Virus record (IMG/VR): IMGVR_UViG_3300009285_000761
Location: 1 to 37,881 of that record
Length of the DNA stretch: 37,881 nucleotides
Source of the DNA: a virus
Strand: one strand, 5' to 3'
Within the stretch, counting starts at the first letter, position 1; every line of letters begins with the position of its first letter. Below, one piece after another: positions 1 to 37,881 of the stretch. Below the pieces are notes generated by a model. The model was not told the DNA's origin, did not search any database, and worked only from the letters and a program-made list of their open reading frames with translations. The translations under genes and the position numbers were made by a program.

Positions 1-111
1 GACATCAACAAGTTTTTCGTAGACAGTTTAGGTGCGTTAGTGTTTGGCACGTTTTTAGTAATCCTCGCAACAATCACTTTATTATTAGTCCCAGTAGTAC
101 CACTTAATTAA
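1..111 (+). CDS. C-terminal end of small membrane protein (partial)
   Basis: The frame opens at the window edge and encodes 36 residues ending in a strongly hydrophobic segment (LVFGTFLVILATITLLLVPV) before the stop. It is almost identical to the last 36 residues of the 124-residue protein at 36755-37129, with one Asp/Asn difference. It is the missing start of this same gene if the contig closes into a circle, or a second variant copy. Function unknown; a single C-terminal transmembrane anchor is the only visible feature. Confidence 0.8.
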   Translation, partial: DINKFFVDSLGALVFGTFLVILATITLLLVPVVPLN

Positions 112-125
112 AATGAACTACAAAA
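1..125. repeat. Left copy of near-identical terminal repeat
   Basis: This stretch matches bases 37020-37143. The first 117 positions differ only at position 22 (G here, A there) and position 51 (G here, A there), then identity fades just after the next start codon. The repeat covers the end of a membrane-protein gene and the first codons of the following gene. Because it is imperfect and the sequence continues past it at the right end, it is not a clean terminal redundancy. Confidence 0.9.
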
Positions 126-388
126 TTAAACTAGAAATAGTAAATGAAGACACAGATGAGGTAATAATCCAGGATAATACTTTTGTAAGTTTAGATAACA
201 TTACTTCCGCAGAAGATAGTTTTTACCGCCTTTTAAGGAACTTTGAAAAGCAACTAAAAAAGGAACAGCTGATTGGCGAAGATGCCGAGGAATATTTAGC
301 TGAACTTGCTGAAAGAGAGTTAATCCGACGTAGATTATTAGACGAAGTGGTCGATAAAGAAATTAAGGAGATAAAAGAAAATGATTAA
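113..388 (+). CDS. Hypothetical early protein, 91 aa, charged
   Basis: The ATG lies one base after the preceding stop, with no Shine-Dalgarno site. The product starts with a beta-strand-like stretch, then a long Glu/Lys/Arg-rich helical part, probably coiled coil, from about residue 30 onward. It overlaps the next gene by 8 bp (ATGATTAA), so the two are translationally coupled. The equivalent slot at the right end of the window (37131-37497) holds two different small genes, so this is a variable position in the early operon. Function not recognised. Confidence 0.75.
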   Translation: MNYKIKLEIVNEDTDEVIIQDNTFVSLDNITSAEDSFYRLLRNFEKQLKKEQLIGEDAEEYLAELAERELIRRRLLDEVVDKEIKEIKEND

Positions 389-572
389 AGAAATTGACCC
401 AATTTTCACGGTTAAGGACGAAAAATCGTTAAAGGAGTTTATCCAAGACGAAAAGGATAACGTAGAAATCTACCGCCTTAAAAAGCAAAAAAACGGAATG
501 GCTAGAGTAGTTTTAGCTCATAAGTTTGGCGAAGAAGGTGCAGACGGGTGTCCTTGTAATAATTGTGCGTAA
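381..572 (+). CDS. Small early protein with C-terminal Cys motif, 63 aa
   Basis: The protein starts MIKEIDPIFTVKDEKSLKEF and ends in CPCNNCA, a compact cysteine cluster that could bind a metal. The first 40 residues are clearly homologous to the product of 37490-37615, which lacks the C-terminal third. It overlaps the gene before it by 8 bp. The function is unknown; the clustered Cys suggests a small zinc-binding protein, but this is inference. Confidence 0.75.
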   Translation: MIKEIDPIFTVKDEKSLKEFIQDEKDNVEIYRLKKQKNGMARVVLAHKFGEEGADGCPCNNCA

Positions 573-586
573 AGATAAATAAATAT

Positions 587-907
587 ATGACAATAGAAAT
601 CCACGGGAAACAGTACGTTACAGTAGCAGAAAGATTAGTTATGGCACACGAAGACGGGCTTGTAAGTGTACATACCGAAGTATTAAGTAATACACCAGTA
701 GTGATTAAAGCCACCATATCCACTAAAACAGGGGTTTTTACAGGAATATCCGCCGCTAACCCTAATAAGGCTATTGAAAAGGCAAGTCCTTACGAGGTAG
801 CCGAAACAAGTGCAGTTGGTCGAGCGTTAGGTTTCGCTGGATATGGTGCGACAGACGGGATAGCGACAGCAGACGAGATTAAAAAATCAGAAGATTTGCC
901 ATTTTAA
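587..907 (+). CDS. ERF-like single-strand annealing protein, short, with SSB-type tip
   Basis: The 106-residue product contains ASPYEVAETSAVGRALGFAGYG followed by an IATADE segment. That pattern is typical of phage ERF-superfamily and related annealing/ssDNA proteins, in which an ETSAxGRAL(A/G)FAGYG stretch closes the conserved core. It ends EDLPF, which matches the acidic SSB C-terminal tip (DDLPF/DDIPF) that docks on host replication and repair proteins. I chose the ATG at 587 over an upstream in-frame TTG because the latter lies inside the preceding gene. It is shorter than full ERF proteins. Next to it is another DIPF-ending protein. A role in recombination or replication is inferred. Confidence 0.6.
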   Translation: MTIEIHGKQYVTVAERLVMAHEDGLVSVHTEVLSNTPVVIKATISTKTGVFTGISAANPNKAIEKASPYEVAETSAVGRALGFAGYGATDGIATADEIKKSEDLPF

Positions 908-915
908 AAAACTAT

Positions 916-1215
916 ATGAACGAACCAATAAAATATTTTTCACTGTTTAAGAACGACAAGAAGAAAGAAACACAACCTGATTATAAAATATCAGTAAAGG
1001 TGGGTGATGTTTATATGGATGCTGGTGCTGGTTGGGTTAAAGACGGAAAGAAAGGGAAATATCTATCTTGTAAACTAAATGATGAATTCCACTTAACAGT
1101 CCACACGAAGCCAATGACGCCCGAACAAGAAGTGGAAGAACACGAGAAGGAAGTACCACCAGCAGAATATGAGGTCGATGGGAAGGTAGTAAGTTCAGCA
1201 GACATACCGTTTTAA
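916..1215 (+). CDS. DUF736-like small protein with SSB-type C-terminal tip
   Basis: This 99-residue protein has a beta-rich core (YKISVKVGDVYMDAGAGWVK, then KYLSCKLN) resembling the DUF736 type of small phage/plasmid protein. An acidic linker follows, and the chain ends SSADIPF. The terminal DIPF is the SSB tip signature. Small OB-like core, acidic linker and DIPF end give it the layout of a functional single-strand binding protein analogue, although I do not see a classical OB-fold signature. It sits directly after the ERF-like gene and abuts the next start codon. Confidence 0.55.
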   Translation: MNEPIKYFSLFKNDKKKETQPDYKISVKVGDVYMDAGAGWVKDGKKGKYLSCKLNDEFHLTVHTKPMTPEQEVEEHEKEVPPAEYEVDGKVVSSADIPF

Positions 1216-1512
1216 ATGAAAGATAAAAGTTTAAAACACTCTTTGTATCTCTACTTAAAAGCCCGTCAAGAAACGTGGATAAACGGCGGAGAGTTAGAAA
1301 AATACGCAGAGGGGTTAGGCTTTAAAGGAAGCAACGCAAGTCGTAGGTGCAGAGAGCTAGTAGGTGAAAAAATAGAACGAACAGAAATGGCCATAAATGG
1401 TGGAGTAAAAAGTGTTTACTACCGATACGTTCCTAGTGAATATGAAGTTATGCACCAAAGAATAAAGACGGGTGAATTATCAGAAGCTAAATTACAGCCA
1501 CGTTTAATATAA
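1216..1512 (+). CDS. Putative winged-helix DNA-binding protein, 98 aa
   Basis: The start ATG follows the previous stop with no gap (TAAATG). The product has helix-rich N-terminal sequence (LKHSLYLYLKARQETWINGGEL), a likely recognition helix around SNASRRCRELVGEKIERTE, and a beta-hairpin 'wing' (GGVKSVYYRYVP). This is the order found in small phage winged-helix proteins that resolve or regulate DNA. The C-terminal tail is charged. Assignment is from secondary-structure pattern only; it may regulate the early operon or assist recombination. Confidence 0.5.
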   Translation: MKDKSLKHSLYLYLKARQETWINGGELEKYAEGLGFKGSNASRRCRELVGEKIERTEMAINGGVKSVYYRYVPSEYEVMHQRIKTGELSEAKLQPRLI

Positions 1513-1513
1513 T

Positions 1514-1663
1514 ATGAAGCAAAAAACATTAAAAATAAAAGTATATCCCCAAGTAAGGGTATACCCCGAAGAGTTAAAGGTAATAAACAAAAAGGCAAAG
1601 GAAGCCGGTAGCCAAATGGAAGCAGTAAAATTATTAGTAACGTGTAAGTGTAAAGTAGATTAA
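1514..1663 (+). CDS. Small basic protein, 49 aa
   Basis: The ATG follows the preceding stop by one base, in the same tight early operon. The product is lysine-rich, starts MKQKTLKIKVYPQVRVYP, has one predicted helix, and ends in CKCKVD, a paired-cysteine tail. No homologue is recognised. Retention of the reading frame, spacing and direction with its neighbours argues that it is a real gene. Confidence 0.5.
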   Translation: MKQKTLKIKVYPQVRVYPEELKVINKKAKEAGSQMEAVKLLVTCKCKVD

Positions 1664-1681
1664 AAATAATAAAATAAATAT

Positions 1682-1897
1682 ATGTACACAAATCAAAATG
1701 GGGAAGCAAATGCAGATAAAATAATCAAGCACATAATAATTGTGATTGTTGGTTTAATAGTTCTCTTTGGTTCATTCGGAACTGTTGGTGCAGGTGAAAG
1801 AGGTGTTAAGACACGTTTTAGTGCTGTTGTAGGAACAGTTGAACAAGGATTATATTTCAAGTTACCTTTAATTGAAAAAGTTAGACATTATCAGTAA
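1682..1897 (+). CDS. Truncated prohibitin/SPFH (Band 7) membrane protein
   Basis: The 71-residue product has an N-terminal transmembrane helix (about residues 15-36, IIIVIVGLIVLFGSF) followed by VGAGERGVKTRFSAVVGTVE and GLYFKLPLIEKV. This is the start of the SPFH/Band 7 domain of prohibitin-type proteins. Cellular relatives run to about 270 residues; this one stops after the first 35 residues of the domain. No continuation of the family is visible downstream in any frame, so it looks like a stable short form rather than a recent frameshift. Prohibitin/HflKC proteins control the FtsH protease and membrane microdomains, so a phage fragment could act as an inhibitory decoy; this is inference. 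Confidence 0.65.
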   Translation: MYTNQNGEANADKIIKHIIIVIVGLIVLFGSFGTVGAGERGVKTRFSAVVGTVEQGLYFKLPLIEKVRHYQ

Positions 1898-1907
1898 GTA
1901 AAAATAT

Positions 1908-2288
1908 ATGATTACATACAGAGATAGAACATTTTGTGCCAGTGAAGTAGAAAAGCATACTTGTGGAAGAGAATTAACCGAAGAAGATAAAAAGAGAGCG
2001 GAAGAAATAGGCTTACCGATAGCTTATGGGAAGTTTTGCGAGATTACCAGTAAAGAGATGAGAGTAACACTAAAGGAAAATATGGGCAACGCAAAAAAAG
2101 GAGAAGTCTTTGTTCAAGGTCTATATGGTGTTCCTGATTACTACAAAGATACTGAAGATACACCCGAAGATTGGTATTGGGCTGAAACTTCAAAAAGAGA
2201 GGATAATAGATTTTTACCTGCGAGTTGTTTTAGGGAACAAAAAATAGACAGCACCTCAGCACCAAGTGCTTTTACAATTGAAAACTAG
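1908..2288 (+). CDS. Hypothetical protein, 126 aa
   Basis: The start lies 10 bp after the truncated SPFH gene, in an AT-rich context without a Shine-Dalgarno site. The product has three cysteines in the first 45 residues (FCASEVEKHTCG, then KFCE), a tryptophan/acid-rich segment (DTPEDWYWAE) and a Ser/Thr-rich tail. No family is recognised. The last bases of the gene carry the -35 element of the next promoter, so it closes the early transcription unit. Confidence 0.65.
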   Translation: MITYRDRTFCASEVEKHTCGRELTEEDKKRAEEIGLPIAYGKFCEITSKEMRVTLKENMGNAKKGEVFVQGLYGVPDYYKDTEDTPEDWYWAETSKREDNRFLPASCFREQKIDSTSAPSAFTIEN

Positions 2289-2311
2289 CTCTTAATTTGG
2301 TATAATACCAA
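2278..2311 (+). promoter_or_regulatory. Promoter with operator palindrome over -10
   Basis: TTGAAA (2278-2283) and TATAAT (2301-2306) are separated by 17 bp, with TGG before the -10. The -10 lies inside a perfect palindrome, TTGGTAT-A-ATACCAA (2297-2311). A dimeric repressor bound there would block RNA polymerase directly. This promoter heads the moron-like cassette. Confidence 0.75.
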
Positions 2312-2776
2312 CAGTCATAGGAATTATCGAAGGGCATTGTTAAAGTAACGACTCACATATTTTTACAGTAAAGTAACCGATACACAAACAATTTCCTTCC
2401 ATGTTTCTTATATTAGTCCTTTGACAATCAGTGGTTGATTCTATGTTGGGGTGGGCGGAAGCCCCGTGGGGATTTTGTTTAAGCTGAACATTCACCCCTT
2501 TCTCGGCAATGTGTACACAAAAGCTGAAAACCCTAACACAGAGTCAATCACAGTGGTTGATTACTTTCTGCGGTAGGCGAAAATAGAGAGACGCTATATC
2601 TTACATAAATTCCGTTGTAGGACGAACATTATACTACTGGTTGATAACCCAATGTGAATGCTTGACGGAGCTATGACTTTAAGTCAAATTGAGACATAAA
2701 AACCTTGCAAGGTGACCATTAAAAAGAAATCCTTGCCCGCAGAACGTAGTCAATCACACGAAAGGAGGACAGAACC
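2312..2776 (+). other. Non-coding structured leader of cassette (candidate ncRNA or origin)
   Basis: This 465-base stretch has no reading frame of 60 codons or more on either strand. It is full of short repeats and dyads: CAGTGGTTGATT at 2429 and 2551, AGTCAATCACA at 2542 and 2748, AAGCTGAA at 2481 and 2521, TAAAGTAAC at 2341 and 2369. It also has the perfect palindromes TGTGTACACA (2510) and CCTTGCAAGG (2703), and a GGGGTG/CACCCC pairing that encloses CCCCGTGGGG. It lies between a strong promoter and a strong ribosome binding site. It could be an RNA that folds, a regulatory leader or a replication element; I cannot match it to a known family. Confidence 0.55.
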
Positions 2777-2980
2777 ATGCACCACATCTCAATCCTCTGT
2801 AATCTGTGTAAAAGACAGATAGGCACAGGGAAGTATCAAAAGTACCACGATGAACAAAACGGCATGACCTATTACTGGCACGCCGACCTCATTAACAACT
2901 GTGCCGAAAAGGTAAAACAAAAAGTGATAGCAGAGTATCTAACTGCAATCACACTCGCCAAGCGTGGGAGAATTAAATGA
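2777..2980 (+). CDS. Small zinc-finger-like protein, 67 aa
   Basis: A strong Shine-Dalgarno site (AAAGGAGG) precedes the ATG, unlike most genes of this window. The product has CNLC near residue 8, then a His and Cys in HADLINNCAEK, which could complete a zinc site (CxxC...H...C). The C-terminal half is helical and basic. It overlaps the next gene by 4 bp (ATGA), so the cassette is translationally coupled. Function unknown; DNA or RNA binding is inferred. Confidence 0.65.
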   Translation: MHHISILCNLCKRQIGTGKYQKYHDEQNGMTYYWHADLINNCAEKVKQKVIAEYLTAITLAKRGRIK

Positions 2981-3198
2981 AGAAGACAAAGAAGCTTCAT
3001 TTTAGTTATCACCACAAAAAATGCAGAAGCAATGGTGGAACAAACGAACCAGAAAACTTGGTTCACGTTCCCGACCACCTTCACCGAGCGTGGCATTGTC
3101 TTTTCAACAATCACACGCCACAGGAGATAGCCGACATCATCAATGCTGTCTGGCTTGACCATGACTTCACCTTCAAAGTAGAAAGGAGGAGGAAATGA
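2977..3198 (+). CDS. HNH-like protein, 73 aa
   Basis: The product reads SYHHKKCRSNGGTNEPENLV then VPDHLHRAWHCLF. This fits the HNH core: paired His, an NGGTNxPENL loop carrying the Asn, and a final His in the DHLHRAWH helix. It lacks the structural CxxC pairs of larger HNH enzymes and is very short. The tail (TPQEIADIINAVWLDHDFTF) follows the core. It may be a mini-nuclease or a catalytically dead DNA-binding relative. I believe similar 'HxAWHxLF' proteins occur in Patescibacteria, but could not check this. Confidence 0.55.
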   Translation: MKKTKKLHFSYHHKKCRSNGGTNEPENLVHVPDHLHRAWHCLFNNHTPQEIADIINAVWLDHDFTFKVERRRK

Positions 3199-3359
3199 TT
3201 GACGATTGCGTAATCTGCGGTAAGGAAACTTCCTCCGAGAGCTTAGGTGTTCCAATCTGCTCAAACAAGGAATGTGTCAAAGAGTGGTTTGCCCTTACTT
3301 ACATAGAACGGGTGAACTTAATCGCACAGTATCAATCCATGAAAGGAGACGGGGAATGA
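3195..3359 (+). CDS. Mini zinc-ribbon protein, 54 aa
   Basis: The ATG overlaps the previous stop (ATGA) and is preceded by AAAGGAGGAGG, an exceptionally strong ribosome binding site. The product has CVIC at residues 5-8 and C...C in ICSNKEC, giving a four-cysteine zinc ribbon, then a helix (EWFALTYIERVNLIAQYQSM). It overlaps the next gene by 4 bp. No function can be named; it may act with the neighbouring zinc-finger and HNH-like proteins. Confidence 0.65.
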   Translation: MIDDCVICGKETSSESLGVPICSNKECVKEWFALTYIERVNLIAQYQSMKGDGE

Positions 3360-3532
3360 AATGTTACTACTGTCGCCACGAGATAACCGAGTTGGAAAGC
3401 TCATCTTGCGTTCCCTCGGAAGTCAAAGACCAGAACTACGTTTTTCATACGCCCTGCTACAAGAAGTGGGAAGAAGAAAAGCGTTGGGAAAAGGAAATGC
3501 AACGCCTTGCGTATCTTGCGAGGCAAACTTAG
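3356..3532 (+). CDS. Mini zinc-finger protein, 58 aa
   Basis: The start overlaps the preceding stop (ATGA) and has AAAGGAGA upstream. The product starts MKCYYCRHEI, with later Cys, His and Cys (SSCVPSE, FHTPCYKKWEE) that could form a treble-clef-like zinc site. A highly charged helix (EEEKRWEKEMQRL) ends the protein. It is the last of four coupled small genes in the cassette. Function unknown. Confidence 0.6.
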   Translation: MKCYYCRHEITELESSSCVPSEVKDQNYVFHTPCYKKWEEEKRWEKEMQRLAYLARQT

Positions 3533-3586
3533 AGAGGGGGTGGCCAAAATCTCCCGTGACTGGCGGGTTATCCAGTCAACCACAAC

Positions 3587-3618
3587 AATTGTGTAGATAG
3601 ACTTTTATCCACACAATT
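3587..3618 (+). promoter_or_regulatory. Long dyad with embedded DnaA box
   Basis: AATTGTGT (3587-3594) and ACACAATT (3611-3618) are perfect inverted repeats, extended inward by GATA/TATC after one mismatch. The right arm contains TTATCCACA (3605-3613), the consensus DnaA box. A T-rich run follows, so it could end transcription of the zinc-finger genes, bind DnaA, or both. GACTGG/CCAGTC just upstream (about 3558-3577) forms another hairpin. Confidence 0.5.
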
Positions 3619-3661
3619 TTGAGTTATTTTTGTGTACATCTCAACTCTCAAGGAGAACGTG

Positions 3662-3925
3662 ATGAAGATTTTACTTGCTTTGCTCGCCCTCGTGTTCACA
3701 CCTGTCTACGCCCAAGAAATGCTCAAGGGCAAGGTGGTAATCGGACAAGGTATCTGCGACCTCAAAGATAAGGAATACAACTGCCTACTCGCCGTAGACC
3801 CCAAGAACCAAGACATCGGCTACCTCGTCCTCATGGCAAGCGACGGCCAACCCCTCGTGGTTATCGAGGCAAACATGAAGACAGGAGAAGCCAAAGAAGT
3901 ATGGAACAGAAAAAGCTACATTTGA
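3662..3925 (+). CDS. Small secreted protein with signal peptide, 87 aa
   Basis: The ATG at 3662 has AAGGAG upstream and was chosen over an in-frame TTG. Residues 1-17 form a classic signal peptide ending VYA, with cleavage before QEM. The mature 70 residues contain two cysteines (GICDLKDKEYNC) that could form a disulphide, and a compact beta-rich sequence. Codons end in C much more often than in the flanking phage genes. It is followed by a strong terminator. As the only exported product of the cassette it may alter the host envelope, for example to exclude other phages; this is inference. Confidence 0.7.
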   Translation: MKILLALLALVFTPVYAQEMLKGKVVIGQGICDLKDKEYNCLLAVDPKNQDIGYLVLMASDGQPLVVIEANMKTGEAKEVWNRKSYI

Positions 3926-3938
3926 CCCTAGTGGTCGC

Positions 3939-3970
3939 CTAGAGCCCTAACACGGCTCTAGTATTTATTT
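3939..3970 (+). terminator. Intrinsic terminator closing the cassette
   Basis: CTAGAGCC and GGCTCTAG form a perfect 8-bp stem with a 7-base loop, followed by TATTTATTT. It lies just after the secreted protein gene and before the terminase promoter. Confidence 0.85.
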
Positions 3971-3978
3971 AAGTAAAA

Positions 3979-3987
3979 TGGTATAAT
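3979..3987 (+). promoter_or_regulatory. Extended -10 promoter for packaging genes
   Basis: TGGTATAAT with no convincing -35. Only 10 bases lie between the -10 and the terminase start codon, so the mRNA would have a leader of only a few bases and no Shine-Dalgarno site. Confidence 0.65.
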
Positions 3988-3997
3988 TAAGTAAATT

Positions 3998-4456
3998 ATG
4001 GCTAGTGTAAGTAAAAAAACAGCATCTAAAACTGAGGCAGGTTTAAATCTTCAACAGGAAGAATTTTGTAAACTATATACTAATAGCGAATCAATAGACC
4101 GAGAGATGTTTGGTAATGGGGTGCAGTGCTATTTAGAAGCCTATGGGGATGAATATTTCGAAAGTAATAAGAAGCCAATGAGTTATTTATGTGCTATGGC
4201 TATGTCTTCTAGATTATTAACGAATGTTAAGGTTATAAATCGCATTAACGAACTACTTGAAGAGGGTGGATTTAATGACCAGAACGTAGATAGACAACAC
4301 CTATTTCTTATCAATCAACACGCAGATTTGAAAACTAAAATGGCAGCGATTAAGGAGTATAATGCAGTAAAGAAAAGGGTTGAACCGAATAAGCAGACAT
4401 TAGTCGTAACTATCTCTGGTGAATCAGCTAAGAGATATAATATTGCAACAGGATAA
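3998..4456 (+). CDS. terS: Terminase small subunit
   Basis: The 152-residue protein begins with a basic tail, then LNLQQEEFCKLYTN and a helix-turn-helix-like region (GNGVQCYLEAYG, then AMAMSSRLLTNVKVINRINELLEEGGFN). This layout is typical of Terminase_2-type small subunits, which bind phage DNA and recruit the large subunit. The C-terminal part (KMAAIKEYNAVKKRVEP) is also typical. Its place directly before the large subunit supports the call. The start is set by the promoter only 10 bases upstream. Confidence 0.85.
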   Translation: MASVSKKTASKTEAGLNLQQEEFCKLYTNSESIDREMFGNGVQCYLEAYGDEYFESNKKPMSYLCAMAMSSRLLTNVKVINRINELLEEGGFNDQNVDRQHLFLINQHADLKTKMAAIKEYNAVKKRVEPNKQTLVVTISGESAKRYNIATG

Positions 4457-4457
4457 G

Positions 4458-5678
4458 ATGTTTGACTTACATGAATTACAGAAGGTAGTTGCTCTTGATA
4501 CTCATCGATTTAGAGTTTTGTGCTGGGGAAGACGTGCCGGTAAAACAGAACTAGCTAGAGACCAAATGAAAGCTAGGCTCACCATTCCTAGTAGTCGGGT
4601 TGTTTATGTGGCCCCGACTATCCAACAGGCTAGAGATATTATGTGGGAAAAGGTAAGGAATGAGTTATACCAAGCTGGTAAAATTAACGAGTCACGACTT
4701 GAAATAGAATTAGTTAATGGTTCGAAGCTATTTTTAAAAGGGTGGGAGGCCATTGAGACACTTAGAGGACAGCAATTTGACCTTATTGTTTTAGATGAAG
4801 TGGCTATGATGAGGAACTTTCAGTCTAATTGGCAGGAAATTATTAGACCGACACTAACCGACACAAAAGGTGAGTGTATGTTTATCTCAACCCCCAAAGG
4901 ATTTAACCATTTTTATGATTTATATAACATGGAAGCGAAAGACAATGATTTTAAATCTTTCCATGCAACGACATATGATAATCCCTTTATCCCCAAAGAA
5001 GAGGTAGATAAAGCAGGGCTGGAACTAACTGATGACCGATTTGCTCAAGAGTATTTAGCTGACTTTCGTAAAAGCGAAGGGTTGGTTTATAAGGAATTCT
5101 TGCGTTCTCGTCACGTTTTTAAAAAAGAACCACAGAATATTATTAAAACTTTTGGTGGAGTGGACTTTGGTTTTACCAACCCTTGTGGAGCGGTAACTAT
5201 TAAGAAAGATAAATATGCTGTCTATTGGGTAACCGATGAGTGGTATAAAACAAATCAAACGGATGCACAGATAGCTGATTATGTTTCAGCGCTAAAATGG
5301 AATGAATGTTATCCTGACCCTGAAAGCCCGTCTGGGATAGCAGAATTAAAGAAAAGAAATGTAAATGTCCGTGAAGTGATTAAAAACAAGGATAGTGTGA
5401 GAAACGGAATAAGCACAGTAAGAGAATTGTTCAAAGCAAATAGGTTGAGAATCCACGAATCATGTACAAATCTTATTTGGGAGCTTGAGACTTATTCATA
5501 CCCAGATAGAAAACCCGACCACAACGAAGAGGAAAATCCGATTAAAGAGAACGACCATTTATTAGATGCCCTTAGATATGCTCTTACAATGGATAACGCC
5601 CTTACTGTTGAGCAGTATCATCCACCAATGTTTGATTACTCAGTGAATGACGAATTATCAACTAACCCAGCAGAATGA
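4458..5678 (+). CDS. terL: Terminase large subunit
   Basis: The 406-residue enzyme packages DNA into the prohead. It has a Walker A motif GRRAGKT (residues 24-30), Walker B LIVLDE (109-114, catalytic Glu114) and coupling motif STPKG (144-148). The RNase H-like nuclease domain begins GGVDFGF (Asp236), and DHLLDALRYAL near the end supplies the last acidic residue. The start at 4458 lies one base after the small-subunit stop; an upstream in-frame TTG would overlap that gene. The length is typical, with no break. Confidence 0.95.
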   Translation: MFDLHELQKVVALDTHRFRVLCWGRRAGKTELARDQMKARLTIPSSRVVYVAPTIQQARDIMWEKVRNELYQAGKINESRLEIELVNGSKLFLKGWEAIETLRGQQFDLIVLDEVAMMRNFQSNWQEIIRPTLTDTKGECMFISTPKGFNHFYDLYNMEAKDNDFKSFHATTYDNPFIPKEEVDKAGLELTDDRFAQEYLADFRKSEGLVYKEFLRSRHVFKKEPQNIIKTFGGVDFGFTNPCGAVTIKKDKYAVYWVTDEWYKTNQTDAQIADYVSALKWNECYPDPESPSGIAELKKRNVNVREVIKNKDSVRNGISTVRELFKANRLRIHESCTNLIWELETYSYPDRKPDHNEEENPIKENDHLLDALRYALTMDNALTVEQYHPPMFDYSVNDELSTNPAE

Positions 5679-5878
5679 AAGCCATAATCCAACGAGGTAG
5701 AATTAGAGTAAGCCCAGTTCCTAAAGTAGATGGGTATAGGCTTTGGGTGTGGTTAAAGAAACCATTGACGAACGATAACAAACCATATGTTTATGCAGAT
5801 GTAGAGAAAAATAAGAAGTTTTATGATTTACCTTGCCCTTTAGAAAATATTAACGGAGTAGTAATTGAGTTAAAATGA
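5675..5878 (+). CDS. Hypothetical protein, 67 aa
   Basis: The gene overlaps the terminase stop by 4 bp (ATGA) and the next gene in the same way. The product is basic and beta-rich (IIQRGRIRVSPVPKVDGYRLWVWLKK), suggesting a small barrel. It lies between terminase and portal. No family is recognised; a head-morphogenesis or DNA-binding role is only a guess from position. Confidence 0.65.
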   Translation: MKAIIQRGRIRVSPVPKVDGYRLWVWLKKPLTNDNKPYVYADVEKNKKFYDLPCPLENINGVVIELK

Positions 5879-6024
5879 CACTATCTGAAGCAGAACAAAA
5901 GATTATAGAGATACTACGAGAACTTAAACCTTTCGAGGTTGTGCGTATTGTCAAAGACCAACAAGGTAGACCAGACCATTACTTTGTTGAAAGAACACAA
6001 AAGGTGGTCATTAACAGTAATTGA
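5875..6024 (+). CDS. Small protein, 49 aa
   Basis: The start overlaps the previous stop (ATGA). The product starts MTLSEAEQKIIEILRELKPF, a clear amphipathic helix, followed by beta-strands (FEVVRIVKD, DHYFVERTQKVV). It is a common type of small phage protein of unknown role, found near packaging genes. It ends just before the promoter of the portal operon, so it is the last gene of the terminase unit. Confidence 0.65.
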   Translation: MTLSEAEQKIIEILRELKPFEVVRIVKDQQGRPDHYFVERTQKVVINSN

Positions 6025-6026
6025 CA

Positions 6027-6055
6027 TTGTGTAATATTTAGTAAAGTGGTATAAT
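6027..6055 (+). promoter_or_regulatory. Promoter for portal/head operon
   Basis: TTGTGT (6027-6032), 17 bp, TATAAT (6050-6055) with TGG before it. The core GTGGTATAATGTGTAAAATT recurs exactly at the promoter near 23344, so it is a phage promoter family. Confidence 0.7.
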
Positions 6056-6092
6056 GTGTAAAATTTAATAAATAACGCCAACAGAAAGACTG

Positions 6093-6131
6093 GGGTGGAT
6101 TAGCTTAATAGCTTTTCCGCCCTTTTATTTT
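6093..6131 (+). terminator. Intrinsic terminator or attenuator in head-operon leader
   Basis: GGGTGG pairs with CCGCCC (one G-U pair), with an inner AGCT/AGCT helix and a TAAT loop, followed directly by TTTTATTTT. It stands about 30 bases after the expected transcript start and only 4 bases before the next ATG. It must therefore either make a short RNA of about 70 nt or act as an attenuator for the head genes. Confidence 0.7.
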
Positions 6132-6135
6132 AAAT

Positions 6136-6480
6136 ATGCCAAAGAAATTAGTTAAAAAAGAAACAAAAAAGGTTAAGGTGGAGAAACCTATAGCAAAACC
6201 CGTAGTAAAAAGTAAGCCATATCACTTGGAAATTCGTGTCAATGATGTAGATTTTAAAACCGATGCTAAAGACTTAGAAACAGCTTTGACTGAGTTTGTT
6301 AATAGCCCCGACTTCCCTGTAGGAGCGAAGACTAAGGCTTTTATTAAGTATTCTAAAGGGGGAAACGAAAGAAAGAAGATATGGCATACAAGGGAAGCTC
6401 GTAGAATGCTTAATTGCATTTCCCTTAAACCCAGTTATTTATCAATCTTAGCAGAGAAATTAACAAACGAACTTGTCTAA
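6136..6480 (+). CDS. Hypothetical protein, 114 aa, basic N terminus
   Basis: The first 25 residues are almost all Lys, Val, Pro and Glu (a disordered basic tail). A mixed alpha/beta domain follows (KPYHLEIRVNDVDFKTDAKDLE). The C-terminal half has IWHTREARRMLNCISL. The stop is directly before the portal gene. Position suggests a head-assembly accessory protein; no family is recognised. Confidence 0.65.
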   Translation: MPKKLVKKETKKVKVEKPIAKPVVKSKPYHLEIRVNDVDFKTDAKDLETALTEFVNSPDFPVGAKTKAFIKYSKGGNERKKIWHTREARRMLNCISLKPSYLSILAEKLTNELV

Positions 6481-6481
6481 T

Positions 6482-8287
6482 ATGGAAGAGGTAGCAGAGA
6501 AAATACCTAGTATCTACCAGTATATTCTTGAAGAAGAATCAGCGTGGCGAACAGCCCGTGTTCCTTTGGCTTCAAATTGGAGGGATTGGAATATGTATGA
6601 ACACATAGACCGTTCTTTTACATTAAAAAACTCACGCTTTTACAAAGGTCCGCAAGATTACACAAGACCTTTTGATAACATAATTATACCGATAGCAAAT
6701 GTAAACTATCGAACAGAGGGATTTGATGTTAAGGAAGTTCAAATCTATGTAGACAATGCCGAGAATCACCACAAATCTTCCGTTGCTAGGAAGTTTCATA
6801 AGTGGTGGGCAAAAGAAAACGCCATAGACACAGCGATAGATGAATCAGTGGAATCTTATTTCGACTATGGTTTGGCTCTTTTAAAAAATGTAGACGAAGC
6901 AAGACCGGAAGTTGTACCCCTACAGCAAATAGCTTTCTGCGACCAAACGGACATAATGTCGGGGCCTATCTGTATAAAACACAACTACTCTATAGGCGAG
7001 TTGCTGGATTTTAAAGGTAAATGGAAGGCTACAGAAATAGACAAGACTGTTTTAATGGCACGCACAACAAGAGATGTTGACTCAACAGACGGAGATACCG
7101 TTAAAACCCCAGGCAAGTATATTGAAGTCTATGAATTGCACGGGATGTTTCCCGAAAGTTGGTTGGGAGAAGAAAAACTAGGGGAAGACTGGGAAGACAC
7201 AGGTAAATACTCACCACAAATTCATATCGTTACTTACTATGTTTCGCCAGTGGACGGCAAAACAAAGAACGGTATTACTCTCTTTAAAGGCAAAGAGCCA
7301 AGACCGATATTTAAAGCACTCGTAAGAGACCCTATATTTGGCAGAGCTTGTGGTAGAGGTGGAATTGAAGAGTTATTTCATGCTCAGATATGGACAAACT
7401 TTGACACTATGCACATTCAGCAAATGATGGAAGCTGTGTCTAAAGTTCTTTTGAAAACTAATAAGAAAAAAGTTGCGTCCCTTAATAATTTCTCAAATAT
7501 GAAGCATGGGCAAATTATTGACCTAGACGGAGATGGCACACTTGAACAATTGGTACTTCAGCCAATCAATAAAGCGGCTTTTGACAATGATGTAAATAAA
7601 TGGGGACAAACTGGGAGGGTTATCGGAGCGGCATCCGACCCTGCGTTAGGGCTTAATCCCGTATCTGGCACACCACTTGGCACGACAGAAATTGTTACCT
7701 CGCAAGGTCAAGGGATACACGAATATAGACGAGGGAAAATATCGGTGTTCTGGGCTGAAGTCTATCGTGATTGGATATTACCTCATTTCTCAAAGGAAAT
7801 TATTAAAGGTTCTAAGTGGTTAGATGAGTTTTCACTAAGTGAATTACAGGATATCGCTGACAAAGTGGCCACAAAAGAAGCGAACAGGAGAATTAAGCGA
7901 ATGGTGTTTGCGGGGAAGGTTCTCTTACAGGAAGAGGAAGATATGTTTAAGGAAAATGTGAGACAAGAGTTTATGAAAGGTGGGGAAAAAAGGTTTATTG
8001 AATTAATCAAAGATGAATTCAGAAACTTGGCACTTGATTTAGAAATAAGTATCTCAGGGAAACAAGAAAACATGGCTGAGGTTGTAAGCAAACTTAATTC
8101 AGTCTTTAGGACACTGTTCACTCCAGGTGCTATCCAAGCAATCCAATCAAGTCCTGAACTATCCACCCTCTTAAACGATATATTGGAAAAGAGCGGAATG
8201 AATCAGATTAACTTCGGAAAAGGAAAAGCTCAAATGACACCACAAGCCCCACCACAACAATTACCACAGCCAGAATTAGCAACTTAA
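6482..8287 (+). CDS. Portal protein (inferred)
   Basis: The 601-residue protein is the first large gene after terminase and is followed by scaffold- and capsid-like genes, the standard slot for a portal. Its length fits short-tailed phage portals. Features include a helical N terminus, a central region with GRGGIEELFHAQIWTNFD and long helices, and a Gln/Pro-rich C-terminal tail (PQAPPQQLPQPE). The ATG at 6482 was preferred to a TTG at 6473 because that would overlap the previous stop. I cannot confirm the fold from sequence alone, so the name rests largely on order and size. Confidence 0.75.
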   Translation: MEEVAEKIPSIYQYILEEESAWRTARVPLASNWRDWNMYEHIDRSFTLKNSRFYKGPQDYTRPFDNIIIPIANVNYRTEGFDVKEVQIYVDNAENHHKSSVARKFHKWWAKENAIDTAIDESVESYFDYGLALLKNVDEARPEVVPLQQIAFCDQTDIMSGPICIKHNYSIGELLDFKGKWKATEIDKTVLMARTTRDVDSTDGDTVKTPGKYIEVYELHGMFPESWLGEEKLGEDWEDTGKYSPQIHIVTYYVSPVDGKTKNGITLFKGKEPRPIFKALVRDPIFGRACGRGGIEELFHAQIWTNFDTMHIQQMMEAVSKVLLKTNKKKVASLNNFSNMKHGQIIDLDGDGTLEQLVLQPINKAAFDNDVNKWGQTGRVIGAASDPALGLNPVSGTPLGTTEIVTSQGQGIHEYRRGKISVFWAEVYRDWILPHFSKEIIKGSKWLDEFSLSELQDIADKVATKEANRRIKRMVFAGKVLLQEEEDMFKENVRQEFMKGGEKRFIELIKDEFRNLALDLEISISGKQENMAEVVSKLNSVFRTLFTPGAIQAIQSSPELSTLLNDILEKSGMNQINFGKGKAQMTPQAPPQQLPQPELAT

Positions 8288-8296
8288 TTAAATAAT

Positions 8297-8647
8297 ATGA
8301 ACGATATATCAAACGAAATATTGAATGAAATAGAGACAGACAAAATCATTAACCTTGTCAAAGACCCAATACTTTTTAACGCTGTTAGAAAGTATGTGCT
8401 AGCAGTTTGCTACAAACAGGGAGTAGTAGAAAAGGGAGCAGAACACAAGGCAACAGTAAACTTTGCCCTAAATCTAGCGTGGGGTGCGACAACACCGAAC
8501 GGTATGCCCCGAACGGATGAGGAATTGGGACAGAATCTTCGTGCTTTGACATACGCTATCCAGTTGGTCGAATCTGGATTTAAAGAGCTTTCAGAATTAA
8601 GAAAGCCAGAGGCGGAGATAGAATTAAAAGAAAATCCAGCAGAATAA
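8297..8647 (+). CDS. Hypothetical head-region protein, 116 aa
   Basis: The product is acidic and mostly helical (EILNEIETDKIINLVKD, FNAVRKYVLAVCYKQG). A central ATPNGMPRTDEELGQNLRAL segment and an acidic tail ending NPAE follow. It sits between portal and a membrane-anchored virion protein. The size and helical nature would suit a head-completion or adaptor protein, but no signature is recognised. Confidence 0.65.
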   Translation: MNDISNEILNEIETDKIINLVKDPILFNAVRKYVLAVCYKQGVVEKGAEHKATVNFALNLAWGATTPNGMPRTDEELGQNLRALTYAIQLVESGFKELSELRKPEAEIELKENPAE

Positions 8648-8648
8648 C

Positions 8649-9053
8649 ATGACATTAAATTATAAAAATATAGTTGCAATAGCCATAGTATTTTCAGGAA
8701 TTGTAGTATTGTCGGTTCTTTGGCAGACACCGGGACGGACTTCAGGAAGTGTGATGCCAGCGGGAGAATACCTTGCAACAACAACGGTAGGGATGGCTTC
8801 TGTCCAGAATGTGGTTTCAGCTAACCGTGTAGTCACGTTAGGCTCGATTATTGTCGCAAGTTCATCCGCAACTACATTCAAGGTATGGAACGCTACATCA
8901 ACAACAGACAGCGCTTCTACTACTGTTTTTGGAATGAAAGCATCAATCAGTGAGGGGACATATACTTTTGACGCAGAATTACCAAGAGGATTGATAGTAG
9001 AAAAAACGACAGGTTTTAACGGGGACTACGTTATCACGTATAGAGTGCAATAG
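8649..9053 (+). CDS. Virion-region protein with N-terminal membrane anchor, 134 aa
   Basis: Residues about 7-26 form a hydrophobic segment (IVAIAIVFSGIVVLSVLW). A Thr/Ser/Ala-rich beta domain follows (ASVQNVVSANRVVTLGSIIV, STTDSASTTVFGMKA), ending DYVITYRVQ. The layout matches the gene just after the capsid gene (10744-11271): short N-terminal anchor, low-complexity beta domain. It may be a decoration or surface-exposed protein. Overlap with the capsid module supports a structural role; function is inferred. Confidence 0.65.
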   Translation: MTLNYKNIVAIAIVFSGIVVLSVLWQTPGRTSGSVMPAGEYLATTTVGMASVQNVVSANRVVTLGSIIVASSSATTFKVWNATSTTDSASTTVFGMKASISEGTYTFDAELPRGLIVEKTTGFNGDYVITYRVQ

Positions 9054-9145
9054 ACGGTTCAATATCCGTTCAAAATATTACTTTTATTAAACCTTTAGAG
9101 AAACCGAACTCTTAAATCGGTAATCTGAAGAAACCATAACTTCTT
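9054..9145 (+). other. Leader with three short hairpins before scaffold gene
   Basis: The 98-base gap holds ACGG/CCGT (9054/9066), ACCGA/TCGGT (9103/9117) and AAGAA/TTCTT (9128/9141). No promoter or U-run was found. They may tune stability or translation of the scaffold-capsid mRNA. Confidence 0.35.
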
Positions 9146-9151
9146 AAAAAT

Positions 9152-9790
9152 ATGGAAGATACAAACGAGTTTGACATCGACTCTCAAAATGATGTCCAAG
9201 ATGACATAGTTATTGAAGACAATGACGATGTCGATGTTCTTAGAGAGAAACTTTCACAAGTTTCCGAACAAAATAAGCAGTTGTTCGTGAGAACTAAAAA
9301 AGCCGAAGGATTCGAGCTTAGGGATGGCAAGTGGGTAAAACCTGAAAGGTCTGAAAAGACTCAAGGGGAGACTAAAGTCGACACCAAACCTCCTAAAGAT
9401 TCTTCACAGTCAAGTGAATTAGATTACGGTCAACTAGCCCTCCTTCGTACAGAAGGGATAAAGGGTTCAGAAGAGGTTGCTCTTTTCAAGGAAATTATGA
9501 CAGAAACGGGTAAGGGTGTGTTAGACGTCTTAGACTCTAACTACTTTAAATCACGACTGACAGACCTCCGAGAAACCAAGGAGTCTATGAACGCAATCCC
9601 TAAGGGGAGAAATCGTTCAGGACAAATAGGTGTAACTGACGTAGATGTCGCTGTAGCGAAATATAAGGAAGACGGCACATTGCCATCGGATTTCAAAACT
9701 CGCTCCGCAGTGGTCAAATCGTTAGAAGCAGAGGAATCTTCGGTCGGAATGTTTGAAGGCCCATCAGTTATAGGCCCAAACAGGAGATAA
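9152..9790 (+). CDS. Scaffolding protein (inferred)
   Basis: The 212-residue protein is very acidic at the start (QDDIVIEDNDDVDVLREKL), followed by a helical segment, a Lys/Ser/Pro-rich linker and a helical C-terminal half. A hydrophilic, helical, low-complexity protein directly before the major capsid gene is the hallmark of phage scaffolds. Scaffolds shape the procapsid and leave or are degraded before DNA entry. No protease gene is seen nearby. Confidence 0.7.
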   Translation: MEDTNEFDIDSQNDVQDDIVIEDNDDVDVLREKLSQVSEQNKQLFVRTKKAEGFELRDGKWVKPERSEKTQGETKVDTKPPKDSSQSSELDYGQLALLRTEGIKGSEEVALFKEIMTETGKGVLDVLDSNYFKSRLTDLRETKESMNAIPKGRNRSGQIGVTDVDVAVAKYKEDGTLPSDFKTRSAVVKSLEAEESSVGMFEGPSVIGPNRR

Positions 9791-9826
9791 TTTACTTGGC
9801 CTTACTAGCTTAAACAAATAAGCAAA

Positions 9827-10714
9827 ATGGCTAATACATTTAATACAGGCACATACCCTACAGTATGGGCCACAGGTTTACAGGAAAGACTAACAGGCCC
9901 AACAAATTGGAAGGAAATTTGTGAAGTTCACATGATGAACGACTACACGTTGAACATACCTTACATGTCTACAGAGTTCTCACTTCAAAGTGGTACTCGT
10001 GGAACGGCTTATAGTCATTCCGACTTCGCACTTACTAACGACACATTGACAATTTCAGCTCAGGACATCGTTTCTGTCTTTTTAGACAGAGCAGATGCCG
10101 CCCAGCAAAAATTTGTCGGTGCGTTGGAAGCAGGACGAAGACAGGGAGACCTCATCAATGAGCGTGTAGAGGACTTGTTCCTCGCACAGCACGCTTCATG
10201 GACGGACTTCGGTTCGGATGGGGCAGGTGGATTTGGGTTGTACGCAACTCAGATTACCACTACCGTTGCTAATGTTGATTCAATTGCGAGAGCAATCAAG
10301 CGTGAAATCATCAAAGCAAAGGGTAGCAAAATCGCACGCAGAAACGGAATTGCTATCGTCTGGCGACCAGAAGACTTTGAGAAACTTGAGGAATCAATGG
10401 CTTCTCAGGGCTTCACCTTCGCTGACGCAGCACTTAGGGACGGCATCATGGATGCAGACGGACAGGGTAAGTACGCTTTTGGTGTATATCACTATGTCTC
10501 TGAATCTCACACTGCTAACCACGTTTTTGCAGGGGTAAGAAAAATCCAGCAAGTTGGACTCTTGAAGTCTACTTTCGGCAGGATTTTCTACAATCCAAAC
10601 GCAATCAGCGCAGATGGTCCCCTATCAGGAGAGAGTCACGAGGCACGTCTTGACTATGGCTTCAACGCTAAGGCAGGATTAACCGCTGTTCTCTTTGACG
10701 TTAACGTAGAGTAA
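9827..10714 (+). CDS. Major capsid protein
   Basis: The 295-residue product follows the scaffold gene, and its size suits an HK97-fold capsid subunit. It begins with an extended N-terminal arm (MANTFNTGTYPTVWATGLQE). A long-helix segment follows (DAAQQKFVGALEAGRRQGDLINERVEDLFLAQ), then a Gly-rich loop (GSDGAGGFGLYA) and a beta-rich C terminus (AGLTAVLFDVNVE). The composition is Gly/Ala/Asp-rich with codons ending in C, as in a highly expressed gene. The HK97 assignment is inferred from context and pattern. Confidence 0.8.
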   Translation: MANTFNTGTYPTVWATGLQERLTGPTNWKEICEVHMMNDYTLNIPYMSTEFSLQSGTRGTAYSHSDFALTNDTLTISAQDIVSVFLDRADAAQQKFVGALEAGRRQGDLINERVEDLFLAQHASWTDFGSDGAGGFGLYATQITTTVANVDSIARAIKREIIKAKGSKIARRNGIAIVWRPEDFEKLEESMASQGFTFADAALRDGIMDADGQGKYAFGVYHYVSESHTANHVFAGVRKIQQVGLLKSTFGRIFYNPNAISADGPLSGESHEARLDYGFNAKAGLTAVLFDVNVE

Positions 10715-10743
10715 TTACTAGAATCTTAATCGCAACTACAAAA

Positions 10744-11271
10744 ATGAATAAAAACATAGGAGTAGCTTTGGTTGCGGTTTTAGTAATCGCAATCGTTGGG
10801 GCATATCAGTTTCCACAAGTTCAAAATGTTGTTGATAAAAGTTTTGGTGCAACTCCAGGACCAGACTTTTACAACCACGTGACGTTCAAGCAGGGGTTCA
10901 CAGCTGGAGGCACAGCCGTTTCGACTACAACTGCTGAATCTACTGTTACCCTGACTTCAGCTACGCTACGCCCAGAAGTGACTTACATCACCTGGCTAGC
11001 TAACCTGGATACAACAGCCACTACAATGGCATCAAGTTCAGCACCTTTCTCTAGCTTAGCCGTTGGAGAAAAGCTCGAAGTTCTTGTTTACTCGTCAACT
11101 ACTACCGCCGCTACGACAATAACGTATGCAGCAGGTACTGGTGTAGACTTACAAGAAGATGAAGGAGAGACCGTTATACAAAACGGACTTGAAATTGCTC
11201 GATTGACTTTTGTCAAGAAAGCAGATACCGACATCTTAATGTGGGTAGAGGTTGGACAGGTAGGAGATTAG
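10744..11271 (+). CDS. Membrane-anchored, Thr-rich virion protein, 175 aa
   Basis: An N-terminal hydrophobic stretch (VALVAVLVIAIVGAYQF) is followed by a Thr/Ser-rich beta domain (STTTAESTVTLTSATL, SSTTTAATTITYAAGT), ending LMWVEVGQVGD. It directly follows the capsid gene. It shares layout with 8649-9053 and may be a capsid decoration or host-surface attaching protein. The hydrophobic start could be a signal anchor or a buried capsid-inserting helix. A hairpin follows the gene. Confidence 0.65.
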   Translation: MNKNIGVALVAVLVIAIVGAYQFPQVQNVVDKSFGATPGPDFYNHVTFKQGFTAGGTAVSTTTAESTVTLTSATLRPEVTYITWLANLDTTATTMASSSAPFSSLAVGEKLEVLVYSSTTTAATTITYAAGTGVDLQEDEGETVIQNGLEIARLTFVKKADTDILMWVEVGQVGD

Positions 11272-11279
11272 TATCTCTA

Positions 11280-11302
11280 CTCAGGGGGTTATGCCCCTTG
11301 AG
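11280..11302 (+). promoter_or_regulatory. Hairpin after capsid cluster
   Basis: CTCAGGGGG and CCCCTTGAG form a 9-bp stem (one G-U pair) with a 5-base loop. There is no U-run, so it is unlikely to be a full terminator. It may protect the 3' end of the capsid mRNA or cause partial termination. Confidence 0.5.
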
Positions 11303-11322
11303 ATAGGGACATTAAAAATAAG

Positions 11323-11967
11323 ATGAAAATTACATTAGCAGTTTGTACAAATAGAGGAATACGCCCAAAAACAGCTCAATGTCTTTTGGATATGGTTAAT
11401 TATTCCAAAGGCGTAGATTGGCACATTTTAGTCGCTGAACGAGGATATACAGTGGCGGAGAATAGAAATTACTGCGTAATCCAAGCCCAGAGAAATGGTT
11501 CAGATTATCTTCTGTTTATAGATGATGATATGACTTTCTTGCCTGCTACTTTAGAGGAATTATTAACTCACAAGAAAGAAGTCGTAGGTGTTAACTCATA
11601 TTCTCGATGTCTTCCACTAAGCTCGACAGTAGGGTTGATGGATAAAGAAGGAAAGTATATGCACCCTGATAATCACACCGATTGGGAGATGAAGATACCG
11701 GACAGACTTTTTAGTGCTTATTTCGTAGGGGCGGGCATTCTTCTAATAGATATGGCGGTTTTTGCCAAAATAGAGAAGCCTTACTTTGAATTTGTTATGG
11801 GTAAAGAAGGACAGATAATTCATGGGGAAGATGGTTCATTCTGCGATAAGGTTAAAAGAGCGGGGATTGAGGTGTGGTGTGACCCAGAAATCTACGTTGG
11901 TCACTTGGGAGAATATGAATTTAAAAAACCAGAAGAAAATTATCAGACATTTATTAAAAAAACATGA
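11323..11967 (+). CDS. Glycosyltransferase, GT-A type
   Basis: The 214-residue product starts with a Rossmann-like strand (MKITLAVCTNRGIRP). It contains the DDD motif (FIDDDM, Asp67-Asp69) that binds metal and nucleotide-sugar in GT2-like enzymes. Downstream come an ED pair (IIHGEDGSFCDKVKRAG), the likely acceptor/base region, and a conserved WCDPEIYVGHLG end. It lies within virion genes, after a hairpin. It may glycosylate a capsid or tail protein, or act on the host surface; the acceptor cannot be told from sequence. Confidence 0.75.
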   Translation: MKITLAVCTNRGIRPKTAQCLLDMVNYSKGVDWHILVAERGYTVAENRNYCVIQAQRNGSDYLLFIDDDMTFLPATLEELLTHKKEVVGVNSYSRCLPLSSTVGLMDKEGKYMHPDNHTDWEMKIPDRLFSAYFVGAGILLIDMAVFAKIEKPYFEFVMGKEGQIIHGEDGSFCDKVKRAGIEVWCDPEIYVGHLGEYEFKKPEENYQTFIKKT

Positions 11968-12284
11968 GTAAAAATTACGCAACCACATTTACTGTTACTA
12001 TAGCTTCGCCAGCAGTTTTTTCTTGTACCGAACATGACCTTTATGAAGACGATGAGTTAGAGCTTGAAACGACAGGTGCTTTACCTACGGGATTAACACC
12101 AAGCACCGCTACTCTCCGAGAAAAGTATTGGGTAATTAGGAATGGTATTACCGCAAACACTTTTCAACTTTCAACAAGTTTCAGGGGAGACGCCATTACC
12201 ACGACAGGAACTCAGTCTGGCACACACACTTTTATTAAGGTTGCAGGGGATAGATTAACAATGGAACCTATACCCTACGAGTAA
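11964..12284 (+). CDS. Small virion protein, 106 aa
   Basis: The ATG overlaps the glycosyltransferase stop by 4 bp. The product has a beta-rich pattern seen again and again in phage structural proteins: LYEDDELELETTGALPTGL, a YWVI strand, NTFQLSTS and GTQSGTHTF. It probably forms a small beta-sandwich on the virion. It could be the substrate of the coupled glycosyltransferase, but this is inference from overlap only. Confidence 0.65.
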   Translation: MSKNYATTFTVTIASPAVFSCTEHDLYEDDELELETTGALPTGLTPSTATLREKYWVIRNGITANTFQLSTSFRGDAITTTGTQSGTHTFIKVAGDRLTMEPIPYE

Positions 12285-12303
12285 GAAACATTGAAATACT
12301 TAT

Positions 12304-12861
12304 ATGTTTAAGAAAGGATACAAACAAACTCAAGTGCATAAAGATAAAATTGGAAAAGCCAATGCTGTTTCCCTAAAAGGACATAAGGGACATTGGTTAG
12401 GTAAAAAACGTTCACATGAGACTATTGAAAAGGTGAGGATGGGCAATTTAGGCAAAAAGCACTCCGAAGAAACAAAGAGAAAAATGAGCGTTGTTGGGAA
12501 AGGTAGAAAACTTACGGAAGAAGCTAAGCTAAAAATTAGCAAGGCACATAAAGGCAAGCCCAAGCCCAACCAAAGTGGTGAAAAAAGCGGAAAATGGAAG
12601 GGTGGTATAACCCCAATTAACCATAAAATAAGAACCTCACTTGAATATAAACTTTGGCGCACCGCAGTTTTTGAACGGGATAATTATATGTGCATCTGGG
12701 GAGGTAAAGAACATGGAAGCAAACTCAACGCCGACCATATTAAACCCTTTGCTTACTATCCTGAACTTAGATTTGCAATAGATAATGGCAGAACACTTTG
12801 CGTAACATGTCATCGGGCAACTGATACTTTTGGCAATAAGTGTCGTAAAAATTATGAGTAA
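12304..12861 (+). CDS. Free-standing HNH homing endonuclease with NUMOD3 repeats
   Basis: The 185-residue protein has NUMOD3-type DNA-binding repeats over about residues 35-95 (GKKRSHETIEKVRMGNLGKK, HSEETKRKM, LTEEAKLKIS). A C-terminal HNH domain follows (RDNYMCIWGG, LNADHIKPFA, LCVTCHRAT). The first Cys pair is incomplete: CIWGG has only one Cys where CxxC is usual. The gene has no intron around it and overlaps the next virion gene by 8 bp, so it is a free-standing selfish insertion. It would cut related phages lacking it. Confidence 0.85.
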   Translation: MFKKGYKQTQVHKDKIGKANAVSLKGHKGHWLGKKRSHETIEKVRMGNLGKKHSEETKRKMSVVGKGRKLTEEAKLKISKAHKGKPKPNQSGEKSGKWKGGITPINHKIRTSLEYKLWRTAVFERDNYMCIWGGKEHGSKLNADHIKPFAYYPELRFAIDNGRTLCVTCHRATDTFGNKCRKNYE

Positions 12862-14344
12862 GGAGTTACTAATTCAAGCACCAAAACAAGGAATATCATC
12901 TTCTCCGTTTGTGGGATATGGAGATGTGCGCCAACTGGATATTTTCACTCTGCCTGGTATTGTAAAACTCAATAATTTAACAGCTAAAAAATCAAGCACC
13001 ACAGTAGTAGGTAGAGTGAATTGGATTGTTAAAAACCCCGCTACACCGGCAGAGGTATATGCCCTAGATGCAGGGGGTAATGTTTATAAATCAGCCGACA
13101 GCGGAGCAACATGGGCGTTAATGACGGGGTTTACCGCAGGAGGACACGGAAATGGACTAGCTATATGGAAGAACTACCTTGTCGTTGCTAGGGACGCCTT
13201 TTTGGACGTTTGCGGAGACGGCACGGCAACGGGTATTACTAACGCCAATTGGACTAACTCTTGGAAAGCTATTGACTCTGATGTCTTATGGCACCCAATG
13301 TTAGTGTCTAAAAATGACAATATGCTTTATGGTGGAGCGGGTAAGTATGTTTTTTCCCTTGAGGAGCTAACTACTTTTGTTCCGGCTACCGCCACTTCTT
13401 ATACTTTTACTGCTCAAGCTCTCGACCTCCCACCAAATTATAGGATTAAGTGTATTGAAGAATTGGGGAATAATTTAATGCTCGGTACTTGGCAAGGGAC
13501 GAACGTATATGATTTAAGGGTTGCTGATATATTTCCGTGGGATAGGAGTGCCATTTCGTTTGGACAACCAGTAACTCTTAATGAGTTTGGGGTTCACGCC
13601 ATGCTCAACACAGGGAATAGTTTAGTAGTTTTGGCGGGTATTGACGGTCAAGTTTATGTTTGTGATGGGGTAAGTGCTTCTCCTGTAGCTCAGATACCTC
13701 AAAGTATTGCAGATATTTCAAATAATAAATACTTAGATTTCTACCCAGGGGCTATTTGTAATTGGAAAAAGAAAGTTTACTTTGGTGTCAGTTCAGGTGG
13801 AACAGCCACCACGTTGGCAGGTATGGGGATATATTCTTTGACACGCACATCCAGAGGAAACATTTTAGTAAACGAACACCTTATTTCAACGGGCAATGAT
13901 GGGAGTAGCACAAACGTAAAAATAGGTTCACTTTTGCCAGTTACGAGAGATAATCTTTTAATAGGTTGGGTTGATGATACAACAGAGGGTATAGACAATA
14001 TTACTACTAGCTCTTTTGTAACTTCTTATGGAGGATTTTTTATCTCTCCAATGTATCGGGTAGGTACTAGCAATCACACAAGAAAGTTCCAAGAAGTAGA
14101 GATTAACCTCGCAAGACCACTTCGTGCCAACGAGGGAATAAAACTCTCTTATCGTAGCAACTTGACCGCCTCTTTTACTGATTTCTTGACTTGGGACTAC
14201 GCCACATACGCTGGTGAGCTTTCTCATACCACGATGCTGACTAAGCCAACCTTTGAAATTCCCGCAAGTGAGCTTATACAAATTAAGGTTTCTATAACTG
14301 GTACTACAACCACACCAGAGTTTATGAGTGTGATTTTAACATAA
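12854..14344 (+). CDS. Beta-propeller-like virion protein with Asp-box repeat
   Basis: The 496-residue product has a BNR/Asp-box motif, SADSGATWALM, near residue 88, and further repeated beta-strand blocks (ENWYWKAID-like, NNLMLGTWQGTNVYDL). This suggests a propeller as in phage tail and sialidase-type proteins. It overlaps the homing endonuclease by 8 bp; the ATG at 12854 was chosen over upstream in-frame starts. It stands before the tailspike and may be a tail or head-tail connector component. Exact role unknown. Confidence 0.6.
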   Translation: MSKELLIQAPKQGISSSPFVGYGDVRQLDIFTLPGIVKLNNLTAKKSSTTVVGRVNWIVKNPATPAEVYALDAGGNVYKSADSGATWALMTGFTAGGHGNGLAIWKNYLVVARDAFLDVCGDGTATGITNANWTNSWKAIDSDVLWHPMLVSKNDNMLYGGAGKYVFSLEELTTFVPATATSYTFTAQALDLPPNYRIKCIEELGNNLMLGTWQGTNVYDLRVADIFPWDRSAISFGQPVTLNEFGVHAMLNTGNSLVVLAGIDGQVYVCDGVSASPVAQIPQSIADISNNKYLDFYPGAICNWKKKVYFGVSSGGTATTLAGMGIYSLTRTSRGNILVNEHLISTGNDGSSTNVKIGSLLPVTRDNLLIGWVDDTTEGIDNITTSSFVTSYGGFFISPMYRVGTSNHTRKFQEVEINLARPLRANEGIKLSYRSNLTASFTDFLTWDYATYAGELSHTTMLTKPTFEIPASELIQIKVSITGTTTTPEFMSVILT

Positions 14345-16632
14345 TGGAACCAACGCCAACAGAAAAAGAAATAGAAGCGAATTTTAATGAAGTTGGGTTC
14401 GATTCAAATATTGTTCCCGCTCCTAATGGTTCAGTAATGAAAGGTGGAGCAACTCAATCTCCTAACTTTTCTAAGGGTAATTCTGGGTGGAAAATAGATG
14501 CAAAAGGGGATGTAGAGTTTAACAACGGAGAATTTAGAGGAACTATAGTTATTGGGGGACAATACAGAACTGTAGCTGTTGGAGACAGTATTCAAACGGC
14601 CATAGACGCTGTTTACGCCGCAGGAGGGGGGACTGTCGTTCTTCAAAATGGTACACACACTTTGTCTGCAAATTTGAATTTATATTCATACGTTACTTTG
14701 CAAGGACAAACAGGCCATGGGGCTATTCTTGATTTTGTTAATAATGCTTATGGAATAGTCGCGTCAGGCTCTAGTGCTTATTCCACTGGAACAGTTAGTA
14801 TTTCAAATAACGGCACAGCACTTACAGGTTCTGGTACATCTTGGTCTACTAACGTAGTGGCTGGGATGTACATACTTCTTGGTGGTATTTGGTATCCAAT
14901 TACAGTAGTTGGTAGTGATACTTCTATAACGATAGGTGTTCCTTATGCTGGGGTTGCTTTGTCGGGGGCAATTTATGTGGCAGCTGTTCCAATAGATAAT
15001 ATTGAAGTAAACAACGTAACGATTAAAAATGCTTCCACCGCTCTTGCTATAACTTATTGTAGCCGTGCAGTGTGTAATGACGTGAACGTAAACTCCAGTG
15101 TCACGGGAATTACAACAACCGATTCATCTTTACTCACTTTTAATGTGGCAACCTTAACAGCCAATAACGCCGGAGGAAGTTTTACAAGAACTCACTACAC
15201 TCAGTTTGTTGGGTGTTCGTCTATAGATGCTTTGGCGGGGGCAGGGTTCACACTTACCACTTGTTCAAACTTTGTTTTCCAAAACAGTTTTTCATTAAAT
15301 AGTTCGGGGGATGGCTTTACTGTTACGAGTTGTAGCAACGCTAATTTTGACGCTTGTTCAGTAATAGAAAATGGAGGACAAGGTATAGAATTTGTTTCTG
15401 GTAATTCTGATATCTCAATATCTGGTGGTGCTTATGAAAACAACGCTAGTGATGGAATTAAACTAACAGCCACAACAGACAACTTGCAAATAGTAGGTAA
15501 TTCTTTAAAGGACAATGGTGCGTATGGTATAAATGTTGCCGCTTCAACTTGCGATAGTAATATAATTACAAGCAATAATTTTAGTGGAAACGCAACCAGT
15601 GCAGTGAACGATTCGGGTACAGAAACAGTTATACGAGGCAATGTGGGAGTTACAGACAACAGTACGAGTTCAGCTGTAACATTTGGTGGGACAGGAAGTG
15701 ACGGAGCGTTGACTATAACCTCTGGGGCAACAAATATTGACCTTGCAAGTGCGTTGGTTGTTGTTAAAAACTATACCTCAATTTCAATAACAGGAACTGG
15801 CTCTCTCACATTCACAAACCCTCACGCTAATGGGACGACGGTAATACTTAAATCACGAAATGCTGTTACCTTAACTTCGTCTACTGCCCCCATGGTTAAT
15901 GCTTCTGGTTTAGGGGCGGCATCAGCTACTGATAGTATCTCTAACTTTGAAATAACTCATAAGGGCGTTGTTGGTGTGGCTGGAACGCCAGGTGGAGCAG
16001 GAGGAGCGGGTGGAGCAGGAGGAGCGGGAAATGGCACAGTTGCTTCTATTTTTAATCTTGCTCTTTCTCAAAAGATTTTAAGGCTTTCGCCAGGGGCAGG
16101 TGGAGGTGTAGGTGGAATTGGTGGAGCAGGTTCAATCGCGGGTGGAGCAGGCGGAAGAGGTGGTGGGGCTTTATACATAGAATGTGCTGGAGCATTAAAC
16201 TTTACCACTGCATCAGGAATAAGCGTTGCTGGTGTAACAGGGGGGAATGGGACAGATGACGTTACTGCTAACGGCGGTGGTGGCGGTGGAGGGGGGGCAG
16301 GTGGAACTTGTATCATTATCTACAATACTCTTACTGCAAATAGTGGAACAATAAATATTACGGGCGGAACTGGAGGAACTGGCGGAAGAGGTAGTGGAAC
16401 TGGGAATGCCACAGGTGGAGCAGGAGGAACTGGAATGTCAGGAACTAGCACAGGTGGTACAGGGGGAACAGGGTTAGCAAATGGTGGCGGTGGTGGCGGT
16501 GGTGGCGGTGGTAGCGACTATGGAGGTGGTGCTGGCTCGACGGGAGCCAGCGGTGTAAATGCTGGTACAGCGGGTGGTGGCGGTGGAGGAGCGGCAGGGT
16601 ACTCTTTAGTCATTACTAATGGCTCTTTATAA
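14344..16632 (+). CDS. Tailspike-like beta-helix protein with Gly-rich C terminus
   Basis: The 762-residue product starts with a short adaptor region. From about residue 80 comes a pectate-lyase-type beta-helix entry (SIQTAIDAVYAAGGGTVVLQNGTHTL, then YVTLQGQTGHGAILDF) and many short parallel-strand repeats (ISGGAYENNASDGIKL, ITSNNFSGNATSAV). The final 220 residues are Gly/Ala-rich (GGAGGAGGAG, GGGGGGGG). It overlaps the previous stop by one base. It probably binds or cuts host surface polysaccharide. Poly-G tracts (for example 16291-16297) could slip and vary the C terminus. Confidence 0.7.
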   Translation: MEPTPTEKEIEANFNEVGFDSNIVPAPNGSVMKGGATQSPNFSKGNSGWKIDAKGDVEFNNGEFRGTIVIGGQYRTVAVGDSIQTAIDAVYAAGGGTVVLQNGTHTLSANLNLYSYVTLQGQTGHGAILDFVNNAYGIVASGSSAYSTGTVSISNNGTALTGSGTSWSTNVVAGMYILLGGIWYPITVVGSDTSITIGVPYAGVALSGAIYVAAVPIDNIEVNNVTIKNASTALAITYCSRAVCNDVNVNSSVTGITTTDSSLLTFNVATLTANNAGGSFTRTHYTQFVGCSSIDALAGAGFTLTTCSNFVFQNSFSLNSSGDGFTVTSCSNANFDACSVIENGGQGIEFVSGNSDISISGGAYENNASDGIKLTATTDNLQIVGNSLKDNGAYGINVAASTCDSNIITSNNFSGNATSAVNDSGTETVIRGNVGVTDNSTSSAVTFGGTGSDGALTITSGATNIDLASALVVVKNYTSISITGTGSLTFTNPHANGTTVILKSRNAVTLTSSTAPMVNASGLGAASATDSISNFEITHKGVVGVAGTPGGAGGAGGAGGAGNGTVASIFNLALSQKILRLSPGAGGGVGGIGGAGSIAGGAGGRGGGALYIECAGALNFTTASGISVAGVTGGNGTDDVTANGGGGGGGGAGGTCIIIYNTLTANSGTINITGGTGGTGGRGSGTGNATGGAGGTGMSGTSTGGTGGTGLANGGGGGGGGGGSDYGGGAGSTGASGVNAGTAGGGGGGAAGYSLVITNGSL
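15991..16026 (+). repeat. Tandem 18-bp repeat in tailspike Gly-rich region
   Basis: GGTGGAGCAGGAGGAGCG occurs twice in tandem, coding GGAGGA units. Further on, GGTGGCGGT runs recur (about 16483-16512). Such repeats can expand or shrink by slippage. Confidence 0.8.
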
Positions 16633-16671
16633 CCGACCTAATTATTTTTATTATCCAATATCACCATCACC

Positions 16672-16806
16672 ATGACTTATAACCCAAGCACCAATCAAGG
16701 CAATAGCAACCCAAAGGATAACTCCTACAGTGATTATTATAAATATGTTCATAAATTAAGTGTTGCACTTGTAGAAAAATTGTCAAGGGTATTACTAACA
16801 AGGTAA
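16672..16806 (+). CDS. Small protein, 44 aa
   Basis: An ATG opens a 44-residue frame in an otherwise empty 200-base gap after the tailspike gene. The product has an Asn/Ser-rich start (MTYNPSTNQGNSNPKDNS) and an amphipathic basic helix (KLSVALVEKLSRVLLTR). No Shine-Dalgarno site. It ends just before the next promoter. The clean frame and helix pattern favour a real gene, but this is weak evidence. Confidence 0.4.
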   Translation: MTYNPSTNQGNSNPKDNSYSDYYKYVHKLSVALVEKLSRVLLTR

Positions 16807-16811
16807 AAATA

Positions 16812-16820
16812 TGGTATAAT
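16812..16820 (+). promoter_or_regulatory. Extended -10 promoter for ejection-protein genes
   Basis: TGGTATAAT with a weak TTACTA -35 at 17 bp. The next ATG (16835) lies 14 bases downstream, giving a very short leader. Confidence 0.65.
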
Positions 16821-16834
16821 ATAAGCGAAAATCT

Positions 16835-16948
16835 ATGAAATTTATAATAGAAACTGAAAAGGGGACAAAGATTGAAATGGAACAAGGACAGGAAGTCGTT
16901 ATGGACTTAGACGATGTAACTTACAAAATTACAATAGAACAAATATAA
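16835..16948 (+). CDS. Small acidic protein, 37 aa
   Basis: The first gene after the promoter. The product, MKFIIETEKGTKIEMEQGQE followed by VVMDLDDVTYKITIEQI, alternates strands and looks like a small beta-hairpin protein. It stops one base before the next ATG, so it is co-transcribed with the ejection proteins. Function unknown. Confidence 0.55.
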   Translation: MKFIIETEKGTKIEMEQGQEVVMDLDDVTYKITIEQI

Positions 16949-16949
16949 T

Positions 16950-19007
16950 ATGGCAAATGCAACCCAATTTAATTATAGATTAAGTGATGGAACTATAATT
17001 TTAGCTGATGTAAATTCATCACAAGCGGCAACTGTTGATGTTGCCCCTATTTTAAGTGGTAAAATTGCTTCTCCTGTTCCACAAGAAATTTTACAAAGAG
17101 AGAGAGATTTACAAGCGAGAGGAACGCAAGCCACTACATTTAATCCAAATACATCTGTTGCGGAAAGAGGAACAATAGATACTTCTAAGGGTATTACTAC
17201 CTCACAGGCAGGTATAAAAACAGACCCAGCTATCTTTGCCACACCTGAAAATGTTAAAAACGCTTTGGCTACTCCACAACAGATTGCTGAGCAGATGAAA
17301 AATCCCAATTGGAATGCAGGGACTTCACCTATTACCCCTCAATCTATCGAGGAAGGGATTAAAAACTTAAGTGCCATTCCCTCTACAGGTGTTCCTACGG
17401 GACAGAATGTTCAAACATTCACCACTCCTAGTGGATTAAAAGTAGACGCCCCTACCACGCTTGCTCCTGGACTAGCAGGTAAGTCTGGAATAATAACAAC
17501 TGAAAGCTCCAGAGGTGAAACACCATTAGGTATCGCTTCTTCTACCAGCACCACGTCTATGGCAGATGCTACTGTGGCGGGAGCTGATACTACAGCTAAA
17601 AGTATCCAAGATTATATTAAATTACTGACTCCGGCAGATAGTGAAACCTCCGATAGCGTTAAAAGTTTAATTGCTTCCATTACCACTGACTTAGAGGGGT
17701 TGAAAGGAAGAGGAGCGACACAATTATCCGAAGAACAAGCACAAGGAGTTGAAGCAAAGAAACAACTTTTACAAAACGCCCAAACGGAACTTGGTCAAAA
17801 ACTAGCGGAGTATAAAAGTATCCAAGCAAAATACCAGCAACTAAATACCAACGTAGAAGGTAAAGCCATCACCATGGGTTCTATTGTTGGTAGCCAAGCC
17901 CAAGTTAATCGTGCAATGCAATCCGAGCTGAATGTTAAATCATCAGAAATCGCAATGATTCAAGCGAATGTAGCCGGAGCGCAGGGGAATCTTAAACTAG
18001 CTCAAGATTCCGCAGACAGGGCTGTAGACTTGAAATATAGTGATGCTAAAGATGCCATAGACGTAAGACTGAAACAACTTGAACTTATGGAGGGACAGCT
18101 TACAAAAGAAGAAAAAATCAGAAGTGACGCTATCAACATGTACCTCAGTGACCAAAAGACAAAGCTGGCGACACAGGTGGCGAACGAAAAAGACAAAAAC
18201 GCTACCCTACTTAACTGGATGAATGACTACCGTGATGCGGGAATTACTTTGGGCGACACTATTCAAAGTGCTAACCAGAAGATTACTACTAAGTCGGCGA
18301 TTTATAAGAAAGAAGCGGGGGGAGGTGGTGAAGGAGTATCTGTGTCTGGGTTAACACCGGAACAGCAAAAAGACCCGTTTATTATAAAGATGCTTAATTC
18401 TAAAGGGGGGAAACCAATAACAGACACCTTTGCTCAAAGTCTTAATAAGGGCTTAGCTGTTCTTGGACAGATTGGTGGACTACAGACTAATATTAAAGAC
18501 ATGAAAACGGGTCCGCTTGTTGGGTTGTTTCAAGGAGCTAATCCGTGGGATACAAACGCACAAACAATTAAGGCTCAACTAAATGCAATCGTGCCAAACT
18601 TGGCTCGTGGTGTATACGGGGAGGTCGGTGTTTTAACCGACAATGATATTAAACAGTACGCAAAAACACTTCCAAATCTTAAGTCTACAGAGGATATTAG
18701 AAATGCCGTATTGGGCATTACTGTTGATTTGATTGGAAAGTCAATTAAACGAACACTTGAAATAAACGCAGCCAATAGAAAAGACGTAAGTGGTTTTGTT
18801 GATTTATATACTGAAATGAATAATACAAAGGATTCTATCTTCCAGCAAATACCTGGATATAAAGGGAGTACTAAATCGTTCGAATCTCTTGGTATAACTA
18901 AAGAAGAAGAAAGTCTGTTTAACACAACGATTGGCTCTACTACACAAACAACTGAACAAACGGGAGGATTTTTTAGTAACATATGGAAAGGATTATTTGG
19001 TAAATAA
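16950..19007 (+). CDS. Long coiled-coil virion protein, probable ejection/internal protein
   Basis: The 685-residue product has a disordered Thr/Pro-rich N-terminal third and a long coiled coil in the middle (about residues 230-430, EEQAQGVEAKKQLLQNAQTE and similar). A mixed C-terminal domain ends FFSNIWKGLFGK, an amphipathic tail. Size, coiled coil, position after the tailspike and pairing with another long protein fit internal/ejection proteins of short-tailed phages, which leave the head with the DNA. A tape-measure-like role is less likely because no long-tail genes are seen. Confidence 0.6.
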   Translation: MANATQFNYRLSDGTIILADVNSSQAATVDVAPILSGKIASPVPQEILQRERDLQARGTQATTFNPNTSVAERGTIDTSKGITTSQAGIKTDPAIFATPENVKNALATPQQIAEQMKNPNWNAGTSPITPQSIEEGIKNLSAIPSTGVPTGQNVQTFTTPSGLKVDAPTTLAPGLAGKSGIITTESSRGETPLGIASSTSTTSMADATVAGADTTAKSIQDYIKLLTPADSETSDSVKSLIASITTDLEGLKGRGATQLSEEQAQGVEAKKQLLQNAQTELGQKLAEYKSIQAKYQQLNTNVEGKAITMGSIVGSQAQVNRAMQSELNVKSSEIAMIQANVAGAQGNLKLAQDSADRAVDLKYSDAKDAIDVRLKQLELMEGQLTKEEKIRSDAINMYLSDQKTKLATQVANEKDKNATLLNWMNDYRDAGITLGDTIQSANQKITTKSAIYKKEAGGGGEGVSVSGLTPEQQKDPFIIKMLNSKGGKPITDTFAQSLNKGLAVLGQIGGLQTNIKDMKTGPLVGLFQGANPWDTNAQTIKAQLNAIVPNLARGVYGEVGVLTDNDIKQYAKTLPNLKSTEDIRNAVLGITVDLIGKSIKRTLEINAANRKDVSGFVDLYTEMNNTKDSIFQQIPGYKGSTKSFESLGITKEEESLFNTTIGSTTQTTEQTGGFFSNIWKGLFGK

Positions 19008-19008
19008 T

Positions 19009-20853
19009 ATGGCTCAATTAACACAAGAACAGATAGATACACTAAAAAATAAGGGGCTTTCTATTGAAAAAATACAAGCCCTCGCTTCTAGTAAAGGATA
19101 CGAAATGCCAAAAGAGAGTTTTGGAGCTTCTTTAATTAAGTCAGAAAAAGGGTTCGGACAAAGTATTGCGGGAGCTATTGGCGGAACGGTTGGATTAGGT
19201 GGAACTAAGACCGCCATAGACGAGATGAATCAACGAAATAGACAGATACAAGAAAACTTAATGAAAAGAGTTCAGGAAAAAAAAGACAGGGGAGAAGATA
19301 CATCAAAACTTGTAAATGCCTTAAAAACACTAGATAGCGAAGTTAATTTTTACGATATTTTAAACGTATCTACTGGAGGTTCACTAGACAAATCAGCGAA
19401 ACAAGTTTTTGGCGAAGGATTGGGAGTAGCAACTGATATATTAGGTGCAGGTGCTTTGCCTGGAGGAATAGGACAAATAGCTAAAGCAAGAACGATTGGA
19501 CAGGGTATTTTAGGCGGTGCAAAAGCTGGTGCAATAGGTGGTGGAATCTTCGGAACAGCGCAAGGAGCTACACGAGCCGCACAAGAAAACATGACGGGCG
19601 GAGAAATTGTCGGGCAAGGACTTCGTGGTGGTGTGGTTGGTGGTGTTGCGGGCGGTGTTTTTGGTGGTGTATTAGGAGGTGTGTCGGGTAAAATAAGTTC
19701 AAGCAGGGCGTTGAAACAACAAAAACAACAACTACTACAAACGAAACCTGATTCAAGAGTTGCACGTTATACTCTTGATGGACAAGGAAAATTAAAAAGT
19801 GACCCATTTGCTCAAGAAGCCATAAAACAGGGGATGGACGAAGGGACAGTTGCGACCATTAAAGGTGCGTCTGCATCGGACAAAATAAAGGCAAGTAGGG
19901 CTGTTGATATTTTAGTTAGAGGTAGAACTGATCCACGGTATAGAGCTTTGAACAGACCCAGCGACATTATTGGTGAATCTGTTTTAGAGAGGTATAAGGT
20001 TGTTCAGGGAGCAAACACAACTGCCGTAAAAAACCTTGATTCAGTTGCTAAGGGATTAAAAGGGCAAAAAATTGATCCAACTCCTGCTGTAAAATCTTTC
20101 ATTGAAGACCTTGATGATTTGGGTGTCTCTATTTCTAATGGAAAAGCAAATTATAAAGGTTCTGACCTTGAAGGATTAGATGCTCCACAAAAAATACTCA
20201 ACAACCTCATAAAGAGGATGACGGAAGTATCAGATGACGGATATGAATTACACCGATTAAAAAGGTTTATTGATGAGAATGTGCAATATGGAAAAACTGG
20301 AGATGGATTATCGGGACGAACAGAATCAATCATAAAAGGTTTTCGTAGAAACATTGATGCACTCTTAGATAATTCGTCTTCTGCTTATAACACTACGAAT
20401 ACAATCTATGCAGATACGAGAAATGCGATTGATGACTTTGTTACTTCTGCTGGAGCAAAGTTTAATCCCAATTCACCAAATGCGACTGCTCGCATAGGAA
20501 CATTGGCGAGGCGTATCTTAAGTAATGCACAGTCAAGGACTGATGTTTTAAACTCTCTGCAAGTATTACAAGATACTGCAGAGAAATATGGTGGTAAGTT
20601 CACAGATGACGTAATAACTCAAACTGTATTTATAAATGACTTGGAAAGATTATTTGGTACACAAGCACCAACATCTTTAGCCGGAGAAGTTACCAAAGGT
20701 GTTCAACGAGCGGGAACAATCGCTGGTAAATTAAAATCATCCCAGGGATTGTTCGATCTTGCGTTGCAACTCGGTGGCGAGGGAATAGAAAAAGCACGGG
20801 GCATCAACGAAGAAAACTTAATCAAAGCGATTAAGTTACTTCTGGCTAAGTAA
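19009..20853 (+). CDS. Probable ejection protein with glycine-zipper membrane segment
   Basis: The 614-residue product starts with LTQEQIDTLKNKGLSIEKIQ, then has glycine-zipper segments around residues 150-250 (GGAKAGAIGGGIFGTAQGAT, GGVVGGVAGGVFGGVLGGVS). Such segments insert into membranes. The rest is helical (AVDILVRGRTDPRYRALN, DGYELHRLKRFIDENVQYG). It follows the coiled-coil protein by one base, a typical ejection pair. The ATG at 19009 was used; an earlier in-frame start would overlap the gene before it. The likely role is to build a channel through the cell membrane for DNA entry. Confidence 0.6.
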   Translation: MAQLTQEQIDTLKNKGLSIEKIQALASSKGYEMPKESFGASLIKSEKGFGQSIAGAIGGTVGLGGTKTAIDEMNQRNRQIQENLMKRVQEKKDRGEDTSKLVNALKTLDSEVNFYDILNVSTGGSLDKSAKQVFGEGLGVATDILGAGALPGGIGQIAKARTIGQGILGGAKAGAIGGGIFGTAQGATRAAQENMTGGEIVGQGLRGGVVGGVAGGVFGGVLGGVSGKISSSRALKQQKQQLLQTKPDSRVARYTLDGQGKLKSDPFAQEAIKQGMDEGTVATIKGASASDKIKASRAVDILVRGRTDPRYRALNRPSDIIGESVLERYKVVQGANTTAVKNLDSVAKGLKGQKIDPTPAVKSFIEDLDDLGVSISNGKANYKGSDLEGLDAPQKILNNLIKRMTEVSDDGYELHRLKRFIDENVQYGKTGDGLSGRTESIIKGFRRNIDALLDNSSSAYNTTNTIYADTRNAIDDFVTSAGAKFNPNSPNATARIGTLARRILSNAQSRTDVLNSLQVLQDTAEKYGGKFTDDVITQTVFINDLERLFGTQAPTSLAGEVTKGVQRAGTIAGKLKSSQGLFDLALQLGGEGIEKARGINEENLIKAIKLLLAK

Positions 20854-20895
20854 AAGATGCGATATACTACCACAACCATAAAATAAGTCAATAAC

Positions 20896-21510
20896 ATGCC
20901 ATCCCCCAAACTAAAAGAACTCGCCGAATTCCTAGAAATTGACCTTGATGATCTCAAGGGGGATAAGGGCGACCGTGGTGATAAGGGAGAGAAGGGTGAT
21001 AAAGGAGAACGTGGAGAAAATGGTAAAGACGGGAAAGACGGCAAGGATGGAAAGGCTGGGAAAGACGGCAAGCAGGGCGACAGGGGCGAGAAAGGAGAAA
21101 ATGGTAAAGACGGGAAAGATGGACGAGATGGACAAGATGGACAAGATGGAAAAGATGGGGTTAAGGGGAGAGAAGGCAAGGGAGGCGGTGGGGGTGGTTA
21201 CAGCTTCATCCAAAGGAAGTGGGATATGAAAGTGTATGTTCAGACGACTGCTACTAAGAATGGCTTCTCAAAAATGGGGTGGGATGTTGTTCTGTGTGAT
21301 TGCACGGCGAATAATATTACTATCTCGCTTCCAAGTGCCACACACAGTCTAGCTAGAATAACAGTAAAGAAAACTGATGCGTCAGCGAACACGGTCACCT
21401 TAGACGCACTTGGTTCTCAAACTATTGATGGGGATTTTACTCTCGTCATCACCACACAGTATACTTCAGTGACTGTTGTTTCAGACGGAGTTAATTGGTA
21501 TATAATATAA
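20896..21510 (+). CDS. Collagen-like fibre protein, 204 aa
   Basis: Residues about 17-97 are uninterrupted Gly-X-Y triplets (GDKGDRGDKGEKGDKG, GKDGKDGKDGKAGKDG), then a Gly linker and a small beta-rich C-terminal domain (ITISLPSATHSLARITVKK). Collagen-like stalks with a terminal head are typical phage fibre parts. The C-terminal domain probably trimerises or binds a receptor. No membrane or signal sequence. A tight repeat on the DNA level is also visible. Confidence 0.8.
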   Translation: MPSPKLKELAEFLEIDLDDLKGDKGDRGDKGEKGDKGERGENGKDGKDGKDGKAGKDGKQGDRGEKGENGKDGKDGRDGQDGQDGKDGVKGREGKGGGGGGYSFIQRKWDMKVYVQTTATKNGFSKMGWDVVLCDCTANNITISLPSATHSLARITVKKTDASANTVTLDALGSQTIDGDFTLVITTQYTSVTVVSDGVNWYII

Positions 21511-21512
21511 CT

Positions 21513-21743
21513 ATGGCCTACATCCCTCCTGAAACAAAAAAGACACAAGCACTTGACTATGATGTGGCTGGGAATGTTGTTTATCAGGGTTCTGCAATCG
21601 CTGGTTCGTCAAAGGGAGCTGCAGTGTGGCGAATAACGAAACTGATTTATATCAATGGGAATCTGACCGATGTACAGTATGCCGATGGAAATATCAATTA
21701 TGACAACATTTGGGACGATAGAGCAACTTTAATCTACTCTTAA
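21513..21743 (+). CDS. Small tail-region protein, 76 aa
   Basis: The ATG at 21513 lies 2 bases after the fibre stop. The product, MAYIPPETKKTQALDYDVAG followed by KGAAVWRITKLIYINGNLTDVQYADG, resembles the short proteins that often accompany phage fibres and carry a small beta-domain. It may be a fibre tip or chaperone; function not established. Confidence 0.65.
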   Translation: MAYIPPETKKTQALDYDVAGNVVYQGSAIAGSSKGAAVWRITKLIYINGNLTDVQYADGNINYDNIWDDRATLIYS

Positions 21744-21744
21744 T

Positions 21745-23340
21745 ATGGCAGCACCATCATACACAACAGACTTAGCAGATATCAGCACTTGCGAATCCTC
21801 AACAAGTTGGACAGAACCTACTGGTTTTACTGCTGGTACACTCGCCGCGGAAACGGACTATTGGATTCAGACACCTGGTTCTGGAACAACACACTGTATC
21901 TCTAAAAGTATGGGGGCTTCTGCCCCAGCGAGTTCTGGGGCAATATTTGATTCAGGAAGCGGTAAAACAATTCCTTCTCCAGGTGCTTTTATGATTTGGC
22001 TATTCTTCGGAGCACCAAATGCCTTAGCTTCCCAAGCCTCTGGCGGTATGCAAATTTTTTGTGGTAGTTCTGGGGCAAATTTTCAACAGTGGTATGTAAG
22101 AGGAGCTGACACGTATCCTTATGGAGGTTGGGTATGTGTACCTGTAGACCCGTCTGTTTCTGAAAGTACCCATACGGGGACACCCTCAGGGACAAAACAG
22201 TTTTTCGGTGCGGCCGCATATATTCCCTCCATCGCTGTTTCTAAGGGAAGTCCATTTGGTGTTGATGTTGTTCGCTACGGTAGATGTGAGGCACGAATAG
22301 CTGATGGCTCAACTGCCGATGGGTATGCCACATTTGCAGGATTGGTTGCAACGAATGATATCGAAGCAAATAGATGGGGACTTCTGCAATCGGTACAAGG
22401 TGGATATTTAATGCAGGGGCTTATCGTTCTTGGATATAGTACCGCCTGTGATTTTCGAGATAGTAATAAAAACATTTTCATTGCGAACACCGAAAAAGTT
22501 GTATCTAATTTTAACGCTATTGAGGTACGCCAAGCAGGAAGTCGTGTAGACATGAACGCAGTATCAATTACTTCACTAGGGACGACTTCTCGTGGAAATT
22601 GGATTACAACAGATAACGCTGATATAAACATAGATGGTTGTACGTTTACAGATATGGGAACGTTTGGGTACTTGTCTAACTCAACAATAAACACATCAAC
22701 ATTTAGGCGCTGTAATCTAATAACGCAAGGAGGGGCAACATTCAATGGATGCACGATAGATAGTACCAATGATAGTGCTAAGGCAATGATTGCAAGTAAC
22801 CCTGCGACAATATCAAACTGCACATTCATTTCCAGTGGAACAAAACACGCAATAGAAATAACAACACCAGGTACTTATACGTTTGCGAATAATTCATTCA
22901 CTGGTTATGCCACAAGCAATGGAAGCACGGGAAACGAAGTTATTTACAATAACTCCAGTGGAGCTGTTACGTTAAACGTAACAGGAACGGGTACAGGGAC
23001 GATATCGTATATGAATGGGTCTGGGGCCACAACTACAGTATCCTCGTCTGCTTCGCTTACTATAAATATAGTAGATGAGACTGGGACTGCAATTACAGCC
23101 AATTCAGAAGTAACTGTTGTAAAGAACTCCGACACCTCAATCCTTTTTGAAGAGGATGGGATAGTAGATGGGTCAACAACATACTCGTATAGTTCTGGTG
23201 GTGGAACAGTCGTTTATATCAATGTGTTCAATGTAGCGGGGTATCAACCAAAGACGGTGAATAATTACACACTCCCCTCTAGTGGTACAACAACTCTTAC
23301 AATACAATTAGACACAGAGCGGTTTTATTCAAATCCGTAA
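21745..23340 (+). CDS. Tail fibre with lectin-like and beta-helix domains, 531 aa
   Basis: The N-terminal third (SYTTDLADISTCESSTSWTE, then YPYGGWVCVPVDPSVS) looks like a concanavalin/lectin-like fold used in phage adhesins. From about residue 250 there are beta-helix-type repeats (DINIDGCTFTDMGTFGYLSN, ATISNCTFISSG). The C terminus is a small Ig-like beta domain (LTINIVDETGTAITANSEVT). It likely binds host surface sugar. The stop falls directly before a promoter. Confidence 0.65.
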   Translation: MAAPSYTTDLADISTCESSTSWTEPTGFTAGTLAAETDYWIQTPGSGTTHCISKSMGASAPASSGAIFDSGSGKTIPSPGAFMIWLFFGAPNALASQASGGMQIFCGSSGANFQQWYVRGADTYPYGGWVCVPVDPSVSESTHTGTPSGTKQFFGAAAYIPSIAVSKGSPFGVDVVRYGRCEARIADGSTADGYATFAGLVATNDIEANRWGLLQSVQGGYLMQGLIVLGYSTACDFRDSNKNIFIANTEKVVSNFNAIEVRQAGSRVDMNAVSITSLGTTSRGNWITTDNADINIDGCTFTDMGTFGYLSNSTINTSTFRRCNLITQGGATFNGCTIDSTNDSAKAMIASNPATISNCTFISSGTKHAIEITTPGTYTFANNSFTGYATSNGSTGNEVIYNNSSGAVTLNVTGTGTGTISYMNGSGATTTVSSSASLTINIVDETGTAITANSEVTVVKNSDTSILFEEDGIVDGSTTYSYSSGGGTVVYINVFNVAGYQPKTVNNYTLPSSGTTTLTIQLDTERFYSNP

Positions 23341-23343
23341 TTG

Positions 23344-23379
23344 TGGTATAATGTGTAAAATTATTAGTGTGTAAAATTA
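23344..23379 (+). promoter_or_regulatory. Promoter for second fibre operon
   Basis: TGTGGTATAAT with the same 20-base core, GTGGTATAATGTGTAAAATT, as at 6047. GTGTAAAATTA is present twice (23353 and 23369) just after the -10. The leader of about 40 bases carries no Shine-Dalgarno site. Confidence 0.65.
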
Positions 23380-23397
23380 TAAGGTAATTAAAAAATC

Positions 23398-25200
23398 ATG
23401 GCAAAAATAGTAGACCCAGATGGATTAGCACAAACAACAGATGTCGTTATATCCACAGGAGCAAAAACAATTCAAATAGTAACCACAGGAGCAGTCAGTA
23501 ATGCTAGCCCTGGTTCAACATCAGGAGTAACACTCCAAGCTCTTTATTCATTCCTTAAAGAAGAATGGAAAACAGATGCAGCATTAAACAAGTTCAAGTT
23601 CCCTATAAAAATGTACACGAAGACAGATGGTACATTCATTAACGGGTGGACATTTGCTGACGCAACATCTCGTAATGTTATTCGTGACGCAGGATGGACG
23701 GAAGGTTCGAACGAATACGCAGGTATCGTATCTCTGGGTAACTTTGATGCAACGGGAGACCAAGCATATTACCAACGAGTTACTGGATACACGCAAGCAA
23801 TTACTAATTTCAACAAAACTGGTAATCTTAATGAAGCTATTCTTACGACTGGAGCGACGGGATACCTCAAGAACTTCCTTCGCATTCAAGGTAAGCAGTA
23901 CGCTGAATATGACCTTCTTACGGAACAGTCTATTTCAGCTCTTGAGCCAGTACTTTACAAGCTCCCACTTGCGAACTCTACCGACCTCAAAACAACTGAC
24001 ACTGATATTACCATTGACACAACTGCTCCATATGTAGGGACTGCAACAGCAACAAATACCGATGGGTCTGTTACCGTTGCGTCTCCTGTATTTACTTCTG
24101 CCGCCGCTCCTTTCGTTTCAGGTGATGTTGGAAAACTTATCACGATTGCGACTGGCACAAATGCAGGACAATATAAGATTGTTACATATACCAGTGCAAC
24201 AGTAGTGGAAGTAGACCGTAACTTTGAGGCTACTGGAGCAACAATCACCTACAACCTTCGTCCTCGTGGAATGAAGATTAACTTCCTTAAGGGTGTTGGT
24301 TTTACAACATATGCTAACTCAACAGTGTACCCAGCCTATTCAGTCGTATTTGACTCTACAAGTAGATGGTTCTTTACAGTAGCGGGAGGTACTTCAAACG
24401 GAGCAACTCGTGCGACAGACGTTGGGGTTACTTGGATTGTATACGATGGCGAAGTGCAAATGGGTTCTAACTACTACGCATTTAATCGTCTTGTCACCGC
24501 AAACGGTGGTACTGACAGACAGGTATACGACTTCCTACAACGACAGCTTCGTGTTACTGGTGTCGGAAAGGATGGCGGTGTACTCGATGTAAATGCAGAC
24601 GATAGTACTACTGCTTCCCAGAGACTTGGTACCTCTATCTACGGAAACATTGCGGAACTATTTTCAGAATACGTTGGAGATACTCTAAAGACAAAAGGGG
24701 GTCTTGCTCTTGCTGGATTCGACGCAAACTCAACAAACAGCCTCGTGTTCCGTGACATCACGGTAGATGGTGGTGGTGTAAATTCATCAACTCGTCTTCC
24801 TGTTACATCTACGGAACGCACCTATCCATTCGTTGCGGCTGGAACTCTTAACTTCTCAGCAAACCTTGTTTCTGAACCAGACGCAGACACAAAGTACACA
24901 ATGTACTTTACAACAAACACTGGTGGTAACTTCGACACATCTTCTGCTATTATTGTAAACAACAATTCTGCCACCCCAATTACGGGACAAATTACCGCAG
25001 CTTCAATTAACTTTGACTTTGACTACACCAACAACATACAGGGTGGAAGAACTCCCGACACAAATGCTGATGTAACAATCGTTGCTCAAGGATTGAACGG
25101 TGCGACATGGGTACTCGTAACTCATACAATTACCAAAACAACGGGACAGACCGTTACTATTACCGCTGATGATGAACGTAACTACTCTAACCCAGCATAA
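23398..25200 (+). CDS. Large tail/adhesion protein, 600 aa, with shared anchor module
   Basis: The first 90 residues hold a module (LYSFLKEEWKTDAALNKFKF, then GWTFAD) that recurs at the start of the 403-residue protein at 25559 (LYSDGKEDWKTDASLTKFRF, then GWKI). This looks like a virion-docking domain shared by two adhesins. The remainder is beta-rich, with Ig-like segments near residues 190-290 (TATNTDGSVTVASPVF) and 450-600. Probably a tail spike/fibre subunit under the strong promoter. Confidence 0.6.
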   Translation: MAKIVDPDGLAQTTDVVISTGAKTIQIVTTGAVSNASPGSTSGVTLQALYSFLKEEWKTDAALNKFKFPIKMYTKTDGTFINGWTFADATSRNVIRDAGWTEGSNEYAGIVSLGNFDATGDQAYYQRVTGYTQAITNFNKTGNLNEAILTTGATGYLKNFLRIQGKQYAEYDLLTEQSISALEPVLYKLPLANSTDLKTTDTDITIDTTAPYVGTATATNTDGSVTVASPVFTSAAAPFVSGDVGKLITIATGTNAGQYKIVTYTSATVVEVDRNFEATGATITYNLRPRGMKINFLKGVGFTTYANSTVYPAYSVVFDSTSRWFFTVAGGTSNGATRATDVGVTWIVYDGEVQMGSNYYAFNRLVTANGGTDRQVYDFLQRQLRVTGVGKDGGVLDVNADDSTTASQRLGTSIYGNIAELFSEYVGDTLKTKGGLALAGFDANSTNSLVFRDITVDGGGVNSSTRLPVTSTERTYPFVAAGTLNFSANLVSEPDADTKYTMYFTTNTGGNFDTSSAIIVNNNSATPITGQITAASINFDFDYTNNIQGGRTPDTNADVTIVAQGLNGATWVLVTHTITKTTGQTVTITADDERNYSNPA

Positions 25201-25210
25201 TTAAAATTAT

Positions 25211-25555
25211 ATGGACAAATTAACTAGACGAAACATACGATACATCTGCTTCCGCCTTCAACTTGAAGAAGTAGAAGGGAAGAAAGCCGATGGAGATGGG
25301 ATAATGACTTTTGTAAAAGAGGTCAAGAACCATATGGAAAAACAAAATTTATTCAATGGGTGGTCAAAGTTTGGGCATACCTGGGATGTTGATGAAAAAG
25401 CACCACTCGTGGTTGTTTCTCGCCAGTCAAGTTTACACTCTGACTGGAACAACGTTGTTGCAAAGAGTGCAAAAGAAATTATTGAGGTTAAAAATAAATT
25501 CGGTTTCTTAAAAAAAGTAAAGGTTGCTGATGCTTCAAATATAGATGGAAAATAA
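25211..25555 (+). CDS. Hypothetical protein between two adhesins, 114 aa
   Basis: The product is basic and mixed alpha/beta (LTRRNIRYICFRLQLEEVEG, WSKFGHTWDVDEKAPLVVVS, VVAKSAKEIIEVKNKFGFLK). It lies between two proteins that share an anchor module, so it may be a chaperone or connector. No family is recognised. Confidence 0.6.
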   Translation: MDKLTRRNIRYICFRLQLEEVEGKKADGDGIMTFVKEVKNHMEKQNLFNGWSKFGHTWDVDEKAPLVVVSRQSSLHSDWNNVVAKSAKEIIEVKNKFGFLKKVKVADASNIDGK

Positions 25556-25558
25556 TAT

Positions 25559-26770
25559 ATGGCAGCGAAATGCACATTTAACCCTACTACAAAGATAATC
25601 ACCATCACTCAAGCTCCAGTAGATAATATAGTTGAAATTGACGTTAAGGTTGATTTGTATTCTGACGGAAAAGAGGACTGGAAAACAGACGCAAGTCTCA
25701 CTAAATTCCGTTTCCCTATTCGTGCGGTAGGAGGAGACCCACTTCCGGGTAGTAAAAAACTCGGGAGCACATTCTTTTTACAATATGGTTGGAAGATTAG
25801 ACCATACGAAACCTCACACACAATGAACGTAAATGGAAACCTCTATTCGGAGGATGGGACGAGTCCGTACATCTCAACTGTTGGCACGTACAATATTGCC
25901 ATTGTTTCTTCTGTGTCTTCGTTGGTAGATTCTACTGTTCAACAGCTCCCCGAAATTGAACATGCCTCATTTAATGGGGGGATAACTGTCGACTCTGTGA
26001 ACGGAATAGATTCCGGTGTGTTTCCCGCAGGAACTCCTCAAGCACCAGTACAGACCTGTAGTCAGGTAATGGAGTTGGCGGAATACAGAGGATTTAAGAA
26101 AATTTATTTCATTAATGATTTTTCAATAGAAAATCATTCGATGAGTGGCTACTCTGTATACGGATTAAGCCCAAGACAAACCACTCTTACAATAGGAACT
26201 AATCTTTTGTGGGGAGGAGGGACGATAAGTGATTGTAAGGTTGAAGGCACGTTCGCAAACAATTCTTTTGTCACAATCGAAGATGCCGAAGTAGGAAACT
26301 TAAATAACATCTCCTTAACTGCAAAGAACTGTATATTATCAGGGACGGTAGAGTTAAATAATTCAATATCATCCAACTTTTACAATTGTACAGACGGAGT
26401 ACCGGGGAGTGGAACACCAATCATACAGGTTAATGATTGTGACAGTCTTGGCATTTGGAATTATGCAGGCGGAATTAAATTAACCAACATGACAACAGTT
26501 GGTACAACGGTTAGTTTTAACGCTCCTTCAGGAAGACTGATTGTAGATTCAACTGACACTCAAGGAAGCATTATTGCAAGAGGGGTGGGTAGTATTACAG
26601 GGACGACAGGTGGAACAACAGTAACACAAACGGACCTTATTAATAGAGACACCATATCCGATTCGGTTTGGGATGAATCTTCAGCCGACCACACCCTTTC
26701 CACCTCTCTCGCCAAAGACCTACAAACAGCTAAAGCGCGGTCAACACTTGCGTTTATCAATAGCCTATAA
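25559..26770 (+). CDS. Beta-helix adhesin with shared anchor module, 403 aa
   Basis: The N-terminal region carries the same anchor module as the 23398 protein. From about residue 160 the sequence shows parallel beta-helix repeats (DFSIENHSMSGYSVYGLSPR, NLNNISLTAKNCILSGTVEL, CDSLGIWNYAGGIKLTNM), as in spike/fibre proteins. The C terminus is a helical tail (DHTLSTSLAKDLQTAKAR). It probably builds an alternative spike on the same virion base. Confidence 0.65.
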   Translation: MAAKCTFNPTTKIITITQAPVDNIVEIDVKVDLYSDGKEDWKTDASLTKFRFPIRAVGGDPLPGSKKLGSTFFLQYGWKIRPYETSHTMNVNGNLYSEDGTSPYISTVGTYNIAIVSSVSSLVDSTVQQLPEIEHASFNGGITVDSVNGIDSGVFPAGTPQAPVQTCSQVMELAEYRGFKKIYFINDFSIENHSMSGYSVYGLSPRQTTLTIGTNLLWGGGTISDCKVEGTFANNSFVTIEDAEVGNLNNISLTAKNCILSGTVELNNSISSNFYNCTDGVPGSGTPIIQVNDCDSLGIWNYAGGIKLTNMTTVGTTVSFNAPSGRLIVDSTDTQGSIIARGVGSITGTTGGTTVTQTDLINRDTISDSVWDESSADHTLSTSLAKDLQTAKARSTLAFINSL

Positions 26771-26772
26771 AG

Positions 26773-26781
26773 TGGTACAAT
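26773..26781 (+). promoter_or_regulatory. Extended -10 promoter with leaderless gene
   Basis: TGGTACAAT, with only 8 bases to the start codon at 26790. The transcript would begin at or next to the ATG. Confidence 0.6.
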
Positions 26782-26789
26782 ATATCTAT

Positions 26790-27641
26790 ATGTCAAACCT
26801 AGACAAACTAAAACAAATTGTGAGGATGGTCGGGAAAGACCCATATGAGGGGATGTCTCCTGAAGAAAAAAAGCTCACGAAAGGACTGGAATATTTGAAA
26901 CAAGTAGATGATGGACTCACAAAAGAGGAGTTCACTAATGCCATCAAGGAAGTAATGGCGATTGTTGTTGAAATGAATAAACGGAACAGTCAAGCAATCA
27001 CTAATCTTCAACAAGAACATTCTTCGTTTATGCAGGAAGAACGCGGAAGTCACGAAATGACACTTTCGGATATGAAAAAGCAAGTCAATCAAGTATTCGT
27101 AGGTGAACGAATGGACGAAATAAAAAAACAGGTGAACGAGATGATTGATTTAACGATGGGAAAGATGCACGGGAAATTGTCCGAGGTTGATTCCAAAATG
27201 AAATCAGTAAAAAGTGGTTATACACCTATTAAGGGTAAAGATTACTTTGACGGCAAAGACGGGAAACACGGGAATATTTTAACCCCGTATGAGGTCAGGG
27301 ATAAACTTGAAAGACTTCCCGTTGGCGAGAAACTATCTATTCAAGCGATTGAAGATTTAGCCAAAATATTGGAAGAATTAAAGTCCCGCCCAGTCGGGAC
27401 TGTCGGAGGTCTTATAAGTAAACGTATAAGATTCATTGACGATGAAACTCCGACGGGAACGATAAACGGGTCAAACACCGACTTTACTATTTCAAAAGCA
27501 CCAGAAACAGGTTCACTTAAAGTATACGTCAATGGGGCTAGAATGAGAGTTACTGAAGATTATACTTTATCTGGCAGAACAATTACTTTTTTAACCCCAC
27601 CGCCAACTAATAGCATAATCTTTGTAGACTTCAGGTACTAA
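26790..27641 (+). CDS. Fibre protein with coiled coil and collagen-like piece, 283 aa
   Basis: The start is set by the promoter 8 bases upstream. The product has helices and coiled coil in the first 150 residues (EEFTNAIKEVMAIVVEMNKR, QVFVGERMDEIKKQVNEM), then a short Gly-X-Y-like segment (KGKDYFDGKDGKHGN). A C-terminal beta domain follows (GTINGSNTDFTISKAPETGS, KVYVNGARMRVTEDYTLSGR), of a kind common at fibre tips. It is probably a trimeric fibre. The next gene starts one base after its stop. Confidence 0.7.
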   Translation: MSNLDKLKQIVRMVGKDPYEGMSPEEKKLTKGLEYLKQVDDGLTKEEFTNAIKEVMAIVVEMNKRNSQAITNLQQEHSSFMQEERGSHEMTLSDMKKQVNQVFVGERMDEIKKQVNEMIDLTMGKMHGKLSEVDSKMKSVKSGYTPIKGKDYFDGKDGKHGNILTPYEVRDKLERLPVGEKLSIQAIEDLAKILEELKSRPVGTVGGLISKRIRFIDDETPTGTINGSNTDFTISKAPETGSLKVYVNGARMRVTEDYTLSGRTITFLTPPPTNSIIFVDFRY

Positions 27642-27642
27642 T

Positions 27643-29103
27643 ATGAAAAAACAACTTTACACTTTAATAGGACTTTTACTAGCAACAGGAGCTATCACTT
27701 ATGGAGCAACTATATTATTTCCATACCAAGGTGGTACAGGATTGGGTTCAGCAACCGCTGGTGATGTTGGGAAGTATCTAAAAGTGTCCGATGACTCTCC
27801 TTTTACTTATACATTTGACACCCCTACAGCTGGTTCAGGCGACCCATTTCCCTTCACCGTAACCTCCTACGGTGTATCTACCTCTACACTAGTAGGTTTT
27901 ACCGCAGGAATAATGGCTACCGCCTCCTCTACTATAGGTAACGGCACTTCCGCAGGTGGGCTTACTATAAATGGCACAGCAACCACTACCGACTTAATAA
28001 TTACCAACATTACCTCGGCTCTGGTTTTGACCAATGGTTCCGGTGTAGTCGCAGAATACACAGGCTCAACTAACCCTTGCACAAATCAACTACCTACGAC
28101 ATTAACAGCCTTGGGTGTTCTCGGTGGGTGTACTTCCGTTAGTAACGCAATGCTCTCCAACTCTACGATTTCAGGAGTAGCTCTGGGGTCAAATCTTTTC
28201 GCACTTACAAACGACACGACTCTTTCAGGTTCTTCTTTTAATGGTAGCTCAGCCATTTCCGATTGGGGAATTGACTTATCAAATAATAATATCTGGACAT
28301 CTGCCTTAACTACTTTTGTCAATGGGGTAACTATTGGAAATGCTACCACCACAAATGCGACAACCACCAATCTTTCTGTTTCAGGAACTCTTGATGTAGA
28401 TAACCTCACTTCAGCTATCACACTCACAGGGGCAGGGGGAGATTTTGCCGAATACACAGGTGCTTCGTGTACTAATCAATTTGTCCGCTCACTCTCCGCT
28501 CTAGGCGTAGCCACTTGTGCGACTGTAGGGGCTACTGACGTATCTCTAGCCAACCTAACCGCCACAGACGCTACTCTTACTTTTTCAGGAACATACACAG
28601 GTGCTACCGCTAGAACTATAGGACTTAATCTTGCTAACCCTAATACTTGGACGGGGTTGCAACAGTTTTCAAACGCTACTTCAACTCAATTTTCCGCAGG
28701 TACAGGTAATGTATTTTATGTAGACAGCAACGGAAGAATACAGGGCAAGGACACTACCAACGCTTGGAGTGGGGTAATGTCGCCGACTAAACTTATCCCC
28801 TTACAGCAAGGAACAAGTACCGCTTTCACAGGCACTACTACAGGAGCGTATATGGGACAGTTTCATATCCCTTATTCAGGAACAGCTCGGTCCGCAATTT
28901 GTAATACCGATGGAACTTACACGACTGACTGGCAGATATCAGGAGCAATTAACGCATTTATAAAAACAGCTTCATCTACTAATAACAAGGTAGTACTAAA
29001 CCAATCGTTCTCCGCAGGTATGGTTTATTATGTAGCTGGAAATCCATCAAACAGTTTAGCGACATCAACAAGCTGTACATTATCTATAACCGAAACTTAT
29101 TAA
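27643..29103 (+). CDS. Secreted/anchored Thr-rich repeat protein, 486 aa
   Basis: An N-terminal hydrophobic segment (LYTLIGLLLATGAITYGATI) precedes a Thr/Ser/Ala-rich protein with the YQGGTGLGSA start and repeated strand blocks (GNATTTNATTTNLSVSGTLD, ITLTGAGGDFAEYTGA). Such YQGGTG and ATTTN repeats are, to my knowledge, frequent in exported proteins of Parcubacteria and in trimeric fibre/S74-type proteins. A signal segment on a phage protein is odd and may mean presentation on the host surface, or a virion fibre with an anchor. No peptidase domain is visible. Confidence 0.6.
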   Translation: MKKQLYTLIGLLLATGAITYGATILFPYQGGTGLGSATAGDVGKYLKVSDDSPFTYTFDTPTAGSGDPFPFTVTSYGVSTSTLVGFTAGIMATASSTIGNGTSAGGLTINGTATTTDLIITNITSALVLTNGSGVVAEYTGSTNPCTNQLPTTLTALGVLGGCTSVSNAMLSNSTISGVALGSNLFALTNDTTLSGSSFNGSSAISDWGIDLSNNNIWTSALTTFVNGVTIGNATTTNATTTNLSVSGTLDVDNLTSAITLTGAGGDFAEYTGASCTNQFVRSLSALGVATCATVGATDVSLANLTATDATLTFSGTYTGATARTIGLNLANPNTWTGLQQFSNATSTQFSAGTGNVFYVDSNGRIQGKDTTNAWSGVMSPTKLIPLQQGTSTAFTGTTTGAYMGQFHIPYSGTARSAICNTDGTYTTDWQISGAINAFIKTASSTNNKVVLNQSFSAGMVYYVAGNPSNSLATSTSCTLSITETY

Positions 29104-29104
29104 A

Positions 29105-29227
29105 ATGAAAAAACTACTAAACAACCTACTAAATTATCTAAGTTACTTGTTTGAAGATTGTGAACACGAATACCGAAGATTTACTGATTTTGAAATGATG
29201 TGTATTAAATGCGGAGAAACAAAATGA
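29105..29227 (+). CDS. Mini zinc-binding protein, 40 aa
   Basis: The product, MKKLLNNLLNYLSYLFEDCE then HEYRRFTDFEMMCIKCGETK, has C-x-H and CxxC, fitting a tiny zinc knuckle after an amphipathic helix. It overlaps the following start codon (ATGA), so translation is coupled. Such short phage zinc proteins are common but of unknown function. Confidence 0.55.
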   Translation: MKKLLNNLLNYLSYLFEDCEHEYRRFTDFEMMCIKCGETK

Positions 29228-29916
29228 AATATTTATTAACAATTTTAATATTTTTTTCACTAGCTGGTAATGTAAGTGCTGCAATAGCACACTATAATTC
29301 TTATGATGCTACCTCCGTTTTTACTGGTTCATTTGATGGTGGAACGGGGACTAATAGAGTAATTGTTTTTAGGGGTGCGGCTGATACTTCCGACAATATA
29401 ACTTCGGTAACTTGGAACGGGGAAGGTTTTACTAAATTTATTACAGTAAATTATGCTGCAATTGGTAGATATAATGTTTTATGGTGTTTACAACCCACAG
29501 GAACTGGAACACAAAATTACGCCATAAATGGCATAGGTGGAAGTTCTATCCTTACTTTTTCTGTATATACAGGAGCGGGAAATTGTAAGAATAATGTTCA
29601 CACCACAGGAACTGGAACGTCTGGTTCGGCCACCGCTTCTCCAGCCCCAGCAACGGATAGTTGGTTGGTAGGTGGCGGTGGAAATGACGCCGCCGCTTTG
29701 GTTATGGGGGCGAATACTACCGCAAGAGGCTTTACTGGTTCCTCACAAGGTGGTGCTGATTCTAATGGTGTTACTTCTCCAACTGCTCTTAATTTTTCTT
29801 TTGGCGGCGGTTCAGCAAATTGGGCAGCTTATTTAGTGGAAATTCCGGCAGTCGCAGGTGCTGTCTCCACCCCCACATCATTACTAGGTTTAGTCCGTGC
29901 GTTTTGGATATTTTAA
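29224..29916 (+). CDS. Secreted beta-rich protein with signal peptide, 230 aa
   Basis: Residues 1-19 form a signal peptide (MKYLLTILIFFSLAGNVSA). The mature part is Gly/Thr/Ser-rich and beta-strand-like (TNRVIVFRGAADTSDNITSV, GTGTQNYAINGIGGSSILTF), and ends in hydrophobic LLGLVRAFWIF. It precedes the lysis genes. It may be exported to the host surface or be a virion protein. No enzyme motif. Confidence 0.6.
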   Translation: MKYLLTILIFFSLAGNVSAAIAHYNSYDATSVFTGSFDGGTGTNRVIVFRGAADTSDNITSVTWNGEGFTKFITVNYAAIGRYNVLWCLQPTGTGTQNYAINGIGGSSILTFSVYTGAGNCKNNVHTTGTGTSGSATASPAPATDSWLVGGGGNDAAALVMGANTTARGFTGSSQGGADSNGVTSPTALNFSFGGGSANWAAYLVEIPAVAGAVSTPTSLLGLVRAFWIF

Positions 29917-29917
29917 T

Positions 29918-30175
29918 ATGAACGAAGAACAGTTCAAAATCTTTTTAGAATCTAACGAAAGAGCCACAGGCGATGCTATTCAAAAATTCGTTAATGGTAA
30001 AATTGACGGGATAAAAGCAGACTTACAAGAACACACCGAAAAACACGACGCTTTTATGGAAGAATTAAAACCTATATTACAAGCAAAAGCAGGGTTAGGA
30101 CTTCTCTATAAGTTTCTCATCATTATAGGTTCAATGGCAGGGGCAATCCTCGCTACCAAGACTTTATTCAAATGA
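29918..30175 (+). CDS. Probable holin-like membrane protein, 85 aa
   Basis: The N-terminal two thirds are charged and helical (MNEEQFKIFLESNERATGDA, LQEHTEKHDAFMEELKP). One transmembrane segment (LLYKFLIIIGSMAGAILATKT) lies at the C terminus. The gene overlaps the next (peptidase) by 4 bp. Small size, C-terminal TM and proximity to lytic enzymes suggest a holin or lysis regulator of class III type; not certain. Confidence 0.55.
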   Translation: MNEEQFKIFLESNERATGDAIQKFVNGKIDGIKADLQEHTEKHDAFMEELKPILQAKAGLGLLYKFLIIIGSMAGAILATKTLFK

Positions 30176-31068
30176 AAAATATGATAGGAGGGGCAAAGCC
30201 GAATAAAATAGACAGGAGAGATAGAGATTTTCACAAAACCTTTGGCACTATTGGTGCTTACCCTACTTTTCCTGAAAACTACATAACCGATACTGGACTA
30301 TGGCGACCCTCACAGAACGCTTACGAGCCTGTTTTTAACAACCAACCTTTGCCTTATGGATGCACGAGCTACAGCAGTGCTGATGTTTATAACGACATGG
30401 AAGAAAAACTACTCGGTAACCCCATGACGCTTGAAAAAGTAACCAACGCAAGTGCAAGGGGTGGAATTGATATTCGTGAAGCTTTAAAAGCGTGTCTACC
30501 TAAAGACTCGTTACACCCTAATCGTATTGGTTGGTTTGATGCTTTCTATAACGTCAAAGCCTATCAACCTTTGGATTATTTTGATGCGTTTCGTTACGCT
30601 CAAATGTCTGGCGTTCCTGAAAAACGCTCAATATCTTGGGGATGCCCTTGGTTTTTGAGTTGGCAGAACGCTATTTATGGAAATATCTCAACTAAAAATC
30701 CTGATGGCTCTTACTACACTACTGGTGGAGGAGAGAGGAAAATAATAATGCCTATGCCTACTGATGAGGAGTTTGAACAAATTAAAAAAGACCCTAACTC
30801 TATGCTTTGGCACAATTCAGTTTTGTGTGGTTGGAAAACTATTAACGGCGTTCCCTATTACATAGACAAATCATGGCAAGGAAAAGACATCGGGGATAAT
30901 GGTTTAATCTATTTTCCTCGTGAAGTAATCAATCGTGTCATGGCTATAAATGGAACTGTCGCTTATACCGCTTCTAACATTGCTTTTGACGAAGTGAAAA
31001 CTATTGACACAACACCTTTTCAATGGATATTTTCCTTCATCAGAACTTTTTTGGGACTGAGATATTAG
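30172..31068 (+). CDS. Papain-like cysteine peptidase, altered active site
   Basis: The 298-residue product has the C1 papain pattern: Gln58 (NNQPLPYGC) and Cys64, exactly six apart as in papain, then His214 in LWHNSVLCGW. The third residue, Asn in the usual NSW, is Lys233 in DKSW, with Asp232 before it. So it is either an unusual active triad or reduced in activity. It lies in the lysis cluster behind a holin-like gene and may cut the peptide part of the host wall. It starts on the overlap ATGA and has no signal peptide; a C-terminal hydrophobic segment (FQWIFSFIRTFLGLRY) may bind membrane. Confidence 0.7.
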   Translation: MKNMIGGAKPNKIDRRDRDFHKTFGTIGAYPTFPENYITDTGLWRPSQNAYEPVFNNQPLPYGCTSYSSADVYNDMEEKLLGNPMTLEKVTNASARGGIDIREALKACLPKDSLHPNRIGWFDAFYNVKAYQPLDYFDAFRYAQMSGVPEKRSISWGCPWFLSWQNAIYGNISTKNPDGSYYTTGGGERKIIMPMPTDEEFEQIKKDPNSMLWHNSVLCGWKTINGVPYYIDKSWQGKDIGDNGLIYFPREVINRVMAINGTVAYTASNIAFDEVKTIDTTPFQWIFSFIRTFLGLRY

Positions 31069-31069
31069 T

Positions 31070-31104
31070 TGTCCACACATGGACACGATTATTCATGTTA
31101 TAAT
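31070..31104 (+). promoter_or_regulatory. Promoter with operator dyad for lysis enzyme
   Basis: TGTTATAAT (extended -10, TATAAT 31099-31104) has no good -35. Just upstream is TGTCCA-CACA-TGGACA (31070-31085), a perfect dyad at the -20 to -35 position. It could be a repressor or activator site. Confidence 0.6.
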
Positions 31105-31124
31105 AAATAAATAAAGATAAATAG

Positions 31125-31706
31125 ATGAACTTTTGGAAATGGCTAAATGATGTTTTTACAGAGATGACTACTCTAAATGTAGAAACGCCTACTCCTGTTG
31201 TTAAAATCGTTCCTACCACCATTTTTACCCCAATTAGCCCTATCGTAGAACCTAAAGCTATTGTTAAATACAAAGATACAGAAATAGATAAACTAATCGT
31301 TGGACTTGGTTGGGCTGAAAGCCGAAGTACTAGAGAAAAAATAAACTACGACACGATTGGTGATAGGAATATTCCCGACCATGCTTATGGGTATTTACAA
31401 ATACGCATAGGCGTCTTATCTCAAGTCAATCAACTATGGGGAACTAAACATAAGGTTACTGACTTACTAGGTGAGGGTGGTGCAAAACTATCTTATAAAG
31501 TTTGCCATGATTATCTTTTAAAAGTCTTACCACAATACAAGTCGTTTAAGCTCGCCTTAAAAGCAGGGCTATCTTTAAATGAAATATATGCGAAGAGTTG
31601 GAACGGCGGGCCAGGCTGGTACGTTAATTCTCTTAAAGAGGGGTACGAAAAATATTCTAAAGGTCTTAATGATTACTATGCGACTGTAAAAAAGGGAATG
31701 ACTTAA
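31125..31706 (+). CDS. Lytic transglycosylase-like endolysin, 193 aa
   Basis: The product carries GLGWAESRSTREK with a likely catalytic Glu65, then HAYGYLQIRIGVL (equivalent to the AxGLLQI motif of SLT-type enzymes) and WNGGPGWYVNSL (equivalent to YNGG). The N-terminal FWKWLNDVF stretch is amphipathic and may tether it. The usual role is to cut the glycan strands of peptidoglycan at lysis. It has its own promoter, and a second such enzyme lies on the opposite strand at 33210-33635. Confidence 0.75.
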   Translation: MNFWKWLNDVFTEMTTLNVETPTPVVKIVPTTIFTPISPIVEPKAIVKYKDTEIDKLIVGLGWAESRSTREKINYDTIGDRNIPDHAYGYLQIRIGVLSQVNQLWGTKHKVTDLLGEGGAKLSYKVCHDYLLKVLPQYKSFKLALKAGLSLNEIYAKSWNGGPGWYVNSLKEGYEKYSKGLNDYYATVKKGMT

Positions 31707-31718
31707 TTTATTATCAGC

Positions 31719-31772
31719 GTAGGGGAGAGAATATCAACACCTTTTCATAAAGTATATCATCTTCTCCCCTAC
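31719..31772 (+). other. Long-armed hairpin between lysis genes
   Basis: GTAGGGGAGA and TCTCCCCTAC are a perfect 10-bp inverted repeat around a 34-base loop. There is no U-run downstream. The loop is AT-rich and may hold a further weak stem. It may slow or stabilise transcripts between the transglycosylase and the small holin. Confidence 0.6.
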
Positions 31773-31807
31773 AGTGGTCGTAAATTATAAATAATAATAA
31801 AAATAAT

Positions 31808-32002
31808 ATGAATATAAGCTCAACATATTTATCAGTTTTGGTCATGGTGTTAGCACAGGTTTTACCAAAGTTTGGTGTTGTAGTTGGTACAGATGAACTT
31901 ACGACAACAGTCGCAACAATAGTAACAATTTTTGCTGGAATAAAGGTACTTTATGAGCGATACAAGCGTGGCGATGTTTCAATTTTCGGTTCGTATCTTT
32001 AG
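31808..32002 (+). CDS. Holin-like protein with two transmembrane segments, 64 aa
   Basis: The product has one hydrophobic segment at residues 5-27 (STYLSVLVMVLAQVLPKFGV) and another at about 33-48 (TVATIVTIFAGIKVLY), followed by a basic tail (ERYKRGDVSIFG). This layout resembles small two-TM holins common in metagenomic phages. It lies next to the transglycosylase. The function is inferred. Confidence 0.65.
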   Translation: MNISSTYLSVLVMVLAQVLPKFGVVVGTDELTTTVATIVTIFAGIKVLYERYKRGDVSIFGSYL

Positions 32003-32012
32003 ATATCAGAAC

Positions 32013-32038
32013 ACTCCTAACAGTCATTAGTTGGGAGT
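32013..32038 (+). terminator. Hairpin/terminator after holin gene
   Basis: ACTCCTAAC and GTTGGGAGT form a 9-bp stem (one G-U) with an 8-base loop, followed by CTTGTGCTATTT, a weak U-run. It probably ends part of the lysis transcript. Confidence 0.55.
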
Positions 32039-32070
32039 CTTGTGCTATTTAAAAATAAGGTCGAAATAAA

Positions 32071-32268
32071 ATGAAGAATCACACAACAAATAAGAGGAAA
32101 AAGGATATAATTAAATCAATAAGGTTGATAAATGAGTCTTTGGATAGCCACCTTGATTCTACTGGGAATGAAAGATTAAAAGGTGGTATTGTCGGGAATA
32201 GACACTTCCACAAAAAGACAATTAAAGAATATCATTATAAAATAGGTGTCTTAATTGAAATGCTATGA
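32071..32268 (+). CDS. Small basic protein, 65 aa
   Basis: The product is rich in Lys, His and Asn (MKNHTTNKRKKDIIKSIRLI) with one clear helix and a second at the end (IKEYHYKIGVLIEML). It overlaps the next gene by 4 bp (ATGA). It belongs to a chain of four coupled small genes. Function unknown. Confidence 0.6.
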   Translation: MKNHTTNKRKKDIIKSIRLINESLDSHLDSTGNERLKGGIVGNRHFHKKTIKEYHYKIGVLIEML

Positions 32269-32423
32269 CATGTGACGACTGCAAAAAGAAGACGGGCATA
32301 CAGTATAAAACGGAGTTTGGATTCCTTTGTGATAAATGTTGGGATAAGTTAATTAAATATGAGTCAATTTTAAAAAAAGAAACTAACGATAAAAGGAAAA
32401 ATGAAGATACCAAAAAAAATTAA
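32265..32423 (+). CDS. Zinc-ribbon mini-protein, 52 aa
   Basis: The start overlaps the previous stop (ATGA). The product has CDDC at residues 3-6 and CDKC around 22-25 (MTCDDCKKKTGIQYKTEFGF then LCDKCWDKL), a clear four-Cys zinc ribbon, and a basic helical tail. It overlaps the following metallopeptidase start by 23 bp. Function unknown; it may bind DNA or partner proteins. Confidence 0.65.
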   Translation: MTCDDCKKKTGIQYKTEFGFLCDKCWDKLIKYESILKKETNDKRKNEDTKKN

Positions 32424-32676
32424 GATAGGAGCAAATATTTTTAACATAAAGAGAGGAAGTTATACAGATGATACCTCTTTAGATGGTGGTTACTTGGAGT
32501 GGGAAACGAATAAAATGTTCGTAGCTGATGATATGCCAAAAGATAGAGAAGCGACTTGTTTTTTACACGAAATTTTACACGGTTTGAATATCTATTTAAC
32601 GGAAGAACAAGTTACTTATCTCTCGGAGGGGCTAATGCAGGTTATTAGAGATAATAGACTAGATTTCAGAAAATGA
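32401..32676 (+). CDS. Minimal zinc metallopeptidase (HExxH), 91 aa
   Basis: The product contains FLHEILHGL with His56-Glu57 and His60, the HExxH zinc-peptidase signature of ImmA/IrrE-like and related minigluzincins. No other domain is visible. A strand region (YLEWETNKMFVADDM) precedes the helix. The third zinc ligand may be Glu71 or Glu75 in the following helix (LTEEQVTYLSEGL). In phages such small peptidases often control repressors or host factors; the substrate here is unknown. Confidence 0.7.
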   Translation: MKIPKKIKIGANIFNIKRGSYTDDTSLDGGYLEWETNKMFVADDMPKDREATCFLHEILHGLNIYLTEEQVTYLSEGLMQVIRDNRLDFRK

Positions 32677-32939
32677 AAAATAAAGAAAAAAAGTGGGGAA
32701 TAAGTTTTTATAATGAATATGGACAATTACTTGAGAAATGTAATTGGTACACATTCACAGTTCTGAATGTTGAGTTTGAAAATGATAAAATGACTGGCGG
32801 TTATGAATTAAAAGTTTGTTTGTTGGGTTTTGCGTTTATTATTAGATATAACACTGACAAAGCATTTAGATTATTTAAAAAGTGGGAAAAAGAAATAACT
32901 GAAGTTGGAAAACATGAAACAACCAAGAATAAAAGATAA
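32673..32939 (+). CDS. Hypothetical protein, 88 aa
   Basis: The start overlaps the metallopeptidase stop (ATGA). The product is mixed strand/helix (WGISFYNEYGQLLEKCNWYT, MTGGYELKVCLLGFAFIIRY, KAFRLFKKWEKEITEV). The last 26 bases overlap the next gene. Function unknown; expression is tied to the metallopeptidase. Confidence 0.55.
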   Translation: MKNKEKKWGISFYNEYGQLLEKCNWYTFTVLNVEFENDKMTGGYELKVCLLGFAFIIRYNTDKAFRLFKKWEKEITEVGKHETTKNKR

Positions 32940-33123
32940 GATAGTTTTGGAAGACTTTTTGAAATATTACGAACAACACCCAGAGCAAAGATTTTTACAA
33001 GCTATTAGAAATTGGCTAGGTTGTAACTTTCTAATAACCTCAACTCATTACAACCCTGAAATGTTTAATAAAGAGTACCTAGAGAAGAACGGGGTGGATA
33101 CTGAAGATACTTTTTATATGTAG
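32914..33123 (+). CDS. Hypothetical protein, 69 aa
   Basis: The ATG at 32914 was preferred to a TTG 9 bases earlier. The product, MKQPRIKDKIVLEDFLKYYE then PEQRFLQAIRNWLGCNFLIT, is helical and charged, ending TEDTFYM. It is common among phages to have such small proteins of unknown role at the operon end. A strong terminator follows 4 bases after its stop. Confidence 0.6.
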   Translation: MKQPRIKDKIVLEDFLKYYEQHPEQRFLQAIRNWLGCNFLITSTHYNPEMFNKEYLEKNGVDTEDTFYM

Positions 33124-33126
33124 CAA

Positions 33127-33156
33127 AAAAGCCCTACCGACTTAACGGGGGCTTTT
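33127..33156. terminator. Bidirectional intrinsic terminator
   Basis: AAAAGCCC (33127-33134) and GGGCTTTT (33149-33156) form an 8-bp stem, with A-run and T-run on both sides and an inner CCG/CGG. It separates plus-strand late genes from the minus-strand genes starting at 33210. Confidence 0.85.
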
Positions 33157-33209
33157 CTACTATTGCGGAATAATCGTCAGCTATGGGATTATTATGCAAT
33201 TTTCACTCC

Positions 33210-33635
33210 TCACGTTTTAGCGAGAAGTGTTTTTTTCCACATATGTTTACTGGCGTTCCATGGCTGGAAGCCACGAGATAAGTATAGATTTAGCATTTGC
33301 ATTAAGTTTACATCAACATCAAAAAGATAGTCAGGACAGTTTTTACCTTTTACGTTAATCTGTCCGAGACCACAATCAACCGACCATGCTTTATGGCGGT
33401 CTTCCGGCTTGCAGGACATTGACTTATTACCATAGTAACAATTCCAGTTTTTAGCTTTTGGATTAAAACCGCTTTCACTCTCAATGATAGCAAGAAAAAC
33501 AGGTATTTCATCATCAAGCCAAAAATCGGATAACTTGGCTTCTATTTGTCTTTGATAAAATTCTTTTTCGGTCTTTGGAAGCTCTACTGCGAATGTACTG
33601 GTTGGTAAAAGGAATAGCAATATTAAGAATGGCAC
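33210..33635 (-). CDS. Secreted lytic transglycosylase, 141 aa, leaderless GTG start
   Basis: I place the start at the GTG (33635), because the apparent upstream ATG would put the TATAAT promoter inside the gene. From there a signal peptide (MPFLILLFLLPTSTFA) is followed by the SLT-like catalytic core: IIESESGFNP with Glu52, then DCGLGQINVKG, typical of lytic transglycosylases. Four cysteines suggest disulphides in an exported form. It is a second muralytic enzyme besides the one at 31125. It could help entry, early wall loosening, or lysis. Confidence 0.75.
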   Translation of the reverse strand: MPFLILLFLLPTSTFAVELPKTEKEFYQRQIEAKLSDFWLDDEIPVFLAIIESESGFNPKAKNWNCYYGNKSMSCKPEDRHKAWSVDCGLGQINVKGKNCPDYLFDVDVNLMQMLNLYLSRGFQPWNASKHMWKKTLLAKT

Positions 33636-33641
33636 TCCCTT

Positions 33642-33670
33642 ATTATACCAAGTTTGCAAGATTAGTCTAT
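33642..33670 (-). promoter_or_regulatory. Minus-strand promoter for secreted transglycosylase
   Basis: Reading the minus strand: TAGACT, 17 bp, TGGTATAAT (TATAAT at 33647-33642). Six bases separate the -10 from the GTG start, so the mRNA would be leaderless. The promoter overlaps the end of the upstream gene. Confidence 0.65.
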
Positions 33671-34009
33671 ACCTAGTTGGGGATTACTAGCATAGCCTGT
33701 TGTTGTCCTAATTCTGCATTCTTTTGAGCAATAAGAAGCTCTTCCATAGGGAAATTCTTTTTTACAGCCGACACAACGTTTTTTAGTGGGTTTTAATTTT
33801 GGATTCTTTTTAATTCTGGCCTTTTCTTTTACAACCTTAATTCTTGTTAAAGATAATTGTTTTTTATTGGCTATCCAACAAGTAGGACAACGCAGTCTTT
33901 TTTTAGAAGATGCTTCAAATAACGCTTCGCATACCTTACACTCTAGCCATACTTTTTTTCTTTTATAATTGTAAAGTAAGGATTCTACGTGGATTGAGTT
34001 TTCTTTCAT
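33662..34009 (-). CDS. Double zinc-finger protein, 115 aa
   Basis: The product has one four-Cys site (CKVCEALFEASSKKRLRCPTC) and a second (RCVGCKKEFPYGRASYCSKE), with a basic Lys-rich link (KEKARIKKNPKLKPTKKR). It starts on the overlap ATGA with the HNH gene. Nucleic-acid binding is likely. Zinc-finger proteins next to an HNH nuclease may form a two-part targeting unit; inference. Confidence 0.65.
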   Translation of the reverse strand: MKENSIHVESLLYNYKRKKVWLECKVCEALFEASSKKRLRCPTCWIANKKQLSLTRIKVVKEKARIKKNPKLKPTKKRCVGCKKEFPYGRASYCSKECRIRTTTGYASNPQLGID

Positions 34010-34335
34010 GGTCTTGATTTTATTTCCCTATTCCAGTAATCAGCGTCAGCCTTTACGTTCTCGTTCCACGATTTAAAAGACATTAAGTGTCCTATAAATA
34101 AATGGTGGTCAGGGCAAAGTGTAATAAGGTTGCTCGATTCCAACTCTAATTCAGGAAATTTATGGAAAGGCTGGCAATGATGGACTTGGAGAGGATTAAG
34201 TAGGCTAGATTTTTTATCACACACAGCACAGGTGGGATGTTTTTCTAAATGTGCTTTGCGGACAGTAGACCATTTACTTGAGCGTGTTGCTCCAAAAGTA
34301 CGACTACTAAAAATAGAAATCAACCAGTTAATCAT
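34006..34335 (-). CDS. HNH endonuclease, 109 aa
   Basis: The product carries the standard HNH layout: CAVC, then LQVHHCQPF with paired His, ESSNLITLC and PDHHLFIGH. The N-terminal part is basic (RTFGATRSSKWSTVRKAH), typical of phage HNH enzymes. Such enzymes often aid packaging near terminase, but this one is far from it and on the other strand. It overlaps the preceding membrane peptide gene by 8 bp (ATGATTAA). Confidence 0.75.
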   Translation of the reverse strand: MINWLISIFSSRTFGATRSSKWSTVRKAHLEKHPTCAVCDKKSSLLNPLQVHHCQPFHKFPELELESSNLITLCPDHHLFIGHLMSFKSWNENVKADADYWNREIKSRP

Positions 34336-34480
34336 TTCTTAAACTATTAGGCGGTGTTAATAAAGGCACGTTATATGGTCGCCCATAATCTATTCCTGTA
34401 AACTTACTTATAAAATATCCTGAAAATAAGAGTGTCGTAAGAGCTAGACCTATTAAAATACTTTTATATGTCGGCGTCAT
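34328..34480 (-). CDS. Small membrane protein, 50 aa, leaderless
   Basis: The ATG is only 7 bases after the -10, so transcript and start coincide. The product has one transmembrane helix (SILIGLALTTLLFSGYFISK) and a short polar tail (GIDYGRPYNVPLLTPPNS). A longer upstream frame exists but would run back through the promoter. It heads the minus-strand operon and may be a superinfection-exclusion or lysis-control peptide; inference. Confidence 0.6.
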   Translation of the reverse strand: MTPTYKSILIGLALTTLLFSGYFISKFTGIDYGRPYNVPLLTPPNSLRND

Positions 34481-34487
34481 TACACAC

Positions 34488-34496
34488 ATTATACCA
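34488..34496 (-). promoter_or_regulatory. Minus-strand extended -10 promoter
   Basis: On the minus strand the sequence is TGGTATAAT. No clear -35. It faces the plus-strand promoter at 34540, with paired DnaA boxes in between. Confidence 0.7.
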
Positions 34497-34514
34497 CCTC
34501 TATAAATAAACACC

Positions 34515-34533
34515 TGTGGAAAACTTATCCACA
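34515..34533. promoter_or_regulatory. Two facing DnaA boxes
   Basis: TGTGGAAAA (34515-34523; TTTTCCACA on the minus strand) and TTATCCACA (34525-34533) both fit TTWTNCACA and face each other, one base apart. They lie between divergent promoters. This may be a DnaA-controlled switch or part of a replication origin. Confidence 0.65.
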
Positions 34534-34539
34534 AATCGC

Positions 34540-34568
34540 TTGACTTGTTTTTTAAATGGGTATATACT
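34540..34568 (+). promoter_or_regulatory. Strong promoter for short RNA
   Basis: TTGACT, 17 bp, TATACT: the best -35/-10 pair in the window. Transcription would start at about 34575, next to an ATG at 34576. Confidence 0.75.
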
Positions 34569-34574
34569 TTCAAA

Positions 34575-34682
34575 TATGAAAGGTAAAGCACAAAGCGAAA
34601 AGTTTATTTCTACACAGAAGTTGATTTCTCGCTTTGCCTTTCAACAAGCTAGGAAGACCGTCTCTTAATTGGGGCGGTTTTT
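34575..34682 (+). ncRNA. Short promoter-terminator RNA with possible 30-aa leaderless peptide
   Basis: This stretch of about 108 bases lies between the strong promoter and a terminator. GAAAGGTAAAGC (34578-34589) pairs over 12 bp with GCTTTGCCTTTC (34631-34642), with one G-U. A competing helix is CAAAGCGA/TCGCTTTG (34591/34629), so two folds exclude each other. The same stretch can be read from the ATG at 34576 as a 30-residue basic peptide (MKGKAQSEKFISTQKLISRF, then a basic tail), stopping inside the terminator stem. RNA regulator and leaderless peptide are both possible. Confidence 0.6.
34657..34682 (+). terminator. Intrinsic terminator of the short RNA
   Basis: ACCGTCTC and GGGGCGGT (two G-U pairs) form an 8-bp stem with loop TTAATT, followed by TTTTT. 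Confidence 0.8.
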
Positions 34683-34694
34683 CTATGTGCTGTT

Positions 34695-34722
34695 TTTACA
34701 AAGTTTCTTGAGGTGCTATAAG
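34695..34722 (+). promoter_or_regulatory. Promoter for early operon
   Basis: TTTACA, 16 bp, TATAAG with TGC before it. The leader of about 110 bases includes AAGTC/GACTT and GTCCG/CGGAC hairpins before the first ATG at 34841. Confidence 0.5.
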
Positions 34723-34840
34723 TACATTCACCTTAAAATAAACAATGACTTAGTGTTCGTAATTTGATGCAAGTCGCCTGACTTTAAGCTAAAAGTGTCC
34801 GCTCTGTTCACCCCCTAACAACGGACGACCCCATCAGATT

Positions 34841-35146
34841 ATGAATAATTACAACGAAGAAACCACATATACTGAACCTAAACGTATTTCCTTGATATTG
34901 GGGGATACAAAGGGGGTAGTATTACCTGAAAACAAAATCAACTCAGAGCGAGCAATGCTTATAAATGATTTCTTGGTAGAAATAAACAAAGAAAGGGAGG
35001 GAACTACTTATAAACCAATGACAGCGAGAGGCGTTGCAATTAAACTAGGGCATATTCCAACAAACGAACTTTATTATTTTTACAAGGTGTGCTTTAAAAG
35101 CAAAAGTTTTGGAAGAACATTTTTCGGAGCTTTGAAGATAAAATAG
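34841..35146 (+). CDS. Hypothetical early protein, 101 aa
   Basis: The product has an acidic N terminus and strand region (KRISLILGDTKGVVLPENKI), then helices (MLINDFLVEINKEREGTTYK) and a conserved-looking end (LYYFYKVCFKSKSFGRTFFG). Proteins with this 'LYYFYxxC...FGxTFFGALK' end accompany recombination and replication genes in other phages, to my knowledge, but I cannot name a function. It is the first gene of the early operon. Confidence 0.6.
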   Translation: MNNYNEETTYTEPKRISLILGDTKGVVLPENKINSERAMLINDFLVEINKEREGTTYKPMTARGVAIKLGHIPTNELYYFYKVCFKSKSFGRTFFGALKIK

Positions 35147-35197
35147 TTATCCCCACATTTAATAGACAACAGAATCACTAGATAATAAAATATAAAG

Positions 35198-35569
35198 ATG
35201 AACGAAATAAATTCTTACATTTTAAAACTTCAAGGAAAGGCAGAACTTCCCGAAGAAATAGAGATAAGTGAGAACTACCACGTTTCCCTAGAGGGTAGTA
35301 TCACTTCCTATAGCCTCCACGACAACCAAAATGGCACCTACGACAAGATTTTTACCTTTAAACCTATCAAGGTAGATTTGCTAACAAATAAGGGTAAATC
35401 TCTTCATTTGAAGGACACACGCTCATCTTCTCAACTGTTCCGTGGAAGTTTATATAAGAATTGGCTCAACTCACAAGCAGGATTAGATTTTGACACTTGG
35501 TATGTTAATGGAATGTTAGAACTTATTAAAGATAAAGATACTGTGGCGGGTATGTATTTTCCTAAATGA
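35198..35569 (+). CDS. Hypothetical early protein, 123 aa
   Basis: The first half is beta-rich (GKAELPEEIEISENYHVSLE, NGTYDKIFTFKPIKVDLL) and the second is helical (SSSQLFRGSLYKNWLNSQAG). The stop overlaps the methyltransferase start by 4 bp (ATGA). The N-terminal layout could be a small barrel. It is coupled to the methyltransferase and may bind or protect DNA with it; inference. Confidence 0.6.
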   Translation: MNEINSYILKLQGKAELPEEIEISENYHVSLEGSITSYSLHDNQNGTYDKIFTFKPIKVDLLTNKGKSLHLKDTRSSSQLFRGSLYKNWLNSQAGLDFDTWYVNGMLELIKDKDTVAGMYFPK

Positions 35570-36222
35570 AAATCTTAAATCTATATGCTGGAATAGGTGG
35601 AAACCGAAAACTTTGGGGTGATGAACACGAAATTACAGCTGTGGAGTGGAAGCCAGAAATAGCAAAGAAATATCAAGAGTTTTTTTCTAACGACAAAGTG
35701 ATAGTTGGAGATGCCCACCAATATCTTTTAGAACATTATTACGAGTTTGACTTTATTTGGAGTTCACCACCTTGCCCAACTCACACAAGAATGAATATAG
35801 CTAACCAGATTTCTCCATATAAGGATAACGCTAAACAGATACAGCAAGGGGGGGGTATAAAACCCCGTTATCCTGATATGAATTTATATCAAGAAATTAT
35901 TTTTTTGAAGCATTTCTTTAAAGGAAAATGGTGTGTTGAAAATGTGGTAAGTTATTATGAACCCCTAATACCTCCTAACGATTTCGGTGGACATTATTTT
36001 TGGACTAACTTTATTTTAAGAGATTTTGCTGTTGGTGGCCGTGGAATGGGTAGAAATGATACAACAAGAGAGACTTTAACCAAAAGAAAGGGTTACAAAT
36101 GGGAGGACTTAGTGGGGTTAGATAGAGAATTAGTTTTAAGAAATTGTGTAGAGCCTGAATTAGGCAAACATATATTAGACCTTGCGATTAACCCAATAGA
36201 GATACAAACAAGCATATTTTAA
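35566..36222 (+). CDS. Small C5-cytosine DNA methyltransferase
   Basis: The 218-residue enzyme carries motif I (NLYAGIGGNRKLW, residues 5-17), motif IV SPPCPT with catalytic Cys70, and motif VI ENV (125-127). It would transfer methyl from S-adenosylmethionine to cytosine C5. It is clearly shorter than full C5 methyltransferases, with little room for a target-recognition domain. A run of eight G at 35848-35855 codes GGG (QQGGGIKP). Slippage there would break the frame, so phase variation is possible. It could protect phage DNA from host restriction. Confidence 0.8.
   Translation: MKILNLYAGIGGNRKLWGDEHEITAVEWKPEIAKKYQEFFSNDKVIVGDAHQYLLEHYYEFDFIWSSPPCPTHTRMNIANQISPYKDNAKQIQQGGGIKPRYPDMNLYQEIIFLKHFFKGKWCVENVVSYYEPLIPPNDFGGHYFWTNFILRDFAVGGRGMGRNDTTRETLTKRKGYKWEDLVGLDRELVLRNCVEPELGKHILDLAINPIEIQTSIF
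35848..35855 (+). repeat. Poly-G(8) tract in methyltransferase gene
   Basis: Eight G in a row, followed shortly by CCCC, inside the methyltransferase frame. Length change by one base would truncate the protein after about 100 residues. Confidence 0.9.
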
Positions 36223-36270
36223 CAACGAAGCAGAAAAAGAGTTTATTTTACAAACAATAAAATATAGTTA

Positions 36271-36672
36271 ATGAAGAAAAAAACAGACGCACAGCTTAAG
36301 AAGATACTTTGGAAAATAGTATCTAAAAGGGTAAGGGAAAGAGATAACTACATCTGCTTTACTTCAAAGAAAAAAGTAGAGGGGGCGAACGCTCATTGTG
36401 GACACGGATTACCCAGCTCAATTTGTGGCGGTCGTTTAAGGTATCACCCCAAAAATCTCCATTGCCAGTCGTATCACGAAAATATAAATCTTGGTGGAAA
36501 TGGAACAATCTATTATCAAGAACAAGTGAAGCGATATGGCAAAAAAACAGTAGATAAATTATATAAACTTAAAGATAAATATATTAAGGTAGATAGTATT
36601 TTTTACAATAAACTTATTGACTTATACACTAGTGGAACTTGGGAAGATATAGAAAATTACCTTGCAAAATAA
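36271..36672 (+). CDS. ninG: NinG/Rap-like recombination protein
   Basis: The 133-residue product has RERDNYICFTS, then AHCGHGLPSSICGGRLRYHP and NLHCQSYHENINLGGNGT, followed by YYQEQVKRYGKKTVDKLY. This is the conserved layout of lambda NinG (Rap), an HNH-related nuclease that resolves branched recombination structures. The lambda zinc residues are only partly kept. With the ERF-like annealing gene it implies a lambda-like single-strand annealing route, if the genome is circular. No Shine-Dalgarno site before the ATG. Confidence 0.75.
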   Translation: MKKKTDAQLKKILWKIVSKRVRERDNYICFTSKKKVEGANAHCGHGLPSSICGGRLRYHPKNLHCQSYHENINLGGNGTIYYQEQVKRYGKKTVDKLYKLKDKYIKVDSIFYNKLIDLYTSGTWEDIENYLAK

Positions 36673-36693
36673 GGCTAAAATAGACGAGAAAAG

Positions 36694-36702
36694 TTATCCA
36701 CA
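36694..36702 (+). promoter_or_regulatory. DnaA box
   Basis: TTATCCACA, perfect consensus, in the gap after ninG and upstream of a promoter with an operator-like palindrome. Confidence 0.55.
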
Positions 36703-36720
36703 AGAAAATATAAATACCCC

Positions 36721-36748
36721 TTGCAACGTGTTGCAGATATGCTAATGT
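36721..36748 (+). promoter_or_regulatory. Promoter with operator palindrome, leaderless gene
   Basis: TTGCAA, 16 bp, TAATGT. TGCAAC-GT-GTTGCA (36722-36735) is a perfect 6-bp-arm palindrome over the -35. Six bases then separate the -10 from the ATG at 36755. Confidence 0.5.
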
Positions 36749-36754
36749 GTAGAT

Positions 36755-37129
36755 ATGAGAGTAGTAAATTATCAGTACATAAGTCTTTATGGCAACAAGG
36801 CAGAACGCCAACTAGCCAATAAGATTTTAAACTTTCATTTTAAAAGGTTGATACTTAGTCGAAAAGTAGACAACGAAGCATTATCAGATTATATGAAACA
36901 AGGATTACCAATGAGCTACATACACAACCACGCAGAAGCAAGGCAGTTAGTGAGAGATATTAGAAAGAAAAGAAGTCCAATAGTGCATTTCTTTAAAGGT
37001 CTAAATATCGCTCAAAAAGACATCAACAAGTTTTTCGTAAACAGTTTAGGTGCGTTAGTGTTTGGCACATTTTTAGTAATCCTCGCAACAATCACTTTAT
37101 TATTAGTCCCAGTAGTACCACTTAATTAA
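36755..37129 (+). CDS. Early membrane-anchored protein, 124 aa
   Basis: The N-terminal 90 residues are basic and helical (QYISLYGNKAERQLANKILN, LPMSYIHNHAEARQLVRDIR). The end is a transmembrane segment (LVFGTFLVILATITLLLVPV). The last 36 residues are repeated with one change at the left window end, so this gene links both ends of the contig. The function is unknown; a membrane-tethered DNA or host-factor binder is one guess. Confidence 0.7.
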   Translation: MRVVNYQYISLYGNKAERQLANKILNFHFKRLILSRKVDNEALSDYMKQGLPMSYIHNHAEARQLVRDIRKKRSPIVHFFKGLNIAQKDINKFFVNSLGALVFGTFLVILATITLLLVPVVPLN

Positions 37130-37143
37130 AATGAACGACAAAA
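37020..37143. repeat. Right copy of near-identical terminal repeat
   Basis: Matches bases 1-125 (two mismatches in the first 117). Beyond it the right end continues with different small genes for another 740 bases, whereas the left end continues with a different gene at the same place. Confidence 0.9.
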
Positions 37144-37349
37144 AAGTATTTGATTTTATGGGCAGTCAGATGAACGTGATATTAGACAATCTAGGTAAAA
37201 GTAATAACGGCGTTGTCTACAAAGAAGAACAAGATGCGATTGACCGAGCAAACGAAAACGACATTGAACAAGAGATGTTAGACGAAATCCAAGAAGATAC
37301 AACGTCTATGGAAGAAAAAGAAGCATTATTAGACGATAAAACCTTTTAA
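37131..37349 (+). CDS. Small acidic protein, 72 aa
   Basis: The product is rich in Asp and Glu, with a helix-rich second half (DAIDRANENDIEQEMLDEIQ, TTSMEEKEALLDDKTF). The ATG lies one base after the preceding stop, in the same place as the unrelated 91-residue gene at the left end. Acidic small phage proteins often act as DNA mimics or inhibitors, but no specific evidence exists here. Confidence 0.65.
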   Translation: MNDKKVFDFMGSQMNVILDNLGKSNNGVVYKEEQDAIDRANENDIEQEMLDEIQEDTTSMEEKEALLDDKTF

Positions 37350-37350
37350 C

Positions 37351-37497
37351 ATGGAAATAACAACTTGCCCCGATGCCGACAGTTTAAAAGCCTTTAATTG
37401 TCAAAGAGAAGAACAGTGCGATGAGTGTTTTCTGGTCGACCATTTAAAAGAGTGTAGCGGTTGTGAACATTATGACCACCCACAAAAAAATGATTAA
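37351..37497 (+). CDS. Cys-rich mini protein, 48 aa
   Basis: The product has seven cysteines and histidines in patterns such as CDECF and CSGCEHYDH, fitting a zinc-binding knuckle with an acidic N terminus. It starts one base after the previous stop and overlaps the next gene by 8 bp (ATGATTAA). Function unknown. Confidence 0.6.
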   Translation: MEITTCPDADSLKAFNCQREEQCDECFLVDHLKECSGCEHYDHPQKND

Positions 37498-37615
37498 AGA
37501 AATTGACCCGATATTTGCTGTAAAAAACGAGCAAGAATTAGTCGAGTTTTTACAAGACGAAAAGGACGTTACGGAAATTAGTCGCCTTAAAAAGCAAAAG
37601 AACGGAATGCCCTAA
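37490..37615 (+). CDS. Shortened second copy of the 381-572 protein, 41 aa
   Basis: The product, MIKEIDPIFAVKNEQELVEF then LQDEKDVTEISRLKKQKNGM and Pro, is homologous to the first 40 residues of the 381-572 protein. It then stops, lacking the Cys-rich end. The DNA resumes similarity to the other copy after its stop (CC..TAATAATTG against CCTTGTAATAATTG), so about 55 bases have been lost internally and the frame is broken. It may be a decayed copy or a strain variant. Confidence 0.65.
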   Translation: MIKEIDPIFAVKNEQELVEFLQDEKDVTEISRLKKQKNGMP

Positions 37616-37632
37616 TAATTGATGTGGGTGAT

Positions 37633-37875
37633 ATGTTCGACGTGATGCAAGGCAGATACGACCCACGAAGGTCTTATGACGACCTGCGCCCGGAATATAA
37701 AACATCAACTTATCTTGATGACATTGTGAAGGACGCCGCCGATTTCTTCAAGCCGTATGCCAAAAACTTTTTAATGATTGGTCGTGGTAAAAGTCCTAAC
37801 ATTTTAATCGGTAATTTAAGAAGATTCATACTGTTGCTCCTACCAATAATAGTAAAAATACTAATCGATATCTAA
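37633..37875 (+). CDS. Hypothetical membrane protein, 80 aa
   Basis: The product has a charged start (MFDVMQGRYDPRRSYDDLRP, DDIVKDAADFFKPYAKNFLM) and a strongly hydrophobic end (FILLLLPIIVKILIDI). I used the ATG; a GTG nine bases earlier is possible. There is no counterpart at the left end, where the ERF-like gene occupies this slot. Function unknown. Confidence 0.55.
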   Translation: MFDVMQGRYDPRRSYDDLRPEYKTSTYLDDIVKDAADFFKPYAKNFLMIGRGKSPNILIGNLRRFILLLLPIIVKILIDI

Positions 37876-37881
37876 ATCCAC

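What the first reader, a model, noticed from the sequence alone, without database searches (positions are those of the whole stretch)
2278..3970. Self-contained moron-like cassette of foreign style
A strong promoter with operator palindrome (2278-2311), about 465 nt of non-coding leader, four coupled mini zinc-finger/HNH-like genes, one secreted protein and a perfect terminator (3939-3970) sit between early genes and terminase. Unlike the rest of the window, four of its five genes have strong AAAGGAG-type Shine-Dalgarno sites, and codons end in C far more often. That suggests recent transfer. The mix of nucleic-acid binding mini-proteins plus one exported protein is a candidate new exclusion or host-modifying system.
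Basis: partly seen in the sequence, partly recalled or inferred. Interest (0 to 1): 0.85.

Follow-up and report, generated by a model that had tools for sequence, protein, structure and literature searches.

The report
Phage operon with conserved RNA leader
A phage that otherwise almost never uses the standard ribosome-binding signal carries one small operon that uses it strongly; behind a folded RNA leader it encodes a tiny predicted nuclease, zinc-type mini-proteins and an exported protein, and a distantly related phage carries the same kind of unit at a different place.

Summary
2278-3970 is a separate transcription unit: promoter TTGAAA-17-TATAAT, a 465-nt non-coding leader (fold z=-5.3; it contains the most significant fold of 251 windows), four ATGA-coupled mini-genes, a signal-peptide gene and a terminator-like hairpin. 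Four of five genes have strong SD sites; 1 of 47 other genes has one as long (p=9e-5). Third-position C is 35% against 16.5%.

It recurs. A virus record with a 70%-identical terminase (G008) has the same kind of unit, on the other strand and about 15 kb from terminase: promoter, folded leader, mini-HNH (43% identical), a C4-like zinc mini-protein, strong SDs and a truncated secreted protein. The leader arm is homologous (a model from the window arm alone finds it, E=4e-7). No other related record examined has a strong-SD cluster.

'Recent transfer' is not supported. The dinucleotide signature is ordinary, and the style persists although the proteins have diverged, so selection on expression is likelier. 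SD masking by the leader is no better than in shuffles. C2 has complete His-Me-finger active-site spacing (H12 H13 N27 H36 H40). Cellular relatives lie mostly in Patescibacteria.

Best reading: an accessory operon for host takeover or exclusion, with a new RNA leader family and SD-dependent translation in an SD-poor phage. The target is unproven.

The parts
2278..2306 (+). Promoter TTGAAA-17-TATAAT with TG extension; its extended -10 (TGGTATAAT) is the phage's recurring promoter box; 15-nt palindrome TTGGTATAATACCAA over the -10
2314..2412 (+). 5' hairpin domain of the leader RNA
   Evidence: fold z=-3.5
2416..2422 (+). GUCCUUU, predicted to close the two arms by pairing with GGAGGAC at the SD of c1; competes with pairing of the SD to the start of c1, so masking is not established
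2430..2552 (+). Leader arm 1: long basal stem, GGAA (GNRA-type) hairpin and two further hairpins; homologous to the leader of virus record G008
   Evidence: z=-6.2; single-sequence CM finds the G008 leader at E=3.9e-7; alignment
2553..2757 (+). Leader arm 2: repeats the basal stem GTGGTTGATT...AATCAC of arm 1 with two compensated pair changes
2777..2980 (+). c1, 67 aa CxxC/HxxD...C mini-protein, SD AAAGGAGG
   Evidence: no family
2977..3198 (+). c2, 73 aa mini-HNH (His-Me finger) predicted nuclease core, H12 H13 N27 H36 H40; overlaps c1 by ATGA
3195..3359 (+). c3, 54 aa CxxC/CxxxxC zinc-ribbon-like mini-protein, SD AAAGGAGG, overlaps c2 by ATGA
3356..3532 (+). c4, 58 aa CxxC...HxxC mini-protein, SD AAAGGAG, overlaps c3 by ATGA; similar to a 61-aa protein of the G008 unit
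3587..3618 (+). 13-bp inverted repeat in the c4-c5 gap; possible attenuator or processing hairpin
3662..3925 (+). c5, 87 aa predicted secreted protein (signal peptide ending VYA|Q by eye) with an all-beta mature domain, SD AAGGAG
3939..3970 (+). Terminator-like hairpin, 8-bp stem and weak T tract

Best explanation
An accessory phage operon that recurs, on this evidence, in two related phages of a group that probably infects Patescibacteria. Shown by sequence: its own promoter; a conserved, strongly folded 5' leader RNA built on a recurring arm; a chain of overlapping mini-genes with strong SD sites in phages that otherwise almost lack them; a mini-HNH protein with a complete His-Me-finger site; C4-type mini-proteins; and a signal-peptide protein. 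Inferred: the unit is made for strong or separately controlled SD-dependent translation, and the leader arm stabilises the mRNA or is the site where a protein, possibly one of the operon's own products, regulates it. Also inferred: the products act in host takeover or exclusion, c2 as a metal-dependent DNA nuclease or nickase helped by the zinc mini-proteins, and c5 at the envelope. The style is kept by selection rather than being a trace of recent import.
For: Anatomy. Second copy of the unit in G008 (IMGVR_UViG_3300002460_000129): c2 homolog E=9e-19; leader directly upstream, z=-4.5; strong SDs on the mini-genes and on a truncated secreted protein. Leader homology: a CM from the window arm alone finds it at 33 bits, E=3.9e-7, next hit at another place 10 bits; paired 5-nt indels on both sides of the stem; three basal-stem pairs change on both sides and none on one side only, with slid controls losing the pairing. 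c4 resembles a G008 mini-protein (E=0.003). The strong-SD clusters are unique to these two among 31 whole records and about 110 loci. c2 as HNH: 12-member alignment, profile hits to EcoKMcrA, IscB HNH and Cas8f-HNH, and Foldseek hits that are almost all HNH-type nucleases. Ordinary dinucleotide signature.
Against: Only two copies were found, and one is cut by its contig end. c5 and the G008 secreted protein do not align. Best database E-values for c2 are weak (PDB 0.013, PHROG 0.0016; Foldseek E>1). c2 is smaller than most HNH enzymes and has no obvious DNA-binding domain. SD masking by the leader is no better than in shuffled leaders (14/100 and 70/100). No expression data. The host assignment rests on relatives of c2 and TerL.
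Confidence: 0.45

Rival explanations
1. Recently acquired foreign moron: genes from a Patescibacteria chromosome or plasmid with strong SDs and C-ending codons, not yet ameliorated.
For: C3 and SD contrast; some Patescibacteria loci carrying c2 relatives have 57-75% SD genes and C/(C+T) 0.43-0.67; cellular c2 relatives exist.
Against: Dinucleotide signature not atypical; same style in a second phage at 42-43% protein identity; leader not found in 380 Patescibacteria genomes; the promoter uses the phage's own TGGTATAAT box.
Confidence: 0.2
2. The leader is a translational switch: the helix GUCCUUU/GGAGGAC buries the first SD, and because c2-c4 are ATGA-coupled, opening it turns on the whole chain.
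For: Predicted in the window leader and possible in G008, where UCUUU can face AAAGGA; overlapping starts.
Against: With the coding start included, the SD prefers pairing inside c1; mean unpaired probability is 0.033 in the window (14/100 shuffles as low) and 0.416 in G008 (70/100).
Confidence: 0.12
3. The leader is a free-standing structured non-coding RNA (GOLLD/ROOL-like or another ornate phage RNA) and the mini-genes merely lie downstream.
For: Size and multi-branched fold.
Against: No Rfam match at gathering score and none meaningful at E<=5; the G008 version is only about 127 nt and ends at the SD of the mini-HNH; no terminator was found between leader and genes.
Confidence: 0.1
4. A homing-type mobile cassette spread by the mini-HNH c2.
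For: HNH type; different genomic position and strand in the two phages; weak similarity to phage homing HNH proteins (E 0.1-0.6).
Against: c2 has no NUMOD or other recognition domain; no intron or conserved target gene; a NUMOD3-HNH homing-type gene elsewhere in the window (12304-12858) looks different; no empty site available.
Confidence: 0.1
5. Reduced RNA-guided nuclease: structured RNA plus an IscB-like HNH.
For: Best NCBIfam model for c2 is guided_IscB (E=0.0018, 17 bits, cut-off 175); structured RNA adjacent.
Against: No RuvC or other IscB domains; no HEARO/omega-RNA Rfam match; the match covers only the shared HNH motif.
Confidence: 0.03

Closest known systems
Phage morons (accessory operons with own promoter and terminator)
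   Same: Promoter, terminator-like hairpin, position between unrelated phage gene blocks, different style from neighbours, patchy distribution
   Different: Long conserved structured leader; multi-gene chain; SD-rich in an otherwise SD-poor phage; genome signature not foreign
HNH / His-Me finger nucleases (EcoKMcrA, IscB HNH, colicin/pyocin DNase, Gme HNH nickase)
   Same: HH...N...H...H active-site pattern; EcoKMcrA is the top hit by profile and by fold comparison
   Different: 73 aa with no zinc ribbon or recognition domain; its own C-terminal motif WHxLFxNxTPxEI shared with Patescibacteria proteins
GOLLD / ROOL / OLE ornate RNAs (PMC12286853, found by search, abstract only)
   Same: Large structured RNA in a phage or bacterial genome
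   Different: No Rfam match; forms the 5' leader of a protein operon; short in the second phage
Phage manipulation of SD-dependent initiation, such as phage-encoded bS21 (PMC9723584)
   Same: Concerns phage use of the SD/anti-SD interaction
   Different: Here the signal is in the mRNA of one operon; no ribosomal protein gene in the unit

Membership tests
HNH / His-Me finger nuclease (c2) | Metal-ligand and general-base histidines, Asn, and two downstream histidines with canonical spacing | tested here: met
   H12 H13, N27, H36, H40 in c2; H12, H13, H36 and H40 invariant in 12 relatives; comparison with colicin E7 spacing is from memory, fold hits agree
HNH / His-Me finger nuclease (c2) | Curated family model above cut-off | tested here: not met
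   No Pfam or NCBIfam model reaches its cut-off; PHROG HNH E=0.0016
HNH / His-Me finger nuclease (c2) | Beta-beta-alpha fold | tested here: inconclusive
   Model pLDDT 81; strands 9-13 and 28-32, helix 33-42; hits labelled HNH-type but E>1
Phage moron | Own promoter and terminator | tested here: met
   Consensus sites only; no transcript data
Phage moron | Foreign composition | tested here: inconclusive
   Third-position codon usage differs; dinucleotide signature does not
Phage moron | Absent as an exact insertion from close relatives | tested here: inconclusive
   c2 absent from 40 of 41 related records, many of them fragments; no relative spans the same junction
IscB / HEARO (OMEGA) systems | RuvC domain with HNH plus omega-RNA of the HEARO family | tested here: not met
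   c2 is an HNH core only; no HEARO match
GOLLD / ROOL and other catalogued phage RNAs | Match to the Rfam covariance model | tested here: not met
Free-standing homing endonuclease | Recognition domain (NUMOD, AP2 or similar) and site-specific cleavage of cassette-free alleles | tested here: not met
   No such domain in c2; cleavage not testable
Known anti-phage defence or exclusion systems | Match to PADLOC models | tested here: not met
   Only weak partial hits: c2 to DpdF (E=0.025) and c3 to PDC-S02 (E=0.0044), nothing for the other three
Sec-exported protein (c5) | N-terminal signal peptide with cleavage site | not testable with these tools
   Read by eye: hydrophobic stretch and VYA|Q; residues 1-7 low-confidence, 15-20 helical in the model

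The most novel reading that the evidence does not exclude
Probability: 0.12. Interest if true: 0.8.

Novelty: new variant of a known kind. Interest (0 to 1): 0.5.

Why it matters
It gives a conserved leader RNA absent from Rfam and a very small predicted HNH nuclease family whose cellular relatives lie mostly in Patescibacteria. It is also a clean natural case in which one operon departs from the translation-initiation style of its own phage. If the style proves functional, it is a handle on how phages of SD-poor bacteria separate gene classes by translation mode, and a source of compact nucleases and of tools for largely uncultured hosts.

Tried and rejected
Rfam at gathering score and at E<=5: nothing meaningful. 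Direct protein scans of viral contigs for c2 and c5: nothing; the c2 homolog came only from a whole-record search of TerL and capsid relatives. Leader motif pattern scans of viral contigs: the only true hit was G008; the rest were judged chance or coding sequence by reading their contexts. Strict HNH motif in genome contigs: nothing; looser C-terminal motif: 10 hits, mostly Patescibacteria MAGs. Leader model in 380 Patescibacteria genomes and in other loci: nothing new. The SD-masking switch failed a shuffle test. Recent transfer by dinucleotide signature failed. c5 against the G008 secreted protein: no BLAST alignment; a short similarity seen by eye was not pursued. c5 Foldseek: only weak Ivy, RseB and LolA resemblance, no E<=0.001. 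IscB kinship and homing rejected as memberships. L114 and L118 looked like possible members and were rejected as chance. MAFFT misaligned the full leaders; trimmed arms were used.

Full report
What the window is. The window is one complete IMG/VR record of 37,881 bp, with no tRNA and no Rfam match. Its terminase large subunit belongs to a group found in many metagenomic virus records; relatives in a sample of Patescibacteria genome bins reach 41% identity, while the best cultured-phage matches are about 34%.

The observation. The features read by eye are there. The promoter at 2278-2306 is the best sigma-70-type site in the first 7 kb, and its extended -10, TGGTATAAT, occurs seven times in the window against 0.7 expected, so it is the phage's own promoter style. 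The next 465 nt carry only chance-sized ORFs and fold with z=-5.3; the 300-nt window that covers most of arm 1 is the most significant of 251. Four mini-genes follow, each start overlapping the previous stop by 4 nt, then after 129 nt a gene for a predicted secreted protein and a terminator-like hairpin.

The style. Four of the five genes have SD matches of six or more bases, against 1 of 47 other genes, and third-position C is 0.351 against 0.165, higher than in any other 339-codon stretch. The same SD poverty is seen across the related records (0-10% of ORFs).

The second copy. A search of 41 related records with c2 found one match, in G008 (IMGVR_UViG_3300002460_000129, 29,432 bp; TerL 70% identical), E=9e-19. 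It sits in a unit of the same build, on the opposite strand and about 15 kb from terminase: a promoter-like TTGATA...TGCTATAAT, a 127-nt leader (z=-4.5), the mini-HNH, a 61-aa CxxC...HxxC protein resembling c4 (E=0.003), a 70-aa CxxC protein and a signal-peptide protein cut by the contig end, with AAAGGAGG-type SDs. Clusters of strong SD sites occur only in these two among about 110 loci and 31 whole records.

The leader RNA. The window leader has two arms that begin and end with the same stem (GTGGTTGATT...AATCAC). Arm 1 (2430-2552) is homologous to the G008 leader: AGTGnTTGATTC at the 5' side and CACAGAGnCAAnCAC at the 3' side, with a 5-nt indel on both sides of the stem. On its own the 5' block scores better than all but 0.05% of shuffles and the 3' block better than 94%. 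A covariance model built from the window arm alone, run without filters, finds the G008 leader at 33 bits (E=3.9e-7), immediately upstream of the c2 homolog, although it aligns it a few bases out of register; with default filters it missed it. Over the three basal stems, three pairs change on both sides and none on one side only, while slid controls lose the pairing. With three sequences, two of them within one leader, this is supportive rather than conclusive.

What the leader does not do, as far as can be computed. The MFE of the leader alone pairs GUCCUUU with the SD, which suggested a translational switch. With the start of c1 included, the SD prefers a partner inside c1, and its accessibility is no lower than in shuffled leaders (14/100 in the window, 70/100 in G008). 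I therefore rank mRNA stabilisation or a protein-binding regulatory site above SD masking.

c2. Twelve relatives share H12 H13, H36, W39 H40, F43, T47 P48, E50 I51. The profile finds EcoKMcrA, IscB HNH and Cas8f-HNH in the PDB at weak E-values, and a Foldseek search of the model returns almost only HNH-type nucleases, with E above 1. Cellular relatives found by motif are mostly in Falkowbacteria, Magasanikbacteria, WWE3 and other Patescibacteria MAGs, but rare there (4 of 380 genomes). One other virus record has a relative in an ordinary gene run without the leader arm (L143).

c5. A single-sequence model (pLDDT 81) is a five-stranded beta domain after a signal peptide. The best structural neighbours (Ivy, RseB, LolA-type) are not significant.

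Recent transfer? Codon style alone suggested it, but the dinucleotide signature of the unit is ordinary for the window (delta* 0.067; 173 of 330 other windows as high), and the same style is present in G008 with proteins diverged to 42-43% identity. Selection on expression explains both better than recent import. I could not find a relative spanning the same junction without the unit, so the insertion itself is not demonstrated.

Function. The commitment is to an accessory host-takeover or exclusion operon made for strong or separately controlled SD-dependent translation, with c2 as a small metal-dependent nuclease and c5 acting at the envelope. The anatomy, homology and style are shown; the roles of leader, c2 and c5 are inferred; the target is unknown.

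Noticed in passing
window 1-125 and 37019-37143: The first 125 bases repeat the region around the end of gene 36755-37129 almost exactly, then the two copies run into different genes; this suggests a circular map with a variable module or population variants at the contig ends.
   Followed up: partly
window 12304-12858: Free-standing NUMOD3 + HNH homing-type gene inside the structural gene block.
   Followed up: partly
window 34009-34335 (-), 36271-36669, 35566-36219: Further HNH gene, a NinG-like gene and a C5-methylase-like gene.
   Followed up: no
window 34501-34950: Strongly folded region around the 249-nt non-coding stretch 34592-34840 (z about -3.9 and -3.7), with a GACCGTC/GGCGGTT hairpin and T-run.
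   Followed up: no
window 31707-32400: 694-nt stretch with no listed ORF of 70 aa or more but several short ATG frames.
   Followed up: no
window 1682-1897: 71-aa gene matching the start of the SPFH/Band_7 domain (Pfam E=5e-6), apparently a truncated stomatin-like protein.
   Followed up: no
L004, L006, L007, L010 upstream of TerL: About 500-577-aa proteins resembling GroEL lie upstream of the terminase in several related phages; identification by eye.
   Followed up: no
L007, L013, L021, L026: Terminase ORFs of about 670-760 aa; in L021 an intein-like insert interrupts the Walker region.
   Followed up: no
L090, L092: Close capsid and portal relatives (77% and 64%) whose terminase is not detectably related to the window's, so the terminase module has been exchanged.
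   Followed up: partly
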